Shown here: positions 1-64,000 of the stretch, piece by piece | Layout: the number at the start of each line of letters is the position of its first letter | Numbering within the stretch: position 1 is the stretch's first letter | NCBI RefSeq assembly: GCF_029603165.1 | Contig: NZ_JAQSVC010000003.1 | Span: 186,001 to 250,000, forward strand | Source of the DNA: Galbibacter pacificus | Lineage (GTDB): Bacteria; Bacteroidota; Bacteroidia; Flavobacteriales; Flavobacteriaceae | Reading direction: 5' to 3' | DNA length: 64,000 bases | Notes under the pieces: model-generated | What the model was told of the DNA's origin: nothing | The model's database searches: none | The model's input: the letters and a program-made list of their open reading frames with translations, nothing else | Position numbers and translations under genes: made by a program

Positions 1-357
1 GATAGCTATTAAAATTCCCATTGAATTTGCTATAATATCTTTCAAATCGAAAGATCTTTCATATGGAAGCACATATTGTAATACCTCAATAATTATACCA
101 TATACAAAAGAAAACAGCGAAACTTTAACGATGGCATTTTTAATTTGGCTTTTATTAAAATAGAGGAAAAAAAGCAGGGTGTTCACAAAGTAAAAAACCC
201 CGTGCACCAATTTATCCGGGACTTCCATTCCATGTTCTACTTCCTGTACAATCTTAACAGAAACCAAACTTGCCAAAGTAATGAGGCATAGCCAGCTTAC
301 GGCCAAAAAAAGATATGTGTTTTTATGAAGTGCCAACAAGTTCTTTATAATCGGCAT
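1..357 (-). CDS. VanZ-like integral membrane protein (C-terminus outside window)
   Basis: The reading frame opens with ATG at 357 and runs off the left edge, giving 119 visible residues. It starts [17 protein letters not shown], followed by a hydrophobic helix, a '[13 protein letters not shown]' segment, a second helix, '[17 protein letters not shown]' and 'IIANSMGIL'. The pattern D-K-x-x-H followed by R-x-F-D-x-x-D and A-N-x-x-G is typical of the VanZ family, small membrane proteins of uncertain function in this phylum. The start lies inside the end of gcvH, overlapping it by 35 bases in another frame, so the two are probably co-transcribed. The missing C-terminus prevents a length comparison. 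Family assignment is good; cellular role unknown. Confidence 0.75.
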
Positions 358-706
358 CGCTTAACAAATCGTCTATTTCTGATGTATCGGAAATTTTAAT
401 TTTTATCATCCATCCTTCACCGTAAGGATCGGTATTTACTTTTTCAGGTTCGTCTTCAAGAGATTCATTGAACTCGGTTATTTCGCCAGAAAGGGGCAAA
501 AACAGGTCTGAAACGGTTTTTACTGCTTCTACGGTACCGAAAACCTCTTCTCTTTCAAGGGTCTCGTCAACGGTTTCCACTTCTACGTAAACAATATCTC
601 CCAATTCGCTTTGCGCAAAGTCCGTAACGCCTACAGTTGCTACATCCCCTTCGATCTTAACCCATTCGTGGTCTTTTGTGTATTTTAATTCTGAAGGAAT
701 ATTCAT
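323..706 (-). CDS. gcvH: Glycine cleavage system H protein
   Basis: 127 residues, the usual length for GcvH. This is the lipoyl carrier of the cytosolic glycine cleavage complex; it shuttles the aminomethyl group from P protein to T protein and is reoxidised by L protein. The lipoylation site is visible as Lys63 in '[14 protein letters not shown]', and the '[20 protein letters not shown]' N-terminus is typical. The ATG at 706 is the only reasonable start. The gene follows sprA in the same direction with a 73-base gap and overlaps the VanZ-like gene at its 3' end. No other gcv gene lies in the window. Confidence 0.97.
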
Positions 707-779
707 AAGATATAAAAGATTAATTTATTAGCTGGACAAATGTAATTCTTTATAGGATTGATTTCAAACAGAAAAGGTG

Positions 780-3700
780 TTAATTTCCAAAATTATATCG
801 CAGGGTAAATCCTGTACGGATAGTGGTTTGTGGAAATGCCGTAGAAACCTTGAACTCTGAAAACGTATGGTCGTAAAAGAACAGGGTTGTTAAATTCTTG
901 GTCAAGGCATAATCTGCCGTAAACTTCAATGCCCAAATGTTCTGCCCGGCAGTGACCTGGTTGGTGTTTATATCGAGGTTCCGTATAACGGTTATGTTAT
1001 CCCTGAGCGACAGGTCTGCCTTTAAATTTAAATCTCCTTTCAATACGGTTCGTCTTCCGCCAATATTGGTAACAAACCGGAGATCGGGAATTCTGTACCC
1101 CAATCCAACCACATATTCTTTGCCCGACATTTCGGTAAGTAGGTTGTTATCGAAACTCAAAGACAGGGCCCTGTCTTTTCTCATTTCTGCTAAAATGCTC
1201 ACCGAGTTGTTCATTTCAAAATCTACTCGTAATAGTGGGTTGAACTGTTCCACCAGGGTTACGTTGGTATATAAAATTTCGTTTTTATAATTCCCCGCCT
1301 GATCGAATTGGCTTCCTTGGCCATAATCTAGATTCGACCTAAAACTGTTTATGCTATAGCTTGAACGGTACCCGTGGCCTAATGAAAAACGCCTGAAATT
1401 ATCCTTAAACCACTGCAACCTCATTAAACCTGTATATTTGGCCGTCCAGTTGGGTAAAGGAGTATCTCTAAAAGCTTTCAAGGAAACCGAGCTGGCACTC
1501 TGCCCTGTGTAAGCTGCATAAAAAGCAGGCAACAATACAGCCTGATTGGTTGGCCCGTAACCTTCGGGATATTCCGCCGCATTGGGGTTTTCTGCTTCGC
1601 CTGCCAAACGCTGCGCCACGATTATCCTGTTTTCACTAAACTTGTCGAATGTTTCTGATGATGCTTCTTTGGCTGCATCAAAAGCAGTTCCTATCATAAT
1701 GGTGGAGATAGAAAAATCGCCGTACTGATTTTGAATAAGCGCATTATAATCCAAAACTCCATCTGCATTTATATCTTCAATTTTATAATTCTCTGCATAC
1801 GATTCGGAATATTGCCGATCGGCCACCAAATCGATTGTCAAGTCCTTAAACGGTTGTAGACTTGCCGAAACATTTAACTGCGTGGCCTCTCTTGACATAT
1901 ATTGCTGGTTGAACTCTGGAAAGGTTGTTAACCACCCTTTTTGTGCCGCAGCAAAACGAACATCTGCCTGGCTACCAAAAACAAACCCCCAAGATGGGCG
2001 CAATGTTCCAAGGAAACCAATAGATTCTGTATATCCCGGCAATACCTTTCCGCTGTTGCTGGAGTAACTCACATTAATACGTTTCACCATGGTTGCCAAA
2101 TCGATAAATGTGTTGTAAGCCCCGTATTTCTTATCTTTCTTATCCTCCTCTTGTGGCTTGCCATCGGGGTCGGCTATAGGCAATGCCCCTCTTGAGGACT
2201 GCTCCCCACCATTGCCGCTTTTTCTGGTCAACCCAATATAGCTATATAGTTTATCCATGGTCAATGCCCCATTAAGGTTATGGGTATTTGCATTTTGAAT
2301 GGTATTTAAATTTTCTCCGGCTATGTCATTAAGCACGTCGCTGCCCCGCTGCCAATCGAAATCTCCCGTATAGGCATAGGTTCCGCTTAAAAAGCTGAGG
2401 AATGGAATTTTGTCAAAAGGAATGTCGTAATTTATCTGCAATTGTTGTGCATGCCTGTTCGGGTCTCCCACGTTCCAGAAATCGTTCCACAGGGCCAGAT
2501 CGGGATTCACCACTTCATCGCCATTTTCGTCAACATCAAAATAATTTTTTATGATGCTGTTGTTGGAAGCTGTAAAGTTAAATTGAAGTGATTTTGTCAG
2601 GTTGTAATTTACGGCATATTGCCAGTCGAACATATAGTTTCGTTGCTGTACCTCGGGTAAGCTAAGAAAATCTGACGTGTCGCCCGCTTCGAATACCTGC
2701 CTGAACGATTGACGGTTGAACGTTCTTGTGTAATTTGAATTTATGGAAACGCTTGTGGGCAATAGGTTAAAATTGAATTCTTTTAACCAATTCCAATATT
2801 TACTTTTAAGAACGGAATCTGCATTTTTTAACGGAATCACTTCCACAGGCTGAAAATTATGATTGTACAGAAAACCTGTCCTGACATTCTGGTCTTTAAA
2901 GTTTTCTACCTCAAAATCCCGGTGTTCAACCTGATTGTATGCAAAATTCAAGGTAAAGTTTTCAATGTCGTATACTTTGGGCTTTTGTTCGGCACCCCTG
3001 TTTTTTCTTACTCCAATAAAGTTGATGCTTTTCCTTTTGGTATAATCTTCCGATTGATTTCTTATGCGGTCTTCCTGCTCCGGAGTTTCTGCGGCATCAA
3101 GCCTATCTTCCAGTTTTATATCCTGATAAAGCGGATCGAATTCAGGGGTAATCAATTCTTCTGAAACGCTATAATTCATGGGCAATTGAATCCCCCATTG
3201 TTTTGGCAATAACTGCCCTAGATTAACATTGGTATTAAGTGCATATCCCCTTACATCTTCCCGGCTGCGTTCGTTGGGAGTCTGGTCTATATTTCCAAAA
3301 CCGGAGGTGCTCATGTTTCCGGTAGCGGAAATGTTGGCAAAATCGGCTAAATTTAAATCCATTGCGGCAACAGCGGCCCATCCACCGTTATTGTCGAGTT
3401 CTGCCAAGCGCAGTTCGTTAAACCAAACCTCTCCACAGACATTGTCCCCCACAACGGTGCTCGGGTTTTTTACCCCGACCATTGCCGCACGGATATTACC
3501 AAGGCTCGGGTTCCCTTTTACTGCCACACGCATTTGCCCAAGTTCCCTTGGCGCAAATTCATCAATTACATTTCCGTCTCCGTCGTAATAAGTTACATCC
3601 TGCAATGTACCATCGTTTATTCCCTGCGCCTTTATTTTTGAAAGCAAGGACAGGGGCAGGTCGATGTTGTTTATATCCGGCCAAATGGTTTCTGGATCGG

Positions 3701-6700
3701 TTGTTCCGGGCGGGGTTATTTGCAAAGGTACCTCCACCTGATAATAATTCTCGGTAAAATCTGTCCCCAACCTTAAAAAGGCAACCAAGTCCCCATCACT
3801 AACCGGAGTGGTTTCGTATTGTTCGGCATGAACAAACATTTTAATACGTTTGTACTGCCTTACATCAATATTAATGTTTTTAAAAACGCCCCTAGAATCT
3901 TCCGTCTCCAAATCGCACACTGCAAAAGACAGCGATTGTTCGTTTTGCCTGATGATGGTATTATTATTGTTTAGTTGTTCTCGAACTACACCGGGAGGTA
4001 ATCTGTACGGTATTGGCTCACGTTGTTCGTTTTCCTGAATGTTCACTGTATTTACATCCACAAATGTCCCATCGTCATTCGGGTCTGGATCGTCTTCGGG
4101 CTGCAAGCTGCTTGAATAATTTCTCCAGTCTCCTCTTACAAGGTCTAGGGTACCAAAACGAAGTACTACCGGGTTGCTAAATCCAGTTAGGAACATTCTC
4201 ATAAAGCTAACGGATCGAATATCCGTAATACCGCCTATGGCTTCTTCATATTCATCAATTGGCACTTTAAATTGTATCCATCGAACCCGATAGCTATCAT
4301 TATTGGGCGTTTCCACATCAACTTCACGGATATCGGTAACATATGTATCTGTACGCTGTATGTTGGGGTGAATAGGAATACGGTATTGAAAATAGCTGTC
4401 CACGGTATTCATGGTTAGGTCTCTGTCTATATCTTCCACATCGGGCAATGTAGTGGAGCCCCTGTTTGTGTTTCCTACCTGTACGGGAGAGTTCCCTTGC
4501 GGATTGTTATAATTGTAATATCTATTTAAAATACTTCCGGTGGCCTCTAGGTAAAACTGATAATTATCCAAAGCAGGATCGGGCCCCGGGTTGTTATAAA
4601 ACGAAGCTTCTTCGGCATCGAGTAATCCATCAAAACCGGCATCTTGTGTATTTCTGTTGGAAGTATTGGCATCAAAAGCATATACAAGCGATTGTGTTGA
4701 AGGCACCTTACCAAATTCGGTCGTGTTCACTAAAGCCGGATTACTATCTAAAGGCAATCCATTTTCGTATTGTTTTCTACCATCTTTGAGGATGTCTTCA
4801 TTTATATTTCCCAAATTGAAAACCAAATCTCCGCCTTGCCCGGGCAATGGCCCATCTTGATAATAAGGGTCGAGCATCCAAAACTGGATAAATTCCACAT
4901 TAGACTGTTCAAAATTGGTACTGCTTACCGAGCGCATAATACCGCCCCACCGGTCTTGGTCTGCCAAACTTTCAAAACTTCCATTATCGTTATACGGCCC
5001 TTTTTCTTCCGGGTAATAAGCAATGTCCAAAGTAGGCTGAACAAGGGTTTGGCCTTGTGCTACATCTTGTTGTGGAAAAATTTCATCTATAAAAATACGA
5101 CGTGTCTGGTTTGTTGATATATCGTCTTCGGTAACGCCACCTGGTCTTTGGTTGCTATAAAAAATAGGATCTATGGTATACCAGGCCATTTTAGCACGTT
5201 TTCCCCTTGATGCCACATTATCGTTTTCTATTTCTCCTCCATAACCAATTGGCGCACTCGCCAGTGTCCATGCCAATGAAGACCGGATATCTATAAACGC
5301 CTGAGCTCCTTCGAAATCGTCTAGGTAAGAAGTGGTTTCCCCATCGAAATCGGAACTTTTTGGAGAACCCGGAATTAAATATGCAAAATCCCCTCTTATG
5401 GAAAGGTTTGATGCTACATCGGTATCGATACTAGGCAATTTATTGACCAATCTTGTAAAAAACGGGATTTCTTTGGAGTAATTTCCGTTTATTCCCAAAA
5501 TAGTATTGTTAACGGGCTCTACTCCAAAATTGGCTTTTTGCGTTAGCGGTCGCTCGCTCATGTTTAAAAAAGTACCCCCTAACATAAAGTTCTCGTTAAA
5601 CTGATGCTCCACGTGTACACCGGAGAACCTTCTTGTTTGCTGACCAAAAACGGCATTGTTTTCTACTGAGACTTCAATGGGTGTATTGGATGCCCGAAGG
5701 CTTTCGTCCAGAATTTGAACCGTTCCCGCTTGATAATTTACCGTATAATCTATTCCTTCTTGGAGCACCCTACCACCAGCTGTTACCCGTACCGACCCTC
5801 TTGGCACATTAAATGCACCCAATGGAATTCCGCCAGAGCTTTGTGCCTTGTATCGTCCCTTAAGTACAAACTTGTTTTTCTCGGCATTTTCCAAAGAAGC
5901 AGCCTTGGTAAGTTTATACATATTTCGGTATACATATTTAGCTTGGTTATCGTTATTTGGCGTGTAATTAGGGGCATCGTAATTGGAGTCGTCTCCAAGC
6001 ACATCATATAAATATTCTCCGAAAGGCTCTACTTTTGTGAACTTAATCAATCCATTTTGTGTGTCTACGGTAATTCCCGGCAAAAAATCAAAAAAACCAT
6101 CGCCGCCACTTTGCGGATCGTTGTATACGTTTAACCGATCAAAATTAAACACGTCCAATAATATTCTTTCTTCCAAACCTTGTGGCCAAGTGGCTTCATC
6201 TACCGGGGTTATGTAATTTATTGGCGAAGGGTCTGTATATAAGATGTTAAGCCTAAAATCTTCTTGCGAAAGTTGAAAGGCTCCTGTAGAATATATATTT
6301 TTCATCATCAAGTCCCAAACAGGATCGGAAACATTGGTAATATTACTTTTTAGCATTTTTAATACCAATGCCTGCGGATTTACCTGTGTCACCACACCAT
6401 TGTTTTCTTCAAATTCTGTGGCGTTTACCCCATCATTGGCAAATTCCCCCACTTGATAAACCTGTCCTTGGTACGTATACTGAAAAGCCACTGCCAGCAC
6501 CTCGTCGTTGCTAAGCCGCTGGTTTAATGAAATATACCCCAATTGTGTATCCAGTTGGTATTCCCTGCCCGATTCCAGTTTTCTGGCATTCTCAAGTATG
6601 GAGTAATCAAACCCCTGACTAGGGTTGTACCCGGGAACGTTAAATCCTTGCTGCACCGTTGCGATATCCCTTATTGATTGCGTCAATGCAGAACCGGCTC

Positions 6701-7859
6701 CACCAATGTTAAAAGGGTCGTATGCATTGGCACCGTTACGGGGCAAGTTGTTTACGGTACCAAAAAATCCTGGAGGGGCATTTTGATTAATTCTTGTGTT
6801 TTCTGGGGTTGGCTCGCCCAAATCCTGCAAAGCAACCACATTCCTTACATTATCGGTGCGTTGCGCCCTATTGGTGACCCATACTTCTATTCGGGTTATT
6901 TGTACTTGGCTACGGATAAACGGATAACTTTCAAGTGCCTGATCGTATTGGTCCCTAAAAAATTGAGACAAAAAGAAGTGCCTGTCCTCGTCGTAATCAA
7001 GTGCCAGTATTTCAAATTCGTTTACTGTTCCGTCTCCTTGTGCGGTTACGCTCCTGCTTTGCGATCGCTGCTCTGAAAAGACACCTGTAACGGTTGTCTT
7101 TCCAAATTTTAATTCGGTTTTCACCCCAAATAAACTTTGAGCCCCATTGATTAGCGTACTGTTTAATGGCATGCTAACGTTACCTACTTCAATTTTTTGG
7201 ATAATGTCGTCTTCATTAGGAGTATATTCCAGTTTTATCAGGTTTTGAAAATCGAAAGTGGCTTCGGTATCGTAATTGGCATTAATGGAAAGCCGAGTAC
7301 CCACTTTACCCAATAAGCTCAAGCTTATCCTTTGGTCAAAATCAAAAGAGATGTTGCTTCGGTTTCTGGGGGATAATGCAGGGTTGTCATTTTTTTGAAA
7401 CCGCACTCCCAAATCCATCGCTACCGAACCTTGAGGGATGACCTCAATAGTGTTCCCGCCAAAAATACTTTCGAAGAAATTTGAATTTACATAAAAACTG
7501 GGGAGCAAATTTTTTTGCGCCTCCTCTGTACCTTCTTTCCCGGAAACTGCATCTATTTTTTCTTTGAAATAATCTTTCATTTGCTCTTTTAGAACAAGTT
7601 TCTCATATTCTTCCGGGGTTAAAATTACTGGGTACGAAATATCGTAATCGCCAATGGTTTCTGTAAAAATATATTTATCGGTTACCGGATCGTAGGTATA
7701 TTTTGAGGAAATACTTTCCGGGTCTTGAAGCTTTATTTTCCCTAGGGCAACACCACTTTGAGTAGAATCTTGCTGTCGCTCTGATTCTTCTTGAGAAAAA
7801 GCGGTTATGCTAATAAGCAAGCTACATAAAAGTAAAATAGCCTTAAGCCTCTTGTTCAT
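780..7859 (-). CDS. sprA: T9SS outer-membrane translocon protein SprA (SOV)
   Basis: About 2,359 residues, matching the very large SprA/SOV family, the outer-membrane channel of the type IX secretion system (a giant beta barrel in Flavobacterium johnsoniae). The protein has a signal peptide ending near 'LLISITAFSQ', followed by 'LLPSFYVNSNFFESIFGG' and 'VGTRLSINANYDTEATFDFQ', which recur in this family, and ends with beta-barrel strands and 'LRYNFGN'. I prefer the ATG at 7859, giving MNKRLKAILLL, over an in-frame TTG at 7886, because it starts directly at the signal peptide. ruvA lies just upstream and gcvH downstream, the arrangement I know from other flavobacteria. It implies secretion of T9SS cargo and probably gliding. 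Confidence 0.96.
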   Translation of the reverse strand: MNKRLKAILLLCSLLISITAFSQEESERQQDSTQSGVALGKIKLQDPESISSKYTYDPVTDKYIFTETIGDYDISYPVILTPEEYEKLVLKEQMKDYFKEKIDAVSGKEGTEEAQKNLLPSFYVNSNFFESIFGGNTIEVIPQGSVAMDLGVRFQKNDNPALSPRNRSNISFDFDQRISLSLLGKVGTRLSINANYDTEATFDFQNLIKLEYTPNEDDIIQKIEVGNVSMPLNSTLINGAQSLFGVKTELKFGKTTVTGVFSEQRSQSRSVTAQGDGTVNEFEILALDYDEDRHFFLSQFFRDQYDQALESYPFIRSQVQITRIEVWVTNRAQRTDNVRNVVALQDLGEPTPENTRINQNAPPGFFGTVNNLPRNGANAYDPFNIGGAGSALTQSIRDIATVQQGFNVPGYNPSQGFDYSILENARKLESGREYQLDTQLGYISLNQRLSNDEVLAVAFQYTYQGQVYQVGEFANDGVNATEFEENNGVVTQVNPQALVLKMLKSNITNVSDPVWDLMMKNIYSTGAFQLSQEDFRLNILYTDPSPINYITPVDEATWPQGLEERILLDVFNFDRLNVYNDPQSGGDGFFDFLPGITVDTQNGLIKFTKVEPFGEYLYDVLGDDSNYDAPNYTPNNDNQAKYVYRNMYKLTKAASLENAEKNKFVLKGRYKAQSSGGIPLGAFNVPRGSVRVTAGGRVLQEGIDYTVNYQAGTVQILDESLRASNTPIEVSVENNAVFGQQTRRFSGVHVEHQFNENFMLGGTFLNMSERPLTQKANFGVEPVNNTILGINGNYSKEIPFFTRLVNKLPSIDTDVASNLSIRGDFAYLIPGSPKSSDFDGETTSYLDDFEGAQAFIDIRSSLAWTLASAPIGYGGEIENDNVASRGKRAKMAWYTIDPIFYSNQRPGGVTEDDISTNQTRRIFIDEIFPQQDVAQGQTLVQPTLDIAYYPEEKGPYNDNGSFESLADQDRWGGIMRSVSSTNFEQSNVEFIQFWMLDPYYQDGPLPGQGGDLVFNLGNINEDILKDGRKQYENGLPLDSNPALVNTTEFGKVPSTQSLVYAFDANTSNRNTQDAGFDGLLDAEEASFYNNPGPDPALDNYQFYLEATGSILNRYYNYNNPQGNSPVQVGNTNRGSTTLPDVEDIDRDLTMNTVDSYFQYRIPIHPNIQRTDTYVTDIREVDVETPNNDSYRVRWIQFKVPIDEYEEAIGGITDIRSVSFMRMFLTGFSNPVVLRFGTLDLVRGDWRNYSSSLQPEDDPDPNDDGTFVDVNTVNIQENEQREPIPYRLPPGVVREQLNNNNTIIRQNEQSLSFAVCDLETEDSRGVFKNINIDVRQYKRIKMFVHAEQYETTPVSDGDLVAFLRLGTDFTENYYQVEVPLQITPPGTTDPETIWPDINNIDLPLSLLSKIKAQGINDGTLQDVTYYDGDGNVIDEFAPRELGQMRVAVKGNPSLGNIRAAMVGVKNPSTVVGDNVCGEVWFNELRLAELDNNGGWAAVAAMDLNLADFANISATGNMSTSGFGNIDQTPNERSREDVRGYALNTNVNLGQLLPKQWGIQLPMNYSVSEELITPEFDPLYQDIKLEDRLDAAETPEQEDRIRNQSEDYTKRKSINFIGVRKNRGAEQKPKVYDIENFTLNFAYNQVEHRDFEVENFKDQNVRTGFLYNHNFQPVEVIPLKNADSVLKSKYWNWLKEFNFNLLPTSVSINSNYTRTFNRQSFRQVFEAGDTSDFLSLPEVQQRNYMFDWQYAVNYNLTKSLQFNFTASNNSIIKNYFDVDENGDEVVNPDLALWNDFWNVGDPNRHAQQLQINYDIPFDKIPFLSFLSGTYAYTGDFDWQRGSDVLNDIAGENLNTIQNANTHNLNGALTMDKLYSYIGLTRKSGNGGEQSSRGALPIADPDGKPQEEDKKDKKYGAYNTFIDLATMVKRINVSYSSNSGKVLPGYTESIGFLGTLRPSWGFVFGSQADVRFAAAQKGWLTTFPEFNQQYMSREATQLNVSASLQPFKDLTIDLVADRQYSESYAENYKIEDINADGVLDYNALIQNQYGDFSISTIMIGTAFDAAKEASSETFDKFSENRIIVAQRLAGEAENPNAAEYPEGYGPTNQAVLLPAFYAAYTGQSASSVSLKAFRDTPLPNWTAKYTGLMRLQWFKDNFRRFSLGHGYRSSYSINSFRSNLDYGQGSQFDQAGNYKNEILYTNVTLVEQFNPLLRVDFEMNNSVSILAEMRKDRALSLSFDNNLLTEMSGKEYVVGLGYRIPDLRFVTNIGGRRTVLKGDLNLKADLSLRDNITVIRNLDINTNQVTAGQNIWALKFTADYALTKNLTTLFFYDHTFSEFKVSTAFPQTTIRTGFTLRYNFGN

Positions 7860-7891
7860 TAATTTAGGACATGTAGTAGTTTTCAAGCCAA

Positions 7892-8473
7892 TTACAAATT
7901 TTTAAGGGCATTTTTTATTATATCTTCAACACTTAGGTTAGGGTCGGTTTTTACAATTTTATCCACCACCTTTTCGGCTTGTTTTCTGGAAAAACCTAAA
8001 ACCTCTAATGCTGATAACGCTTCACCTTTATAAGTATTGTTAACAGATGTTAAAATTTCATCAATATTATATATTTTAACGATTTTATCCTTCAAGTCGA
8101 TTATAACTCTTTGTGCTGTTTTTGCCCCGATTCCTTTTATGGATTGAATAGTAGCTACATCATTAGAGGCTATGGCGTCCCTTACCTGAAGTGGCTCCAA
8201 AGAACTCAACATTGTTCTGGCAGTGCTTGCCCCGATACCGGAAACAGAGATTAATAATCTAAAAATTTCTCGCTCTCCCTTATCAAAAAAACCAAATAAC
8301 GTATGAGAATCTTCTCTAATAAGAAGGTGTGTATACAGTTTAATATTCTCATCAGAACTTATTTTAGAATAGGTATATAATGAGATATGTACCTCATAAC
8401 CAACACCATTGCACTCGACAACCACATCTGTCGGGTTTTTCTCAATAAGCCTTCCGCTAATTTGTGTAATCAT
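7892..8473 (-). CDS. ruvA: Holliday junction branch migration protein RuvA
   Basis: 193 residues, normal for RuvA, which binds the four-way DNA junction as a tetramer and loads RuvB. The N-terminal OB fold starts 'MITQISGRLIEKNPTDVVVE'; the helix-hairpin-helix motifs are 'LLISVSGIGASTARTMLSS' and 'IQSIKGIGAKTAQRVIIDLK'; the C-terminal domain III ('ALEVLGFSRKQAEKVV'), which contacts RuvB, is present. The gene sits directly upstream of sprA (gap 32 bases to the chosen ATG), so they probably share a transcript. ruvB is separate, at 12.0-13.0 kb. Confidence 0.97.
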   Translation of the reverse strand: MITQISGRLIEKNPTDVVVECNGVGYEVHISLYTYSKISSDENIKLYTHLLIREDSHTLFGFFDKGEREIFRLLISVSGIGASTARTMLSSLEPLQVRDAIASNDVATIQSIKGIGAKTAQRVIIDLKDKIVKIYNIDEILTSVNNTYKGEALSALEVLGFSRKQAEKVVDKIVKTDPNLSVEDIIKNALKNL

Positions 8474-8486
8474 TCTTAATAAAACG

Positions 8487-8531
8487 TTAATGCTTCAAAT
8501 GTAATAAATTTATTTACACTTGAAGCATTAA
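8487..8531. repeat. Inverted repeat between maeB and ruvA
   Basis: Arms TTAATGCTTCAA (8487-8498) and TTGAAGCATTAA (8520-8531) are exact inverse complements, and pairing continues inward with one mismatch (AATGTAA against TTTACAC). It lies downstream of maeB and immediately upstream of ruvA on the minus strand. A short T-run follows in the minus direction, so it could act as a weak terminator of maeB; it lacks GC-rich pairing. An operator for ruvA is the alternative. Confidence 0.45.
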
Positions 8532-8559
8532 TCAACCATCTTATATAGAAAAAAAATTA

Positions 8560-10845
8560 CTAAATTGCTTTTTGTTTTTTTTCTTTCTCTTGGGCATCTA
8601 CCACTGCCACCGCAGCCATGTTTACAATTTCTTCTACTCCTGCCCCTAATTGTAGAATATGGACAGGTTTTTTCATTCCCAATAGAATAGGGCCAATAGA
8701 ATCGGCCTGATTAAGCTCCTTCATTAGTTTATAGGTGATGTTGGCCGAATCCAGATTTGGGAAAATAAGTGTGTTTACCTTCTTTCCTGCCAATTTTGAA
8801 AAAGGAAACTTACTTTGAAGCATTTCTTTGTTCAGTGCAAAATCAGATTGCAGTTCCCCATCCACAATAATATCGGGATAATGACGGTGCAGATATGCTA
8901 CGGCATCTCCTACCTTAGTAGCCTTTTCGTCTTTTGAAGATCCAAAATTTGCGTATGAAAGCATTGCAATAACTGGCTCGATACCAAACATTTTTGCAGC
9001 AGTAGCAGTCATCTGCGCAATTTTGGCAAGTTCTTTGGCCGTTGGGTCTATATTAATGGACGTATCAGACAAAAACATGGGGCCGCGTTCGGTTATCATG
9101 AGGTTCATGGCCGCTACTTTTGTTACACCACTTGCCTTACCTATAAGTTCCAACATAGGCCTAACTACAGTTGGGTAAGCCCTTGAATATCCCGAAATCA
9201 GGCAATCTGCATCGCCTTCGTTAACCATCATGGCCGCAAAATAGTTGCGTTCCCTCATTTTTTTCTGGGCATCATATAATGTTACACCGTGCCGTTTTCT
9301 GGCTTGCCAGTATTTTTCGGCGTATTGATTTTTCCTCTCATTGCAATCGTCATTTTTGGTATCGATAATGGTAACATCGGCTTCAAAATCGATTTCGTTC
9401 ATCAACTCGATTATGGTTTCCCTATGGCCTAAAAGTATCGGCTCTGCAATGCCTTCTTCCAGAACTATTTGAGCCGCTTTGAGGATGTCTAAATGGTCTG
9501 CCTCTGCAAATACCACTTTTTTAGGGTTGGTTTTTGCCCGGCTGTGCAGTAATCGTACTAATTTATTATCGTTTCCTAAACGTTGTAATAACTCTTCTTC
9601 ATATTTCCCCCAATCTTCAATGGGTGCTTTTGCCACACCACTTTCTATGGCTGCTTTTGCTACTGCCGGGGGTACGGCCGCAATTAATCTAGGGTCGAAC
9701 GGTTTTGGTATAATATATTCCCTTCCAAAGTTTAATTTGGTTTCGCCATAAGCAATGTTCACTTGTTCGGGAACGGCTTCTTTGGCCAATTCTGCCAAGG
9801 CTTTTACAGCAGCCATTTTCATGGCTTCGTTTATTTTTGTGGCGCGCACATCCAGAGCGCCCCTAAAAATAAACGGAAAACCTAACACATTATTTACCTG
9901 GTTGGGATGATCGGACCTTCCCGTGGCCATAATAATGTCCTTGCGGGTTTTCATGGCCAGCTCGTAATCTATTTCCGGATCTGGATTTGCCATCGCAAAA
10001 ACTATTGGGTTTTTGGCCATGGATTCGAGCATTTTTGGCGATACAATATTTGCTATTGACAAGCCAATGAACACATCGGCATTTTTCATAGCTTCTTCCA
10101 GTGTATCTATTTTCCTATCGGAAGCAAATTCCAATTTCTCTTTTGAAAGATTTTCGCGATCTTTGCGAATTACACCTTTACTGTCGAGCATTACAATATT
10201 TTCGGCTTTTGCACCAAATGCTTTATATAAACGTGTACATGAAACTGCCGCGGCACCGGCACCGCTGATAACAATTTTTACTTTTTCAATTTTCTTTTTG
10301 GTCAGTTCCAGTGCATTTAAAAGGGCCGCAGCAGAAATGATGGCGGTTCCATGTTGATCGTCGTGCATCACCGGAATGTCCAGTTCTTCTTTCAATCTGC
10401 GCTCAATTTCAAAAGCTTCTGGGGCTTTAATATCTTCTAAGTTGATTCCTCCAAAAGTTGGTGCTATGGTTTTTACCGTTTCAATAAATTTATCTACGTC
10501 CTTGGTATCGAGTTCAATATCTATTCCATCGATATCGGCAAAAATCTTAAACAATAGACCCTTTCCTTCCATTACTGGCTTGGAGGCTTCTGGACCTATA
10601 TCACCAAGCCCTAAAACAGCTGTTCCATTGGTAATTACCGCCACCAAGTTACCCTTCGTGGTGTATTTATATACATTATCTGTATCTTTTGCTATTTCCA
10701 GGCAAGGTTCTGCCACACCGGGCGAATATGCCAATGCCAAATCGCGTTGGGTGGAATAGCGTTTGGTTGGAACAATCTTTATCTTTCCGGGCTGTGGTTT
10801 TGCATGATATACTAAGGCTTCCCTTCTTCGGCTTTCCTTACTCAT
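8560..10845 (-). CDS. maeB: NADP-dependent malic enzyme with C-terminal phosphotransacetylase-like domain
   Basis: About 761 residues. The N-terminal malic enzyme domain (roughly 1-400) contains 'ALAYSPGVAEPC', 'PVMHDDQHGTAI', the Rossmann segment 'IVISGAGAAAVSCTRLY' and 'FAMANPDPEI'. The C-terminal domain (roughly 420-755) resembles phosphate acetyltransferase ('LLHSRAKTNPKKVVFAEAD', 'CLISGYSRAYPTVVRP'). This fusion is the MaeB class: it decarboxylates malate to pyruvate and forms NADPH, with the PTA-like part serving as a regulatory and oligomerisation domain. The ATG at 10845 (MSKESRRREALVYH) fits the family better than an in-frame start at 10878 that adds 11 polar residues. It is a stand-alone gene between ruvA and queG. 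Confidence 0.95.
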   Translation of the reverse strand: MSKESRRREALVYHAKPQPGKIKIVPTKRYSTQRDLALAYSPGVAEPCLEIAKDTDNVYKYTTKGNLVAVITNGTAVLGLGDIGPEASKPVMEGKGLLFKIFADIDGIDIELDTKDVDKFIETVKTIAPTFGGINLEDIKAPEAFEIERRLKEELDIPVMHDDQHGTAIISAAALLNALELTKKKIEKVKIVISGAGAAAVSCTRLYKAFGAKAENIVMLDSKGVIRKDRENLSKEKLEFASDRKIDTLEEAMKNADVFIGLSIANIVSPKMLESMAKNPIVFAMANPDPEIDYELAMKTRKDIIMATGRSDHPNQVNNVLGFPFIFRGALDVRATKINEAMKMAAVKALAELAKEAVPEQVNIAYGETKLNFGREYIIPKPFDPRLIAAVPPAVAKAAIESGVAKAPIEDWGKYEEELLQRLGNDNKLVRLLHSRAKTNPKKVVFAEADHLDILKAAQIVLEEGIAEPILLGHRETIIELMNEIDFEADVTIIDTKNDDCNERKNQYAEKYWQARKRHGVTLYDAQKKMRERNYFAAMMVNEGDADCLISGYSRAYPTVVRPMLELIGKASGVTKVAAMNLMITERGPMFLSDTSINIDPTAKELAKIAQMTATAAKMFGIEPVIAMLSYANFGSSKDEKATKVGDAVAYLHRHYPDIIVDGELQSDFALNKEMLQSKFPFSKLAGKKVNTLIFPNLDSANITYKLMKELNQADSIGPILLGMKKPVHILQLGAGVEEIVNMAAVAVVDAQEKEKKQKAI

Positions 10846-11068
10846 ATTTTTGTTTTTTCTATTGGAACTTTCAAACATTCATATATAAAATTAGGTCTCA
10901 AAAAATCATTCAATGAAACTTTATAAATAAACTACAAAGGTATAAGAATCTTGCTCTAATAGGATATCTGGAAGGTGAAATGTTTTTTGTTTTTTTATAT
11001 GGCATGGAGCCCAGCACAAGCAATTGAAACATATTTACATTACCCCTAATAAGAAACGATTAAAAGTT

Positions 11069-12016
11069 TTAGTTTGAATTTAGCGGCTTGCCGGCTTTCA
11101 AGAACTCAAGATTTCGCTTTAAACCAGAAAATTTAGTGCGCTTGACTGCCGATTTTTTAAATATTCCGCTAAAAACTTCTTGTGTGATTTCTTCCCAGTC
11201 CTTTTTGGTCATGGAAAGCAACTCCGGATGTGGGCTAAAAAGCGGTTCATTATGCGGTTTGGAAAATCGGTTCCATGGGCATACGTCTTGGCAAACGTCG
11301 CAGCCAAACATCCAATTATCGAGCTTTCCGGAGAACTCATTTGGTATTTGATCTTTTAGTTCAATGGTAAAATACGAAATGCACTTACTGCCATTTACCA
11401 CATAGGGTTCTGTAATTGCTTCGGTGGGGCAGGCGTCAATACATGCGGTACAGCTCCCGCAATGATCGGTTACGGGCATGTCGTACTCCAATTCTATATC
11501 AACAATCAACTCGGCAATAAAGAAAAAAGAACCTACTTGTTTGGATAGCAAATTACTGTTTTTCCCAATCCATCCCAGACCGCTTTTGGCAGCCCAGGCC
11601 TTATCGAGTACCGGTGCCGAATCTACAAAAGCCCTTCCTCCAACTTCTCCTATTTCTTCTTGCATAAATTGTAGCAGCCGCTTCAACTTGTCTTTAATTA
11701 CAAAATGATAATCGGTTCCGTAGGCGTATTTTGAAATTTTAGGGGCATTGGAGTCTTTTTGTGTTTCTGCCGGGAAATAATTCAGTAATAATGAAATAAC
11801 CGATTTTGAGCCTTCAACCAGTTTTCTCGGGTCCAATCTTTTGTCAAAATGGTTTTCCATATAATGCATTTCCCCGTGCATGTTATTATGGAGCCATTCT
11901 TCAAGTCTCGGTGCTTCTTCTTCCAGAAAATCGGCTTTAGAGATTCCACATGACAAAAAACCGAGGTGTTTAGCTTCGGTTTTTATAAGTTGTGTGTATG
12001 TTTCTTTTCTCGCCAT
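11069..12016 (-). CDS. queG: Epoxyqueuosine reductase
   Basis: 315 residues, normal for QueG, the cobalamin-dependent iron-sulfur enzyme that reduces epoxyqueuosine to queuosine in tRNA. Two [4Fe-4S] motifs are visible: Cys186, 189, 192 and 196 in '[12 protein letters not shown]', and Cys239, 242 and 246 in 'CDVCQDVCP'. The conserved '[21 protein letters not shown]' region includes Asp132, expected to be catalytic, but the segment is quoted from homology memory rather than tested. The ATG overlaps the stop codon of ruvB by one base (TAATG), indicating translational coupling. Confidence 0.96.
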
Positions 12017-13038
12017 TAAAACAAACCTCCTTGAACCCCTCCTTTGTTTCTTCCCAAGTGTTTATAAGCCAGTTCGGTTACTTCCCTACCTCGCGGGGTC
12101 CGCATAATAAAACCTTGCTGAATCAAAAAGGGCTCGTATACTTCTTCTATGGTTTCTGCACTTTCCGACACCGCTGTTGCCAACGTGGTAATCCCCACAG
12201 GGCCACCCTTAAATTTATCGATAATGGTCGTGAGAATTTTATTGTCCATTTCATCCAAGCCAAAAGCATCTACATTCAGCGCCTTCAACCCAAATCGGGA
12301 TATTTCCATATCGATGTTTCCATTTCCCTTGATCTGTGCAAAATCACGAATCCTGCGCAATAGCGCATTAGCAATACGTGGTGTACCGCGGCTACGACCG
12401 GCAATTTCAATAGCGGCTTCCATAGAGATGGGGACCTTTAAAATTTGTGCGCTCCGCTGAACAATATCCGCTAACAGTTCGGTTGTATAATATTGCAAAC
12501 GGCTACTAATGCCAAACCGTGCCCGCATAGGGGCTGTTAACAAACCTGAACGCGTGGTGGCCCCAATTAATGTAAACGGGTTAAGGTTAATCTGTACGGT
12601 ACGTGCATTAGGGCCACTCTCAATCATGATATCTATTTTATAATCTTCCATGGCCGAATACAAATATTCTTCTACAATGGGGCTCAATCTATGAATTTCA
12701 TCAATAAAAAGTACGTCGCGTTCTTCTAAATTGGTAAGCAGTCCCGCCAAGTCGCCCGGTTTGTCCAGTACCGGGCCAGAGGTTACTTTTATGCCAACAC
12801 CCAGTTCGTTGGCCAGGATATTCGCCAAAGTGGTCTTTCCCAGGCCCGGCGGACCATGAAACAAGGTATGGTCTAGGGCCTCCGACCTTAAATTGGCCGC
12901 TTGGACAAATACAATTAAGTTTTCCAGCACCTGCTCCTGGCCTGCAAAATCATTAAAGCTCAAAGGCCTCAACGCTTTTTCGATATCTACTTCTTCAGGT
13001 GAGAAATGTTCGCCTGTTGGGTCTAAATATTCATTCAT
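12016..13038 (-). CDS. ruvB: Holliday junction branch migration helicase RuvB
   Basis: 340 residues, the normal length. RuvB is the AAA+ hexameric motor that drives branch migration together with RuvA. Walker A is 'GPPGLGKTT' (62-70) and Walker B is '[10 protein letters not shown]' with Asp113 and Glu114. Sensor 1 is in '[11 protein letters not shown]', and the C-terminal winged helix ends with '[17 protein letters not shown]'. The ATG at 13038 has no good competitor. It is the first gene of a ruvB-queG pair and its stop overlaps the queG start. Confidence 0.98.
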
Positions 13039-13173
13039 AGATTACAAAGATAAAATAAAAGCAACTATCAACGACGAATGCACCTGCAAGTTATAAATTG
13101 GTTAAAATCCATCCTTTCTCTTTTAAAATTTGTAATTTGTTTCTCCTAAAAATGGCATTAAATCCTTCATTAA

Positions 13174-15432
13174 ATGAAAACTACAGAATACACTACAAAC
13201 GTTTTAAAATACATTCCTTTTTTATATGTTATTTGGTCGGATGACCTTGTTTCTCCTTCCGAGGTATCCATTTTTAAAAAAGGGCTGGACAAAGATACAC
13301 TATCACAAGACGAAAAACGTTCGCTAACAAGCTGGATCGATGCCAATAACCCTTCGGATGAAATTATGGTAACCTGGAAGAAAATGATTGATGAAGCCGA
13401 AGTAAAACTTGTGGAAAGCGATCCATACCCGCTCACCTATTTTAGCATGCGGATGGCTTTAAACAGCCAAAGTGTTAAAAATGTGGATGAAAGCCTAAAG
13501 TTTATTGAAATTAACTTGGGCATCCAGCCAAACCATTACCACCATTTATTCAACGTAAAGATAGAGGCCGTAAGTTCGTCTTCTTTTTATTCAGCTAAAG
13601 AAATTGACATCTTGTTCAAAGGGACTTATGCTAAAGAGGTGGACCGGTTTAGAAAGAAAATAAGCAGCGACACTTTTCATTGGAATATTATAAGGGACAA
13701 AGACATTTTTAGGACCAAGGTGCTCGCACAGGTCGAAAACTTGGCAAAAGAAGGATATGGTGCCATGGCCTATGGTCCAGAATATGGCGGGATTGGCAAC
13801 ATGCCGGCCTATGCCAGTGTTTTTGAAAATTTAATGTATGTTGACGGGAGCCTTACCATAAAATTTGGTGTACAATTTGGGCTCTTTGGCGGGAGCATCT
13901 ATAACCTCGGAACAAAAAAGCATCACGACAGCTATTTAACAAAAGCCGGAAATGCTACACTTTTGGGCTGTTTCGCCATGACCGAGACCCGTCATGGCTC
14001 GAATGTACGCGGAGTAAAAACCACCGCAACTTATGTTAAGGAAACCGACAGTATTGTAATAGACACCCCCGGAAAAGACGATAACAAAGAATATATTGGC
14101 AATGCACTACACGCTACCATGGCAACCGTTTTTGCACAACTTATTGTAGATGGCACCAATCATGGCGTGCATGCTATTTTAGTTCCTGTCCGGGATAAAA
14201 AAGGAGCCTTAATGCCGGGAGTACGTATTGAAGACAATGGGTATAAACTTGGCTTGAATGGCGTTGACAATGGGAAAATATGGTTTAGCAACGTTGCCGT
14301 GCCAAGGGAAAATTTATTGAACAAGTTTGGAGACATTAATGAAAATGGCGTATACACTTCTCCTATTGAAAATCCCAACAAACGCTTTTTTACCATGCTC
14401 GGCACTTTGGTAGGCGGAAGAATCTGTGTAGCCAAGGGCGCCCTGAGCGGCGCTAAAAAAGCATTGGCCATTGCCGTTAAATATGCATTGAGAAGAAGGC
14501 AATTTAACAGCAGCGAAAAGCTTCAGGAAGATTTAATCATGGATTACCCAACGCATCAGCTAAGGCTTATTAAACCAATTGCAAAAACATATGTATACCA
14601 TTTTGCCTTGGCCAAACTGATAGAAGATTATTCTGTATCAAATGAAAACGAACGAAGGGAAATAGAGACCCAGGCCGCAGCACTTAAGGCCGGGATAACA
14701 TGGTTTTCCAATCAAACCATTCAGGAATGCAGGGAAGCTTGTGGCGGAAAAGGATATTTGCTTGAAAACAAAATCGCCAACATAAAAGGCGATGTCGATA
14801 TTTTTACCACTTTTGAAGGAGACAACACTGTACTGATACAATTGGCGGCCAAGGGGCTTTTAACCGATTTTAAGACCGAATTTAACAGTGACAGTTTCAT
14901 GGATGTTTTAAAATATGTTGGAGCGCAATTATCCGATCGATTGACTACCTTCAACCCCATATTTACTAATAAAACTGACAAAGAGCATCTATTCGACCCC
15001 GAATTTCATAAAGAGGCATTGGAATACAGAAGGCGGAGACTCACTTTTTCTGCGGCTTCCAGAATACAGAAATACATTAAAAAGGGCATGCCGTCTTATC
15101 AGGCTTTCCTAAAAGTACAAACGCATCTGGTTGCACTTGGAGGTGCTTATGCAGAAGAATTGTGTTATTTAGGGTTCAACAATTTTGCCGATACGATAGA
15201 AGATGAAAAAAACCGATTTTTGTTCAAGAAAATCGGGGCCCTGTTTGCTTTAAGCGAGATTCAAGAAAACGCAAGTTGGTATTTGGAACGGGGGTATATA
15301 AGCGGCAATAAGTCCAAAGCCATAAGAAAACGTGTGGAACGCCTGTGCACGGAATTAAGGCCCCATGTAAACACGTTGGTAGATGGCTATGGAATTCCGG
15401 AGCACTGTATTGACACACCCATTACAGAATAA
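13174..15432 (+). CDS. Acyl-CoA oxidase/dehydrogenase-like flavoenzyme
   Basis: 752 residues, longer than a typical acyl-CoA dehydrogenase (about 380) and similar to the long acyl-CoA oxidase-like proteins of Bacteroidota. An N-terminal segment of about 110 residues ('YVIWSDDLVSPSEVSIFKKG') precedes the core. The core has the FAD/acyl-CoA segments 'GYGAMAYGPEYGGIGNM', 'GCFAMTETRHGSNVRG' and 'RREIETQAAALKAGITWF', then 'ECREACGGKGYL' and 'TFEGDNTVL', all typical of this superfamily. The C-terminus resembles the ACOX C-terminal domain. It should catalyse alpha-beta desaturation of acyl-CoA in beta-oxidation; oxidase versus dehydrogenase cannot be decided. The gene stands alone and ends in a bidirectional terminator. 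Confidence 0.88.
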   Translation: MKTTEYTTNVLKYIPFLYVIWSDDLVSPSEVSIFKKGLDKDTLSQDEKRSLTSWIDANNPSDEIMVTWKKMIDEAEVKLVESDPYPLTYFSMRMALNSQSVKNVDESLKFIEINLGIQPNHYHHLFNVKIEAVSSSSFYSAKEIDILFKGTYAKEVDRFRKKISSDTFHWNIIRDKDIFRTKVLAQVENLAKEGYGAMAYGPEYGGIGNMPAYASVFENLMYVDGSLTIKFGVQFGLFGGSIYNLGTKKHHDSYLTKAGNATLLGCFAMTETRHGSNVRGVKTTATYVKETDSIVIDTPGKDDNKEYIGNALHATMATVFAQLIVDGTNHGVHAILVPVRDKKGALMPGVRIEDNGYKLGLNGVDNGKIWFSNVAVPRENLLNKFGDINENGVYTSPIENPNKRFFTMLGTLVGGRICVAKGALSGAKKALAIAVKYALRRRQFNSSEKLQEDLIMDYPTHQLRLIKPIAKTYVYHFALAKLIEDYSVSNENERREIETQAAALKAGITWFSNQTIQECREACGGKGYLLENKIANIKGDVDIFTTFEGDNTVLIQLAAKGLLTDFKTEFNSDSFMDVLKYVGAQLSDRLTTFNPIFTNKTDKEHLFDPEFHKEALEYRRRRLTFSAASRIQKYIKKGMPSYQAFLKVQTHLVALGGAYAEELCYLGFNNFADTIEDEKNRFLFKKIGALFALSEIQENASWYLERGYISGNKSKAIRKRVERLCTELRPHVNTLVDGYGIPEHCIDTPITE

Positions 15433-15436
15433 AAAA

Positions 15437-15466
15437 AAGAGGTAACATTACTTTTACCTCTCTTTA
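15437..15466. terminator. Bidirectional terminator between convergent genes
   Basis: The stem AGAGGTAA (15438-15445) pairs with TTACCTCT (15454-15461). It is preceded by an A-run and followed by CTTT, so it can serve the acyl-CoA oxidase-like gene on the plus strand and the DUF3332 gene on the minus strand. Confidence 0.75.
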
Positions 15467-15486
15467 AAATTATATGGTATGAATAT

Positions 15487-16074
15487 TTATTCTTCTGATA
15501 AAGCAAGCATAGCATCGCTATAATCGCAAGCTATCTTTTCTTTTAAGTAAGCAACCGCTTCATCTCTTGGCATTGTTGGGTCTATTTGTACTTTTTCTCC
15601 GTTAGGAAGGTTTACCACATAGAAACCATCTTTAAAAGAAGCCAGTTCGATAACCTCGCCGTTTGGCTTAATTGCACTCCACGATTTTTGGTCCGGCTTG
15701 TATACCAAGTCTACTTTCTCCCCTTTTCTAGGACCTGCTATAATGGCTATTTGCATTCTGTTTTTAGTTGCCGTCATTTTATAAGTGTTTCCATCTTTTT
15801 CGACAACCTGGGTCTCTTTTTCACCTTCTTTCATTGCAATTGGGTTGGAGCCCGTCCAAAACTCAATGACGTTGAAAATGATTAAATCTCCCAACATGAA
15901 TATTTCATAAACCGGTACGATCCACAATGCCCAAAAAACAAGGTTGTTCACAAACTTGTTTCCCGAAATCCCCTGATTCCAGTCTTTTAAACCATTAAAA
16001 GCACTAAAAGAACCTAAACAGCTTGAGCATAGTATGGACATAGCTAATGCCCCTGAAATGACAACTTTTTTCAT
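15487..16074 (-). CDS. DUF3332-family lipoprotein
   Basis: 195 residues. The N-terminus 'MKKVVISGALAMSILCSSCL' is a lipoprotein signal with the acylated Cys probably at 19. It is followed by 'GSFSAFNGLKDWNQG', a hydrophobic stretch ('LVFWALWIVPVYEIFMLGD') and 'IEFWTGSNPIAM', which is the recognisable DUF3332 arrangement. The C-terminal half is soluble and beta-rich, with a final helical part. Function is not known; the name rests on my memory of the family pattern. It is a single gene between convergent and tandem neighbours, with no clear operon partner. Confidence 0.75.
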   Translation of the reverse strand: MKKVVISGALAMSILCSSCLGSFSAFNGLKDWNQGISGNKFVNNLVFWALWIVPVYEIFMLGDLIIFNVIEFWTGSNPIAMKEGEKETQVVEKDGNTYKMTATKNRMQIAIIAGPRKGEKVDLVYKPDQKSWSAIKPNGEVIELASFKDGFYVVNLPNGEKVQIDPTMPRDEAVAYLKEKIACDYSDAMLALSEE

Positions 16075-16140
16075 GATATAAATATTTGATTAATTAGTAT
16101 GCCTAAGATATTAATTAAATTACAAAAAATCCTGTTTTTT

Positions 16141-17145
16141 TTATAGTAATTTACCTATATCAAAGAAGAAAAAGTTCTTTTCAGTATTCATAGCTACAAA
16201 TAATCCATTTCTAAAAACGCTATTTAATGGTTCTGTAACCACCTCGCAGCCATCAGTTTCTTTTGTAGTTAAATTCAATTCCTTTACAAACTCCAAAGTG
16301 CTTTTATTAAATATATTGAAAGAATTTTTTTGCTGATTGGAAACTATAATATAATCGGTGCTATGTACGTTATTTGCTACAGCAATACCTTCAATATCAT
16401 CAACAAAAAACTCCCCGCCAAAACAAGCCAGTTCTTTATTTCCCTTGGATGGGTCTGCATAATACTTTCTAATACATTTTCCTTCGTCCGAATAATATAC
16501 TATTCCTTCCTCATCATCCACAGCAATAGCCTCGATTTCTTTTTTCCCGCTAAAAGCTCCAAATTCCCTTACCAGTTTGGTTTTTACACCTGTACTGTCC
16601 GCCAATAACTCATATTGATACAGATACCCGTCCAACGGCCCGGATTTTCTTCCAACAATGGCATACATTTTCCCTTCTGGGGAATGGTACAAGCTAATCC
16701 CCATGGGTAAATTTTGATCTTGTGCGGTTGCATCTTCAAAAACATCGAAACCACCATTGTCCAATGGTTTCATGTCGGGAACCGAAAACAGGCGTATTTG
16801 TTGCTTTTCCCTTTCGGTAAAAGCCAAAATATCTGTTGTTACCGAGTCGTTAAGCTTAAAACCGTAGCGTATGTCCACATTGTTTGGACGTTTAAGGTCC
16901 CGTATTGTTTTGTTTTCAATAATTTTTCCCTCCAGGTCGAAAGCATAAATAGCTCCATCGGTATCTTTGTCGGTACCAAAGACAATGCTTTTTGAAGGAT
17001 CCTTTTTATTTACCCAGATTGCCGGATCATCGGTATCGTGTTTTACCTTTTCGGTAATTACATCGGGGGTTATAATAGGCAGGTCGTTCTTTTTGCATCC
17101 TATTGCTGCTCCTAAAATAACATATAGGTAAAGTAGTTTTTTCAT
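16141..17145 (-). CDS. Beta-propeller phytase, lipoprotein
   Basis: 334 residues, close to the usual length of beta-propeller phytases, Ca-dependent enzymes that remove phosphate from myo-inositol hexakisphosphate. Two family motifs are present: 'DTDDPAIW' near residue 38 (consensus D-A-A/T-D-D-P-A-x-W) and 'NNVDIRY' near residue 88. The repeating blades 'GAIYAFDLEGK', 'EAIAVDDEEGIVYYSDE' and 'DDIEGIAVANN' are visible. The N-terminus 'MKKLLYLYVILGAAIGCKKN' is a lipoprotein signal with Cys17, so the enzyme is membrane-anchored, perhaps on the surface. It lies 89 bases after a TonB-dependent receptor gene, a pairing reported for such phytases in other bacteria, suggesting uptake of phytate or its products. 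Confidence 0.92.
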   Translation of the reverse strand: MKKLLYLYVILGAAIGCKKNDLPIITPDVITEKVKHDTDDPAIWVNKKDPSKSIVFGTDKDTDGAIYAFDLEGKIIENKTIRDLKRPNNVDIRYGFKLNDSVTTDILAFTEREKQQIRLFSVPDMKPLDNGGFDVFEDATAQDQNLPMGISLYHSPEGKMYAIVGRKSGPLDGYLYQYELLADSTGVKTKLVREFGAFSGKKEIEAIAVDDEEGIVYYSDEGKCIRKYYADPSKGNKELACFGGEFFVDDIEGIAVANNVHSTDYIIVSNQQKNSFNIFNKSTLEFVKELNLTTKETDGCEVVTEPLNSVFRNGLFVAMNTEKNFFFFDIGKLL

Positions 17146-17170
17146 TCTGAATTATTTTTTTATGGAAAGA

Positions 17171-17212
17171 AGCAATTCCATTTTGGTGGAATTAAAATCT
17201 TTTGGAATTGCT
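17171..17212. repeat. Inverted repeat between receptor and phytase genes
   Basis: The 10-base arms AGCAATTCCA (17171-17180) and TGGAATTGCT (17203-17212) match exactly, with a 22-base loop. They lie in the 89-base gap between the TonB-receptor stop and the phytase start. A transcript hairpin here could lower downstream expression or protect the mRNA end. It lacks a clear T-run, so it is not an obvious terminator. Confidence 0.45.
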
Positions 17213-17234
17213 CCTTCAATTTATATTTTATGAT

Positions 17235-20105
17235 TTACTTTTTAAAAAGATCGTACTTCAAACCAAAAGTCAAGCGCTTTTCATAATATTCCATTTGCAT
17301 GGTCCTTTTTTTTTCTCCTTGATAATAACGCAACGGTTGATTGGTAATGTTGTTAAGGTCGGCAAAAACCCTCAAATTGTTTGTAATTGCATAACTGATA
17401 TTAAAATCCAGAAAAAATTGCTCGTCGTAATAACGGTCTTCAAAAGCATTTCCGCCAATTTCGTCAATATAAGCATCAGAATAATTTGCAGATAAACGGA
17501 TACTGAATTTTTTGTCGTTGTACCCAATCGAGCCATTAAATATATTGGGCGCTGTATTGGGCAAGTCCAAATCGTCCCGCTCGTCTCCGTCTTCGTTTTT
17601 TATCCCCTTGGCATCCGATTTTAAATACGTATAATTTAGGTAAACATTAAAGTTTCTGGCAAATCCGGGAAGAAAATCCAATTGACGTTGAAAAGAAAAC
17701 TCCGCTCCAAATACCGAGGCGTTATCTCCGTTTTGCGGCTGGTAAACTTCGTATCCATTGGTAGCGTCGCCATACGTATCGTCTGGCACATTGAATACAG
17801 ATGTATAAACAAATTTCTCGATATCTTTATAAAAAAGCCCTCCTGAAATAATCCCGACCGATTTAAAATAGTGCTCTGCCATTATATCGAAATTCATCGA
17901 GGTCGTGGGGTCCAAGTTGGCATTCCCCAAATAAATCTCCTCATCTTCGGTAACCACGTCTATATAGGGAACAAGATCTACATAATTGGGCCTTGCCAAA
18001 GTATTTGTCCATGCCAGGCGCAACAGCGTTTGGTCCGAAAAATTATATTTAAAATGCAGGCCGGGCAATACATTGGTATAAGAGCTTTCTTTGGTTATCT
18101 CACCAATAAGGTCTTCTTCGTCTATAATACTGTTTCCAGTAGCCGTAATTTGCGTATTCTCGATACGCACACCCGCAAGCACGCTTAACTTATCGGTAAT
18201 GTTTTGTGTAGTCATTACATAACCTGCATAAACATCTTCGTCTACATTAAAATTGGCCCTTAAAAATTCATCGGGCACAGATTCCTGCTCGAATTGATTT
18301 TGATCTTCTAAATCTAGACTCCCCAAAAATTCTGGAGTTACATAATATCCTGCCTGATACTGACTTCCGGCCAGATAATTTGGATCTGTATAATCTTTGG
18401 TCTGCACCAAGTCCATGGTATCGAATTGAGAGGATAAAGGAGTATATTCAAAAAAGTTATTGTCGCGGTTTTTTGTTTTCAACCGGGTACGGGCACCAAA
18501 CTTGAGCAGCCCATTGTCGTTAAAAAAATTTAATGGCAACTCGAAATTTAAAAAAGCATTTATATCTTCTTCTTCTGTATATTGATTTTCTTCGGTAAGC
18601 TCGTCAAACTCGTAATTATTCAAGTCGTTGTCATCTATATTTTGAGGGGTGAATAACGGTTTTTTCGTGTCGAGGTTTCTATTGATGCCAAAATCGGTTG
18701 CATACGTTATGTACCTTTCATGCTCACGATCTTCGGAAGCATTGGCGTAAGAAGCCATCCAGTCGAATTTCATGCTTCCGAATAAATGATCCCCGCCAAT
18801 GCTATAATTTTGCATACGCTGATCTTCCAAACGGGCATTATCGTTCCTTCCGCTGGAAATCCCTCCTTTGGTTTCGCGCTTGGCTTCAACTGGAAAACTA
18901 ATCAAGTTATTATTTGCATCAATGGTAAAATCTCCTGCCACAATATCTTCACCATCTAAAATTTCATTGCTGTATGCCAACCTGTTTTCGCGGTCGTCTC
19001 TCCAGTTGTACATGGTTTTTAAGTATATGCTGTTATCTGCATCCAATTTATAATCAAAATTGGCAGAAAAACTCCTACGGATACGCTGCACCAGATATGT
19101 CCGCATTTCATAAACACTATTGTATGGGTTTACTTCCATTTCTTCTATAATATCTTCCCCTTCGCTATCTTGGTTTCCGGTATTGTATTCAAATTCATTG
19201 CTCCATTCTGCCTCCACATCGTCCGAACCAAAATCGTTATCGTTTACAGAGGCAGACAACATCCAGCCAAATTTACCGTCGTTGGTCCTGTCGCCAACCA
19301 AAAAAGATCCTGTCCAGATACGTTTATTGTTGATAAAATTAATTCCCGATCCGGCAGTTGCCGAAACCCTAAAGCCTTGAGGAGCCGTTCTTGTTACCAA
19401 ATTTACCGATCCACCAAGTGCATCCCCGTCCATATCGGGCGTAACGGCCTTGCTTACTTCAATGCTCTGGATCATATCTGAAGGGATTAAGTCCATTTGC
19501 ACGTTCCTGTTATCGCCTTCGGCCGACGGGATGCGGCTTCCGTTTAAGGTAACCGAATTTAACTGTGGCGATAACCCCCTAACTATAATATTGCGGGCCT
19601 CCCCCTGATCTACCTGCATCGTAATCCCTGGAATGCGCTTTACGGCATCTCCAATATTGGCATCGGGAAATTTGCCTATTTGGTCGGTAGATACAACATT
19701 TGTAATATTTGTATTGTTTTTTTGAGTGTTCAATGCCCGTGCCTGCCCACTCAATGTATATGCCGAAACTTCTACGCTTTCCAGTTCCAAGCTCTTTAAA
19801 GCAAGCGTTATTGAAATTGAAGTTGTTTTGCCAGCTTGTACGGTCAGGGTTTGTTTAGTATCGGCAAAACCAAGGTACTTAATCAATAATTCGTGGGTTC
19901 CTTCCGGAATTGACAAAAAGGTGAATTTTCCATCAATACCCGACACCACACCTTCGTCCAAATCTTCTAACAAAACCGTGGCCCCGGGTACATAAATACC
20001 GTTTTCATCGGCAATTGTTCCTTGTATTTGCCCATTTTGGGCAGTGGCCATGTTTGTAAAAAAGGCAACAAATAGTATTGCCAATATGAGTTTAGTTGCG
20101 TTCAT
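17235..20105 (-). CDS. TonB-dependent receptor linked to phytase
   Basis: About 956 residues. After a signal peptide ('LAILFVAFFTNMATAQ') comes a CarboxypepD_reg-like beta sandwich ('IQGTIADENGIYVPGATV', about 25-105), a plug domain with 'FPDANIGDAVKRIPGI', 'RNIIVRGLSPQLNSVTLNG' and 'SVNLVTRTAPQGF', and a large beta barrel. The FPDANI and VRGL pattern is that of the subfamily common in Xanthomonas and Caulobacter. The ATG at 20105 starts at the signal peptide; an in-frame start at 20264 would add 53 unlikely residues. It precedes the phytase and follows a TPR-HTH regulator, so it probably imports inositol phosphates or their products; that substrate is inferred from context only. Confidence 0.93.
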   Translation of the reverse strand: MNATKLILAILFVAFFTNMATAQNGQIQGTIADENGIYVPGATVLLEDLDEGVVSGIDGKFTFLSIPEGTHELLIKYLGFADTKQTLTVQAGKTTSISITLALKSLELESVEVSAYTLSGQARALNTQKNNTNITNVVSTDQIGKFPDANIGDAVKRIPGITMQVDQGEARNIIVRGLSPQLNSVTLNGSRIPSAEGDNRNVQMDLIPSDMIQSIEVSKAVTPDMDGDALGGSVNLVTRTAPQGFRVSATAGSGINFINNKRIWTGSFLVGDRTNDGKFGWMLSASVNDNDFGSDDVEAEWSNEFEYNTGNQDSEGEDIIEEMEVNPYNSVYEMRTYLVQRIRRSFSANFDYKLDADNSIYLKTMYNWRDDRENRLAYSNEILDGEDIVAGDFTIDANNNLISFPVEAKRETKGGISSGRNDNARLEDQRMQNYSIGGDHLFGSMKFDWMASYANASEDREHERYITYATDFGINRNLDTKKPLFTPQNIDDNDLNNYEFDELTEENQYTEEEDINAFLNFELPLNFFNDNGLLKFGARTRLKTKNRDNNFFEYTPLSSQFDTMDLVQTKDYTDPNYLAGSQYQAGYYVTPEFLGSLDLEDQNQFEQESVPDEFLRANFNVDEDVYAGYVMTTQNITDKLSVLAGVRIENTQITATGNSIIDEEDLIGEITKESSYTNVLPGLHFKYNFSDQTLLRLAWTNTLARPNYVDLVPYIDVVTEDEEIYLGNANLDPTTSMNFDIMAEHYFKSVGIISGGLFYKDIEKFVYTSVFNVPDDTYGDATNGYEVYQPQNGDNASVFGAEFSFQRQLDFLPGFARNFNVYLNYTYLKSDAKGIKNEDGDERDDLDLPNTAPNIFNGSIGYNDKKFSIRLSANYSDAYIDEIGGNAFEDRYYDEQFFLDFNISYAITNNLRVFADLNNITNQPLRYYQGEKKRTMQMEYYEKRLTFGLKYDLFKK

Positions 20106-20273
20106 AAAATTAGGTTTGTTGTTTTTAACAAAGCTATATTTTACGGTACTTAAGCGTATAAAATTGATGAGAACAAAATGTAATGAAACCGCGTATGACA
20201 ATGCTATGGAAAGGCAACATTTATATTTAATTAACATTGAGTTAATAATGGGTTTAAGAAACATAGGATTGGT

Positions 20274-21875
20274 TTATAGCTGCTGTAAAAACCTTGTTAA
20301 TTTGTCCCCTTGGTTAATGGATAGTTTTTTTCTAAGGCGGTATCTGGCCACTCGTATACTATCTGGTGTTACCCGTAATATTGAAGCAATCTCTTTTGAC
20401 GAAAGCCCGAGCCGTAAAAGCATGCACAGCCGTAGTTCGGTTATGGATAGCTCTTCTTCGGTACGGTACCTTAGGTTTTTAAAGAAACTAGGATGTATCT
20501 GCTCAAAATAATCCATAAACTGGTTCCATTCCTGTTTTTCTGAAAGATCTTCGTTTATAACCAATACAATTTCGTTTAGTTTAGCATCAACATCTATTTT
20601 CTTCCTTCCTTTTATATTGGTAAGCGTATGTGCCACTTGCGATAATGTCCTATTTTTCTGCGCAAGATTAAGGCTATATTTGGACAATGAAGATGTTTTT
20701 AATTCTATTTCCCGCTGCAAGTTTTCCTCTATAAGCTTCTTTTTTTCCAAATTAGCCTCCAAGGCCTGTTGTTTGTACTTTTCTATGTTCAGCTCGTGCT
20801 GTTTACGCTTTTTTAAATACACATACACACCAAATATTAATCCCAGCAAAGCAATGATAAAAATTAGCATTAACCGTTCCTGAGCCTTGTTTACCTCGTT
20901 TTCCTTTGTCAATAAATCTATTTTGGCCTCTTTGCTATTGGCATCGTACAAAGCCTGAAGCGCGTTTATTTGTTGTACGTTCTGCAAGCGTATAATAGTT
21001 TCGTTAATAGAATCTGAAATACCCAAGTTTATATATGCCTGTTCAAAATCGTTGAGCAGCCCATAGGTTTTGGACAGGTCTTTATAAGCACTCTCCAGTT
21101 GATGGTAATTATGGCTTTTTTCCGCTAGGTTTTTTGCCTTTAGGGTATACATTAATGCCTCTTTGTAATTTTCTTTTTTTCTATTGACATCCCCCATGTT
21201 GTTAATGATATTTAGCTTCCGGTCAAATTGGCCATCTTGCCGCTCCATATAATCCAATGCTCTTTTAAAATACTGATAGGCCACCTTATACTGTTCTTTA
21301 TCCTCATAAATACTCCCAATGTTTTCATTCACCAATGCAAGCCCTAAACTATCTTCTATCTGTTCAAACAATTCCAAACTTGTTTTTTGATATTTAAGTG
21401 CATCTTTGTAATTGGACAGTTTTTCAAAACAACTTCCCACGTAACCATTTGCCATCGCCCTTCCTTTTATATACTCAATGGTTTTGGAAAGTTGCAGTGC
21501 CTTTAAAAACTGTTTGCTGGCCGTTTGGTAATGCTTTACTGAGAAATGGATTTTTCCCATTTGAAGGTATAAATCAACCAAGGCAGTATCTTTAATGTGT
21601 GGCTTATATTTTTCGGCTTGTTGATAATTGGCCAAGGCTTCGTTGATCGCGCCTGTTTTTTTATAAAAATGGGCAAATTGTAAATAGGAGTTGGCAATTA
21701 AGCTGTCATTCTCGCTTGCCCTGGCAGATTCCAATGCATGTTTTAATTCAAGATATCTCGAATTCACTTGCTTGGAAAGCAAGGAATCGGTTGTTAAATG
21801 CTGGGCGTTCAAAAGTGTGGCGGGAATAAATAAAATAAAAAATAAGGTCTTTTCTATATAGTTGATGTTTTTCAT
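20274..21875 (-). CDS. TPR-containing membrane regulator with C-terminal HTH
   Basis: 533 residues. A signal sequence ('FFILFIPATLLNA') precedes about six tetratricopeptide repeats (roughly 40-310; for example 'ALANYQQAEKYKPHIKDTAL'). Then come a transmembrane helix ('LMLIFIIALLGLIFGVYVYL', near 335), a coiled coil ('KQQALEANLEKKKLIEENLQ') and a C-terminal LuxR/sigma70-type helix-turn-helix ('LGLSSKEIASILRVTPDSIR', near 490). This layout predicts a periplasmic TPR sensor tied through the membrane to a cytoplasmic DNA-binding domain, found in Bacteroidota near nutrient-uptake genes. It lies just upstream of the receptor and phytase genes on the same strand and probably controls them. Confidence 0.85.
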   Translation of the reverse strand: MKNINYIEKTLFFILFIPATLLNAQHLTTDSLLSKQVNSRYLELKHALESARASENDSLIANSYLQFAHFYKKTGAINEALANYQQAEKYKPHIKDTALVDLYLQMGKIHFSVKHYQTASKQFLKALQLSKTIEYIKGRAMANGYVGSCFEKLSNYKDALKYQKTSLELFEQIEDSLGLALVNENIGSIYEDKEQYKVAYQYFKRALDYMERQDGQFDRKLNIINNMGDVNRKKENYKEALMYTLKAKNLAEKSHNYHQLESAYKDLSKTYGLLNDFEQAYINLGISDSINETIIRLQNVQQINALQALYDANSKEAKIDLLTKENEVNKAQERLMLIFIIALLGLIFGVYVYLKKRKQHELNIEKYKQQALEANLEKKKLIEENLQREIELKTSSLSKYSLNLAQKNRTLSQVAHTLTNIKGRKKIDVDAKLNEIVLVINEDLSEKQEWNQFMDYFEQIHPSFFKNLRYRTEEELSITELRLCMLLRLGLSSKEIASILRVTPDSIRVARYRLRKKLSINQGDKLTRFLQQL

Positions 21876-21968
21876 GCAGCTTACTTTTATAAAATTCTAC
21901 AAAGTACACGCCCAAAAAGACCAAAAGATTACCACAGTGTTAAGAAAAAGTTGTTAAATAATGAACAC

Positions 21969-22004
21969 AAAAAAGCCCTTCCTTGGTCGAGGAAGGGCTT
22001 TTAA
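21969..22004 (-). terminator. Terminator of the rplU-rpmA operon
   Basis: AAAAGCCCTTCC pairs with GGAAGGGCTTTT around an 8-base loop. It lies 28 bases downstream of the rpmA stop on the minus strand, and the T-run follows in that direction. It is one of the strongest intrinsic terminators in the window. Confidence 0.9.
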
Positions 22005-22031
22005 ATATTTTAAAAGAAAAACTGTACAATC

Positions 22032-22292
22032 TTAAGCTTCAAAAGGCTCTATGGATACGTACGATTTATTATTTCTTTTCTTTTCAAACTTAACAACACC
22101 GTCTACCTTGGCATGTAATGTATGGTCTTTCCCCATATATACATTTTCTCCAGGATTATGCGCGGTACCTCTTTGTCTTACGATGATATTTCCGGCAATA
22201 GCGGCTTGACCACCAAATATCTTAACACCTAAGCGTTTCGATTCTGATTCTCTACCGTTCTTGGAACTACCAACACCTTTTTTGTGTGCCAT
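22032..22292 (-). CDS. rpmA: 50S ribosomal protein L27
   Basis: 86 residues, the usual length for bL27. The start '[20 protein letters not shown]' has the short N-terminus that reaches the peptidyl-transferase centre, and '[20 protein letters not shown]' is the conserved core. There is no N-terminal extension of the type cleaved in Firmicutes. It follows rplU by 32 bases on the same strand and ends in a strong terminator. Confidence 0.98.
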
Positions 22293-22324
22293 GGCTTATA
22301 TCTTTTGAAAATTAATAATTCTGT

Positions 22325-23089
22325 TTATTTGTTTTTAAGCAATTCTTTTGCCTGCTTAACCCACTCTTCTGACTCAATTTTTTCACGGGTAATCCCGTCA
22401 ATAGCAGAAAGTTCATCGCGGTCTGCGGCTTTTAGCTTGCTTATTTGCGTCCACGTATAAACGCCTACTTCGTTCAATTTCTTTTCGTAAGCTGGCCCAA
22501 TACCATTAATTTGCTTAAGGTCGTCTGCATCGGCTTTAGTTGCAGTACCTATGCTGTGAAGAAGTTTATCAACATTGATCTCTATGTGAGCGTCTTCTGC
22601 ACGGTGCTCGGCACGTGTAACTAAATTCTCACTTACTTCTGCTTCCTTTTTAGCTTTTGGCGCAGCTTTTTTGGCCGGCTTGGCTTCTTCTTTTTTAGCT
22701 GTGGCTTTTGGCTCAGCTTTCTTAGCAGTAGCTTTTGGTTCGGCTTTTTTCTTAGGAGCGGCTTTTTTAGTAGCTCCAGATGCCACAATGCTTTCAATAA
22801 TGATTTCTGTTAAAGATTGTCTGTGCCCGTTTTTCTTACGGTAACCTTTACGTCTTTTCTTTTTGAAAACAATTACTTTATCACCTTTTAGGTGCTTAAC
22901 GACTTTTGCTTCAACAGAAGCTCCGTCTATAGCCGGGGCGCCAATAGTAACCGTACCTTCGTCATCAAGTAAAAGCACGTTGTCAAACGATACTTTATCT
23001 CCTTCTTCTGAAGCTAAACGATGTACAAACACTTTTTGGTCTTTCGCAACTTTAAACTGCTGCCCTGCTATCTCTACGATTGCGTACAT
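22325..23089 (-). CDS. rplU: 50S ribosomal protein L21 with long C-terminal extension
   Basis: 254 residues against about 103 for a normal bL21. Residues 1-103 are the L21 domain ('[20 protein letters not shown]', '[16 protein letters not shown]'). Residues about 105-150 form a Lys/Ala/Pro-rich linker with imperfect repeats of 'KAEPKATAK'. Residues about 165-254 form a helical domain containing '[20 protein letters not shown]', a helix-hairpin-helix (DUF4332-like) motif, and '[20 protein letters not shown]'. I believe such extended L21 proteins occur in other flavobacteria, so it is likely a lineage trait, not an annotation error; the frame is continuous with no stop. The gene is first in an rplU-rpmA operon. 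Confidence 0.95.
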
Positions 23090-23184
23090 AGCGTAATAAT
23101 TAATAAATTTAACTAATATAAACTTGGCCTAATTAAATTAAGCGGGTGCAAATATACTGCTAAATCATTAAAGAACAAATGTTT

Positions 23185-23646
23185 TTATGCCTTTTGAATA
23201 GTTTTTTTTGTGTTCCAGCTGGGTTTAAATTTTTGCATAAATGCCAAAGTAAGCACTACGGTCGATGCAAAACCCTCGATCAACAATATAAATATTAATA
23301 TTCCGGGCCCTTGATTGTAGTCTTTTATCCAACTGTCCATAATGGTTCCCGGAAAGTTGGGGTCTATATGATACATGTAAATTGCCATGAAAAACGTAAA
23401 GACAAGCGTTGCCAGAAAACCCGCCATAATACCCGTTTTAAACCCCTTGTAATAATCAAAGGTATCGCCTTCCAGAATTCTCCTTAAGCGTATTACCGCA
23501 TATATTCCATAAGCAACAATGGCCCCGTTAAACAAACGCAACCATATGTATTGATGCCACCCTATTAGTTTCAAAATTAAAAAATAGGCAATTAGGCCAA
23601 CAGCTATAAAAAGTCCGTATCTTAAATATAATTTATCAGGTTTCAT
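23185..23646 (-). CDS. DUF4199-like four-helix membrane protein
   Basis: 153 residues with four predicted transmembrane helices: 'YGLFIAVGLIAYFLILKL', 'LFNGAIVAYGIYAVI', 'GIMAGFLATLVFTFFMAIYM' and 'GILIFILLIEGFASTVVLTL'. Between helices 2 and 3 is 'DTFDYYKGFKTGIMAGF', similar to the conserved loop of DUF4199 proteins, which are common in Bacteroidota and lack a known function. The assignment is from memory of that pattern and is moderate. It lies between the rplU operon and the EamA transporter, all on the minus strand but separated by more than 90 bases. Confidence 0.65.
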   Translation of the reverse strand: MKPDKLYLRYGLFIAVGLIAYFLILKLIGWHQYIWLRLFNGAIVAYGIYAVIRLRRILEGDTFDYYKGFKTGIMAGFLATLVFTFFMAIYMYHIDPNFPGTIMDSWIKDYNQGPGILIFILLIEGFASTVVLTLAFMQKFKPSWNTKKTIQKA

Positions 23647-23783
23647 GAGCTATGTATTTGGAATTAACGATATTAAGTTACGAAAAAATATATTTCGCTG
23701 CGTTAAAGTTGTTCTAATTTTAAAAACCAACGCACTCATTCCATCAAATACAAGCACCGTATTTCCCCTAAAATTCACCCTTG

Positions 23784-24680
23784 TTATTTCTTCTTTCTGT
23801 TTCTATTTACAATATAAACGCCCAAAAGGATAATCCCCGAAGCTAGCAAATGTATTACGGTAAACTTCTCTCCATCCAAAACACCCCAGAAAATCCCGAC
23901 AACGGGAATTAAATAGGTAACCGAAGTAGAAAAAACTGCGTTCGAGATTTGTATCAATTTATTAAAAAGAATTTTGGCTAGCCCGGTGCCAAAAACTGCC
24001 AACACGGCAATGTATCCCAAAGAGGTTTGAAATTCTTTGTTTTCGTATGTACTTTCATTAAATACACCTGAAAAACTCAACACCAGAATTGCTGGGACCA
24101 CCATAACGGCAAAGTTGCCAACGGCAATAGCCATGGGGGATACCTCCTGTAGTTTAGACTTAACAATATTGGCATTAATTGCATAGCAAATGGCAGCAAC
24201 GACCACCAGGAGCGCAAAAAAGTAATTTTGGTCCGGATTTACATTTGCCCCTTGAAAAATTAAAACCACGGCACCCAATAAGCCTATTATAACACCTATA
24301 ACCTGATTTTTGCTAAAGTTTACCTTAAACACTGCAAAACCAATAAAAATGGTAAAAAGCGGCACCAAAGAATTGAGTATGGAGGCAATGCTACTATCAA
24401 TCTCCGTTTCGGCAAAAGAAAATAAAAAAACAGGCACAAAAGTACCGCACAAAGCCGATACCGCCACCCATTTCCATTCTTGTCTTTTTATTTTTAAAAC
24501 CGATCTAAACCCAATGAGGAACAAGAATACGGTAGAAAAAATTATCCTGACAGAGCCAAGCTGTATGGGCGTTAACCCAACTAAGCCTTTCTTTATCAAA
24601 ATATATGAACTCCCCCAAATTAGCGATAAAACAATAAGGTAAATCCATTTTTTTTGGTCGTTCATCATAAAAATTGACAT
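23784..24680 (-). CDS. EamA-family (DMT superfamily) transporter
   Basis: 298 residues with ten predicted transmembrane helices in two EamA repeats. The first begins 'YLIVLSLIWGSSYILIKKGL' and the second 'NYFFALLVVVAAICYAINAN'. The 'WGSSY' motif in helix 1 is typical of drug/metabolite transporters that export small molecules; the substrate cannot be inferred. Several Met codons (1, 5, 6) are possible starts; all lie before the first helix. The C-terminus is basic ('NRNRKKK'), consistent with a cytoplasmic end. It is divergent from the small Cys-containing protein at 24.77 kb. Confidence 0.9.
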   Translation of the reverse strand: MSIFMMNDQKKWIYLIVLSLIWGSSYILIKKGLVGLTPIQLGSVRIIFSTVFLFLIGFRSVLKIKRQEWKWVAVSALCGTFVPVFLFSFAETEIDSSIASILNSLVPLFTIFIGFAVFKVNFSKNQVIGVIIGLLGAVVLIFQGANVNPDQNYFFALLVVVAAICYAINANIVKSKLQEVSPMAIAVGNFAVMVVPAILVLSFSGVFNESTYENKEFQTSLGYIAVLAVFGTGLAKILFNKLIQISNAVFSTSVTYLIPVVGIFWGVLDGEKFTVIHLLASGIILLGVYIVNRNRKKK

Positions 24681-24730
24681 TTAAGCTGCAAAATTGTGCT
24701 TTTTAAGTCAAAAACTCCTTCCTTTTTATA

Positions 24731-24738
24731 TATTTTTG
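24731..24738 (+). promoter_or_regulatory. Putative -7 box upstream of the metal cassette
   Basis: TATTTTTG matches the Bacteroidota -7 consensus TAnnTTTG. It lies 31 bases upstream of the TTG start at 24769 and inside the longer theoretical reading frame that begins at 24694, which argues for the shorter protein. No convincing -33 element is seen. Confidence 0.4.
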
Positions 24739-24768
24739 CAATCGGTTTATAACAAATATCGATACGGT

Positions 24769-25140
24769 TTGCTTAAAATCTATCCCATATTATTTACCTT
24801 TTTATACATGCTTGCCATGCTCAAACCGGTATTGCCAGTTTTCGACTATGTAATAAACCAAGACTACATTGCAGAATACTTGTGTATCAATAAGGACAAA
24901 CCCGAAATGCATTGTAACGGGAAATGTTACCTTATGCAAATGCTGGAAGAACAAAACAGCAGTAAAAAGCAAAACCTCCCCCCAATCGATTTAAGGGAAT
25001 ATCCCATTGGTTTTGTAAGTTTTTTATCAATAAAAAAAATAAACGAGCCGGCTTCACCCAAGGCCGACCATTCTTTTTACAACAATCTGTACAATTTTCA
25101 ACCAAATTACCAGTTGTTCCATCCTCCCATATTTTCTTGA
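24769..25140 (+). CDS. Small membrane-anchored protein with three-Cys motif
   Basis: About 123 residues from a TTG start at 24769. An N-terminal hydrophobic segment ('IYPILFTFLYMLAMLKPVLP') leads to 'LCINKDKPEMHCNGKCYLMQ', a compact Cys/Met/His motif with three cysteines that could bind metal or take part in redox chemistry. I recall similar small proteins with a C-x-N-K-D-x-P-x-x-x-C-N-G-K-C pattern in other Bacteroidota but no established function. A longer start (TTG at 24694) is possible; a TAnnTTTG box inside that extension favours the shorter form, as does similarity of the membrane segment to remembered homologues. The C-terminal part is variable. It is the first gene before a Met/His-rich outer-membrane protein, a TonB receptor and a PepSY protein. 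Confidence 0.6.
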   Translation: MLKIYPILFTFLYMLAMLKPVLPVFDYVINQDYIAEYLCINKDKPEMHCNGKCYLMQMLEEQNSSKKQNLPPIDLREYPIGFVSFLSIKKINEPASPKADHSFYNNLYNFQPNYQLFHPPIFS

Positions 25141-25199
25141 TAACATATACCAATCCGTTATGTGCTAAAAATTTTTGGCACCGGGCTTTCCACTATATT

Positions 25200-25249
25200 T
25201 TTTTTTAAAATTGTCATCCTGAGCATGTCGAAGGACAATTTTAAAAAAA
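25200..25249. repeat. Long inverted repeat carrying a CTGAGCATGTCGAAG core
   Basis: Sixteen-base arms (25200-25215 and 25234-25249; T7 A4 TTGTC and its complement) pair perfectly around an 18-base loop that contains CTGAGCATGTCGAAG (25219-25233). The same core occurs in the inverted pair at 38040-38085. This looks like a dispersed intergenic element inserted between the small Cys protein gene and the outer-membrane protein gene. Its A/T-rich outer arms could also terminate transcription, but the stem is weak at its base. Confidence 0.7.
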
Positions 25250-25378
25250 GGATGCCGCTGCAATCCCTAACGCAGGAAAAGGTAACACCCATCAAAAACC
25301 ATTTTAGCCATATAAAAACGAGGGTTTAATAAAGCCATCGAAGCATTTATTTAGCATTAAGAAAATAATTATAAACAC

Positions 25379-26389
25379 ATGAAACTACATATTCTTGCCA
25401 TTTTATGTATGGCAACCACAATAATTCAAGCACAAGAAGAAACCGGTTTATGGACTTCCGACAGGCCCGACGGGCATGCGCCAATCTCCGTTATGGGTGA
25501 CCATACCCACAGCAAAGGCGATTGGATGTTTTCCTATCGCTATATGCACATGAACATGAAAGACCTCCATCAAGGCAGTAGCGAAGCATCCATGCAAGAT
25601 GCCCTTTCCCAATATATGGTAACACCCAAAAATATGCCCATGAACATGCACATGCTGGGCATTATGTATGCGCCAAGCAATAAAATAACACTCATGGCCA
25701 TGGCCAATTACCAATCGCAAGAAATGGAGCTTCAAAACAGGATGGGCAACGAGTTTAACACAGCATCTTCTGGTTTTGGCGATTTAAAAATTTCGGTATT
25801 GTACACTTTCTTCAATAAAAACAGACAAAAGCTACATGCCCAAGTAGGTTTTTCGTTTCCAACGGGAAGCATCAACCAAGAAGATGTTACCCCCATGTCG
25901 GCACCAAACAAAACAATACTCCCTTATCCCATGCAAATAGGTAGCGGGACCCTCGATGCCAATCTGGGGCTTACCTATTTAAAAGAATGGGATAAGCTAT
26001 CGTTTGGATCTCAACTTATGGGAATTTTCCGAACAGGGGAAAACAGCAACGATTACCTTTTAGGAAACGAATATAGCATTAACAACTGGATGGCGGTTCC
26101 CGTAAACAGTTGGCTAAGCTTCTCCGGAAGGGTAAAATGGGCCGCTGTTGAAAAAATTCACGGTGCCAATCCAGACCTCAACCCCATGATGGTGGTCACC
26201 GCAGACACCGCCAACAGTGGCAAAACATATGCCGAAGCCGGGTTGGGCTTTAACCTTTACGCATTTAAAGGAAGCTTGAAAGATGTGCGCTTTGGATTTG
26301 AAGCCACTTTGCCCATTTATCAGAACATGAACGGCATTCAACTTAAAAACCAGGAAACCTTAACATTCGGACTCCAATATTCTTTATAA
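25379..26389 (+). CDS. Met/His-rich outer-membrane beta-barrel protein
   Basis: 336 residues. A signal peptide ('LHILAILCMATTIIQAQ') is followed by 'DRPDGHAPISVMGDHTHSKG' and an unusually Met/His-rich stretch ('MFSYRYMHMNMKDLHQG', 'YMVTPKNMPMNMHMLGIM'). The remainder alternates amphipathic strands ('LKISVLYTFFNKNRQKLHAQ', 'FGLQYSL' at the end), typical of an outer-membrane barrel of the transporter/MetA-like group. The Met/His-rich surface suggests binding of copper or another soft metal; that is inference. It is followed by a TonB receptor after 16 bases, so the genes are probably co-transcribed. Confidence 0.7.
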   Translation: MKLHILAILCMATTIIQAQEETGLWTSDRPDGHAPISVMGDHTHSKGDWMFSYRYMHMNMKDLHQGSSEASMQDALSQYMVTPKNMPMNMHMLGIMYAPSNKITLMAMANYQSQEMELQNRMGNEFNTASSGFGDLKISVLYTFFNKNRQKLHAQVGFSFPTGSINQEDVTPMSAPNKTILPYPMQIGSGTLDANLGLTYLKEWDKLSFGSQLMGIFRTGENSNDYLLGNEYSINNWMAVPVNSWLSFSGRVKWAAVEKIHGANPDLNPMMVVTADTANSGKTYAEAGLGFNLYAFKGSLKDVRFGFEATLPIYQNMNGIQLKNQETLTFGLQYSL

Positions 26390-26405
26390 GACAAGAAAAC
26401 AAACA

Positions 26406-28742
26406 ATGAAACATATAATTATAACAGCCTTCCTTTTTTGGGCAGGCTACTCGCTTAATGCCCAAACTGAATATAAAGGGCAAGTAACCGACTCGCAACA
26501 GAATCCTTTGGTGGGAGTAACAATTTTATCGGCAACAAATGCAAACAAAGGCGTTTCGACCGATGCCTCCGGAAATTTTAGCATCTCATTACAAAACCCG
26601 GAAGTTATTTTGCGGTACATAGGCTTTACCGAAAAAAAGATACGGCTTGAACCACGTTTTAATGCACTAACGCTTAATGAAAACACCGAAAACCTTTCCG
26701 AAATTATAATCTCGGCAAGCAGGGAAGAACAAAAACGCTCTGAAGTCCCTGGTGCAATCTCGGTAATAAGCGCCAAAAACATTGAACAAACCAAGCCTTT
26801 TGGCATCGAACAGTTGGTAAACCAAGCCCCGGGGGTATACATGTCGACCTCCAAAGCGTCGAGCAACGAGCAGCATATGATGGCGGTACGGTCTCCTATC
26901 TCTACAAAATCGTTGTTTTTGTATCTGGAAGACGGGTTGCCCATCCGGCCAACGGCCGTATTTAACCACAATGCCCTCTTGGAAATGAACGATGTTACTT
27001 TTGGAAGGGTTGAAGTTTTAAAAGGCCCTGCTTCCAGTATTTACGGGAGCGAAGCCATTGGCGGCAGTTTTAATTTTATTACAAAAAACCCCACCGAAGA
27101 ACTTCACGGGAGCCTCGGCTTTCAAGCGAATGATCTGGGGCTTACCAAGTACGATTTTGAAGCTTCAAATTACACCAATAACAAATTTGGCTTTTATCTG
27201 GGCACCCAATATGTGCAACGCAACAATGGCCCCATTCAGCATAGCGATTACGAAAAATTTGCCGTTACCTTTAAAACTGTTTATCATGTTAATCCTTCAA
27301 TTACATGGATACAGGTTTTTGATATGATTGATTACAGGTCTGATATGACCGGGGCACTCTCCGAAGAAGATTATAAGGCCGGGAATTACGAAAGCGACCA
27401 AACCTTTACCGAGCGTGTTGCAAAAGCCTTTAGGTATAGGACCACGGTTGATAAAATATGGAACCCCAACAACAAAACGTCTTTCAATTTTGTTTTCAGA
27501 AATAATGAGATGGACCAGATTCCGTCGTACCGAATTCGTCAGTTTCGGGAAAACGGGCAGCTTACCGGTTATGGGTCTGGTGAAAGCAACACCAATAAAT
27601 TTAACAGTTTCGTAGGCCTGCTTCAGCATAAAACTTCTTTTAACTTTTTAAATTCATCGCTTATTGCAGGGGCATCAGTGGATTTTTCACCACAAACCTA
27701 CAACGCGGAAACCATTGATGTTTATGTAGACCCCCTTACGGGAATAAATACAGGATATCGATTAAACAACGGAGATTACATATTAAACTATGATGCAGAC
27801 ATTTTAAATACGGCCGGATACCTTCAATATGAAATAACTCCCTTTGAAAACTTTAAAATTACGGCCGCGCTCCGTTACGACCATTTTGAATATCATTACA
27901 ACAACCTACTGGATGGAAAAGCAGGCCCGAAAGATTCTAATAACCAATACGAAAACTGGGCGCCAAAAATAGGCTTTAACTACAATCTTAGCAATAGGTC
28001 GGGACTGTATGTAAACTATTCGAACGGATTTACGCCGCCCGAAACCTCTACCCTATACAGAAATAGTTATGTAGGTGTAAACGGCGACGTTTTCAATCTC
28101 AAACCCAGCAATTACAACAATTATGAAGCCGGGGGTTATTTTGTTTCTGAAAAATGGAAACTCGATGCTGCACTATACATTCTGGACGGAAAAAATACCT
28201 TGGTAACATTGAGAAATGACACTGATGAATATTACAATGCCAACGCCGGGAAAACAAGGTCTTATGGAATAGAGTATGGAGTTACATTTAAACCCGTTCC
28301 AGAATTGAGCATTGCTTACAACGGCAGCTATGCCAAACACCGATATGTCACTTTTTATGAAGGGGGCATAGATTATTCGGGCACCGACCAAGACATTGCG
28401 CCTAATTTACTTGGGAACGCTCAGGTAAATTACCAACCAACATTTATCGATAATTTTAATTTTGGGGTGGAATACGAAATGGTGGAAAAATACAATACCA
28501 GCTTTGAAGGGCAAATAGATAATGGCGACGGAACGTTCTCTACGGCTACTTACGGAGGTTATAATGTTTTCAATTTAAGAGCAAGCTACAGGTTAAAACA
28601 ATTTGAAGTTTGGGCACAGGCACTTAATATTTTTGACACCTTATATGCTACAAGGGTTTCATATAATATATACACAAAAGAAAACAATTACTCCATAGGA
28701 AACCCAAGGGCATTCCATGCAGGCATCCGATTTAATTTCTAA
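26406..28742 (+). CDS. TonB-dependent receptor (metal or metallophore type)
   Basis: 778 residues. A signal peptide ('FLFWAGYSLNAQ') is followed by a CarboxypepD_reg-like domain ('GQVTDSQQNPLVGVTILSA', about 23-95), a plug domain ('GAISVISAKNIEQTKPFGIE', 'APGVYMSTSKASSNEQHMMA', 'VEVLKGPASSIYGSEAIGGS'), then a barrel ending 'NPRAFHAGIRFNF'. The barrel is shorter than that of SusC proteins and no SusD partner follows, so it resembles siderophore or metal receptors. The plug segment 'SSNEQHMMAVRSPI' is Met/His-containing. It lies between the Met/His-rich outer-membrane gene and a PepSY gene; the spacing of 3 bases to the latter indicates an operon. Confidence 0.92.
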   Translation: MKHIIITAFLFWAGYSLNAQTEYKGQVTDSQQNPLVGVTILSATNANKGVSTDASGNFSISLQNPEVILRYIGFTEKKIRLEPRFNALTLNENTENLSEIIISASREEQKRSEVPGAISVISAKNIEQTKPFGIEQLVNQAPGVYMSTSKASSNEQHMMAVRSPISTKSLFLYLEDGLPIRPTAVFNHNALLEMNDVTFGRVEVLKGPASSIYGSEAIGGSFNFITKNPTEELHGSLGFQANDLGLTKYDFEASNYTNNKFGFYLGTQYVQRNNGPIQHSDYEKFAVTFKTVYHVNPSITWIQVFDMIDYRSDMTGALSEEDYKAGNYESDQTFTERVAKAFRYRTTVDKIWNPNNKTSFNFVFRNNEMDQIPSYRIRQFRENGQLTGYGSGESNTNKFNSFVGLLQHKTSFNFLNSSLIAGASVDFSPQTYNAETIDVYVDPLTGINTGYRLNNGDYILNYDADILNTAGYLQYEITPFENFKITAALRYDHFEYHYNNLLDGKAGPKDSNNQYENWAPKIGFNYNLSNRSGLYVNYSNGFTPPETSTLYRNSYVGVNGDVFNLKPSNYNNYEAGGYFVSEKWKLDAALYILDGKNTLVTLRNDTDEYYNANAGKTRSYGIEYGVTFKPVPELSIAYNGSYAKHRYVTFYEGGIDYSGTDQDIAPNLLGNAQVNYQPTFIDNFNFGVEYEMVEKYNTSFEGQIDNGDGTFSTATYGGYNVFNLRASYRLKQFEVWAQALNIFDTLYATRVSYNIYTKENNYSIGNPRAFHAGIRFNF

Positions 28743-28745
28743 ACA

Positions 28746-29993
28746 ATGAAAAAAAATAAAAACCTAAACAAATGGCTCTGGAAATGGCATTTTATTGCCG
28801 GATTACTATCGTTGCCTTTTATACTTATTTTATCCATAACCGGTGTCATATACTTGTTTAAGGCCCAATACGAAGCGCCCATCTATAAACCCATAAAAGA
28901 AGTTGTGGCAAAAGATGCTCCTATTACCTACCAACAACAATGGGAAATTGCCAAAGCAAATGCGATAAAAAAGCCCAATTCCATGATTGTTCCTTCAAAG
29001 GCAGATCGGGCTACCGAGTTTGTATCGGGCATGTTTGGCGGTGCTACCAGTTTGTTTGTAAATCCGTACAAAGGAGAGGTTTCGGGGCAAATCCTTCCTC
29101 AGCAGTCATTTATGTTCAAAGTTAGAAAACTGCACGGCGAACTGTTAATGGGCAAATACGGCACCAAAATAGTAGAGCTTGTTGCCTGTTGGATGGTGGT
29201 ACTTATTATTACGGGACTGTACGTTTGGTGGCCGGAAAAAAAATGGAGCCTAAAAGGATATTTTATACCCAGGACAAAAATGGGCAGACGTACTTTTTTT
29301 AGAGATTTTCATGCCATTACCGGATTTTGGCTATCGGCTTTGTTCCTTTTAATCCTAGCCGGAGGATTACCATGGACGGATGTTTTTGGAGCTAGTTTTA
29401 AATGGGTGCAAAAAATCACGAACACAGGTTATCCCGACACATGGAACCAATTCAATATAGAAGAAAACCCTTCTAACACAAAAATGGTTTCTTTAGACCA
29501 TATTGTCCAATCGGCAAAATTGTTAAACCTTCCAGGGGAAATTACTATTGAATTTCCCAAAGGAAAAAAGGGAGTGTTTAGTATTTCCAATACCAATTAT
29601 TCAGATTTAAACCAACAAAAAAAATATCACTTCAATCCCTATACCGGCAAGCAAGTTTTAAAATACGACTGGGAAGATGTGGGTATTTTAATGCGGGCAC
29701 GTATGTGGGTAATGGCGTTTCATCAAGGACAGTTTGGTAAATGGAACTTCCTCATTATGGTTTTTGCTGGGAGCATGTTGTTCTTAATGAGCTTATCAGC
29801 CATTGTTTCTTATATATCGAGAAAGCGTAAAGGCAATTGGGGCACCCCCAAAGTCCCCATTTCGTATAAAACGGGAAAGGGCATTGTTTTAATTATATGC
29901 ATTTTGGGTATAATCTTGCCCTTGTTTGGCATTAGTGTTATATTAATCTGTATTTTTGAGTTTCTTCGGAAGAAGAAAACAACGCTCATTTAA
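28746..29993 (+). CDS. PepSY-associated transmembrane protein (PiuB-like)
   Basis: 415 residues. The start 'KWLWKWHFIAGLLSLPFILI' with a W-x-W-H-F pattern, followed by later helices ('IVELVACWMVVLIITGLYVW', 'FHAITGFWLSALFLLILAGG', 'LIMVFAGSMLFLMSLSAIVS'), identifies the PepSY-TM family of inner-membrane proteins. Family members are linked to siderophore or metal uptake and some are reductases. Conserved histidines, as in 'KLHGELLMG', 'FRDFHAITGFW' and 'MAFHQGQFGKWN', could hold haem. It is probably translated together with the TonB receptor three bases upstream and is likely to act on the same ligand. Confidence 0.88.
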   Translation: MKKNKNLNKWLWKWHFIAGLLSLPFILILSITGVIYLFKAQYEAPIYKPIKEVVAKDAPITYQQQWEIAKANAIKKPNSMIVPSKADRATEFVSGMFGGATSLFVNPYKGEVSGQILPQQSFMFKVRKLHGELLMGKYGTKIVELVACWMVVLIITGLYVWWPEKKWSLKGYFIPRTKMGRRTFFRDFHAITGFWLSALFLLILAGGLPWTDVFGASFKWVQKITNTGYPDTWNQFNIEENPSNTKMVSLDHIVQSAKLLNLPGEITIEFPKGKKGVFSISNTNYSDLNQQKKYHFNPYTGKQVLKYDWEDVGILMRARMWVMAFHQGQFGKWNFLIMVFAGSMLFLMSLSAIVSYISRKRKGNWGTPKVPISYKTGKGIVLIICILGIILPLFGISVILICIFEFLRKKKTTLI

Positions 29994-30005
29994 ATTTAAG
30001 TTATA

Positions 30006-30428
30006 ATGAAAAATTTAATTCTCATACTATCTATTGTTTTTTTATCAGCAACCGCATGTAAGCAAACGCCCAAAAAAGACCAAGGACCAACGCAAATGGA
30101 AAAAGTCATGGCCGTGCACGACAGTTTAATGCCCAAGATGAATACATTAACCAAACTTGTGGCCGAACTGAATGAAAAGGCAGACACCACAGAAACAGGG
30201 ATGAAATATGAAGCCGCAAAAAAGGACCTACAAGCAGCGCATAAGTCCATGATGGACTGGATGCAGGATTTTGGCACAAAATTCGACCATGAGGAAATTT
30301 TAAAAAGAAAAGAGCTCACCCCGGAGAAAAAAGAATTGCTAAATGAAGAAGAAAAAGAAGTAGAGGGCTTAAAAGAACAAATCGACACAAGCATAAAAAA
30401 TGCCGAAGTCCTTTTAGGTGAAAATTAA
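30006..30428 (+). CDS. Small helical lipoprotein of the metal cassette
   Basis: 140 residues. 'ILILSIVFLSATACKQTPKK' is a lipoprotein signal with Cys18. The mature part is charged and helical, with Met- and His-containing segments ('MEKVMAVHDSLMPKMNTLTK', 'AAHKSMMDWMQDFGTKFDHE') and a C-terminal coiled coil. I do not recognise a named family, though similar 'viral A-type inclusion protein'-named entries exist in Bacteroidota. It lies 12 bases after the PepSY gene and is followed by a terminator, so it closes the cassette. The Met/His content parallels that of the outer-membrane protein in the same cassette and may reflect metal binding; this is inference. Confidence 0.65.
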   Translation: MKNLILILSIVFLSATACKQTPKKDQGPTQMEKVMAVHDSLMPKMNTLTKLVAELNEKADTTETGMKYEAAKKDLQAAHKSMMDWMQDFGTKFDHEEILKRKELTPEKKELLNEEEKEVEGLKEQIDTSIKNAEVLLGEN

Positions 30429-30437
30429 AAAAATACC

Positions 30438-30473
30438 AAGATGGTGTTTTCAATAAAGAGAACACCATCTTTT
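30438..30473 (+). terminator. Terminator of the metal cassette
   Basis: AAGATGGTGTT (30438-30448) pairs with AACACCATCTT (30461-30471) and is followed by TTT. It lies 10 bases after the lipoprotein stop and marks the end of the 24.8-30.4 kb transcription unit. Confidence 0.85.
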
Positions 30474-30739
30474 ATCATCACTTTTCATATTTACTTCCAA
30501 CCGTGACCAAAAGATTTGCGATTATCGGCATAAATATTCCCCCCTTATCATTAGAAAAGCTTGAAGAAGATACATTTGTTCCTTTAGTTTCACTCTTGTT
30601 ACGGTCTTTACTTTTTTCCTTCTATTTATAGGTAGAAGATTCGTTTCCAAAACTAAAAGTTCCTTTATTAATCACTTCAGTAGCAGCCTATAGCACATAT
30701 TCAACTCCTGAAATTTTAATTAGTCAAGCATTAAAAATA

Positions 30740-30948
30740 GAATGTCCTATTGATTTTACTGGTATTTTGTATACTCTAATACAATTATTTTCACGCCCCG
30801 AACATTTATCCGGGAATTTATTCAAGGCAAAACAGTCCGCTATCTTCGCCCCATTAGCCTATTAATTATCACCGCCACTTTCTATGGCCTTTTATACCAT
30901 TGGCTAGATTTAGACCTTATACATATCTTGTACTTTTATGTGCAGTAG
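30740..30948 (+). pseudogene. Remnant of a DUF3667-like membrane protein gene
   Basis: The gap between the lipoprotein and gldD holds decayed coding sequence. One frame reads 'PIDFTGILYTLIQLFSRP' (from 30746); a one-base slip near 30793-30800 moves to a frame reading 'RTFIREFIQGKTVRYLRPIS' and then 'LLIITATFYGLLYHWLDLD', ending at TAG 30946-30948. Together these match the pattern I know from DUF3667 proteins: a short helix ending in 'L...RP', then 'x-I-R-E-F-I-x-G-K-x-V-R-Y-L-x-P' and a transmembrane helix. The N-terminal zinc-ribbon and the remaining helices are absent. The frame of the first part stays open upstream to a stop at 30629-30631, and beyond that to about 30510, without recognisable content. 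No ATG is suitable. Confidence 0.55.
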
Positions 30949-30976
30949 TAATTTTATTCTTTTTTAGGTAAAATCT

Positions 30977-31528
30977 TTATTTCCACCGAATGGTCTCCAT
31001 GATCTTCCGTATGTCTTCTTCTAAGTATTTGGCAGCGGGAAGTACAGAGTCGTAATTGGGCTTAACATTAAAATATAATGAACCCGTTAAAAAATGAGAA
31101 GTGCTGTCGGTTACATAAAACTGCGAAGCAGATGCGGCGTTCCCAGCCACCAAATAAAACATTCCATATACTTTATTATCTGGGTTTACAAAAGGCTGTT
31201 CTTGAATATTATCGGCCTTTGCAACGTGCTCGTATGTTAATTTTTGGGCATCCCTTAATAGTTTATCAATATTGTTGTTAATTGGTTTATAGGTAATAAA
31301 AATGTGGGCATTCATCTGGGAATAATCCAGGTTCATGGAGCAATCAGGCTTTATGGAAGCTTCTGCGGCAGTGTTTTTATAAAAAACATATGGGCATTGG
31401 GTAGACAAGGCAGTGTATTCCGGGGACTTATACTCCAGTCGCAAAAGTCCTTTTGGCTTTGGAACGGGGTCATTTCCACAGGAAAAAAATAAAAAAACGC
31501 TTATAAATGCAAGGACTATTCTGCTCAA
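30977..31528 (-). CDS. gldD: Gliding motility lipoprotein GldD
   Basis: 183 residues. The N-terminus 'VLAFISVFLFFSCGNDPVPK' is a lipoprotein signal with Cys17, and 'KPKGLLRLEYKSPEY' with 'CPYVFYKNT' is typical of GldD. In Flavobacterium johnsoniae GldD is needed for gliding and chitin use, probably in assembly of the gliding/T9SS machinery at the cell envelope. It starts with TTG at 31528, overlapping the gldE stop in a TTGA junction of four bases, so the two are translationally coupled. The gene order mutY-ssb-gldE-gldD is the one I know from that species. Confidence 0.93.
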   Translation of the reverse strand: MSRIVLAFISVFLFFSCGNDPVPKPKGLLRLEYKSPEYTALSTQCPYVFYKNTAAEASIKPDCSMNLDYSQMNAHIFITYKPINNNIDKLLRDAQKLTYEHVAKADNIQEQPFVNPDNKVYGMFYLVAGNAASASQFYVTDSTSHFLTGSLYFNVKPNYDSVLPAAKYLEEDIRKIMETIRWK

Positions 31529-32844
31529 TTAACTGTAACTTTAATTTGTTTGATACGTTTTTTGTCTAACGCTTCTATTACAAACGTAACATTATTAAAA
31601 GTTATTTTCTCGCCTTTTTTTGGAAAACTTCCGGCTATCTCCAAAACAAAGCCTGCAATGGTTTCGGATTCTCCTTTATTTTCTTCAAAAGGCATCTCGT
31701 TTTCCAGTTCTATAACCCGGTAAAAATCCTTAAGTGCTGTTTTTCCTTCAAACACAAAGTTGTTGTTGTCCAATTTTGAATATACCAAGTCTTCATCATC
31801 AAATTCATCGCTTATATCGCCAACAATTTCTTCAATTATATCTTCAAGGGTAACCAATCCGGATGTTCCGCCATATTCGTCTACTACAATGGCCAAATGG
31901 TTTTTTTTCTCCTGAAATTCTTTTAAGAGGTCGTCCAGCTTTTTATTCTCCGGAACAAAATACGGATCCCTTTTTAAGGTGGGCCAATCAAAATTTTTCC
32001 TGTCCAGGTAGGGCAATAAGTCTTTTACATATAATACGCCCGTTACATTGTCCATATTTTCTTTAAAGACCGGGATTCTGGAATATCCGTTCTTAACAAT
32101 TTCGCTCACCACTTCCTGAAACTTCATTTCTTCGTTCAGGGCAAAAACATCAATACGGGGCTGCATTACCTGCCGTGTATCGGTATTTCCAAAAGAAACA
32201 ATTCCCTGTAATATCTTTTGTTCCTCAACGGTCGTATCTTCTTCCGAGGTAAGCTCCAAAGCATGCGATAACTGGTCTACGGATATATTACTTCGCTGTT
32301 TTCCCAGCCTTTCCTGTAAGAATAAGGTTGTGGAACGCATTGGCATGCTTAGTGGATAAAATACCGTATCCAGGACATTTAAGGGATATGCCATAAAATG
32401 TGCAAATTTCATCCTGTTCCTGCTTGCATATATTTTTGGAAGTATTTCTCCAAAAAGTAAAATTAAAAAAGTTACCACAACTACTTCAAGGATAAACCTG
32501 ATCGGGATAATTCCTAAAACATAACCATCTATGGAGCCAAAGAAAAAATTTCCGAGCGAAGTAAAAAGCAGTACAATGGCAATGTTTATAAAATTATTGG
32601 CTACCAATATGGTTGCCAATAACTTTTTAGGGCGGTCCAGCAATTTTACAATAATGCTCCCTATGGATGTGCGTGATTCGTTTATTTCGTTGACATCTGT
32701 TTGCGAAAGTGAGAAAAAAGCCACCTCTGCCCCCGAAATAAGTGCAGAACATACTAACAATGTAAATAAAACTATCAATTTAATAATTGAAGCTGTATCT
32801 ATAAATAATAAGATTAAAATAAAACTCGAGGGCTCCGGGTCCAA
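31525..32844 (-). CDS. gldE: Gliding motility-associated protein GldE
   Basis: 439 residues. The N-terminal DUF21/CNNM membrane domain (about 20-190; 'LLVCSALISGAEVAFFSLSQ') is followed by two CBS domains (about 215-335; 'VMQPRIDVFALNEEMKFQE', 'YGGTSGLVTLEDIIEEIVGD') and a CorC/HlyC-type C-terminal domain (about 350-435). This layout equals that of CorC/HlyC ion-transport homologues; the GldE name is supported by the adjacent gldD and ssb. The start is probably the TTG at 32844, giving (M)DPEPSS, a beginning I recognise in GldE. It is required with GldD for gliding in Flavobacterium johnsoniae. Confidence 0.93.
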   Translation of the reverse strand: MDPEPSSFILILLFIDTASIIKLIVLFTLLVCSALISGAEVAFFSLSQTDVNEINESRTSIGSIIVKLLDRPKKLLATILVANNFINIAIVLLFTSLGNFFFGSIDGYVLGIIPIRFILEVVVVTFLILLFGEILPKIYASRNRMKFAHFMAYPLNVLDTVFYPLSMPMRSTTLFLQERLGKQRSNISVDQLSHALELTSEEDTTVEEQKILQGIVSFGNTDTRQVMQPRIDVFALNEEMKFQEVVSEIVKNGYSRIPVFKENMDNVTGVLYVKDLLPYLDRKNFDWPTLKRDPYFVPENKKLDDLLKEFQEKKNHLAIVVDEYGGTSGLVTLEDIIEEIVGDISDEFDDEDLVYSKLDNNNFVFEGKTALKDFYRVIELENEMPFEENKGESETIAGFVLEIAGSFPKKGEKITFNNVTFVIEALDKKRIKQIKVTVN

Positions 32845-32869
32845 AGTATGGTATTTTAGTTAAACTTGG

Positions 32870-33346
32870 TTAAAATGGTAAATCGTCGTCCTCATCTTCG
32901 TAAGAAGCGGGCGATTGCTGTTGTTGCGATTGAGGGGAAGATTGCTGGTTGCTCACAGGCCCTTGGTTTTGGCCCGAAGACGGTTGCGACGTGCCTCCTT
33001 GGGAGTCTGCCTTATTGGTTAAAAACGTAAAGTCGGTTACCTGTACCTCGGTGGTATAGCGCATGTTCCCGTCATCGCCCTGCCATTGCCGTGTTTTTAA
33101 ACGTCCTTCCACATATACCTTATCTCCTTTGCTTAAATATTTTTCGCAGACTTCGGCCGCTTTGTTCCTTACAACTATATTGTGCCATTCGGTATTGGTA
33201 ACACGTTCTCCCGTTTGTCTGTTTGTATACGATTCATTGGTAGCCAGCGGAAAACGCCCAATGCAGTTACCCCCTTCAAAATAATTCATCTTCACGTCGT
33301 CCCCAAGGTGACCTATTAGCATTACTTTATTTAACGTTCCACTCAT
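32870..33346 (-). CDS. ssb: Single-stranded DNA-binding protein
   Basis: 158 residues. The OB-fold (1-110) begins 'SGTLNKVMLIGHLGDDVKMN' and includes 'TEWHNIVVRNKAAEVCEKYL' and 'KGDKVYVEGRLKTRQWQ'. A Gln/Ser-rich linker follows, and the acidic C-terminal tip 'DEDDDLPF', which recruits partner proteins, is intact. SSB coats single-stranded DNA in replication, repair and recombination. It lies 25 bases upstream of gldE and downstream of mutY, all on the minus strand. Confidence 0.97.
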   Translation of the reverse strand: MSGTLNKVMLIGHLGDDVKMNYFEGGNCIGRFPLATNESYTNRQTGERVTNTEWHNIVVRNKAAEVCEKYLSKGDKVYVEGRLKTRQWQGDDGNMRYTTEVQVTDFTFLTNKADSQGGTSQPSSGQNQGPVSNQQSSPQSQQQQSPASYEDEDDDLPF

Positions 33347-33459
33347 TTATCAATTTTTTATCTGTTCTATTTTATTTTCAGCACTTTTAAGGTTGTGGTT
33401 TTATTTTAAACCTTGCCAACCGTTCAATGCAATTATAAATGTATTAAAAATAACTAAAT

Positions 33460-34497
33460 CTAAAAACCAAAATCTTCAACAAAATTGGCAATCAATACAG
33501 GCACGGGGTAATCTTTAACTTTTTCTATTACAGTGCCCGATTTTAATTTGCCGTGCAAAGTTACAATCCAAAATCGAGTATATATATGCTGATGCGATAA
33601 TTTATGAACTTTGAGCTCCTCGTTGAACAGCCGTATGTTATAAGCATTTCCATGTATCAGTTTTAAAAAGGTATCATGCCCGGCTATATGTTCTATTTCT
33701 ACTTCTTTTGAAGTTTCTATTAAAGGAAATTCATACAGGTTTTGCCAGATGTCTTTGTTTTTTCTTTGTTGAAGGATTGTTTTTTCATTATCTGTAATAA
33801 TCAAATAATTGAAATATCTTTTTTTAACTTTTGTCTTTTTCAGTTTTACGGGCAATTCCCCCATTTTTCCTTCGGCAAAAGCCACGCAACTATTTTGAAG
33901 GTTACAAAGCTTACAGTTTGGCGACTGCGGTTTGCATTGGCGGGCGCCAAACTCCATAATTGCCTGGTTATAGTCGCCGGGTTGATCTTTTAATATAAGT
34001 TCTTTGGCCAGTGCCTTGAAATATTTTATCCCTTCTGTAGAATTTATAGGAATAGCTATGCCAAAATACCGGGCCAAAACCCTGTAAACATTTCCGTCTA
34101 CAACGGGCGTGGGTCTGTTAAAGCATATGGAAGCAATGGCACTGGCCGTATAATCGCCAACGCCTTTTAGTTTTTTTAGTGCATCATAACCATTAGGGAA
34201 AGTTCCCTTATAATTATACGCAATTTCTTGGGCAGTCGTGTGTAGATTTCGTGCACGGGAATAATAGCCCAACCCCTGCCATAATTTTAACACTTCTTCT
34301 TCTTGGGCTTTGGCCAGGTCGAAAACCGTTGGATATGCGGCTGTAAATTTCTGGTAATATGGCAATCCCTGTTCTACCCGGGTTTGCTGTAACATAATCT
34401 CGGACAGCCAAATACGGTACGGATCCTTCGTTTTTCTCCAGGGCAAATCCCTTTTATTTTCTTTGTACCAATGCACGATGACCCCTTGAAAATCCAT
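33460..34497 (-). CDS. mutY: A/G-specific adenine DNA glycosylase
   Basis: About 345 residues. MutY removes adenine mispaired with 8-oxoguanine. The helix-hairpin-helix and Gly/Pro loop ('LKGVGDYTASAIASICFNRP') with catalytic Asp in 'TPVVDGNVYRVLARYF' are present, as is the [4Fe-4S] cluster motif 'CKPQSPNCKLCNLQNSC' (Cys-x6-Cys-x2-Cys-x5-Cys). The C-terminal NUDIX-like domain begins near 230 ('KKRYFNYLIITDNEKTILQQ'). The ATG at 34497 (MDFQGVIVHWYK) is preferred over a TTG at 34518. It is the first gene of the mutY-ssb-gldE-gldD group and divergent from HU. Confidence 0.96.
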   Translation of the reverse strand: MDFQGVIVHWYKENKRDLPWRKTKDPYRIWLSEIMLQQTRVEQGLPYYQKFTAAYPTVFDLAKAQEEEVLKLWQGLGYYSRARNLHTTAQEIAYNYKGTFPNGYDALKKLKGVGDYTASAIASICFNRPTPVVDGNVYRVLARYFGIAIPINSTEGIKYFKALAKELILKDQPGDYNQAIMEFGARQCKPQSPNCKLCNLQNSCVAFAEGKMGELPVKLKKTKVKKRYFNYLIITDNEKTILQQRKNKDIWQNLYEFPLIETSKEVEIEHIAGHDTFLKLIHGNAYNIRLFNEELKVHKLSHQHIYTRFWIVTLHGKLKSGTVIEKVKDYPVPVLIANFVEDFGF

Positions 34498-34582
34498 ATG
34501 TTTTGCCGTTAAATTCAAAAATAATAGCTTTATTTGGTTAAATTTTAATTATTTACACTTTATTTATTGGGTAAATAATTTA

Positions 34583-34590
34583 TATATTTG
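34583..34590 (+). promoter_or_regulatory. Putative -7 box of the HU gene
   Basis: TATATTTG fits the TAnnTTTG consensus of the Bacteroidota primary sigma factor. It lies 41 bases before the HU start codon in a short AT-rich region between divergent mutY and HU. A well-spaced -33 TTTG is not evident. Confidence 0.45.
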
Positions 34591-34630
34591 CATCCCCTAA
34601 ATTTATAACACTGTAAACAAATATATAAAA

Positions 34631-34921
34631 ATGACTAAAGCAGACATTGTAGCCAAGATTTCAGAGAAACTTGGCATGGAAAAAGGAGATGTTCAGGCAA
34701 CTGTAGAATCCTTTATGGAAGAGGTGAAAAACTCATTGGAAAGCGGTGATAATGTTTATCTAAGAGGTTTTGGTAGCTTCATTATTAAAACCAGAGCAGA
34801 AAAAACGGGAAGGAACATTTCTAAAAACACAACCATTAAAATTCCTGCTCACAATATCCCAGCTTTTAAGCCCGCAAAAGTATTTGTAGAGGGTGTTAAG
34901 ACAAGCGTAGAAGTAAAATAA
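34631..34921 (+). CDS. HU-family DNA-binding protein
   Basis: 96 residues, normal for HU/IHF. 'MTKADIVAKISEKLGMEKGD' forms the N-terminal helices, 'VYLRGFGSFIIKTRAEKTGR' is the conserved core, and 'IPAHNIPAFKPAKVFVEGVK' follows the DNA-binding arm. It is a nucleoid-associated protein that bends and compacts DNA. The start ATG at 34631 is clear. It is followed, 26 bases after its stop, by the 29-residue basic protein and then the RNase E/G gene, an arrangement I associate with flavobacteria. The subunit type (HU or IHF) cannot be fixed, so I give no symbol. Confidence 0.95.
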   Translation: MTKADIVAKISEKLGMEKGDVQATVESFMEEVKNSLESGDNVYLRGFGSFIIKTRAEKTGRNISKNTTIKIPAHNIPAFKPAKVFVEGVKTSVEVK

Positions 34922-34947
34922 ATTATTAATATAAAACATTACAGTCA

Positions 34948-35037
34948 ATGCCAAGTGGTAAAAAAAGAAAAAGACATAAGGTAGCTACGCACAAGCGTAA
35001 GAAGAGAAGAAGAGCTAACCGTCACAAGAAAAAGTAG
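34948..35037 (+). CDS. 29-residue basic protein, COX24/AURKAIP1-like, probably ribosomal
   Basis: The ATG at 34948 opens a 29-codon frame, MPSGKKRKRHKVATHKRKKR followed by RRANRHKKK and a TAG stop at 35035. It is made mostly of Lys, Arg and His. I recognise this as the short COX24/AURKAIP1 C-terminal domain-type protein (mS38/bS22-like) that is highly conserved in Bacteroidota and thought to bind the small ribosomal subunit. It is too short for most gene callers. It lies between HU and the RNase E/G gene, and its stop codon sits inside the stem of the terminator that follows. The ribosomal role is inferred from family knowledge. Confidence 0.85.
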   Translation: MPSGKKRKRHKVATHKRKKRRRANRHKKK

Positions 35038-35055
35038 TTAGATTAACTACTTTTT
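35029..35055 (+). terminator. Intrinsic terminator overlapping the end of the 29-aa gene
   Basis: AAAAAGTAGTTA (35029-35040) pairs perfectly with TAACTACTTTTT (35044-35055) around a 3-base loop, followed by more T. The stop codon TAG (35035-35037) is part of the left arm, so translation to the stop would cover the stem. Confidence 0.85.
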
Positions 35056-35270
35056 CTTTATAAAGTATTGTATACTTTACATACAGAACGTTCATTGAAA
35101 AAGAAATTTTGTTGTAGCTTAAGGCTATAACAGGAATTTCGCTGGGTTTATTCAAAAAAACCTGTAATAAAAATTTATTTCGCCTTAACCGGCGGGACAA
35201 ATTTATTGTTTAATCCATCAGTTCCGTTACGCTTAACTTTAAGCGCGGTACAGATAAAAATTCATTCAGA

Positions 35271-36818
35271 GTGAATAAAGAATTAATTGTAAGATCTGGT
35301 TCCTCTGACGTTGATTTTGCCATATTAAAGGATGGAAAACTTATTGAATTACACAAAGAAGAAGAGAGCAGCAACTTTTCGGTTGGTGACATCATGCTTG
35401 CCAAGGTGAGGAAGCCGGTAACAGGCCTAAACGCCGCATTTGTAAATGTCGGGTATGAAAAAGATGCATTTTTGCATTACCATGACCTGGGGCCGCAACT
35501 CAGTTCTTTGTTAAAATTCATTAAACGTGTAAGCACAGGTAAATTAAAAGATTTTTCTTTAAAAGACTTCCCATTTGAAAAAGACATAGATAAGAATGGT
35601 ACCATTAATAACGTATTAAAGGCCAATCAATCTATTCTAGTACAAATTGTAAAAGAACCAATTTCAACCAAAGGGCCAAGAATAAGCTCCGAGCTTTCCA
35701 TAGCCGGGCGTTATTTGGTCTTGGTTCCTTTTTCTGACCGCGTTTCAGTTTCACAAAAAATAGAAAGCAAAGATGAAAAGGACCGTTTAAAGCGGTTGGT
35801 ACAAAGCATCCGTCCAAAAGGGTATGGTGTAATTGTACGTACAGTGGCAGAAGGCAAAAAAGTCGCCGAACTAGACAAAGATTTAAACAACCTGTTAAAA
35901 AAATGGACAGGTTTGTGCAAAAAAATTTACAAAGCGAACTATCCTTCAAAAGTCCTCAGTGAAATGAACCGTGCGGCATCTATTTTAAGAGATGTTTTCA
36001 ACGATGATTTTACCGGGATTTATGTAGATGATGAAACGCTTTATTATCAGATTAAAGATTACTTGCATGAAATTGCACCAGAGAAAGAATCTATTGTAAA
36101 ATTGTATGAGTCTAATATTCCTATTTTTGAAAAATATGGAATTGAAAGGCAAATCAAAACTTCTTTTGGACGAACCGTTTCCTCCAGCAAAGGGGCCTAT
36201 TTGGTTATAGAACATACCGAAGCTTTACATGTTATCGATGTAAACAGCGGCAACCGTTCCAACAAAGCCAAGTCTCAAGAAGACACAGCCTTAGAGGTTA
36301 ACCTGATTGCCGCTAGTGAAGTAGCTCGGCAATTAAGGCTAAGAGATATGGGAGGGATCATTGTTATAGATTTTATCGATATGTCCAATGCAGACAACCG
36401 AAGAAAACTATACGAACATTTAAGAGAAGAAATGCGTGACGATCGAGCCAAACATAAAATCCTACCTCCAAGCAAGTTTGGCCTCATACAAATTACAAGA
36501 CAACGCGTAAGACCGGAAGTAAACATTAAAACCCGTGAGGTAGACCCTAACGGAAACGGTGGCGAAATAGAAGCCCCCATAGTTTTGATAAATAAGATTA
36601 CAACCGAGCTCGAACGCATTATTCAAAGCAAGAGCAGTAAAAACGGAATTGTATTAAATACACACCCGTTTATTGCAGCATATTTAACAAAAGGATTTCC
36701 ATCCGTTCGTTCTAAATGGTTTTTAGAACACAAAAAATGGGTCAAGATTTTACCAAGAGATGCTTACACATATTTAGAGTACCGTTTTAAAGATAAAGAC
36801 GGAAAAATCTTAAAATAA
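35271..36818 (+). CDS. rng: Ribonuclease E/G family protein
   Basis: 515 residues, near RNase G length (489) and without the long C-terminal scaffold of RNase E. The start is GTG at 35271. An S1 domain (about 38-130) carries an inserted segment near 80-115. The catalytic core has the metal-binding aspartates Asp323 in 'HVIDVNSGNR' and Asp367 in 'GGIIVIDFIDM'. The Zn-link of RNase E/G (C-P-x-C) is absent: the corresponding segment reads 'VNIKTREVDPNGNGG', with no cysteine after Cys216. The enzyme matures rRNA and cleaves mRNA 5' ends. It lies downstream of HU and the 29-aa protein and ends in a strong shared terminator. Confidence 0.93.
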   Translation: MNKELIVRSGSSDVDFAILKDGKLIELHKEEESSNFSVGDIMLAKVRKPVTGLNAAFVNVGYEKDAFLHYHDLGPQLSSLLKFIKRVSTGKLKDFSLKDFPFEKDIDKNGTINNVLKANQSILVQIVKEPISTKGPRISSELSIAGRYLVLVPFSDRVSVSQKIESKDEKDRLKRLVQSIRPKGYGVIVRTVAEGKKVAELDKDLNNLLKKWTGLCKKIYKANYPSKVLSEMNRAASILRDVFNDDFTGIYVDDETLYYQIKDYLHEIAPEKESIVKLYESNIPIFEKYGIERQIKTSFGRTVSSSKGAYLVIEHTEALHVIDVNSGNRSNKAKSQEDTALEVNLIAASEVARQLRLRDMGGIIVIDFIDMSNADNRRKLYEHLREEMRDDRAKHKILPPSKFGLIQITRQRVRPEVNIKTREVDPNGNGGEIEAPIVLINKITTELERIIQSKSSKNGIVLNTHPFIAAYLTKGFPSVRSKWFLEHKKWVKILPRDAYTYLEYRFKDKDGKILK

Positions 36819-36824
36819 ATTATT

Positions 36825-36870
36825 AAAAAACCACGCCATCCCGATGACCATTGGGAAGCGTGGTTTTTTT
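36825..36870. terminator. Bidirectional terminator between rng and the dipeptidase gene
   Basis: AAAAAACCACGC (36825-36836) pairs with GCGTGGTTTTTT, ending in a T-run on either strand. It serves the convergent RNase E/G gene (plus strand) and the M19 dipeptidase gene (minus strand), whose stop lies three bases beyond the hairpin. Confidence 0.9.
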
Positions 36871-36873
36871 GTT

Positions 36874-37944
36874 TTAACTCCAAACATCCCTAATAAATCT
36901 TAAAAAATTTCCATGCATAATACCTTCAATATCTTTTTTTGAATAGCCCCTATTGTATAGCATTTGGTGGATTTTTTGCAAATCGGCTATGGTATCTATA
37001 TCGTGTGGGGTCTGCTCCTTACCGAAACCGCCATCTAAATCGGAACCAATCCCTACATGGTTGGTATTTCCTGCCAATTGGCATATATGGTCTATATTGT
37101 CGATAATCTGCCGCAAACATGCATCGGCACTTTGTGGTGTTGTTTTGCCACGAACCCAATTAGGCACCATCATCCAAGTATCCATAACAACCCCTATAAC
37201 TGCTTTTCTGTTTATGAGTTCTTTTAATTGCTCGTCGCTAAATTGCCTGTTATGGTTTATCAATTCCCTACAATTGTTGTGGCTTGCCCAAACCGCACCG
37301 TTAAAAACATCCATTGCTTCCCAAAAACTTTGATCGCATAAATGCGTAGCATCCAAAATAATGTTTAGTCTTTCCATTTCTCTTAACAAAGCTTTTCCTT
37401 TTTCTCCAATACCCCCTATAGAATCAGTGCCAAAAGCATAAGTCCCCGATCCATAATGCGCTGGACCCACTGCGCGCAAGCCATATTCATAAGCTTTATG
37501 AAGATGATCGAGCGTAACAATTGAATCGGCGCCTTCTAAACTTAAAATAAAACCTATCGCTTTTTTACGGTTATCATCATTAGAATTCCAATATTTAAGA
37601 TGATTTTCTAGTTCGTTTGAGTTGGAAATTTGCTGCATTTCTCCCTGTCTCATCATTTCTTGATACCATGCCAATTGTGCCTGCGTATGTGCCCAAGCTT
37701 GTTCGGGCGAATTCCATCCTGGCAACGGATTATCCTTTTTTACATAGCGGGCAATTTGCGTTGCAACACAAAGTCCTATATTTCCTTTTCGCATGGCATC
37801 TAAAGAAACTGTATTTTGTGAACGGCCGGGCAGATCGGTCATGCCTTTTTCAAATTCACGGATTTCGTCTACCGTCCAACGGAGATCCCGGTTCCAATCA
37901 ATTGCATTCATGGAAAGATCCAAATGCGCATCGAGTATAAACAT
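36874..37944 (-). CDS. Membrane dipeptidase-like enzyme (peptidase family M19)
   Basis: 356 residues, the length of the renal dipeptidase family. The metal ligands are visible: 'DAHLDLSMN' (His-x-Asp), Glu in 'ILSLEGADSI', His in 'DATHLCDQSFW', His in 'WASHNNCREL' and Asp in 'VGIGSDLDGGFG'. Family members hydrolyse dipeptides, often with a C-terminal D-residue, and some act on beta-lactams. There is no signal peptide, so this one is cytoplasmic despite the family name. It is the last gene of the group that starts with the GntP permease and is 168 bases downstream of the PLP enzyme. A REP-like inverted repeat lies between them. Confidence 0.93.
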   Translation of the reverse strand: MFILDAHLDLSMNAIDWNRDLRWTVDEIREFEKGMTDLPGRSQNTVSLDAMRKGNIGLCVATQIARYVKKDNPLPGWNSPEQAWAHTQAQLAWYQEMMRQGEMQQISNSNELENHLKYWNSNDDNRKKAIGFILSLEGADSIVTLDHLHKAYEYGLRAVGPAHYGSGTYAFGTDSIGGIGEKGKALLREMERLNIILDATHLCDQSFWEAMDVFNGAVWASHNNCRELINHNRQFSDEQLKELINRKAVIGVVMDTWMMVPNWVRGKTTPQSADACLRQIIDNIDHICQLAGNTNHVGIGSDLDGGFGKEQTPHDIDTIADLQKIHQMLYNRGYSKKDIEGIMHGNFLRFIRDVWS

Positions 37945-38039
37945 GTTTTATTCTTTTAAATGTTGGATTTTATATTTTAAGCGAGAGCATTATTATCTGG
38001 ATACCTGCCATAATAATTTCGAATTATAACGATGTCAGG

Positions 38040-38085
38040 CTGAGCTTGTCGAAGCCCACTTCCAATAACCCTTCGATAAGCTCAG
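38040..38085. repeat. REP-like inverted repeat CTGAGCTTGTCGAAG
   Basis: CTGAGCTTGTCGAAG (38040-38054) and CTTCGATAAGCTCAG (38071-38085) are inverse complements with one mismatch, separated by 16 bases. The core resembles the element at 25219-25233 and the palindromic GAGCTTGTCGAAG repeat known from many bacterial genomes. It lies in the gap between the PLP enzyme and the dipeptidase genes. Confidence 0.7.
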
Positions 38086-38112
38086 GGTAACAGCTTTCGT
38101 ATTTACAAATTT

Positions 38113-39225
38113 TTACACCGAAATTACTTGGTCTCTCGCAACCACTTTCCACTCATTTACCACTTTTCCTTTTTCAACCACCTGTAAATATTGATATTTG
38201 GCTACCGTTGGACAAATATGTTTGGGAATTGCATACAAAAGGTCGCCTATTTTATAATTTTCAGGATGTTTGGTATTGAAAACCAAATGTTCCTCACTTT
38301 GACTTAGCTGTTCCAAATCAGGTGCATTTAATAATTCTACGCGTGGAAAAGGCATTTCAGAGGCCAAGGATTTATGCCCCAGATCGGATGTTACTATTCC
38401 TTTTGATGGCTTGCTGATAATGCGTGTGATCAAAACTGTGGCGGGCAACATTTTCATCTCCGGAAATAAATCGCCATAACCGGCATCCCAAAGCAATACA
38501 GTTCCCGGGCTTAAATCTACATCATTGCGCATGGCATGAACAGGAAACGATGGCGAACCTCCGGCTATAATTTCTTTAACCTCAACTCCCATTTTCTTTA
38601 AACTTTCTTTTAAAGCAACCACTGTTTCAAAGGCTGTATTGCAATCCTTCTTCCGTTGATCGTAATTAGAGTCCCTTAAATGCCCATCGTAGACATGAAA
38701 GCCCTTAGCCTCCACATTTTCATTAACATCAAGGAATTGAAATAATTTTCGAGCTTCTTCACCCGGCTCAATCCCGGTCCGGTTCATCCCAACATTGATA
38801 TCCATCCAGAGTGAAACCTTCATTTGTTTTTTAATCGCAGCTTCGGTTATATTTTTTGCATTTTCCATATCATCCAACAAAGTTGAAAATTGTGTTTCTG
38901 GATATGTACGCATCAACTTAAAAAAGCGTTGTATATGAATTCCTACGGGCTGCATGGCCAATAAAACGTCTTTCGCCTTGCATTGCGCCAAAAGCTCGGC
39001 CTCGGCAATGGTAGCACATTTAAATTTTTGAATCCCATATGCCTGTTGCATTTGTATAATTTCGGCAGTTTTGTGGGTTTTTATATGTGGCCGTAACCGG
39101 CAAACATCGCTTGCTATTTCGATCATCCGTTTTATGTTATGTTGAATCCTATCGGGATACACCAAAAGCGCCGGTGTTGCTATTTCATCAGCATTTTCTA
39201 TCTCAAACCAATTTTTTTCCTTCAT
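38113..39225 (-). CDS. PLP enzyme of the D-threonine aldolase/D-serine dehydratase family
   Basis: About 370 residues. The alanine-racemase-like barrel (about 15-270) carries the PLP lysine in 'RLRPHIKTHKTAEI', and 'DINVGMNRTGIEPGEEA' and 'HVYDGHLRDSNY' are conserved. The C-terminal domain has 'PKHICPTVAKYQYLQVV', where the His-x-Cys pair is typical of the Zn site in D-threonine aldolase and DSD1-type D-serine dehydratase. It should cleave or dehydrate beta-hydroxy-D-amino acids; which reaction cannot be decided. The ATG at 39225 (MKEKNWFEIENADEIATPA) is preferred over 39255. It lies downstream of a RidA gene, which fits an enzyme that releases enamine/imine. Confidence 0.85.
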   Translation of the reverse strand: MKEKNWFEIENADEIATPALLVYPDRIQHNIKRMIEIASDVCRLRPHIKTHKTAEIIQMQQAYGIQKFKCATIAEAELLAQCKAKDVLLAMQPVGIHIQRFFKLMRTYPETQFSTLLDDMENAKNITEAAIKKQMKVSLWMDINVGMNRTGIEPGEEARKLFQFLDVNENVEAKGFHVYDGHLRDSNYDQRKKDCNTAFETVVALKESLKKMGVEVKEIIAGGSPSFPVHAMRNDVDLSPGTVLLWDAGYGDLFPEMKMLPATVLITRIISKPSKGIVTSDLGHKSLASEMPFPRVELLNAPDLEQLSQSEEHLVFNTKHPENYKIGDLLYAIPKHICPTVAKYQYLQVVEKGKVVNEWKVVARDQVISV

Positions 39226-39308
39226 TGCTTCAGTCTTTAACTCTTCACTATACAAATGTAATAAGTAAGATTTCTCTTCTCGCGGAAGTGATTATTTTAA
39301 ATTATCAA

Positions 39309-39776
39309 TTATTCTTTGTGTAGTTCAAACATTGCTTCTATTTCTGCCGGAATATTATCGGGGAGCATCATTCCTACGGCACTTCTAACGCCTATTCCAT
39401 GCGTTTCGCCAAAAATTTCGGCCATAAGTTCACTAAAACCATTAATTACCAAAGGATGCTTTTTAAAATCGGGGGTGCAATTTACCATTCCCAAGACTTT
39501 AACCACCCTTTTAACGCGGTCTATATCGCCAAAGTGAGTTTGAATGGTCGAAAGCATGGTCAATGCTACTTGCCGCGCACCTTTGTAACCTACTTCCAAA
39601 TCGATATCATCTCCAACACGTCCACTCATTAAACTTCCATCGGGCAAAACCGGCCCCTGGCCAGATATGTATAAAAAGTTATCGACCACTAAAACCGGGC
39701 GGTAAACGCCTGCCGGTTTTGGAGCCGGTGGTAAAATCAATCCTAATTCTTTTATTTTTTCTGAAGGTTTTATCAT
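39309..39776 (-). CDS. RidA-family enamine/imine deaminase
   Basis: About 155 residues, longer than classical RidA (about 128) and close to the YjgH/LprA-type members seen with amino-acid catabolic genes. 'FLYISGQGPVLPDGSLMSGR' near the N-terminus, 'GARQVALTMLSTIQTHFGDI' and the C-terminal 'GIGVRSAVGMMLPDNIPAEIE' with the Arg and Glu of the active site are conserved. It speeds hydrolysis of reactive enamines from PLP enzymes to keto acids. The ATG at 39776 (MIKPSEKIKELGL) is preferred; the longer start at 39812 would overlap the fucosidase gene. It lies between the fucosidase and the PLP enzyme. Confidence 0.9.
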   Translation of the reverse strand: MIKPSEKIKELGLILPPAPKPAGVYRPVLVVDNFLYISGQGPVLPDGSLMSGRVGDDIDLEVGYKGARQVALTMLSTIQTHFGDIDRVKRVVKVLGMVNCTPDFKKHPLVINGFSELMAEIFGETHGIGVRSAVGMMLPDNIPAEIEAMFELHKE

Positions 39777-39798
39777 GTTCCTATTTTTAAATTTTATT

Positions 39799-41145
39799 CT
39801 AATTACTTTCAATAACAGTCCCGTCTTCCCTGTATAAATTTACTTCGCCATCGAGCAATAACGCTAAAACAGTCATATTTTTGTCTAAAACATGTTCGGG
39901 AAGTTGAATGTATTTTATACCCGGATACGCACTCCAATAAACCTTACCAACCACTTTATGTGATAGTTTTGTGCCTTCTCCAACCACCCAAATGCGATTG
40001 ATATTATTCTTTAAGCCTCTTACCACTACTTCTCCTTCGGGGTTTCCTTTCACAAATAGATATAGTATTTTCTTATCTTTTGATAAAGTTGACGTTCCAT
40101 AAAAATGTTCTTTAGGGATTCCCGCAACCGTTTCATAAATAGCCTCTTTATGTTTACTTGTCCATCTTCCCAAACCTTTTAAAATTTCAATTTGTTCAAT
40201 CGGAATGCTTCCATCGGCTTTGGGCCCTATATCCAATAACAGATTTCCACCATTACCAATAACATCAGTAAAAATGCCAATAATTTGGTCTAAACTTTTG
40301 TAATCGTTGTCATTTTTTTGATAACCCCACGAGTTATTCATGGTCATACACAATTCCCAATAATCGTCTGTTGGTTTCACAATGGGCATTCCTTGTTCGG
40401 GTGTGGCATAATCACCATAACCTTTCAATCTGGAATTTATAATTGTATTAGGGTTTCTGTCCAATAGCATTTGTCTGACTTTCGGTGCTTCCCATTCTTC
40501 TGAGCTATGTTCCCAATCACCATCAAACCAATATAAATCAGGATTATAGGCATCTGATAATTCTTTTAATTGTCCTTCGTAATATTGTAAAAATTGTTGC
40601 CAACGTCTTGGTTCGTCAGCTATATTGTACCGAATACTATCGCGAGTAAAGTTCGTGTAATCGAGATACGACCAATCGGGTAACGAATAATAGATCCCTA
40701 CTTTTAATCCATCATCTCGAATTGCACCTACATAAGGTGTTAAAACATCTTTTCTTGCCGCTGAATTTTTAACAGCATTCAAATTTCCATATTTACTATT
40801 CCAAAGTGCAAATCCATCATGATGCTTAGAAGTTATTACTGCGTATTTTGCTCCCGACTCTTTAATTAAGTCTGCCCAAGCTTTTGGATCATAATTTTTT
40901 GCCGTAAAACCTTTGGTTTGCTTCATATAATCTTCATGCGAAATATACCTGTTGTAAAACGACCACGATTCGTCAATTCCATTCACTGCATACAAACCCC
41001 AATGAATAAATATCCCTAGCTTGGCATCGCCAAACCACTCCATTTTATCAGTTCCAGACACTGAATTTGTAGTTTGAGAAAAAACTATTATTCCCTGAAA
41101 CAAACAGCACATAAGTATGATTTTTTTAACCAATGATATTACCAT
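39799..41145 (-). CDS. Alpha-L-fucosidase, glycoside hydrolase family GH29
   Basis: About 448 residues from ATG 41145, with a GTG at 41163 as alternative. The signal peptide ('IILMCCLFQGIIVFSQ') shows export. The GH29 core is clear: 'WFGDAKLGIFIHWGLYAVNG', 'YAVITSKHHDGFALWNS', 'GLKVGIYYSLPDWSYLDYTN' and 'PDLYWFDGDWEHSS', whose Asp is the expected nucleophile, plus 'GNGGNLLLDIGPKADGSI'. The short C-terminal beta-sandwich ends in 'LLLDGEVNLYREDG'. It hydrolyses terminal alpha-linked fucose in the periplasm or on the surface. It is an unusual partner in a group otherwise suited to D-amino acids. Confidence 0.93.
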   Translation of the reverse strand: MVISLVKKIILMCCLFQGIIVFSQTTNSVSGTDKMEWFGDAKLGIFIHWGLYAVNGIDESWSFYNRYISHEDYMKQTKGFTAKNYDPKAWADLIKESGAKYAVITSKHHDGFALWNSKYGNLNAVKNSAARKDVLTPYVGAIRDDGLKVGIYYSLPDWSYLDYTNFTRDSIRYNIADEPRRWQQFLQYYEGQLKELSDAYNPDLYWFDGDWEHSSEEWEAPKVRQMLLDRNPNTIINSRLKGYGDYATPEQGMPIVKPTDDYWELCMTMNNSWGYQKNDNDYKSLDQIIGIFTDVIGNGGNLLLDIGPKADGSIPIEQIEILKGLGRWTSKHKEAIYETVAGIPKEHFYGTSTLSKDKKILYLFVKGNPEGEVVVRGLKNNINRIWVVGEGTKLSHKVVGKVYWSAYPGIKYIQLPEHVLDKNMTVLALLLDGEVNLYREDGTVIESN

Positions 41146-41163
41146 CAACTTTATATTTTTCAC

Positions 41164-42486
41164 TTAAACAAAAAGGTTCATCACCAAAACTCCGATAAGT
41201 CCCATTACACCAACTGTGGTTTCCATGACTGTCCACGTAGAAAGCGTTTCTTTAACCGATAAGTTGAAATATTCCTTAAACAACCAAAAGCCACTGTCGT
41301 TGACATGCGAAAGCATTAAACTTCCCGAGCCTATTGCCAGCACCATTAATTCGGTGTTTACACCTTGGCTTTGTGCCAAAGAAGATACAATTCCGGCTGT
41401 TGTTAGCCCAGCAACTGTTGCCGAACCCACACAAACCCGGATTACCGTTGCAATAAGCCATGCCAATAATAGTGGCGACAAACTGGAGCCTTTTATCAAA
41501 TCGGCTATATAATCGCTTACACCGCTATCAACCAAAATTTGTTTCAGCGCACCAGCTCCTGCTATTATTAACAAAACCATGGTAATACTCGAAATAGAAG
41601 TTGATAAAGAATCCATTACTTCGGGCATTTTCTTTCCCCGGGAAAGTCCAAGTGTATAAATTGCCACCAAAACAGCTATTAACATAGCAATTACGGGGTT
41701 CCCGATAAAATTAACAATGGTAACCGCAACCGATTCTTTTGGTAAAAAATGACTCCCAAGTGTTGTAATTCCTATAAGAATAACCGGCAATAAAGCTGTA
41801 AAAATACTTATTCCCATTCCGGGCATTTGATCTTCTTCCAATTCTTGAGCGTTGTAAAATTCTTTTAAAGGTGTTGCGTTAACCCGTTGCATCCATTTTG
41901 TCCTGGATAACAAAGGCCCGGCTATTACAATTGCAGGGACAGCGATAACAATTCCATATAATAATGTTTTGCCAATATCGGCATTAAATTGGTCGGCAAT
42001 AGCGGTTGGTGCCGGATGTGGAGGTAAATATCCATGCGTAACAGACAACGATGCAATCATTGGTAAGCCTACATAAAGTAATGGCATCCTAGTGGAAATG
42101 GCAACTGTAAAAACCAGCGGAATCAAAATAACAAATCCAACCGAGTAAAACATAGGTATCCCCACAATAAACCCGGTAAGCACTACCGCCCATTGAATGT
42201 TTTTCCTCCCAAATTTTTCAACCAGTTTTCCTGTTATCTGTTGTGCGGCCCCGCTGTCGGCCACCAATTTACCCAGCATGGCGCCCAAACCTAAAATCAG
42301 CACGAGAAAGCCCAAGGTATTTCCAATTCCCTTTTGAATGGAATCTATAACGGTAAGTAATTCCATTCCGCCCGTGATCCCAACAAACAGGGAAACTATA
42401 ATAAAAGAAATAAAGGCATTGAGTTTAAATTTGGCAATAAGTATAAAAAGTAAAAGAATTCCAAGAAGTACAATTAATAATGGCAT
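41164..42486 (-). CDS. GntP-family gluconate/organic acid permease
   Basis: 440 residues with about 12-14 predicted transmembrane helices, the normal size for GntP. 'IGNTLGFLVLILGLGAMLGK', 'SATVAGLTTAGIVSS' and 'GSGSLMLSHVNDSGFWLFKE' are recognisable GntP segments. Family members take up gluconate and related hydroxy acids, and some take up D-serine (DsdX), which fits the D-amino-acid enzymes downstream. It is the first gene of a five-gene minus-strand group; the next gene starts within a base or 19 bases of its stop, so the transcript is shared. The actual substrate is unproven. Confidence 0.92.
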   Translation of the reverse strand: MPLLIVLLGILLLFILIAKFKLNAFISFIIVSLFVGITGGMELLTVIDSIQKGIGNTLGFLVLILGLGAMLGKLVADSGAAQQITGKLVEKFGRKNIQWAVVLTGFIVGIPMFYSVGFVILIPLVFTVAISTRMPLLYVGLPMIASLSVTHGYLPPHPAPTAIADQFNADIGKTLLYGIVIAVPAIVIAGPLLSRTKWMQRVNATPLKEFYNAQELEEDQMPGMGISIFTALLPVILIGITTLGSHFLPKESVAVTIVNFIGNPVIAMLIAVLVAIYTLGLSRGKKMPEVMDSLSTSISSITMVLLIIAGAGALKQILVDSGVSDYIADLIKGSSLSPLLLAWLIATVIRVCVGSATVAGLTTAGIVSSLAQSQGVNTELMVLAIGSGSLMLSHVNDSGFWLFKEYFNLSVKETLSTWTVMETTVGVMGLIGVLVMNLFV

Positions 42487-42608
42487 GGATTGGCGGTAGT
42501 TTAAATTGATTAATAATTCTTAATAAAAATAGAACAATTCTTATAAAGAAGCTAAAAAAGAGTAATCAACATAAATTTTTCGTTTTGATATTAGAATTTT
42601 TTTATTTT

Positions 42609-42625
42609 ACTTTGTTTTTCAAAGT
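42609..42625. promoter_or_regulatory. Palindromic operator upstream of the membrane protein-regulator pair
   Basis: ACTTTG-TTTTT-CAAAGT forms a perfect 6-5-6 palindrome whose last base is 9 bases before the ATG at 42635. CAAAGT continues into ACTTT, forming a second small palindrome AAAGTACTTT (42621-42630). The identical arms occur at 43551-43567 before creD. The regulator gene lies between the two sites, so autoregulation is likely. Confidence 0.75.
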
Positions 42626-42634
42626 ACTTTAAAA

Positions 42635-43243
42635 ATGAGCAAAAAAGATTATCTTAAAGACATTAATCATATTAAAGATATGATGGACCGTTCTTCCCGT
42701 TTTATCTCATTAAGCGGTATCTCTGGGGTTTTTGCCGGCTGCTATGCCATTGTTGGTGCCTTATTTGCATACTTTTACCTTTTTCCAAAGCCCGGGGAAC
42801 AACTATACATACATAGTTGGAATTTTAGCTGGCTCATTATCGTTGCTGTTGCCGTAATGTTGCTAAGCATTGTTACCGCCATTTGGCTCACTTCCAGAAA
42901 AGCTAAAAAACATAATGCCAAAATATGGGACATTACCACTTACAGGCTTGTTATTAATTTTCTTATCCCCCTCGTTACCGGTGGCATTTACATTTTAATA
43001 AAACTCAATAGCCAACATTATGGCCTAACGGCTTCTCTTATGCTTATTTTTTATGGACTGGCTTTGGTAAATGCTTCAAAATATACTGTGGGCAACATTA
43101 AATATTTAGGATATGTCGAAATTATAACCGGACTCATATGCGCCATGTTCCCCGGTTATGGTTTTTGGTTTTGGTTAATAGGTTTTGGCCTTTTTCATAT
43201 TATTTACGGAAGCATTATGTTTGCTGAGGAAAAAAAAGGGTAA
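42635..43243 (+). CDS. Six-helix membrane protein of the creD operon
   Basis: 202 residues with about six predicted transmembrane helices ('GVFAGCYAIVGALFAYFYLF', 'LIIVAVAVMLLSIVTAIWLT', 'LVINFLIPLVTGGIYILIKL', 'TASLMLIFYGLALVNASKYT', 'YVEIITGLICAMFPGYGFWF' and the C-terminal helix). The N-terminus is charged and amphipathic ('MSKKDYLKDINHIKDMMDRS'). I do not know a characterised function, but I recall such proteins before a small winged-helix regulator in Bacteroidota. It overlaps no gene and is followed after two bases by the regulator; a palindromic operator precedes it. Confidence 0.75.
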   Translation: MSKKDYLKDINHIKDMMDRSSRFISLSGISGVFAGCYAIVGALFAYFYLFPKPGEQLYIHSWNFSWLIIVAVAVMLLSIVTAIWLTSRKAKKHNAKIWDITTYRLVINFLIPLVTGGIYILIKLNSQHYGLTASLMLIFYGLALVNASKYTVGNIKYLGYVEIITGLICAMFPGYGFWFWLIGFGLFHIIYGSIMFAEEKKG

Positions 43244-43245
43244 TA

Positions 43246-43533
43246 TTGGGAATTATAGACAACATAAATAAACTTTTTGACCATCGGGTACGGTTGGGGA
43301 TCATGTCGGTGTTGGCCGTAAACGACGATGCCGACTTTAACCGCCTAAAAGAACTCTTGGGTGTTACCGACGGCAATTTGGCTAGCCACTTAAAAGCACT
43401 CGAAAAAGCAAGATACATATCGGTAAACAAAACATTTGTAAACCGAAAGCCAAATACCAGCTACAATGCAACTCAACTAGGAAAAGCTGAGTTTAAAAAG
43501 CACATTGAAGCACTGGAAAAATTAATCAATTAA
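43246..43533 (+). CDS. Winged-helix transcriptional regulator
   Basis: 95 residues from a TTG start at 43246, two bases after the membrane-protein stop. The helix-turn-helix lies in 'RLGIMSVLAVNDDADFNRLK' and 'LGVTDGNLASHLKALEKARY', followed by a wing ('VNRKPNTSYNATQLG'). This is the PadR/MarR-like 'HTH_34' type of small one-domain regulator. I expect it to bind the ACTTTG-N5-CAAAGT palindromes that lie before the membrane-protein gene and before creD; this is inference from position. No sensor domain or metal-binding Cys cluster is present. Confidence 0.88.
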   Translation: MGIIDNINKLFDHRVRLGIMSVLAVNDDADFNRLKELLGVTDGNLASHLKALEKARYISVNKTFVNRKPNTSYNATQLGKAEFKKHIEALEKLIN

Positions 43534-43550
43534 TATTTTTTTAATCAATT

Positions 43551-43567
43551 ACTTTGAAAAACAAAGT
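43551..43567. promoter_or_regulatory. Palindromic operator upstream of creD
   Basis: ACTTTG-AAAAA-CAAAGT is a perfect 6-5-6 palindrome with the same arms as the site at 42609-42625; only the spacer is changed from T5 to A5. It continues into ACTTT to give AAAGTACTTT (43563-43572), as at the first site. It lies 18 bases before the creD start. Two such matching sites flanking the regulator gene are unlikely by chance. Confidence 0.75.
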
Positions 43568-43585
43568 ACTTTAATATACATAAGA

Positions 43586-44932
43586 ATGGAACAGACAAGA
43601 AGTAAACTATCAACATGGATCCGCGAATCCATTACAGCAAGAATGCTCATTGTAGGGTTTTTATTGCTCGTTTTATTAATCCCCCTGGCTTTTGTAAAAG
43701 AGCTCATCAAGGAACGAAAACACAGACAGGAAGACGTGGTGAACGAAATTAACGACAAATGGGGAGACGAAGTAGTCCTTTCGGGGCCCATTCTCAAAGT
43801 CCCTTATAAGGAAATAAAAGAAGTGAAGTCTTTTAACAGCGAAACAAATTCTTATGAAATAAAAAATGAAGAACATATAGATTACGCATATTTCTTTCCG
43901 ATGGATTTAAACATCAATGCACAAGTTGATACAAAACCGCTCAACCGAAGCATCTACAAATCGGTTGTATATACTTCTGATGTAGATGTGAAAGGGGTTT
44001 TTCCTAAAATCGAGTTTGAAAAGGATCGTATTTTGCCCGAAAACATACTTTGGAACAAAGCCACCATACTTATACAAACGTCTAACTTAAAAGGAATACG
44101 GAACACCGTAAAAACAACCCTTAACAACCAAACACTTTCCATGGCTCCCGTATACAATAATGCCGTTTTAAATACCATTGAAAGCGTTCCCATAACAAAT
44201 TTTGCAACTATGCATGCCCAAGAAACATCTTTCCGGTTTAATTTAAAGGTAAACGGAAGCAAAACCATGAAGTTTGTACCCATAGGCAAAACTACCCAAG
44301 CCTCTATGGCCTCCAACTGGGCTTCGCCCAGCTTCGACGGGATGTTCCTGCCCGAAGACGGCTCTAGGGAAATCTCCAGCGACGGTTTTAAGGCTTCTTG
44401 GAAAATTTTACAGATAAACAGGCAGTTCGAACAATCCTTTTACGATAAAATACCCGACCTCACACCGTTTGCCTTTGGCGCCAAGCTCATCGTTCCGGTA
44501 AACGAGTATGCCAAAAGCGAACGCGCCTCAAAATATGGCATCTTGGTCATTGCTTTAACCTTATTGGTGTTTTTATTGATCCAACTGGTTAGCAAAATCT
44601 ATATCCATCCGTTTCAATATGTCATGATAGGCCTTGCATTGGTAATGTTTTATACCTTATTAATCTCCATCTCCGAGCACAGCTCGTTTTTAAAGGCATA
44701 CTTGTTGGCATCGGCAGCTGTGTTGGGGCTCGTTACCCTTTACTCCAGGACAATCCTTAAAAATTTTAAGTTTGCCATACTGGTCGGGGCTTCATTGATG
44801 TGTTTATACGGGTTTATCTATGTTATTATCCAACTGGAGGATTATGCACTGTTGGTGGGTAGCATTGGCCTGTTTATCATCCTGGCCACTATTATGTTCT
44901 TCTCCAAAAAAATAGATTGGGAAAACAAATAG
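43586..44932 (+). CDS. creD: CreD-like inner-membrane protein
   Basis: 448 residues, the length of CreD. One N-terminal helix ('ARMLIVGFLLLVLLIPLAFV', near 18-38) precedes a long periplasmic domain ('HRQEDVVNEINDKWGDEVVL' near its start, 'DGSREISSDGFKASWKILQ' near its end). About five C-terminal helices follow ('YGILVIALTLLVFLLIQLVS', 'YLLASAAVLGLVTLYSR', 'LLVGSIGLFIILATIMFFSK'). CreD is an envelope-stress protein of unclear biochemistry; the E. coli gene is controlled by CreBC, but here a palindromic operator and a small winged-helix regulator replace that. A signal-sensing partner is not obvious. Confidence 0.93.
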   Translation: MEQTRSKLSTWIRESITARMLIVGFLLLVLLIPLAFVKELIKERKHRQEDVVNEINDKWGDEVVLSGPILKVPYKEIKEVKSFNSETNSYEIKNEEHIDYAYFFPMDLNINAQVDTKPLNRSIYKSVVYTSDVDVKGVFPKIEFEKDRILPENILWNKATILIQTSNLKGIRNTVKTTLNNQTLSMAPVYNNAVLNTIESVPITNFATMHAQETSFRFNLKVNGSKTMKFVPIGKTTQASMASNWASPSFDGMFLPEDGSREISSDGFKASWKILQINRQFEQSFYDKIPDLTPFAFGAKLIVPVNEYAKSERASKYGILVIALTLLVFLLIQLVSKIYIHPFQYVMIGLALVMFYTLLISISEHSSFLKAYLLASAAVLGLVTLYSRTILKNFKFAILVGASLMCLYGFIYVIIQLEDYALLVGSIGLFIILATIMFFSKKIDWENK

Positions 44933-44994
44933 CACTAAAACAGCAGGCAAAAAACTGCTTACCATAAACAATGTATGCCTGCACATATATTTTT

Positions 44995-45056
44995 AAAGCA
45001 CCCGTGCAAAGAAATGCCTCAAATATATTGGCTTATTCTTTGCACGGGGTGCTTTT
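44995..45056. terminator. Bidirectional terminator between creD and the DUF5009 gene
   Basis: A 19-base arm AAAGCACCCGTGCAAAGAA (44995-45013) pairs with TTCTTTGCACGGGGTGCTTT (45037-45056), with one bulged base and a 23-base loop. Both strands end in T-rich sequence. It separates convergent transcription units. Confidence 0.85.
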
Positions 45057-45065
45057 CTTTTCTAA

Positions 45066-46166
45066 CTATACCTTTATATATATCTTCTTTTTATCCATAA
45101 AGTACGCTATGCCCCATAAAACCATTGCAAACACGAGGGCAAACATAAGCGAGCCAAAGTAATCGCCCATCCACGACATAAAAACATGGTGTGCTATCCA
45201 TCCGTAGGCCGATGTATCTCCCATTGGGACACTGAACAAAATAGTAGCGAATATCCCAGAGAGTATATAGATAAACAACGGGTTTTTACCCAAAACCTCG
45301 AAGAAATATGTCCAGCTTTTCTTGTTTAACAGCTCGATAACATATACCAAAACGGCTATAACCATTAAATCTATGCCCACGGTCAAGAGCACATACGAGC
45401 TTGTCCATATTTTTTTGTTGATGGGGAACAACAAATCCCACCCAAGGGCAGCAAAGGTCAATACGGCGCCAGCCATCATCAGCTTGGCGATAGTTTCGTA
45501 GTTCTTCCCGTTTTTTTGAAGGAACGCCCCCGCAAAATAGCCAACAATTACATTAACAATAGATGGCAGGGTGCTTAAAAGGCCTTCGGGATCAAAAGGA
45601 AAGCCTTCTCCCTTATACATATGGTCGGCACCGATAAGCCATAGATCTGTTTTAATGGCGGCATTGCCTTCCATGGTATAATCGCCAAAGGCATACATCA
45701 ATATATGGTAGCCCACCAGGGCAACAATACTAAATATAAGTGCGCCCTTGGCCTTCCAGTAATAAATTATAAGCGATGCAAAACAATAACACAGCGCAAT
45801 ACGCTGCAATACACCAAATATACGGGTTTCGGCCAGTGGTTTTAAATGCCCGTCCTTGACAAACGGAAACCAGTACAGCAAAAAGCCTATTAAAAAGATG
45901 AGGAACGTTCTTTTAAAGACTTTCTTTAAAAAAGCCGCACTGCCTAGCGCCTCAAACTTGCGCATGCTAAAGCTCATGGCGTTACCAACCACAAAAAGGA
46001 AGGTAGGAAATACCAAATCTGTAAGCGTAAAGCCATGCCAGTGCGCATGGTGCAGGGGTTTGTAAATAGTGGCCCAAGAACCGGGCGTATTAACGATAAT
46101 CATTAAAAAAAGGGTAAGGCCCCTTAGTACATCGAGGGATAAATAGCGTTCTTTAAGTGCTTTCAA
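45066..46166 (-). CDS. DUF5009/HGSNAT-like membrane acyltransferase
   Basis: 366 residues with about ten transmembrane helices. The start 'YLSLDVLRGLTLFLMIIVNT' with 'DVLRG' is the acyltransferase signature shared by HGSNAT (heparan-alpha-glucosaminide N-acetyltransferase) relatives and DUF5009 proteins. 'YKPLHHAHWHGFTLTDLVFP' carries the conserved His and the 'TLTDLVFP' segment. It should transfer an acyl group from cytoplasmic acyl-CoA to a sugar in the periplasm; the acceptor is unknown. It is convergent with creD and its 5' side is the unexplained 463-base gap. Confidence 0.88.
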   Translation of the reverse strand: MKALKERYLSLDVLRGLTLFLMIIVNTPGSWATIYKPLHHAHWHGFTLTDLVFPTFLFVVGNAMSFSMRKFEALGSAAFLKKVFKRTFLIFLIGFLLYWFPFVKDGHLKPLAETRIFGVLQRIALCYCFASLIIYYWKAKGALIFSIVALVGYHILMYAFGDYTMEGNAAIKTDLWLIGADHMYKGEGFPFDPEGLLSTLPSIVNVIVGYFAGAFLQKNGKNYETIAKLMMAGAVLTFAALGWDLLFPINKKIWTSSYVLLTVGIDLMVIAVLVYVIELLNKKSWTYFFEVLGKNPLFIYILSGIFATILFSVPMGDTSAYGWIAHHVFMSWMGDYFGSLMFALVFAMVLWGIAYFMDKKKIYIKV

Positions 46167-46629
46167 AATAGGTTGGGTTTTTAAATAGCCTTAAATATAA
46201 TTAATTTGTTAAAACTATATATACCCAAAACAAGTCAACGTTATACTTTTTAGCGTCTATTCTAGTAGGGCATCGCATATATGCATTTATCTGTTCATCG
46301 TTTGCCATGCTCCCTCCCATAGTTGTACCTATATATTTTATAAGTTCTGCTATCCCTATGCTAGGGCATCACCCGAAAAGATTAAAACCGGTCTACTTAC
46401 AAGTAGCATACACTAGGTGCTGTACAAAGTCTCCCCTCGTATACCATCTTTTCGAAGCGAATTACCCCTTTGAGAAGGATAGGTTTCTGCCTCCTTTTAT
46501 GCCATAGGAATTGTAACATTGCACAAAAACAATAGGCAGGCAAACAACTGTCCAATTATAAAAAGCAGTTATTTTTGTATAAACATATAATACTACTCTA
46601 ATTTAAGAATTATTTTTCTACATATTCAG
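46167..46629. other. 463-base gap without a recognised gene
   Basis: Between the DUF5009 gene and recX I find no gene I can support. The region carries a direct repeat TAGGGCATC (46266-46274 and 46362-46370) and a palindrome CCCTATGCTAGGG (46354-46366). A 66-codon plus-strand frame (46307-46507) has no recognisable family, and the minus strand has only short frames. The flanks are AT-rich as expected for promoters; the centre is less so, which leaves room for an RNA gene or remnants of a lost gene. I cannot decide between these. Confidence 0.4.
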
Positions 46630-46632
46630 GTG

Positions 46633-47106
46633 ATGCAAAACAAAAAAACATATACGGTTGAAGAAGCCAAACGAAGACTGGAAGCTTATTGCGCCTACCA
46701 AGAACGTTGCCATGACGATGTGGTAAAAAAACTGCGGTCCATGCACATGATACCCGTTGCCGTAGACACCGTTGTAGCACACCTTATCGAGCATGGCTTC
46801 CTGAACGAAGAACGCTTTGCACGCAGCTATGCCAGGGGGAAATTCAACATAAAAAAATGGGGGAAAAACCGTATTGTACGCGAACTTAAGCATAGAAATA
46901 TCTCCCGCTTTAACATACACCTTGCCTTAAAGGAAATACCCGACGCCGATTACCATAAAACCTTTAACGAGCTTGCCGAAAAGAAGGCCGGGCAACTTAC
47001 CGGGACAAACCTGTTTAAGAAAAAGCAGCAACTGGCAAATTACCTGCTATACCGTGGATGGGAAAGCGATCTTGTCTACGAAAAAATAAACGATCTCTTG
47101 GGCTAA
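46633..47106 (+). CDS. recX: Regulatory protein RecX
   Basis: 157 residues from ATG 46633, with an overlapping GTG at 46630 one codon earlier. RecX is a RecA inhibitor made of tandem three-helix repeats; 'AYCAYQERCHDDVVKKLRSM' and 'LIEHGFLNEERFARSYARGK' are its conserved segments, and 'KWGKNRIVRELKHRNIS' follows. The C-terminus 'LANYLLYRGWESDLVYEKIN' is typical for the second and third repeats. The gene is stand-alone with recA not in view. Reading starts at the ATG because the GTG-ATG pair lies in the same frame and adds only one residue. Confidence 0.93.
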   Translation: MQNKKTYTVEEAKRRLEAYCAYQERCHDDVVKKLRSMHMIPVAVDTVVAHLIEHGFLNEERFARSYARGKFNIKKWGKNRIVRELKHRNISRFNIHLALKEIPDADYHKTFNELAEKKAGQLTGTNLFKKKQQLANYLLYRGWESDLVYEKINDLLG

Positions 47107-47166
47107 AGCCCGTCCCATAGAGCACCTTAATGAAACAACTTTTTTGTAAAAATAGGGAAAAAGAAT

Positions 47167-47447
47167 TTATTTGTTGCCTACCACCACGTTCCACTGCCGT
47201 ACCTGCCACGATTTTATAAGTCCGTTTACAACATAAGGGTCTTCTTGGGCAAAAGCCTTGGCCATGGCATCTGTTTCCCCAACAAATACCAGCAAGGCAC
47301 CACCGGCAGGGTTCTCAAGAGCGCCCCCAAGGAGTAAATGTCCGTTCCCTACATATTTTGTGCTAGCCTTAAATGTTCGTTGCGGTACTGGGAACGTTCT
47401 TCTAGGTAATTGGAAACCGTTTGGTAAAATAGTGCATAATAATTCAT
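47167..47447 (-). pseudogene. YciI-like protein gene broken by a one-base frameshift
   Basis: Starting with ATG 47447 the frame reads MNYYALFYQTVSNYLEERSQ and then YRNEHLRLAQN, after which it stops. The next base register continues 'KYVGNGHLLLGGALENPAGG', 'ALLVFVGETDAMAKAFAQED' and 'PYVVNGLIKSWQVRQWNVVV', exactly the YciI-domain C-terminal half. The switch point is a run of four A (T on the plus strand, 47356-47359) where five would keep the frame. The span of 281 bases is not a multiple of three. It is either a real loss of function or a homopolymer sequencing error. YciI-domain proteins are small putative enzymes. Its neighbours are recX and the cupin-like gene. Confidence 0.8.
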
Positions 47448-47537
47448 GCCAAAAAGATATTAAAGCAGTGTTCATGCCCAAGATACTAAAAACATGGGGC
47501 ATAAAGTACCGTATCATAAGTAAAAAACAGGTATGTG

Positions 47538-48404
47538 CTATGTTTTTATCCCGAGCTCTTGGTGCGTTTTGGCTATGGCGCGCTCGTTTTTATGGTCTAT
47601 CCATGCCTGCCCCTTCCATTTGCGCATTAAATTGTCGTAACTGCGCATTACAACAAGATTATAGGCAGCCTTGATAAAATGAGCGGGCTTTTTGGGCAGC
47701 GATCGCAGGCTCATGGAAAACCCAGGGGTAACATATTTCATATAGTGCCAATAACCCTCTGGCATATACAGCATTTGGCCGTGCTCCAGGTTGGCAATAT
47801 AGCCCTGTGCCTGTTTCAATGCCGGCCATTTGTGGTAGTCGGGGTTATCAAAGTCTATATCTTCGCGCGATATCAACGAATGTGGCACCTTGTACATGTA
47901 TTTGGACTGGTCTGGCGGAAAAATAATGCACTGCTTCTTCCCGTGGAAGTGAAAATGGAGGATATTGGAGTAATCTATGTCAAAATGCATGAATACCTTG
48001 CTATTCTCCCCACCAAAAAACAGCATGGGCAACTGCTTTACAAGCTTTATGCCAAGATCGGGCCAATTAAAGTCGTTTTGCAAAGAAGGCACTTCCTTCA
48101 TTAAATTATAGAGAAAAATCCTATAGCTGGTAGGCTTGGATTCCAGTAGTTTTATGTACTCGCCCATCTTCATTTTTGCATGCGGCTCGTTAAAACCGTC
48201 TTCATGCGTAACCGGCCTGTCGTCGTACAGCGGTACTGTTTTGTCTCCCGCCACATGATTTATATAACTTAAATGCCATTTCTTGTATGCCGGCCAATCT
48301 TCTGTCAACCTTTCAATTACAACAGGTTTTTGGGGCTTTACATAATTGGCAACAAAGTCCTCTTTACTAATTGTTTGTAGGCGAGGTATTTCCTTTAAGT
48401 TCAT
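47538..48404 (-). CDS. Cupin/JmjC-like (cupin_8) oxygenase
   Basis: About 288 residues from ATG 48404; a longer frame to 48485 would add 27 hydrophobic residues and is less likely. 'MLFFGGENSKVFMHFDIDYS' has the iron-binding His-x-Asp, and the second metal His is expected in 'YMPEGYWHYMKYVTPGFSMS'. 'KQCIIFPPDQSKYMYKVPHS' is also typical of the cupin_8/JmjC-like fold. Proteins of this class are 2-oxoglutarate-dependent hydroxylases that act on proteins or small molecules; the substrate is unknown. The gene follows bioB on the same strand, 131 bases away, and may or may not belong to the biotin group. Confidence 0.85.
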   Translation of the reverse strand: MNLKEIPRLQTISKEDFVANYVKPQKPVVIERLTEDWPAYKKWHLSYINHVAGDKTVPLYDDRPVTHEDGFNEPHAKMKMGEYIKLLESKPTSYRIFLYNLMKEVPSLQNDFNWPDLGIKLVKQLPMLFFGGENSKVFMHFDIDYSNILHFHFHGKKQCIIFPPDQSKYMYKVPHSLISREDIDFDNPDYHKWPALKQAQGYIANLEHGQMLYMPEGYWHYMKYVTPGFSMSLRSLPKKPAHFIKAAYNLVVMRSYDNLMRKWKGQAWIDHKNERAIAKTHQELGIKT

Positions 48405-48535
48405 AAAAAATAACTTGAAATAAACTTTATAAAAGTACAAATTGTTTGCAATTATAGCGTATAGAATAGCTTTAATTACAAACAATTGGCATTATGCGGA
48501 GTTAAAAAATGCATGTACAGCAGCTATAAAACCCG

Positions 48536-49636
48536 CTATATGGCCTTGGTTTTTTGGGCTTCTTCCTTGGCCAGTTCGTTTTTCTGGATTTTATGGCCGG
48601 GGCGTGTCCATTTAGGGTTTTCTCCAAGCTCTTGAAGTTTAGATTCCGTGGCTTCGACCGTTTCTGGCTGTGCTTTTTTAACAAATGGTTTCTGCGGGTT
48701 AAGCCCCAGCATTTTAAACATCTGCATATCTTCGCTCACGTCGGGGTTTGGCGTGGTAAGCAGCTTGTCCCCGGCAAAAATAGAGTTGGCCCCAGCAAAG
48801 AAACACATGGCCTGCCCTTCGCGGCTCATCTCTGTGCGTCCTGCCGAGAGGCGCACCTGTGTTTGTGGCATAACAATACGGGTGGTGGCTACCATGCGTA
48901 TCATTTCCCATATTTCCACGGGCTTCTCGTTGGCCATTGGGGTACCTTCTACGGCTACCAGCGCATTAATGGGCACCGATTCTGGCTGCGGGCTCAAGGT
49001 AGACAAAGCAACCAGCATGCCTGCGCGGTCCTCAACGCTTTCGCCCATACCAATAATGCCCCCGCTACAAACCGTAACATTGGTTTTGCGCACGTTGTCT
49101 ATGGTTTGCAGGCGGTCTTCAAAACCACGCGTAGAAATTACCTCTTTATAGTATTCTTCAGATGTGTCCAGGTTATGATTATACGCATACAGCCCAGCTT
49201 CTGCCAAGCGCTGCGCCTGATTTTCGGTAAGCATGCCCAGCGTACAGCACACCTCCATCTCCAGTTTGTTTATGGTGCGTACCATTTCCAGCACTTGGTC
49301 AAACTCGGGCCCATCTTTTACATTTCTCCATGCCGCTCCCATGCAAACGCGCGAACTCCCCGCGGCTTTTGCGCGCAGTGCCTGTGCCTTTACGTGCGGT
49401 ACCGTCATTAAGTCGTTCCCCTCTATATCGGTATGGTACCTGGCGGCCTGTGGGCAGTAACCGCAGTCTTCCGGGCAGCCCCCGGTTTTAATAGAGAGCA
49501 AGGTAGACACCTGTACGGTATTCGGGTCGTGGTATTCCCTGTGTACCGTTGCCGCTTGGTAGAGCAGCTCCATTAACGGCCTGTTATATATTTCCAATAT
49601 TTCTTCCTTGGTCCAGTTGTGTCTTATCGCACTCAT
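48536..49636 (-). CDS. bioB: Biotin synthase
   Basis: 366 residues, slightly longer than E. coli BioB (346), with a C-terminal tail rich in Lys and Glu. It is a radical-SAM enzyme that inserts sulfur into dethiobiotin. The [4Fe-4S] motif is Cys54, Cys58 and Cys61 in 'TGGCPEDCGYCPQ'; the [2Fe-2S] ligands are in 'SSRVCMGAAWR', 'MEVCCTLGML', 'VTVCSGGIIG' and 'VRLSAGRTEM'. The ATG at 49636 is standard. It is the last gene of the minus-strand biotin group but is separated from the ketoacyl synthase gene by 275 bases with REP-like hairpins. Confidence 0.97.
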   Translation of the reverse strand: MSAIRHNWTKEEILEIYNRPLMELLYQAATVHREYHDPNTVQVSTLLSIKTGGCPEDCGYCPQAARYHTDIEGNDLMTVPHVKAQALRAKAAGSSRVCMGAAWRNVKDGPEFDQVLEMVRTINKLEMEVCCTLGMLTENQAQRLAEAGLYAYNHNLDTSEEYYKEVISTRGFEDRLQTIDNVRKTNVTVCSGGIIGMGESVEDRAGMLVALSTLSPQPESVPINALVAVEGTPMANEKPVEIWEMIRMVATTRIVMPQTQVRLSAGRTEMSREGQAMCFFAGANSIFAGDKLLTTPNPDVSEDMQMFKMLGLNPQKPFVKKAQPETVEATESKLQELGENPKWTRPGHKIQKNELAKEEAQKTKAI

Positions 49637-49658
49637 AGAAACTAATTTTTCGGGGCTT

Positions 49659-49727
49659 CCTCCCGACAGAAAATGTCGGGAGGCGGGTTTTCGTTACTCG
49701 CTTCCCCAACGAAAATGTCGGGGAAAG
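49659..49727. repeat. Two REP-like hairpins upstream of bioB
   Basis: CCTCCCGACA-GAAAA-TGTCGGGAGG (49659-49683) is a perfect 10-base hairpin. A second, degenerate copy (CTTCCCC ... GTCGGGGAAAG, 49701-49727) follows. Both share the direct repeat GAAAATGTCGGG at 49669-49680 and 49711-49722. It resembles a dispersed intergenic repeat. It could also act as an attenuator or terminator between the ketoacyl synthase gene and bioB. Confidence 0.65.
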
Positions 49728-49911
49728 CTCAAACATGCACTCAATCCCTAAGCCAATTCGGTTTACAGGTTCAAAAATAGTAATTCATTTCGGGTTACGT
49801 TAAGATCAGCTCATAATTTATTATCAAATCAATAAATTCCTCAAAGAGATTCAAGCCTTTACCCTACACCCTGAACCTCCTCACAAAACATATATTTGCC
49901 CAATCTATACT

Positions 49912-51069
49912 TTATACCGAAAGCAGCACGCTTACCGCATTTCCCCCAAACCCTACCGCATTTACAAGCACTTTTTTTATGTGCCCGGGCATTTTTTTGT
50001 GTTCAATATAAGGTACCTTTATAAACGCTTGGTGCTGCATCATCAATACGGCCAGTTCCAGGCTCAGCATTCCCGACGCTCCAAACGTATGTCCTATTTT
50101 CCATTTGTTGGTAGTAAGAGCGGGCATGTCTTCCCCAAAAATCTTTTCAATCGCCTTTACTTCGGTACTATCTCCCTTAATGGTACCCGGCGCGTGCATG
50201 ACAACAACATCTACCAGAGAGGGATCGGTGTTCCTTAGTGCCATTTTCATGGATTTCTGGAAACATTCGGCCTCCTCGGAGATAGAAATGTTATGCTTTA
50301 ATACCTCCGTAGCGTAACCAACCCCTTCTACATAGGCCAATGCCTCCCCGCTTGGGTTTGCTTCCATGCAAACAACGGCGGCGCCTTCGCCCAGTGCCAT
50401 GGAGTTGCGTTTTTTGTTCAAGTCCAATGCCTTACAGGGGTAATCATCCTGCGGATTTTCGGCATAGATTTTCAATGCCTTCATTTGGGCTATGGTAAAT
50501 GGCGTTAACGAAGCCTCGCTCCCGCCAACCAGAAACTTGTTGCTCATCCCGCTTTTAATCCACGCCACACCATTTACCAGTGCGTGCAGCGCGGTGGAAC
50601 AGGTAATGGAATGCGACAGCTCAGGTCCCTGAGATTGCAAATCGTGCGCCAGCCAAGAAGAAATATTGCCCAAGGTAGTGGTAGGCGAAGCAAGTGTGCT
50701 CGATTTTTTATCGGTTAAATATTCTTGGTAATACTTTTCAAACAGCGAAGTTGCCCCACGGGAAGACCCAATATTGATACCAAAGTTGTCCCCCTTTTTC
50801 CAATCTGCCTGTTCAACGGCTTTACGGGCCGTCTGCATTGCATATAATACAGAGTTGTCAAGGCTTTTGTATTTAACATCAGACGCCCTAATGGCTTCTA
50901 TTTCGGTTTTACTCCCGCCCGATAGTGCCGCCACCAATGCCTTGTGCGTGCCAAAATCTTTTTCGGTTAAAAAATGGTGGTTGTTTAAATAGTTTTCCCA
51001 GGTTTCCCGTGCAGTACTGCCAAGCGCGGATATTGAAGATAGTGCCGTAATGGCAATTTTAGTTTTCAT
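49912..51069 (-). CDS. Beta-ketoacyl-ACP synthase-like protein in the biotin group
   Basis: 385 residues, FabB/FabF-like in length. The catalytic triad is intact: Cys157 in 'SHSITCSTALHALV', His292 in 'VVVMHAPGTIKGDSTEVK' and His327 in 'NKWKIGHTFGASGMLSLE'. The loop around His292 differs from the usual H-G-T-G-T as H-A-P-G-T. The protein may condense malonyl-ACP with a starter acyl chain in the cytoplasm. Its place between bioB and a SET-domain gene, next to bioA, bioD and bioF, suggests a role in making the pimeloyl moiety of biotin; no bioC or bioH is in the window. General fatty-acid FabF is the alternative, but that gene normally lies next to acpP. Confidence 0.88.
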   Translation of the reverse strand: MKTKIAITALSSISALGSTARETWENYLNNHHFLTEKDFGTHKALVAALSGGSKTEIEAIRASDVKYKSLDNSVLYAMQTARKAVEQADWKKGDNFGINIGSSRGATSLFEKYYQEYLTDKKSSTLASPTTTLGNISSWLAHDLQSQGPELSHSITCSTALHALVNGVAWIKSGMSNKFLVGGSEASLTPFTIAQMKALKIYAENPQDDYPCKALDLNKKRNSMALGEGAAVVCMEANPSGEALAYVEGVGYATEVLKHNISISEEAECFQKSMKMALRNTDPSLVDVVVMHAPGTIKGDSTEVKAIEKIFGEDMPALTTNKWKIGHTFGASGMLSLELAVLMMQHQAFIKVPYIEHKKMPGHIKKVLVNAVGFGGNAVSVLLSV

Positions 51070-51265
51070 CTATAATTCAATCTACATTTTGCATTTGCAA
51101 AGCTACTAACCTGAGCTCAATTATTATAACAAAGTCAGAATTAATAAAAGTATTTGATTATAAGGTAGGCTTTTGTTTAGGGTCGGTCTATGCAAATAAG
51201 TGCATCACCGCCAAGTATACAGACAAACTTGGTGGCAATAGCTAAAAATAAGGTTGCTTATACTG

Positions 51266-51853
51266 TTATTTTTCGGCGTAATAACAGGTAAGTATGGAAT
51301 CCAGAACGGCTTCTCCCTTTTCTATTTTACGCACTTTTTTCAGCATGCTTTCATTTAGAAACTTAAACAAAGGCTGGTTAACCGCATTGATATGCCGGAA
51401 AGCTTCCTTTAAAACCTCGTCCCAAACGGCGTGGTATTTTAACAGATCGTCCGGATAAACAATTTTTCGTTTGGTGCCCTCGTCTTTTGCCTTAAATGGC
51501 CTGGCTATGTTTAAATATCCGTAATCGTCTGTAAGTTCTTCGCCGGGGTAAATGTCCCGCACGGCAATCTCAAAGTCGTATGGAGTGGTTAAACAATTGC
51601 TTTTAAAGCTATGATTTACAAATTTTGCCATGTCCCAACATAATACATACTCGCCTTTGTTATTCCTAAAGGTAAAGTAGTCTATAATATGTTGGTAATC
51701 GTTGCTCATGTTGGCAACTTGGGCAGGGGTAAGCACAACATCCAGTTGGTCCTGAACCCAGGTAATTGTTCCTTTAGGAATCAATTGTGTAGCCACAACG
51801 CCATGACCTATTTCATCAGAAATAAATCGCAGCTCGGTATGCGGATGAATCAT
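51266..51853 (-). CDS. SET-domain protein-lysine methyltransferase-like protein
   Basis: 195 residues. The SET fold is recognisable from the start 'FISDEIGHGVVATQLIPKG', the SAM/substrate motif 'FVNHSFKSNC' (Asn80, His81, Cys87) and 'YPGEELTDDYGYLN' (Glu105, Glu106, Tyr111). This is the N-H-S-x-x-x-N-C and G-E-E-L-x-x-D-Y pattern of SET enzymes. Such proteins use S-adenosylmethionine to methylate lysine side chains. It lies 39 bases downstream of bioA on the same strand and 196 bases upstream of the ketoacyl synthase gene, an unusual location. A role in biotin synthesis is unproven; methylation of an enzyme is the simplest idea. Confidence 0.85.
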   Translation of the reverse strand: MIHPHTELRFISDEIGHGVVATQLIPKGTITWVQDQLDVVLTPAQVANMSNDYQHIIDYFTFRNNKGEYVLCWDMAKFVNHSFKSNCLTTPYDFEIAVRDIYPGEELTDDYGYLNIARPFKAKDEGTKRKIVYPDDLLKYHAVWDEVLKEAFRHINAVNQPLFKFLNESMLKKVRKIEKGEAVLDSILTCYYAEK

Positions 51854-51892
51854 TGAATGATAAGCAAATAAGTTTTGATCTCTATAGCTAAT

Positions 51893-53161
51893 TTATAGTA
51901 TTTTTTCAATCAAATATTCAATTTTATCATAAATTTTTTGCAATTGTTCATCGGTTATCACATAAGGTGCTGCAATATATATCGTATTCCCTAAAGGCCT
52001 CATAAACAATTTATTATCCAAAAAGAAATTCAATAGTTTATCACGAAGGTTTCCGTACCGTTCCATTTCCAGGTTTAAATCCATTGCATAAATAATTCCA
52101 CATTGCCTTGTCTGGGCAATTCTAGGGTGGCTTTTAATATGCTTGTCAAACTTTTGATGCGATTTGATAACCCGTTGGATATGCTGCTGCATTTCCTCCG
52201 ATTGCAATAACTCTATTCCTGCTATGGCGGCGGCGCAAGCGACAGGATTGGCGCTGTATGTGTGGCCATGAAACAGCCCTTTACCAATATCGTCGCTATA
52301 AAATGCCTGATATACTGCCTCTGTGCAACTGGTAATGGCCATGGGCACCATTCCAGCGGTTAAGGCCTTGCTCAAGCACATAATATCCGGATATGTATTT
52401 AAGTGCAACGAAGCAAAGTGTTTCCCGGTTTTGCCAAAACCTGTCATTACCTCATCGGCAATGGTCAATACGTTTTGCTTTTTGCATTCTTTTATCAATA
52501 ATTCGAGCCCCGATGCATCGTGCATCTTCATGGCGGCGGCTCCTTGTACCAAAGGCTCGTATATAAAAGCAGCTACGTTATTTTCTGCAATAATAGTTTG
52601 TAACCTATACAACACTTCGTGATTGTTCTTCCCATTTGGTACGGGAATGCGTTTTACCGAAAGAAAAAATTCTTCAAACGGACCATTGTAAACCGAAAGC
52701 CCGGAAACCGACATGGCACCAAAAGTATCACCGTGAAAACCTTCTTCAAAAGCAATTAGCACATTGCGCTTATCTCCTTGATTAAAATGATACTGAAGCG
52801 ACATTTTAATAGCTACATCAACCGAAGTAGAACCGTTATCAGAAAAAAATAGTTTGTTTTGATTATCGGGAAGAATACCGATAAGTTTTTCAGATAAGTG
52901 TACCGCTGGCTCGTGTGTGAGCCCTGCAAATACAACCTGGTCGAGCGTTTCTACTTGTTTTTTTACCCGTTCCACAATATAAGCATTGCAATGCCCATAT
53001 GCCGAGGTATACCAAGAAGCAATCCCGTCTATATATTCTTGTTTGTCCTCGGTATACAAGACAGCGCCCTTTGCATGGGTAATTGCAATACTATCGGGGT
53101 GTAATTTATGCTGTGTTAATGGGTGCCAAAGGTGTTTTTTGTCTCTTTCTGAAAGTGCCAT
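51893..53161 (-). CDS. bioA: Adenosylmethionine-8-amino-7-oxononanoate aminotransferase
   Basis: 422 residues, normal for BioA. The enzyme converts KAPA to DAPA with SAM as amino donor. The PLP lysine is Lys265 in 'MCLSKALTAGM' and the pyridine-N aspartate is Asp236 in 'TIADEVMTGFGKTG'. 'SWYTSAYGHCNAYIV' and 'HGHTYSANPVACAAAI' are conserved BioA segments, and the order HLWHPLTQHK at the N-terminus identifies BioA rather than another class III aminotransferase. It lies between bioD and the SET-domain gene, all on the minus strand. Confidence 0.96.
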   Translation of the reverse strand: MALSERDKKHLWHPLTQHKLHPDSIAITHAKGAVLYTEDKQEYIDGIASWYTSAYGHCNAYIVERVKKQVETLDQVVFAGLTHEPAVHLSEKLIGILPDNQNKLFFSDNGSTSVDVAIKMSLQYHFNQGDKRNVLIAFEEGFHGDTFGAMSVSGLSVYNGPFEEFFLSVKRIPVPNGKNNHEVLYRLQTIIAENNVAAFIYEPLVQGAAAMKMHDASGLELLIKECKKQNVLTIADEVMTGFGKTGKHFASLHLNTYPDIMCLSKALTAGMVPMAITSCTEAVYQAFYSDDIGKGLFHGHTYSANPVACAAAIAGIELLQSEEMQQHIQRVIKSHQKFDKHIKSHPRIAQTRQCGIIYAMDLNLEMERYGNLRDKLLNFFLDNKLFMRPLGNTIYIAAPYVITDEQLQKIYDKIEYLIEKIL

Positions 53162-53302
53162 TTACTATTATTTAAACAAAATACACAACAAAGATGCGTA
53201 TTCTATTCAGCAAAAAAAACTATGAACTCATTTAACTTTTTATGGAAGCAAAAAATCAGTCATTTTGGTACAATAGAATCCCTTTTTGAGGGCGATGACT
53301 AT

Positions 53303-53953
53303 TTAGGAAACTTTATTCGATAGAATAGCTTCGGAAAATTCTGTCAAGTTTTTTGCAAATTTTTTGGCGTATTTACGAATGGTTTCTTGTGTAAATTCTT
53401 TTTCTTCATCGATTCTACCGATAACCGGAACATTCGTCATTTTTTGTATAATTTGTTCGGTCGTTGGGTGTTCTTTTCCGCTAAAAATTATGGCCACATC
53501 AAAACCTTGCTGTTTTAATAGGTTTACGGTTAAAAGTGTATGGTTGATGCTTCCCAAATAGTGCCTGGAAACTACAATTATTTTGTAATTTGGCGCTATA
53601 ATGTCCATAATGGTATTTTGTTCGTTCAAGGGGACCAATAAACCTCCGGCGCCTTCAATCACCAATGTATTTGCAGTCTCGGGCAGCTTTATTTTATCAA
53701 TGTCAATATGAATGTTATCTATTACAGCTGCCGCATGCGGACTTATAGGCACTTTTAGCGCATAACTATTAGGGTGAAATTTAGTTTGCGTATTGGAGAT
53801 TAATGCTTTTACTTTATGCGTATCTGAATTGTCCAGATCTCCCGACTGGATTGGTTTCCAATAATCTGCTTCCAAAGCTTCGGCAATAATTGCAGATGTA
53901 ATCGTTTTTCCTACCTCAGTAGAAATTCCCGTTACAAAATATCTAGGCTTCAT
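53303..53953 (-). CDS. bioD: Dethiobiotin synthetase
   Basis: 216 residues. BioD forms the ureido ring of dethiobiotin with ATP and CO2. The P-loop is 'TGISTEVGKTITSAI' (Gly9 to Thr17), followed by 'ADYWKPIQSGD', the 'VIEGAGGLLVPLNEQNTIMD' motif and 'NHTLLTVNLLKQQGFDVAI'. The ATG at 53953 is the clear start. It lies between bioF and bioA in the biotin group with gaps of 38 and 141 bases. Confidence 0.96.
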   Translation of the reverse strand: MKPRYFVTGISTEVGKTITSAIIAEALEADYWKPIQSGDLDNSDTHKVKALISNTQTKFHPNSYALKVPISPHAAAVIDNIHIDIDKIKLPETANTLVIEGAGGLLVPLNEQNTIMDIIAPNYKIIVVSRHYLGSINHTLLTVNLLKQQGFDVAIIFSGKEHPTTEQIIQKMTNVPVIGRIDEEKEFTQETIRKYAKKFAKNLTEFSEAILSNKVS

Positions 53954-53991
53954 AGTTGGTACTGTTAGTAGTGTTAATCTAATTTACAAAA

Positions 53992-55164
53992 TCACCTGCA
54001 ATTTGCGGTCATTAACAGGTCTAAAACTACAGAAATTTCGTCAAAAGTATTAAAACTATGCATGCAAAAGCGCAAACGCTCTGCTCCTTTTTTTACTGTT
54101 GGCGATAAAATGGGCTTAACATCAAATCCCTTTTGTTGCAGTCCGACCGCTGTTTTTTTTACATTTTCATTGCCGGGAACTACACAACACTGTATTGCCG
54201 AATGACTTGAAATGTATTGTAATCCCGGGGAATGAGTTTTAGCAATTTCATGCTTGAAATATGCTATATTGTCCAGTAATTTTTGTTTATTTTTTTTGAA
54301 TGATGAATCTGTATGCTGCTTTTTTAATTCCTGATAAACGACAAAAATCGTTGCTAGGGAATGTGGAGATAACCCGGTGGTATAAATAAAGCTCCGTGCA
54401 AAATTAACCAAATAATTCTTAAGCTCAATGCTCCCTAAAATGGTCGCTCCATGGCAACCAAGGGCTTTTCCAAAAGTTATAATTCTGGCAAAGACCTTGT
54501 TTTGAAGCTGTAATTCCTGCAATAAGCCTTCACCCGAATCTCCAAATACCCCAACGGCATGAGCTTCGTCTACAATTAAATGTGCGTTGTATTTTTTTGT
54601 CAAAACAGTCAGACTTATCAAATCGGGTGAATCACCATCCATTGAAAAAACCGACTCGGTTACCACATAGACATCGCCTTCTATTATTTGGGCATGCTTT
54701 TTTAATTTTGACTCTAAATCGTTTAAATCGTTATGCTTAAACTTAAAAGATTTGGCATTGCCCATTTGTAAACCATCGCGAATGCTGGCATGGATGTATT
54801 CATCAACTAAAACTACATCCCCACGTTGCGGAACGGAGGCAAAAAAGCCAATGTTGGCATCGTAGCCAGAATTAAACACCAGTGAAGCTTCAGCATCGTG
54901 AAAATCGCACAGCAATGCTTCAACTTCGGTATAAAGTTGATGGTTTCCGGTAAGCAGGCGCGAACCCGTGGCGCCATTTTGCATAATTTTCCTTTCTTCG
55001 AGTAAGGAAGATGTCTGTTTAAAAATTTCTGCCGAGCGCGAAAACCCCAGATAATCATTAGAAGAAAAGTCTACTTTCAAGCAGTCTTCAGGTAATTTCC
55101 GAAGTGCATTTTCGTCTTGTCTTTGCCGTATTTTTTTCAATAGTTTCTTCGGAAATTGTTGCAT
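53992..55164 (-). CDS. bioF: 8-Amino-7-oxononanoate synthase
   Basis: About 390 residues from ATG 55164; an in-frame ATG at 55197 would add 11 residues. BioF joins pimeloyl-thioester and L-alanine to KAPA. 'VDFSSNDYLGFSRS' and 'NGATGSRLLTGNHQLY' are the N-terminal signatures, 'LIVDEAHAVGVFGDSGEG' and 'ITFGKALGCHGATI' carry the PLP contacts, including the Schiff-base Lys in 'FGKALG'. It is the first gene of the minus-strand biotin group (bioF, bioD, bioA, SET, ketoacyl synthase, bioB) and is divergent from an M61 peptidase gene. Confidence 0.95.
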   Translation of the reverse strand: MQQFPKKLLKKIRQRQDENALRKLPEDCLKVDFSSNDYLGFSRSAEIFKQTSSLLEERKIMQNGATGSRLLTGNHQLYTEVEALLCDFHDAEASLVFNSGYDANIGFFASVPQRGDVVLVDEYIHASIRDGLQMGNAKSFKFKHNDLNDLESKLKKHAQIIEGDVYVVTESVFSMDGDSPDLISLTVLTKKYNAHLIVDEAHAVGVFGDSGEGLLQELQLQNKVFARIITFGKALGCHGATILGSIELKNYLVNFARSFIYTTGLSPHSLATIFVVYQELKKQHTDSSFKKNKQKLLDNIAYFKHEIAKTHSPGLQYISSHSAIQCCVVPGNENVKKTAVGLQQKGFDVKPILSPTVKKGAERLRFCMHSFNTFDEISVVLDLLMTANCR

Positions 55165-55267
55165 GTCCCTACAAATTACAAGTGTAAAATTACACATCCA
55201 AAAATTAAAATTGGTATCTTGAGCTCCATAATCTACTTATTTAATAACCATTTTAAAGCCTGTACCC

Positions 55268-57049
55268 TTGAAAAAGACAATTTGCACTTCCCTGGTTTTT
55301 TTAATTTCGTTTTTGGTAAATGCCCAAACTCCTGTAAAATATGCTATTTCGTTTAAAAATGCCGTGCACCACGAAGCGCAAATTTCTGTGGTTTTCCCAA
55401 AAACTTCATCAGATTCTTTGCATATTAGAATGAGCAGAAGCTCCCCGGGAAGGTATGCGCTGCACGAATTTGCAAAAAATGTCTATGGCGTGACTGCCAC
55501 AAATGAAAAAGGCGATACCTTGAAAATTGTCCGCCATAATCCTTACGAGTGGGTTTTAGTAAACCCGAAAGGGGCAACCATCGTAAATTATACGCTTTTT
55601 GGGAACCGTGGCGATGGGACCTACAGCCAAATTGACGAAATCCATGCGCATTTAAATATACCGGCTACGTTTATGTATGCCGATGCTTTTTTTAGCCATC
55701 CGGTTGAAGTTACCTTTAATGTGCGAGAAGACCTACACTGGAAAGTGGCCACACAACTGCCCAACAAAGAAGGATTTACGTATACTGCTCCAAATTTTCA
55801 ATATTTTTTTGACAGCCCTACGGAAATAAGCAATTACAAAAAGAGATCTTTTACGGTTGATTCTAATGGAAAAGATTACACCATTGAATTTGTTTTGCAC
55901 GACAATAGCACTGAAGCTCTTTTGGACACTTATTTTGAAAAGGTAAAACGAATTGTCTTGGCCGAAAAAGATGTATTCGGGGCACTTCCGGATTATGATT
56001 ATGGTAAATACACCTTTCTTGCCTGCTATGTTGCCAATGCTAGCGGAGATGGTATGGAACATAGAAATTCTACCATTTTAACCGATAGGGAAGGCCTTGC
56101 CAACGGCGGTATGGATGGAAATATAGGTACGGTTTCTCACGAATATTTTCATTCGTGGAACGTAGAGCGCCTTCGGCCAAAAAGTCTGGAACCTTTTAAT
56201 TTTTCCAAAGCAAATATGAGTGGCGAATTGTGGTTTGCCGAAGGGTTTACCAGTTATTACACCAATTTAATTTTATGCCGTGCAGGCATTATAAGCCCCG
56301 AAGAATATGCAAAACGGTTGAACGGTACTTTTAATTATGTATGGAATTCACCGGCGCACGAATATTTTAATCCTATCGAGATGAGTTATCAAGCGCCTTT
56401 TGTAGATGCGGCTACCTCGGTCGATCCCGTTAACCGGGAAAACACGTTTATTTCTTATTATTCCTACGGAAGTGTGCTCGGTTTGGCATTAGACCTCTCT
56501 TTACGGCAAAACGGATTGAACCTAGACGATTTTATGCGAAAAATGTGGGAAGCACAAGGCATTGAAGAAGATCCCTATACAATAGACGACCTTCATTTTA
56601 ATTTAAGCCTATATGCCGGGAAAAGCTTTGCTGACCATTTTTTCAACAATTATATTTATAAAAGTAAAATGCCCGATTATGCTGTTTTGTTTGAAAGTGT
56701 TGGTTTTAATTTTACCCAAGATGAAAACAAACCATACACCGGAATGTACATAAAAGGCAACACCATTGTCCGAAACGCACAAAAAGAAAGCCCCGCGTAC
56801 AAGGCCGGACTGGAAAATGGCGATGTTATTCTTGCTATTGATGGCACAACGGTAGATAATGCTCAAACCATAGATAAAATTATTTCAGAAAAAAAGGTAG
56901 GCGATGTCATTAAAGTGAAATACAGTCGGTACGGAGAAGAAAAAACAACGAATTTAACACTACAAAGCGATCCTACCTACCATATTTCATTTAATGAAAA
57001 AGCCAAAAGAAAAATTGAAAAGCACAGGGAAACGTGGTTGAAGCAATAG
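55268..57049 (+). CDS. M61-family metallopeptidase with PDZ domain
   Basis: 593 residues from TTG 55268. A signal peptide ('ICTSLVFLISFLVNAQ') precedes an M61 N-terminal domain (about 25-190) and the catalytic domain with the zinc motif 'GTVSHEYFHSWNVE' (His291, Glu292, His295) and Glu325 in 'LWFAEGFTSYY'. A C-terminal PDZ domain follows (about 490-575; 'NAQKESPAYKAGLENGDVIL'). This is the glycyl-aminopeptidase-like M61 layout. It is exported, so it may cut periplasmic or secreted peptides. Its end overlaps the next gene by 16 bases. Confidence 0.93.
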   Translation: MKKTICTSLVFLISFLVNAQTPVKYAISFKNAVHHEAQISVVFPKTSSDSLHIRMSRSSPGRYALHEFAKNVYGVTATNEKGDTLKIVRHNPYEWVLVNPKGATIVNYTLFGNRGDGTYSQIDEIHAHLNIPATFMYADAFFSHPVEVTFNVREDLHWKVATQLPNKEGFTYTAPNFQYFFDSPTEISNYKKRSFTVDSNGKDYTIEFVLHDNSTEALLDTYFEKVKRIVLAEKDVFGALPDYDYGKYTFLACYVANASGDGMEHRNSTILTDREGLANGGMDGNIGTVSHEYFHSWNVERLRPKSLEPFNFSKANMSGELWFAEGFTSYYTNLILCRAGIISPEEYAKRLNGTFNYVWNSPAHEYFNPIEMSYQAPFVDAATSVDPVNRENTFISYYSYGSVLGLALDLSLRQNGLNLDDFMRKMWEAQGIEEDPYTIDDLHFNLSLYAGKSFADHFFNNYIYKSKMPDYAVLFESVGFNFTQDENKPYTGMYIKGNTIVRNAQKESPAYKAGLENGDVILAIDGTTVDNAQTIDKIISEKKVGDVIKVKYSRYGEEKTTNLTLQSDPTYHISFNEKAKRKIEKHRETWLKQ

Positions 57050-57573
57050 AATTTTCCCGGGCATCATCTAAAATCGATTTAGCGCAAATACTAAAGCTTC
57101 AACAAGAAAACCTTCCTGACAAATTAACTTCCGAAGAAAAAAGAAACGAAGGTTTTGTTACTGTTGTCCATTCTTATAAAATGTTGAAGCAATTAAACGG
57201 GAAATGTGCTCATTTTATAGCCAAATACAATCATTGTGTGGTTGGGTATGCCTTGGCCATGCACCCGTATTTTAAAGATAAAATCGAGGTATTAAAACCC
57301 ATGTTTAAAATCTTGGACAAGGTGTTGGCAAATACAAACTACATGGTCATGGGGCAAATATGCATCGATAAGGATTTTAGAAGGCAAGGTATTTTTAAAC
57401 AATTATACAAAGAGATGAGCATGGCTTTGAAAACAGATTTTAATTGCATTGTTACCGAAGTTGATGCTACCAATAAACGTTCTTTGGACGCTCATTTTTC
57501 AATTGGTTTTATAAACATAAAGACCTATAAAACCAACCAACAAGAATGGGTGTTATTAAAATTGCAATTATAA
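57034..57573 (+). CDS. GNAT-family N-acetyltransferase
   Basis: 179 residues from GTG 57034, which lies inside the last codons of the M61 gene (16-base overlap). The GNAT fold is seen in 'YMVMGQICIDKDFRRQGIFK' (the R-R-Q-G-I-x-K acetyl-CoA loop) and 'FNCIVTEVDATNKRSLDAHF' with the C-terminal strand 'GFINIKTYKTNQQEWVLLKL'. It transfers an acyl group from acetyl-CoA to an amine; the substrate is unknown. Its stop overlaps that of the convergent DUF5916 gene (TTATAA). Confidence 0.88.
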   Translation: MVEAIEFSRASSKIDLAQILKLQQENLPDKLTSEEKRNEGFVTVVHSYKMLKQLNGKCAHFIAKYNHCVVGYALAMHPYFKDKIEVLKPMFKILDKVLANTNYMVMGQICIDKDFRRQGIFKQLYKEMSMALKTDFNCIVTEVDATNKRSLDAHFSIGFINIKTYKTNQQEWVLLKLQL

Positions 57574-60045
57574 TTTCATCCTGTACTTTCTTTTGTCTGC
57601 ATATACCGAAGCCTGTGCTGTATTGGGTATATTTTTTTTCTTTCCAAACCAGCTTTTGGCCCGATTGTAATCTAGAAAATAACTAATCCGAAGGGATAAA
57701 CTGTGCAATTGAGGCTCGTTGAAAAGGTTATCGAAATTCCTGTTAAAATCGTGCACGGCTTCTTCTTGGTAACTTTCAATGGCATTGCGGTACAATAAAG
57801 TTAACTGGCTTCCGGGAGCAAACCACCATGAAAAACGCACATCTATATTCCAGTTATTATAAGTGGTATTATGATTTTCATGGTAATCGGGGTTCAAGAT
57901 TAAATCTCCATCTGTATCCAGCGTGAAAAACTTTTCATAGCTTACATCCGAATAATAATGCCGAAACGAAAGGTTGAGCGCCATGACATTGTTAAAAATA
58001 TATTGCGATTCTATGGCATTTTTAATTGTATTCCTGTCCCGTTGGCCAAAAATAATATCGCCGTCCAGATTATTTACATAGCCCCGGTCTTCGTTGTTTA
58101 AAATAATGTTGGTGGTTAAAAACAATTTCCATTTATCAGAGAACCGATAGCGCGGATAAAAATCAATCCGTTTTTCATCCCTCCAACCTTCGCTGTACAC
58201 ATACCAGTCGTAAGTAAGCCCCATGGCAAATTTCTTTCTGTAATCGGTTTCAAACCAAGCCCATCCGTCGTAATAACCAGGCACCTTTACAAACCGGTCT
58301 TCTTCACGGGGCTCGTAAATATCGTTAACCCCAAAAGGGGTTGTTTCAAAACCACCACCAAAGTAGATAAACTTTCTTGTGGTAAAGCTGGAATTAAAAT
58401 TAAAGTTGAATTCATTGTACAAATCGGGTTCCAACCTGCGGGTAAAATTAAGGTTAAAATTAAGGTATAAGTTATTCAGTCCTCCTTTTGGTTTTAAATA
58501 CCTGAACCCGTAATATCCGTAATAATTAATATAATTGGTCCTTCCCGTGTAACCCAAGTCGTCAATATTATAATCTTTGGTCCTAAAATTTACTTCGCCC
58601 GACATACGATGGCTTCCGCTAATTTTAGAAAGCCCGGCACCGCCTTCAATACCAAATTGCGTATGGTTGGTCATTACCCAGCTTCCTTCGGTCCGGCCCC
58701 AATAGCGCATGGTATTCTTCTTGTTGGTAATATCAGCATAGAGTCCCGAGGCATTTGCATCCCTAAAATCACCTTCGCGCGTGGTATTGGTATTTACAAA
58801 AGAAATTGAAGAATTACCGCCAAAACGTTGGTCGAGCACCAAAACATTGTAGTTTGTCAACGGTTCTACCAAAACGCTTCGTTTTTCTTGGCTTATACTA
58901 TCTTTTACCTGGGCGTAAGTACGCTCGGTAATCCCGTTAAATATACCAATCCCTAGCCCGCCATTGGTTCTTCCGGAAATTTTCATGGCATTTATTAAAT
59001 CGACTGTTGCGGGATTTTCTACTATTTCTTCGTGTATGCTTAAATCCACATCGCCAGTTGGAGCGCTTCCTACACGGCGCGAATAAAACAAATCTCCTTT
59101 GCTGAACAACTCAGTGCCTTCGGTAAAAAAAGCCCGCTGTTCATCGTATTGCACTTCAAAAGCGGTAAGGTTAAGCACGCGCTCGTCGAATTTTGTTTGT
59201 CCAAAATCGGGGATTAAAATCATATCCAGCGTAAAAGCATCGGTAATACCGTATTTTAAGTCCATTCCCCCATTGAAATTCACCTCGGTTTTGCCATCAA
59301 AACTGGTTACGTATGAAGACACATACGGTTGAAAAGACAAACGAAAGGGGGCATTGATATTTTTTATATTGTGCAATTCGCCATCATAAATTAAAAAGGC
59401 ACCTTTGGAATTATCAACATGGTTCCAACTAAAACGCTTCCGCTCTCGGCGAAACTCCCGTTCCATGTTCAACCCCCAAAGTTGGACGTCTTTTTCGGGA
59501 AAACGTAATTGAGAATACGGGATAAATATCTCTACCGTCCAATTGGTTTCGTTTATCCTAATATCGCTATACCAAACCGCATTCCACGAAGAGTCTTCGT
59601 TGTCGTTGGTAATTTTAGAGTCCCATTGCACCCCAGCAGCCGTAACTACAAACTCAAAGCTCTGCTGGTGATCGTTATAGCCGTTTAAAAGAATAAAGAA
59701 AAAATCGTCGTTGCCCAAATCGTCCCTTTCAGTAAGTTCTTTTGTAATTTTATCTATTTCGGGGTCCTTCATTACCGCACCAAAATAAATACCGAGATCG
59801 TCGTACAATATTTTTACTTCGGTACGCAAACTATCTGGAGCCGGTGCTCCGTTATTGGGCATGCGTTCTACAAAATTTGTGGCAATGGGCACATCTTTCC
59901 AAACCGCCTCGTCCAAAACTCCGTCAATTTTTGGAGCTTCGGTAATTCGCATGGCATTTATCTTTTTCCTTGGAATGGTATCTGTTTCTTGAGAAACGGC
60001 AATTTGCAAACTAAAAAGCAGCAAAATTAAAGCTAGGGATTTCAT
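57568..60045 (-). CDS. DUF5916-type outer-membrane protein with CBM9-like domain
   Basis: 825 residues. A signal peptide ('LALILLLFSLQIAVSQ') leads into a CBM9-like beta sandwich (about 30-215; 'IDGVLDEAVWKDVPIATNFV', 'SWNAVWYSDIRINETNWTVE', 'FIPYSQLRFPE'). The DUF5916 barrel follows, with many amphipathic strands ('AFFTEGTELFSKGDLFYSRR', 'FNFNFNSSFTTRKFIYFGG') and a short basic C-terminus. These proteins are abundant in Bacteroidota and are thought to bind or transport polysaccharide-like ligands in the outer membrane; no activity is established. No SusD partner is adjacent. Confidence 0.88.
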   Translation of the reverse strand: MKSLALILLLFSLQIAVSQETDTIPRKKINAMRITEAPKIDGVLDEAVWKDVPIATNFVERMPNNGAPAPDSLRTEVKILYDDLGIYFGAVMKDPEIDKITKELTERDDLGNDDFFFILLNGYNDHQQSFEFVVTAAGVQWDSKITNDNEDSSWNAVWYSDIRINETNWTVEIFIPYSQLRFPEKDVQLWGLNMEREFRRERKRFSWNHVDNSKGAFLIYDGELHNIKNINAPFRLSFQPYVSSYVTSFDGKTEVNFNGGMDLKYGITDAFTLDMILIPDFGQTKFDERVLNLTAFEVQYDEQRAFFTEGTELFSKGDLFYSRRVGSAPTGDVDLSIHEEIVENPATVDLINAMKISGRTNGGLGIGIFNGITERTYAQVKDSISQEKRSVLVEPLTNYNVLVLDQRFGGNSSISFVNTNTTREGDFRDANASGLYADITNKKNTMRYWGRTEGSWVMTNHTQFGIEGGAGLSKISGSHRMSGEVNFRTKDYNIDDLGYTGRTNYINYYGYYGFRYLKPKGGLNNLYLNFNLNFTRRLEPDLYNEFNFNFNSSFTTRKFIYFGGGFETTPFGVNDIYEPREEDRFVKVPGYYDGWAWFETDYRKKFAMGLTYDWYVYSEGWRDEKRIDFYPRYRFSDKWKLFLTTNIILNNEDRGYVNNLDGDIIFGQRDRNTIKNAIESQYIFNNVMALNLSFRHYYSDVSYEKFFTLDTDGDLILNPDYHENHNTTYNNWNIDVRFSWWFAPGSQLTLLYRNAIESYQEEAVHDFNRNFDNLFNEPQLHSLSLRISYFLDYNRAKSWFGKKKNIPNTAQASVYADKRKYRMKL

Positions 60046-60116
60046 TAATGGCTCTGTTTCTTTAAAGACAATTTAAAAGGGTCATTGTTACAGTGGCAAA
60101 AGAAAAAAGTTTAATT

Positions 60117-60533
60117 TCATCCATTTGTCTTGGGTGGCCTTGGTGGTCGTGGCGCATCTTCATGACCCAGTATTTCGGAAATCTGCTCGCTCAAGTCCTC
60201 CATTTTTAGTTGAAAAGATTTTGTTGTTTCTTCTTTTTGTATTTCAATTTTTACTTTCCCTTGGCGCAGTTGCAAAGTGTAGCCCGTTCCTTCCCAATAG
60301 GCAAAACGGTCACTTTTTTCTATTGCGGCTCCTAAATTTTTTTCTATAACCTGTAATACTTTTGCGGTGTTTTCTTTATCAAACGAAGCCTTAAAATTAT
60401 ATTCAGAGGTGGTTTCGCTCTTAGAAATTGATACATATGAGTTTTTACTTGTTGAAGTTGAAACCGAAGTGGTTTGCGACCACAATCCTCCTGAAAGGAA
60501 CAAAAGTGCAAAGGCAAAAATTAATTTTTTCAT
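60117..60533 (-). CDS. Secreted protein of unknown function
   Basis: 138 residues. A signal peptide ('LIFAFALLFLSGGLWSQ') precedes a Ser/Thr-rich segment ('TTSVSTSTSKNSYVSISKSE') and a compact alpha/beta region ('EYNFKASFDKENTAKVLQVI') ending in 'HEDAPRPPRPPKTNG', a proline-rich tail. I do not recognise a family. It is divergent from the sensor kinase, and three phased GGTTAAC repeats lie between them, so it may be a target of that two-component system. The DUF5916 gene follows downstream on the same strand after 71 bases. Confidence 0.7.
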   Translation of the reverse strand: MKKLIFAFALLFLSGGLWSQTTSVSTSTSKNSYVSISKSETTSEYNFKASFDKENTAKVLQVIEKNLGAAIEKSDRFAYWEGTGYTLQLRQGKVKIEIQKEETTKSFQLKMEDLSEQISEILGHEDAPRPPRPPKTNG

Positions 60534-60588
60534 GATACTTAATTTTAAAGTTCTTGAAGCAAATTTCTACAACACGCCTAACAAAATG

Positions 60589-60617
60589 GGTTAACCGAAG
60601 GTTAACGAAGGGTTAAC
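60589..60617. promoter_or_regulatory. Three phased GGTTAAC repeats in a divergent promoter region
   Basis: GGTTAAC occurs at 60589-60595, 60600-60606 and 60611-60617, each starting 11 bases after the previous one, that is, one helical turn apart. It lies between the divergent secreted-protein gene and the sensor-kinase gene. OmpR-type response regulators bind direct repeats with this phasing, and the regulator is encoded two genes downstream, so autoregulation is likely. Confidence 0.65.
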
Positions 60618-60654
60618 GCCTCCATTTAGTAATTACGTAATTTATCAAGTTGCT

Positions 60655-60662
60655 TATTTTTG
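60655..60662 (+). promoter_or_regulatory. Putative -7 box of the sensor kinase gene
   Basis: TATTTTTG matches TAnnTTTG and lies only 7 bases before the ATG at 60670, so the transcript would be nearly leaderless. No -33 element is obvious, which agrees with an activator-dependent promoter fed by the GGTTAAC repeats 38-73 bases upstream. Confidence 0.4.
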
Positions 60663-60669
60663 TAGTTGA

Positions 60670-62037
60670 ATGAAACGGAAAAAGCAGATACAATTTTTGT
60701 TGTTTTTTTGCCTGCTCGTATTGGCAGGGCTCGTGTCAATTCAATACTACCTCGTTCAAAATACATACCAGCTTAACTCTAAAACCTACATCAACGAGGT
60801 TAAAAAACAAATTGCCCCAGTTATTGAATCAACCGAAATGGACTCAATTGAAGAACAGTTTTTTGATGAATTTAAAAACCTCTGCCTTCAAAGAGTAAAT
60901 GACAGCATTACATTAATGCAATTTCGGTCAAAGGCTAAGTTTATGGCAGATTCCATTCAGAAATTAAGTCAGCTTTATTTGCAATCACAGTTTGAAGATT
61001 ACCCCATTTTAAAAGAAATCCGCCTCCGTGCGCAAATAACCCAGATTATTTTTGAGACCAACGGAATATACGACACACTGCTAAAAGCTACCGAAAATCC
61101 TATTATTTTCTTCGGAGATGCTATTCAAGGAAATGCTTTCAACATTAGCACCGGCATTGTACAGTCGTCTGCCGACCAAAAGAAGGATTCCGTCAACAAA
61201 AACCTTAATTATTTTTATAAGCATCATCAAACAACCGACATGGATATTTCCAATTTTCAACAGAAAATATGGGAGAAAATGTTTGGGGTACTCATTGCCG
61301 GTATTGTACTAATTTTTTCGGTTATTTTATTGTTTTTCTATATGTACCGTTCTCTTATCAAACAAAAGAAAATTGCAGAAATAAAAACCGATTTTGCCAA
61401 TAATATAAGCCACGAATTAAAAACTCCGCTTACTTCGCTCAATCTCATTACAAAATCACTGGAAAAAGAAAGCGCTTTTCAAAACTCAGCCTCGGCAAGA
61501 GGGCTTGTAAACGCCCTATCCCGGCAAAACATACGTATACAGACTATTGTAGACCGGGTAACGGAAAGCTCTTTGGAGCCACAAAAAATAGAAGAAAAGA
61601 AAATAGACATTGTTCGGCTTTTAAAAGATGTTATCTCTGATTTTAATACCCCGACACATGATTTAAAAAATGAAATATATCCAGATACATTCATTTTAAC
61701 AACAGATGCCCATCAAATGGAAAGGGTTGTCCAAAACCTGTTGGAAAATGCCGTAAAATACAGTCCGGAAGCAACAGAAATATTAATAAAATCCTATGCC
61801 AAGGATACATTTTACTTTATTGAAGTTACAGATTATGGACATGGAATCCCGGCTCCCGAACAAAAAAGGGTTTTTGATAAATTTTACCGTATCCCGCAAG
61901 GCAACAGGCACGATATAAAAGGACTGGGGCTCGGCCTCTACTTTTGCAAACAGATCATGAAAGCCTTAAAAGGGGCTATTTATATAAAGAACAGCACAAA
62001 AAAGGGAAGTACATTTGTTTTAAAAATCCCCGTTTAA
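60670..62037 (+). CDS. Sensor histidine kinase (RprX-like)
   Basis: 455 residues. Two transmembrane helices (about 9-29 and 205-226) flank a periplasmic domain of about 175 residues with no known sensor fold I can name. The HisKA domain has phospho-acceptor His248 in 'FANNISHELKTPLTSLNLI'. The ATPase part shows the N box 'VQNLLENAVKYSPEA', G1 'DYGHGIPAPEQKRVFDKFY' and G2 'KGLGLGLYFCKQIM'. It phosphorylates the adjacent response regulator; the layout resembles RprX of Bacteroides. The response regulator gene starts 24 bases after its stop. Confidence 0.95.
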   Translation: MKRKKQIQFLLFFCLLVLAGLVSIQYYLVQNTYQLNSKTYINEVKKQIAPVIESTEMDSIEEQFFDEFKNLCLQRVNDSITLMQFRSKAKFMADSIQKLSQLYLQSQFEDYPILKEIRLRAQITQIIFETNGIYDTLLKATENPIIFFGDAIQGNAFNISTGIVQSSADQKKDSVNKNLNYFYKHHQTTDMDISNFQQKIWEKMFGVLIAGIVLIFSVILLFFYMYRSLIKQKKIAEIKTDFANNISHELKTPLTSLNLITKSLEKESAFQNSASARGLVNALSRQNIRIQTIVDRVTESSLEPQKIEEKKIDIVRLLKDVISDFNTPTHDLKNEIYPDTFILTTDAHQMERVVQNLLENAVKYSPEATEILIKSYAKDTFYFIEVTDYGHGIPAPEQKRVFDKFYRIPQGNRHDIKGLGLGLYFCKQIMKALKGAIYIKNSTKKGSTFVLKIPV

Positions 62038-62061
62038 GCAATAATAATTATTCATAAAACA

Positions 62062-62742
62062 ATGATTAAGGTATTAATAGTTGAAGACGATCTGGACTTG
62101 GGCGATTTGCTAAAGCAATACCTGGAATTAAATAAATTTAAGGTTCAGCGGGTATTTAATGGTATTGAGGCACGCGAAGCTTTAAAAGAAAGCACCTTTA
62201 GTATACTCGTTCTGGATGTAATGATGCCCGAAGAAGACGGCTTTACATTAGCTCAAAAGCTTCAACTTCAATATCCCGGATTGCCCTTTCTTTTTGTTAC
62301 GGCCCGAAAAATGAAAGAAGACATTTTAACGGGGCTGAAACTTGGTGCCGATGATTACATTCTCAAACCCTTTGATGCCGATGAACTTATTCTTCGTATA
62401 AAAAATATACTGAAACGCAAACCCCTTATTAGTGAAATTAAAGCCGAAGTATACACCATCGGGAAATACACGTTTGAGCCTAAAAATTTATTGCTTAAAA
62501 CTTCGGACTCAGAAAAAACACTTACTGAAAAAGAAGCTCAGCTTTTGAATTTTTTATATCAAAACAAGAAACAGGTTATACGCCGGGAAGACATTCTCAA
62601 TCATTTGTGGGAAGAAACCGACTTCTTTTCCGGGCGGAGCTTGGATGTGTTTATCAGCCGGTTAAGAAAATACCTTTCAGCAGACAGATCCATTCAAATT
62701 GAAAGTCTTCGCGGTATTGGGTTTCGGTTTTTAACTGAATAA
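62062..62742 (+). CDS. OmpR-family response regulator (RprY-like)
   Basis: 226 residues. The receiver domain (1-118) has Asp52 in 'ILVLDVMMPEEDG' as the phosphorylation site, Thr80 in 'LFVTARKMKED' and Lys102 in 'DDYILKPFDADE'. The C-terminal winged helix (about 130-226) reads 'LLKTSDSEKTLTEKEAQLLN' and 'RSLDVFISRLRKYLSADRSI'. It is a transcription factor expected to bind direct repeats with about 11-base phasing, such as the GGTTAAC triple upstream of the kinase gene. It forms an operon with the kinase. Confidence 0.95.
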   Translation: MIKVLIVEDDLDLGDLLKQYLELNKFKVQRVFNGIEAREALKESTFSILVLDVMMPEEDGFTLAQKLQLQYPGLPFLFVTARKMKEDILTGLKLGADDYILKPFDADELILRIKNILKRKPLISEIKAEVYTIGKYTFEPKNLLLKTSDSEKTLTEKEAQLLNFLYQNKKQVIRREDILNHLWEETDFFSGRSLDVFISRLRKYLSADRSIQIESLRGIGFRFLTE

Positions 62743-62791
62743 TTCATAAAGCAGAAAAACTACATATTATCCCTTTTTCAATAAATAATTA

Positions 62792-62821
62792 TTGTTTTTC
62801 AATAATTTTATATTATTTTTG
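62792..62821 (+). promoter_or_regulatory. Putative promoter of the DUF2975-Xre pair
   Basis: TTG (62792-62794) is followed after 19 bases by TATTTTTG (62814-62821), matching the Bacteroidota promoter layout TTG-N19-TAnnTTTG. It lies 30 bases before the DUF2975 gene start in a strongly AT-rich gap. Confidence 0.6.
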
Positions 62822-62850
62822 TATATATTTCATTTTTTAAATCATGTGTC

Positions 62851-63408
62851 ATGGTGAAACAGATATCCAACATTTTACATATAATGCTACTTGTATTTCA
62901 AATATTTATTTTCTTTTTAACTATTGGAGAAATTATTCATTTTGCAGAAAAATTTGATAAAATCCACAACGATTATTTTTTTGGCATTCATTTATCAGAA
63001 AGTGACACCCCATTAACACATATCATTGTTTTTTGTATTACTATTTTAGTAATGAGCCTTTTGTTTTACCTTTTAAATTTATTTAGAAAAGTCATTTTGG
63101 ATTTTAGAAAAGAATTTGTTTTTACCGAAAAAAATGGAAAGCAATTGAGAAAAATAGCCTTTGGATTAATTATAATTGGTTTGACCATATTAACGGTCTT
63201 TCTAATATTTTTCCCTTATAAGACTAATTATGAAATATCTAATGCCAATGACAATACAATTAGATGGGTATACAATTTAGGACTATTCGTTGGAAAATTA
63301 ACTTCTTTGCTATTTCCCATTTTTATTCCGGCACTCTTTTTTATGCTAATCTCAAAATTGATCAAAGAAGGTAACATTATTAAAACCGAAAACGACTTAA
63401 CCATATAG
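62851..63408 (+). CDS. DUF2975-family membrane protein
   Basis: 185 residues with four predicted transmembrane helices ('IMLLVFQIFIFFLTIGEIIH', 'IIVFCITILVMSLLFYLLNL', 'IAFGLIIIGLTILTVFLIFF', 'LLFPIFIPALFFMLISKLIK'). The two central helices are separated by 'RKVILDFRKEFVFTEKNGKQ', the DUF2975 pattern. Such proteins usually precede a small Cro/C1-type regulator gene, as here (gap two bases), and their function is unknown. The local sequence is very AT-rich. Confidence 0.85.
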   Translation: MVKQISNILHIMLLVFQIFIFFLTIGEIIHFAEKFDKIHNDYFFGIHLSESDTPLTHIIVFCITILVMSLLFYLLNLFRKVILDFRKEFVFTEKNGKQLRKIAFGLIIIGLTILTVFLIFFPYKTNYEISNANDNTIRWVYNLGLFVGKLTSLLFPIFIPALFFMLISKLIKEGNIIKTENDLTI

Positions 63409-63410
63409 TT

Positions 63411-63614
63411 ATGCCCATAATTATTAATCTTGATGTAATGCTTGCCAAACGAAAAATGCAGAGCAATGAGCTTGCCGAAAAAATAGGCATCACGACCGCA
63501 AACCTTTCAATTTTAAAAACGGGAAAGGCTAAGGCTATCCGGTTTTCAACTTTAGAAGCTATATGCAAGGAGTTAGACTGTCAACCGGGTGATATTTTGG
63601 AATACAACCAATAA
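63411..63614 (+). CDS. Cro/C1-type (Xre) transcriptional regulator
   Basis: 67 residues. The single helix-turn-helix domain reads 'VMLAKRKMQSNELAEKIGIT' with 'TANLSILKTGKAKAIRFSTL' and 'EAICKELDCQPGDILEYNQ', as in the YozG-like group that is found next to DUF2975 genes. No sensor domain is present. The ATG at 63411 lies two bases after the DUF2975 stop, so the pair is co-translated. It ends at a strong terminator shared with atpC. Confidence 0.92.
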   Translation: MPIIINLDVMLAKRKMQSNELAEKIGITTANLSILKTGKAKAIRFSTLEAICKELDCQPGDILEYNQ

Positions 63615-63645
63615 AAAACGTCCCGCAATTGCGGGACGTTTTTTT
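63613..63645. terminator. Bidirectional terminator between the Xre gene and atpC
   Basis: CGTCCCGCAA and TTGCGGGACG form a perfect 20-base palindrome, flanked by A6 on one side and T7 on the other. It terminates the Xre gene on the plus strand and atpC on the minus strand. Confidence 0.9.
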
Positions 63646-63671
63646 ATATATTTTTGTTTGTTTATGCTAAA

Positions 63672-63950
63672 TTAATCTGCTAAAACAATCACTTTATTGT
63701 TGTTCATTTCTACGGTTCCGCTGTTTATTGGCAATAAGGTTATCCCCTTTTCGCCTTTCGAAAATTTAGAGGCAACTTCTTTCCCTAATTGAATATCCCC
63801 ATAGATTTTCACGTTCCCCTTGCCCAATAAAGATACGATAGGCGCGTGATTATCCAACATTTGAAATTCCCCATCTACGCCCGGCACAACAACCGAAGTA
63901 ACTTTTCCTTTAAACAATGTAGCCTCGGGGGTTACTATTTCAAGAATCAT
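63672..63950 (-). CDS. atpC: ATP synthase subunit epsilon, short form
   Basis: 92 residues. The beta-sandwich N-terminal domain is complete ('MILEIVTPEATLFKGKVTSV', 'DGEFQMLDNHAPIVSLLGKG'), but the C-terminal helical hairpin of about 45 residues that inhibits the enzyme in E. coli is absent. The short form is common in Bacteroidota as I recall it. The subunit joins the central stalk (gamma) of the F1 part. atpD should precede it beyond the right edge, and the shared terminator follows 27 bases after its stop. Confidence 0.95.
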   Translation of the reverse strand: MILEIVTPEATLFKGKVTSVVVPGVDGEFQMLDNHAPIVSLLGKGNVKIYGDIQLGKEVASKFSKGEKGITLLPINSGTVEMNNNKVIVLAD

Positions 63951-64000
63951 AGTTATTTGTTTATTTGTTAATTATCAATTGTTATTTATCAACAAGATAA

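Follow-up and report, generated by a model that had tools for sequence, protein, structure and literature searches.

The BioZ protein of Agrobacterium, other α-Proteobacteria and Rhodothermus marinus is described as a 3-oxopimeloyl-ACP synthase, a β-ketoacyl-ACP synthase (KAS) encoded in the biotin cluster that replaces BioC-BioH. The published reports give it a conserved pocket arginine, of a kind that Hu and Cronan had expected (PMC7645780), and 3-oxopimeloyl-ACP as proposed product (PMC7645780, PMC8024396), with residues S84, R147 and S287 at the bottom of the pocket proposed to neutralize the glutaryl carboxylate (PMC8024396). The synthase that we put forward here would likewise stand in a biotin cluster in place of BioC-BioH, with a conserved pocket arginine and 3-oxopimeloyl-ACP as proposed product. 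BioZ, however, is a FabH-type KAS III with a Cys-His-Asn triad, whereas our KAS is a FabF-type enzyme with Cys-His-His, and since the two sit on different branches of the KAS superfamily the likeness would be convergent. The nearest precedent, likened by gene content and not by KAS sequence, is the bio cluster of Desulfovibrio vulgaris, which includes a FabF-type KAS (DVU2563) and has neither bioC nor bioH. The genes of this cluster are reported to show biotin-specific fitness defects, and the route is described as working 'without methyl esters' and as conserved among anaerobes of just a few phyla (PMC10102598). Unlike the locus studied here, the Desulfovibrio cluster has an ACP gene of its own along with one FabG-like gene and two FabZ-like ones, and the system also includes an unlinked nitroreductase (PMC10102598). 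In the Bacteroidota, BioE provides another BioC-independent route to pimelate, but it is a diiron oxygenase that cleaves long-chain acyl groups (PMC12915131), and an unrelated protein. The openly licensed literature, as far as its text was accessible and including PMC9909488, PMC3494674 and PMC6168606, yielded no description of Bacteroidota biotin clusters that include a FabF-type KAS, and none of pimeloyl thioester synthesis in the Flavobacteriaceae except for BioE carriers.

The window analyzed here, a 64,000-nucleotide stretch of the Galbibacter pacificus genome (4.04 Mb, completeness 100), contains a biotin cluster with the gene order bioF-bioD-bioA-SET-KAS-bioB, all on the minus strand; open reading frames and profile matches bear out this order, which a first-pass annotation of the sequence had proposed. 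The genes for biotin synthase (bioB, 48536..49636; TIGR00433, 402.6 bits, cut-off 225), DAPA aminotransferase (bioA, 51893..53161; TIGR00508, 525.7 bits, cut-off 405) and dethiobiotin synthase (bioD, 53303..53953; TIGR00347, 120.1 bits, cut-off 83.3) are named over cut-off by NCBIfam models. For the 8-amino-7-oxononanoate synthase gene (bioF, 53992..55197), TIGR00858 is the best family, yet its score of 326.8 bits falls under the cut-off of 426.45. The cluster had earlier been taken to end at 55164 rather than at the end of this open reading frame, 55197, which fits a later bioF start codon. Between bioA and bioB lie the genes for a 195-aa SET-domain protein (51266..51853) and for the KAS (49912..51069), the proposed condensing enzyme of the pimelate chain. 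The cluster holds no gene besides these six, and hence no dedicated ACP, FabG-like or FabZ-like gene.

The KAS comprises the N- and C-terminal ketoacyl-synt domains of Pfam, and its best NCBIfam match is fabF (TIGR03150), although the score of 148 bits is far below the 493.75-bit cut-off for the housekeeping KAS II. The intact catalytic triad that had been read from the translation is encoded correctly in the DNA, as reading of the sequence and alignment agree, with codons at 50599..50601 (Cys157), 50194..50196 (His292) and 50089..50091 (His327) on the minus strand, and not one of the 97 aligned orthologues departs from it. These 97 rows represent 95 distinct sequences, because two genomes are repeated (L157 is L074, and L162 is L075), and they include in the count the KAS of L083, an over-extended open reading frame that is absent from alignment A1. 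An AlphaFold model (pLDDT 82.2, pTM 0.87; weak at residues 101-140) gives support at the level of the fold: the 50 matches that Foldseek listed are without exception synthases of the FabF/FabB type, some of them mitochondrial, and the best is a FabF with 22% identity. In a tree that also included two wrong-frame control reading frames (L061 and L064), visible as long branches, the KAS of bio loci (bio-KAS) form one clade with a support of 95/100.

The distribution of the KAS gene closely follows that of biotin synthesis genes. A family panel of 189 genomes from 185 genera, taken to be Flavobacteriaceae, contains 119 genomes with the KAS and 119 with bioA; both genes occur in 118, neither in 69, and each occurs alone in one (Fisher p = 1e-49, a value that ignores relatedness). 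The KAS thus accompanies bioA in 118 of the 120 genomes with either gene, and both exceptions make sense. The genome with bioA only carries a bioE homologue (54%) overlapping bioF, whereas in the one with the KAS only, which also has bioD and bioF, the synthase gene lies between bioB and a 142-aa open reading frame 36% identical to bioA, apparently a bioA reduced to a fragment. A gene that tracks bioA and gives way to a BioE-type gene shows the pattern of a required but replaceable step. Linkage is similarly conserved. Among the named loci, which are the best 80 of 561 relatives (close ones, most of which carry the name of the Flavobacteriaceae or of one of its genera), a bio gene lies less than 1 kb from the KAS in 79 of 80, and in the 16 other KAS loci of a phylum panel of 198 genomes it lies within 3 kb in all 16 and within 1 kb in 13. 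The gap between KAS and bioA is below 1 kb in 95 of the 118 family genomes with both; in nine the two genes are more than 12 kb apart or on separate contigs, and in Galbibacter marinus the KAS has no bio neighbor in the locus read.

The phylum panel was also used to search for SET, BioC, BioW and BioE-type proteins. Of its genomes, 100 have bioA over cut-off, and these divide without overlap into 61 with a BioC-type protein (147 bits or more), 17 with the KAS, five with a BioE-type gene and 17 with none of these. BioW (PF03744) was found in none of the 198 genomes at E 1e-5, the genome of the window included, while two of 14 control genomes were positive. The BioE-type gene, searched with the L086 protein, which was taken as BioE by motif and not by comparison with EmBioE, was present in five of 198 panel genomes and absent from that of the window. 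Four KAS III are encoded in the latter, and none is BioZ-like by PDB ranking or profile score: for three of them FabH-type entries rank well above the BioZ structures 6kue and 9j6e, and all four score 120-239 bits against a cut-off of 437 on NF004623, a model that we take to stand for BioZ. With no BioC over cut-off (TIGR02072) either, the absence of bioC, bioW and bioZ noted in the first reading of the sequence extends, by these searches and cut-offs, to the whole genome. Near-perfect co-occurrence with bioA, conserved linkage and a genome with no BioC over cut-off together uphold the suggestion, made in that reading, that the synthase is dedicated to biotin (pimelate) synthesis: the KAS is a biotin gene.

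The alignment with E. coli FabF singles out one position of the KAS in particular. Arg104 (codon at 50758..50760, minus strand) aligns with FabF Ile108 (Ile109 counting Met), which together with F202 is described as gating the acyl pocket (PMC7138838). Arginine occupies this column in all 97 bio-KAS rows (95 distinct) and in none of 14 other KAS, which have Ile in 12 cases and Val in two; these are the usable rows of a small control set, four of them near-copies of one another. Six further residues, Thr107, Ser128, Thr131, Thr132, Thr192 and Gln195, show no variation across the 97 bio-KAS; their counterparts in E. coli FabF are Leu, Val, Thr, Ile, Gly and Gly, respectively. The bio-KAS share fold and triad with FabF/KAS II, but differ from it in the arginine, in several invariant polar replacements, in their linkage to bio genes and in their low fabF score. 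Owing to the weak stretch of the model, the arginine is placed in the pocket by the FabF alignment and not by modelled geometry. In that position Arg104 could hold the ω-carboxylate of an acid-ended chain.

The presence of the KAS in the cluster, the failure to find the usual genes for the first step and the conserved pocket arginine suggest that this synthase is probably the family's route to the first half of biotin. We therefore consider it likely, on the strength of sequence comparisons, that pimelate formation in this cluster, and in the biotin-making Flavobacteriaceae with the KAS, is the dedicated task of this KAS, an analogue of BioZ built on a FabF scaffold that would use an unmasked dicarboxyl primer, with the SET protein as a passenger. 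The enzyme would take a primer with a free ω-carboxylate, held by Arg104 in place of the hydrophobic Ile108 of FabF, and would condense it with malonyl-ACP through the decarboxylative Cys-His-His chemistry typical of KAS. We somewhat favor glutaryl-CoA or glutaryl-ACP as this primer. The product would then be 3-oxopimeloyl-ACP, which FabG, FabZ and enoyl reductase from housekeeping fatty acid synthesis may convert into pimeloyl-ACP for BioF; as no methyl ester would be made along such a route, neither BioC nor BioH would be needed. If so, a single candidate gene would account for pimelate in the 115 of 185 sampled genera of the family in which the KAS was found, with Arg104 as a prediction at the level of a residue. 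Elongation of a dicarboxyl primer would have been invented a second time, beside BioZ, and nature would provide an example of a FabF pocket turned into a dicarboxylate pocket, which could help in producing dicarboxylic acids and biotin.

The choice of primer is where the main alternative arises. The KAS might instead prime on malonyl-ACP and act twice (C3 to C5 to C7), turning unmasked malonyl units into pimeloyl-ACP in the manner proposed for D. vulgaris but borrowing the housekeeping ACP, FabG and FabZ, a reading that we consider less likely. Glutaryl-CoA dehydrogenase occurs in 114 of the 119 KAS-carrying family genomes, and glutaryl-CoA is thus a plausible metabolite in them, but the enzyme is missing from the other five and present in 59 of the 70 genomes lacking the KAS, so that its distribution does not indicate the primer; the five genomes without it count in favor of malonyl. 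A pocket arginine would suit a malonyl primer as well, and the D. vulgaris cluster, with DVU2563 and neither bioC nor bioH, is reported to be needed for biotin-free growth (PMC10102598). The dedicated ACP, FabG-like and two FabZ-like genes of that system are nonetheless missing from the window's cluster and from some of the named loci: of the 71 complete bioF-D-A-KAS runs in these loci (among the best 80 of 561 relatives), 14 hold no other open reading frame of at least 70 aa, so that there, as in the window, neither an ACP gene nor a FabG or FabZ gene accompanies the cluster. A lone dedicated KAS is the pattern seen with BioZ, though this is not decisive. It is likewise doubtful that a single FabF-type synthase builds the chain from malonyl through glutaryl to pimeloyl, out of unmasked malonyl units, across the Flavobacteriaceae; if it did, an enzyme with an arginine pocket would remove the need both for the methyl-ester disguise of BioC-BioH and for lysine-derived glutaryl-CoA.

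Less in keeping with the data is an accessory role for the KAS, for instance in boosting fatty acid flux or limiting chain length, with pimelate supplied by an unknown enzyme encoded elsewhere. The 17 of 100 bioA-positive panel genomes with neither KAS nor BioC-type nor BioE-type protein imply that unknown routes exist, one of which could also serve here, but an accessory function fits poorly with the pairing of KAS and bioA in 118 of 120 family genomes, with the BioE-type gene in the bioA-only genome and with several invariant differences from FabF, and we consider it unlikely. More improbable still is a classical BioC-BioH route in which a diverged BioC hides among the methyltransferases of the genome and the KAS merely helps. 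The BioC model does give 12 weak matches in the genome of the window (best E 1.8e-16), and the phylum has BioC-like genes within bio clusters that miss the cut-off; these, however, still reach 147-172 bits (L039 was read in such a cluster), whereas the best listed matches for the window's family reach 65-76 bits. Every one of the 198 panel genomes gives matches to this model at E 0.001, and the weak ones consequently carry no weight.

The SET-domain protein, in which the first-pass annotation had seen a possible substitute for BioC, matches PF00856 only (44.5 bits, cut-off 22.4) and no PDB sequence at E 0.01. Its NHS and GEEL motifs are present as had been reported, and its gene adjoins bioA in Galbibacter orientalis and lies between bioA and the KAS in Joostella atrarenae; among the KAS loci read, these two and the window are the only ones with SET in the bio cluster, and in another Galbibacter genome it is beside neither bioA nor the KAS. 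Of the 16 other panel genomes with a SET match, the 11 with the strongest were read (the remaining five matches are weak, E 1e-5 to 1e-3), and none of these loci shows a bio gene over the 13-16 kb inspected; in 12 of the 17 KAS-carrying panel genomes a search at E 0.001 gives no match to SET at all. Across the phylum panel four of seven genomes with a strong SET match carry the KAS (p = 0.001), but this association vanishes within the family part of that panel, where three of five do (Fisher p = 1) and the other two lack both bioA and the KAS. The conserved co-occurrence with bio genes predicted for both proteins is thus found for the KAS and not for SET, and the idea that SET belongs to the pathway or stands in for BioC, a misleading lead, is set aside because its linkage and its distribution among genomes speak against it. 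That SET and KAS act together, with SET methylating a carrier, an enzyme or the malonyl carboxylate in place of BioC, is already largely refuted by this evidence and strikes us as extremely improbable, their shared position between bioA and bioB in the window, the place of SET in the two relatives and the intact motifs notwithstanding. The SET gene looks like a lineage-specific passenger.

Other genes also occur within bio loci of relatives. Between bioF and bioD a small gene recurs, which matches DUF2007 in the three cases examined, two of them over cut-off. A sigma-factor/TraB insertion is present in some bio loci, and in some genera the stretch between the KAS and bioB encodes a Band_7 protein as well as one of 192 aa.

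The FabF-type ketoacyl synthase (KAS) of the bio cluster in the window is a biotin gene, a reading put forward in the first-pass annotation and upheld by our survey of its neighbourhood in other genomes. Among 189 Flavobacteriaceae genomes (185 genera), 119 encode the KAS, 119 encode bioA and 118 encode both, a co-occurrence that, like the linkage described below, far exceeds chance (Fisher value 1e-49 for KAS and bioA, ignoring relatedness). The one genome with bioA only (G305) encodes a 211-aa protein that overlaps the start of bioF and is 54% identical to our BioE-type query, the protein of locus L086. In the one genome with the KAS only (G358), which also has bioD and bioF, the gene lies between bioB and a 142-aa ORF that shares 36% identity with bioA; this bioA remnant (L190:10410-10838, minus strand) sits beside a 522-aa ORF on the opposite strand in an otherwise complete cluster. 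Physical linkage is likewise preserved: the distance between the KAS and bioA is below 1 kb in 95 of the 118 genomes and below 12 kb in 109; in nine the two are farther apart or on different contigs. Across the 198 genomes of the phylum panel, a clear KAS orthologue (at least 158 bits, the next match scoring 107) is found in 17, all with bioA over its cut-off, and each of the 16 loci other than that of the window has a bio gene within 3 kb of the KAS. In the named loci, the best 80 of 561 KAS relatives, which have two KAS sequences in common with the phylum-panel loci, a bio gene occurs within 1 kb in 79, the exception being Galbibacter marinus; the closest relatives of the window's KAS among these 80 belong to Galbibacter and Joostella, which suggests Flavobacteriaceae as the family of its genome.

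The ORFs of the cluster read bioF, bioD, bioA, SET-domain gene, KAS and bioB on the minus strand, as had been described, and the catalytic triad previously assigned to the KAS was confirmed from its codons in the DNA itself. NCBIfam cut-offs are passed by bioB, bioA and bioD; bioF has its own family as best match, yet scores below that model's cut-off. Ketoacyl-synthase domains are recognised in the KAS, which fits the fabF model weakly and passes the cut-off of no NCBIfam model; PF00856 is the sole match of the SET protein. The intergenic gaps of the cluster contain no ACP-size ORF, and the largest of them, the 275 bp between bioB and the KAS, holds no ORF above 50 aa. The KAS may have its own promoter in the AT-rich, 196-bp spacer that separates it from the SET gene (51070-51265), because the sequence TAGCTTTG found there resembles what we take to be the Bacteroidota -7 box. 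Downstream of bioB lie a Cupin_8 gene (47538-48485, minus strand) and recX (46630-47106, plus strand); among the best 80 of 561 relatives, a cupin gene is near the KAS in 27 loci and recX in 51.

The absence of bioC, bioW and bioZ, noted earlier for the window, appears to extend to the genome as a whole (4.04 Mb in 21 contigs, completeness 100). Profile searches for BioC return weak matches alone (best E 1.8e-16), and BioW is found in none of the 198 phylum-panel genomes. The genome encodes four KAS III proteins, all of which miss the cut-off of NF004623, presumably the BioZ model, and the three compared with the PDB match FabH-type structures well above BioZ structures. It is also negative for the BioE-type protein, present in five phylum-panel genomes. 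The BioC model is over its cut-off in 42 of the 198 genomes, all from one family, and scores 147-172 bits in a further 24. The 100 genomes with bioA fall into non-overlapping classes: 61 BioC-type, 17 with the KAS, 5 BioE-type and 17 with none of these.

The KAS adopts the FabF fold (best Foldseek match B. subtilis FabF, TM 0.86, 22% identity), and 18 bio-KAS, four of them from other families and 33-49% identical to that of the window, are separated from other KAS by a branch with support of 95/100, in a tree that took in two wrong-frame control rows and in which L084 and L085 form long branches of unsure placement. Its Arg104 aligns to E. coli FabF Ile109 counting Met, that is, Ile108 in literature numbering (catalytic Cys 163). 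Arginine occupies this column in all 97 bio-KAS rows (95 distinct), as against Ile in 12, Val in two and Arg in none of 14 other KAS. Thr107, Ser128, Thr131, Thr132, Thr192 and Gln195 are also invariant in bio-KAS, with Leu, Val, Thr, Ile, Gly and Gly, respectively, as their E. coli FabF counterparts. One study assigns a gating role in the FabF acyl pocket to F202 and I108 (PMC7138838); the F202 column is Met196 in the window's KAS and Met in 92 of 97 rows. For BioZ, it has been proposed that S84, R147 and S287, which lie at the bottom of the tunnel, neutralise the carboxylate that is free in glutaryl-CoA (PMC8024396). By analogy, we infer that Arg104 would hold the free carboxylate of the primer in bio-KAS. 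Two cases of methyl-ester-free elongation by a cluster KAS are known: BioZ, demonstrated biochemically, and the Desulfovibrio system, demonstrated through the fitness of mutants. The D. vulgaris cluster, unlike that of the window, carries a dedicated ACP, a FabG-like gene and two FabZ-like genes (PMC10102598). BioZ is FabH-type whereas bio-KAS has the FabF fold, but both are lone dedicated enzymes of their clusters, and the bio-KAS layout resembles BioZ more than D. vulgaris. Because a single dedicated enzyme without linked ACP or reductases is closer to BioZ, a glutaryl primer is favoured by this comparison over a malonyl one. Glutaryl-CoA dehydrogenase, identified by PDB match, occurs in 114 of 119 genomes with the KAS and in 59 of 70 without it; its distribution therefore makes glutaryl-CoA a plausible metabolite and shows no more. 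No description of a lone FabF-type KAS with Arg at the Ile108 position was found for Bacteroidota in the openly licensed literature.

The SET gene, on the other hand, is not a biotin gene, and the pathway role earlier envisaged for it is rejected. SET matches occur in 16 other phylum-panel genomes, and none of the 11 strongest loci (13-16 kb read each) has a bio gene near the homologue; conversely, 12 of the 17 KAS genomes of this panel lack a SET match at E 0.001. Of its 19 Flavobacteriaceae genomes, five have a strong match, three with the KAS and two with neither KAS nor bioA. Among the best 80 of 561 KAS relatives, the gene appears in two loci, those of Galbibacter orientalis and Joostella atrarenae, in both of which it directly follows bioA, just as it does in the window, and in a genome of the window's own genus (G220) it adjoins neither bioA nor the KAS. 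The protein has no PDB sequence match at E 0.01; judging by its motifs, it could have lysine methyltransferase activity. Paired SET-domain genes in tandem, with proteins 41-46% identical to that of the window, were seen at L033:8720-9963, L034:7323-8539 and L035:7653-8869, and the stretches read there are free of bio genes.

Other bio loci of the phylum show further variation. In genomes without KAS and BioC-type genes, the gene for a conserved protein some 207 aa long overlaps bioF or adjoins bioA (L086:5382-6005, L088:5817-6452 and L093:10159-10809, plus strand; L087:13223-13846, L090:13201-13900, with approximate start, and L189:13348-13983, minus strand). The four of these six proteins that were run against Pfam, one of them over-extended, had no match, and the ExxH-type motifs fit the BioE diiron oxygenase of a recent study (PMC12915131). 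The 17 bioA genomes outside all three classes are G001, G003, G006, G007, G008, G011, G016, G049, G050, G058, G073, G091, G122, G126, G146, G155 and G164. The bioA loci of 12 of them are L089, L091, L092 and L094-L102; L092 and L094 hold a tidy bioA-D-F-B cluster with no pimelate gene seen in it, and at L099 a methyltransferase adjoins bioA. Between bioF and bioD, L070:5043-7033 and similar loci elsewhere carry genes for a TraB/GumN-like protein, a sigma-70-type (ECF-sized) factor and a 204-aa protein with no Pfam match. Many loci have in that place a small DUF2007-matching protein (two of three run over cut-off), as at L073:6590-7003, L076:5534-5944 and L079:13867-14247 and in similar places in many named loci; its gene, absent from the window, overlaps bioD by a few bases in several loci.
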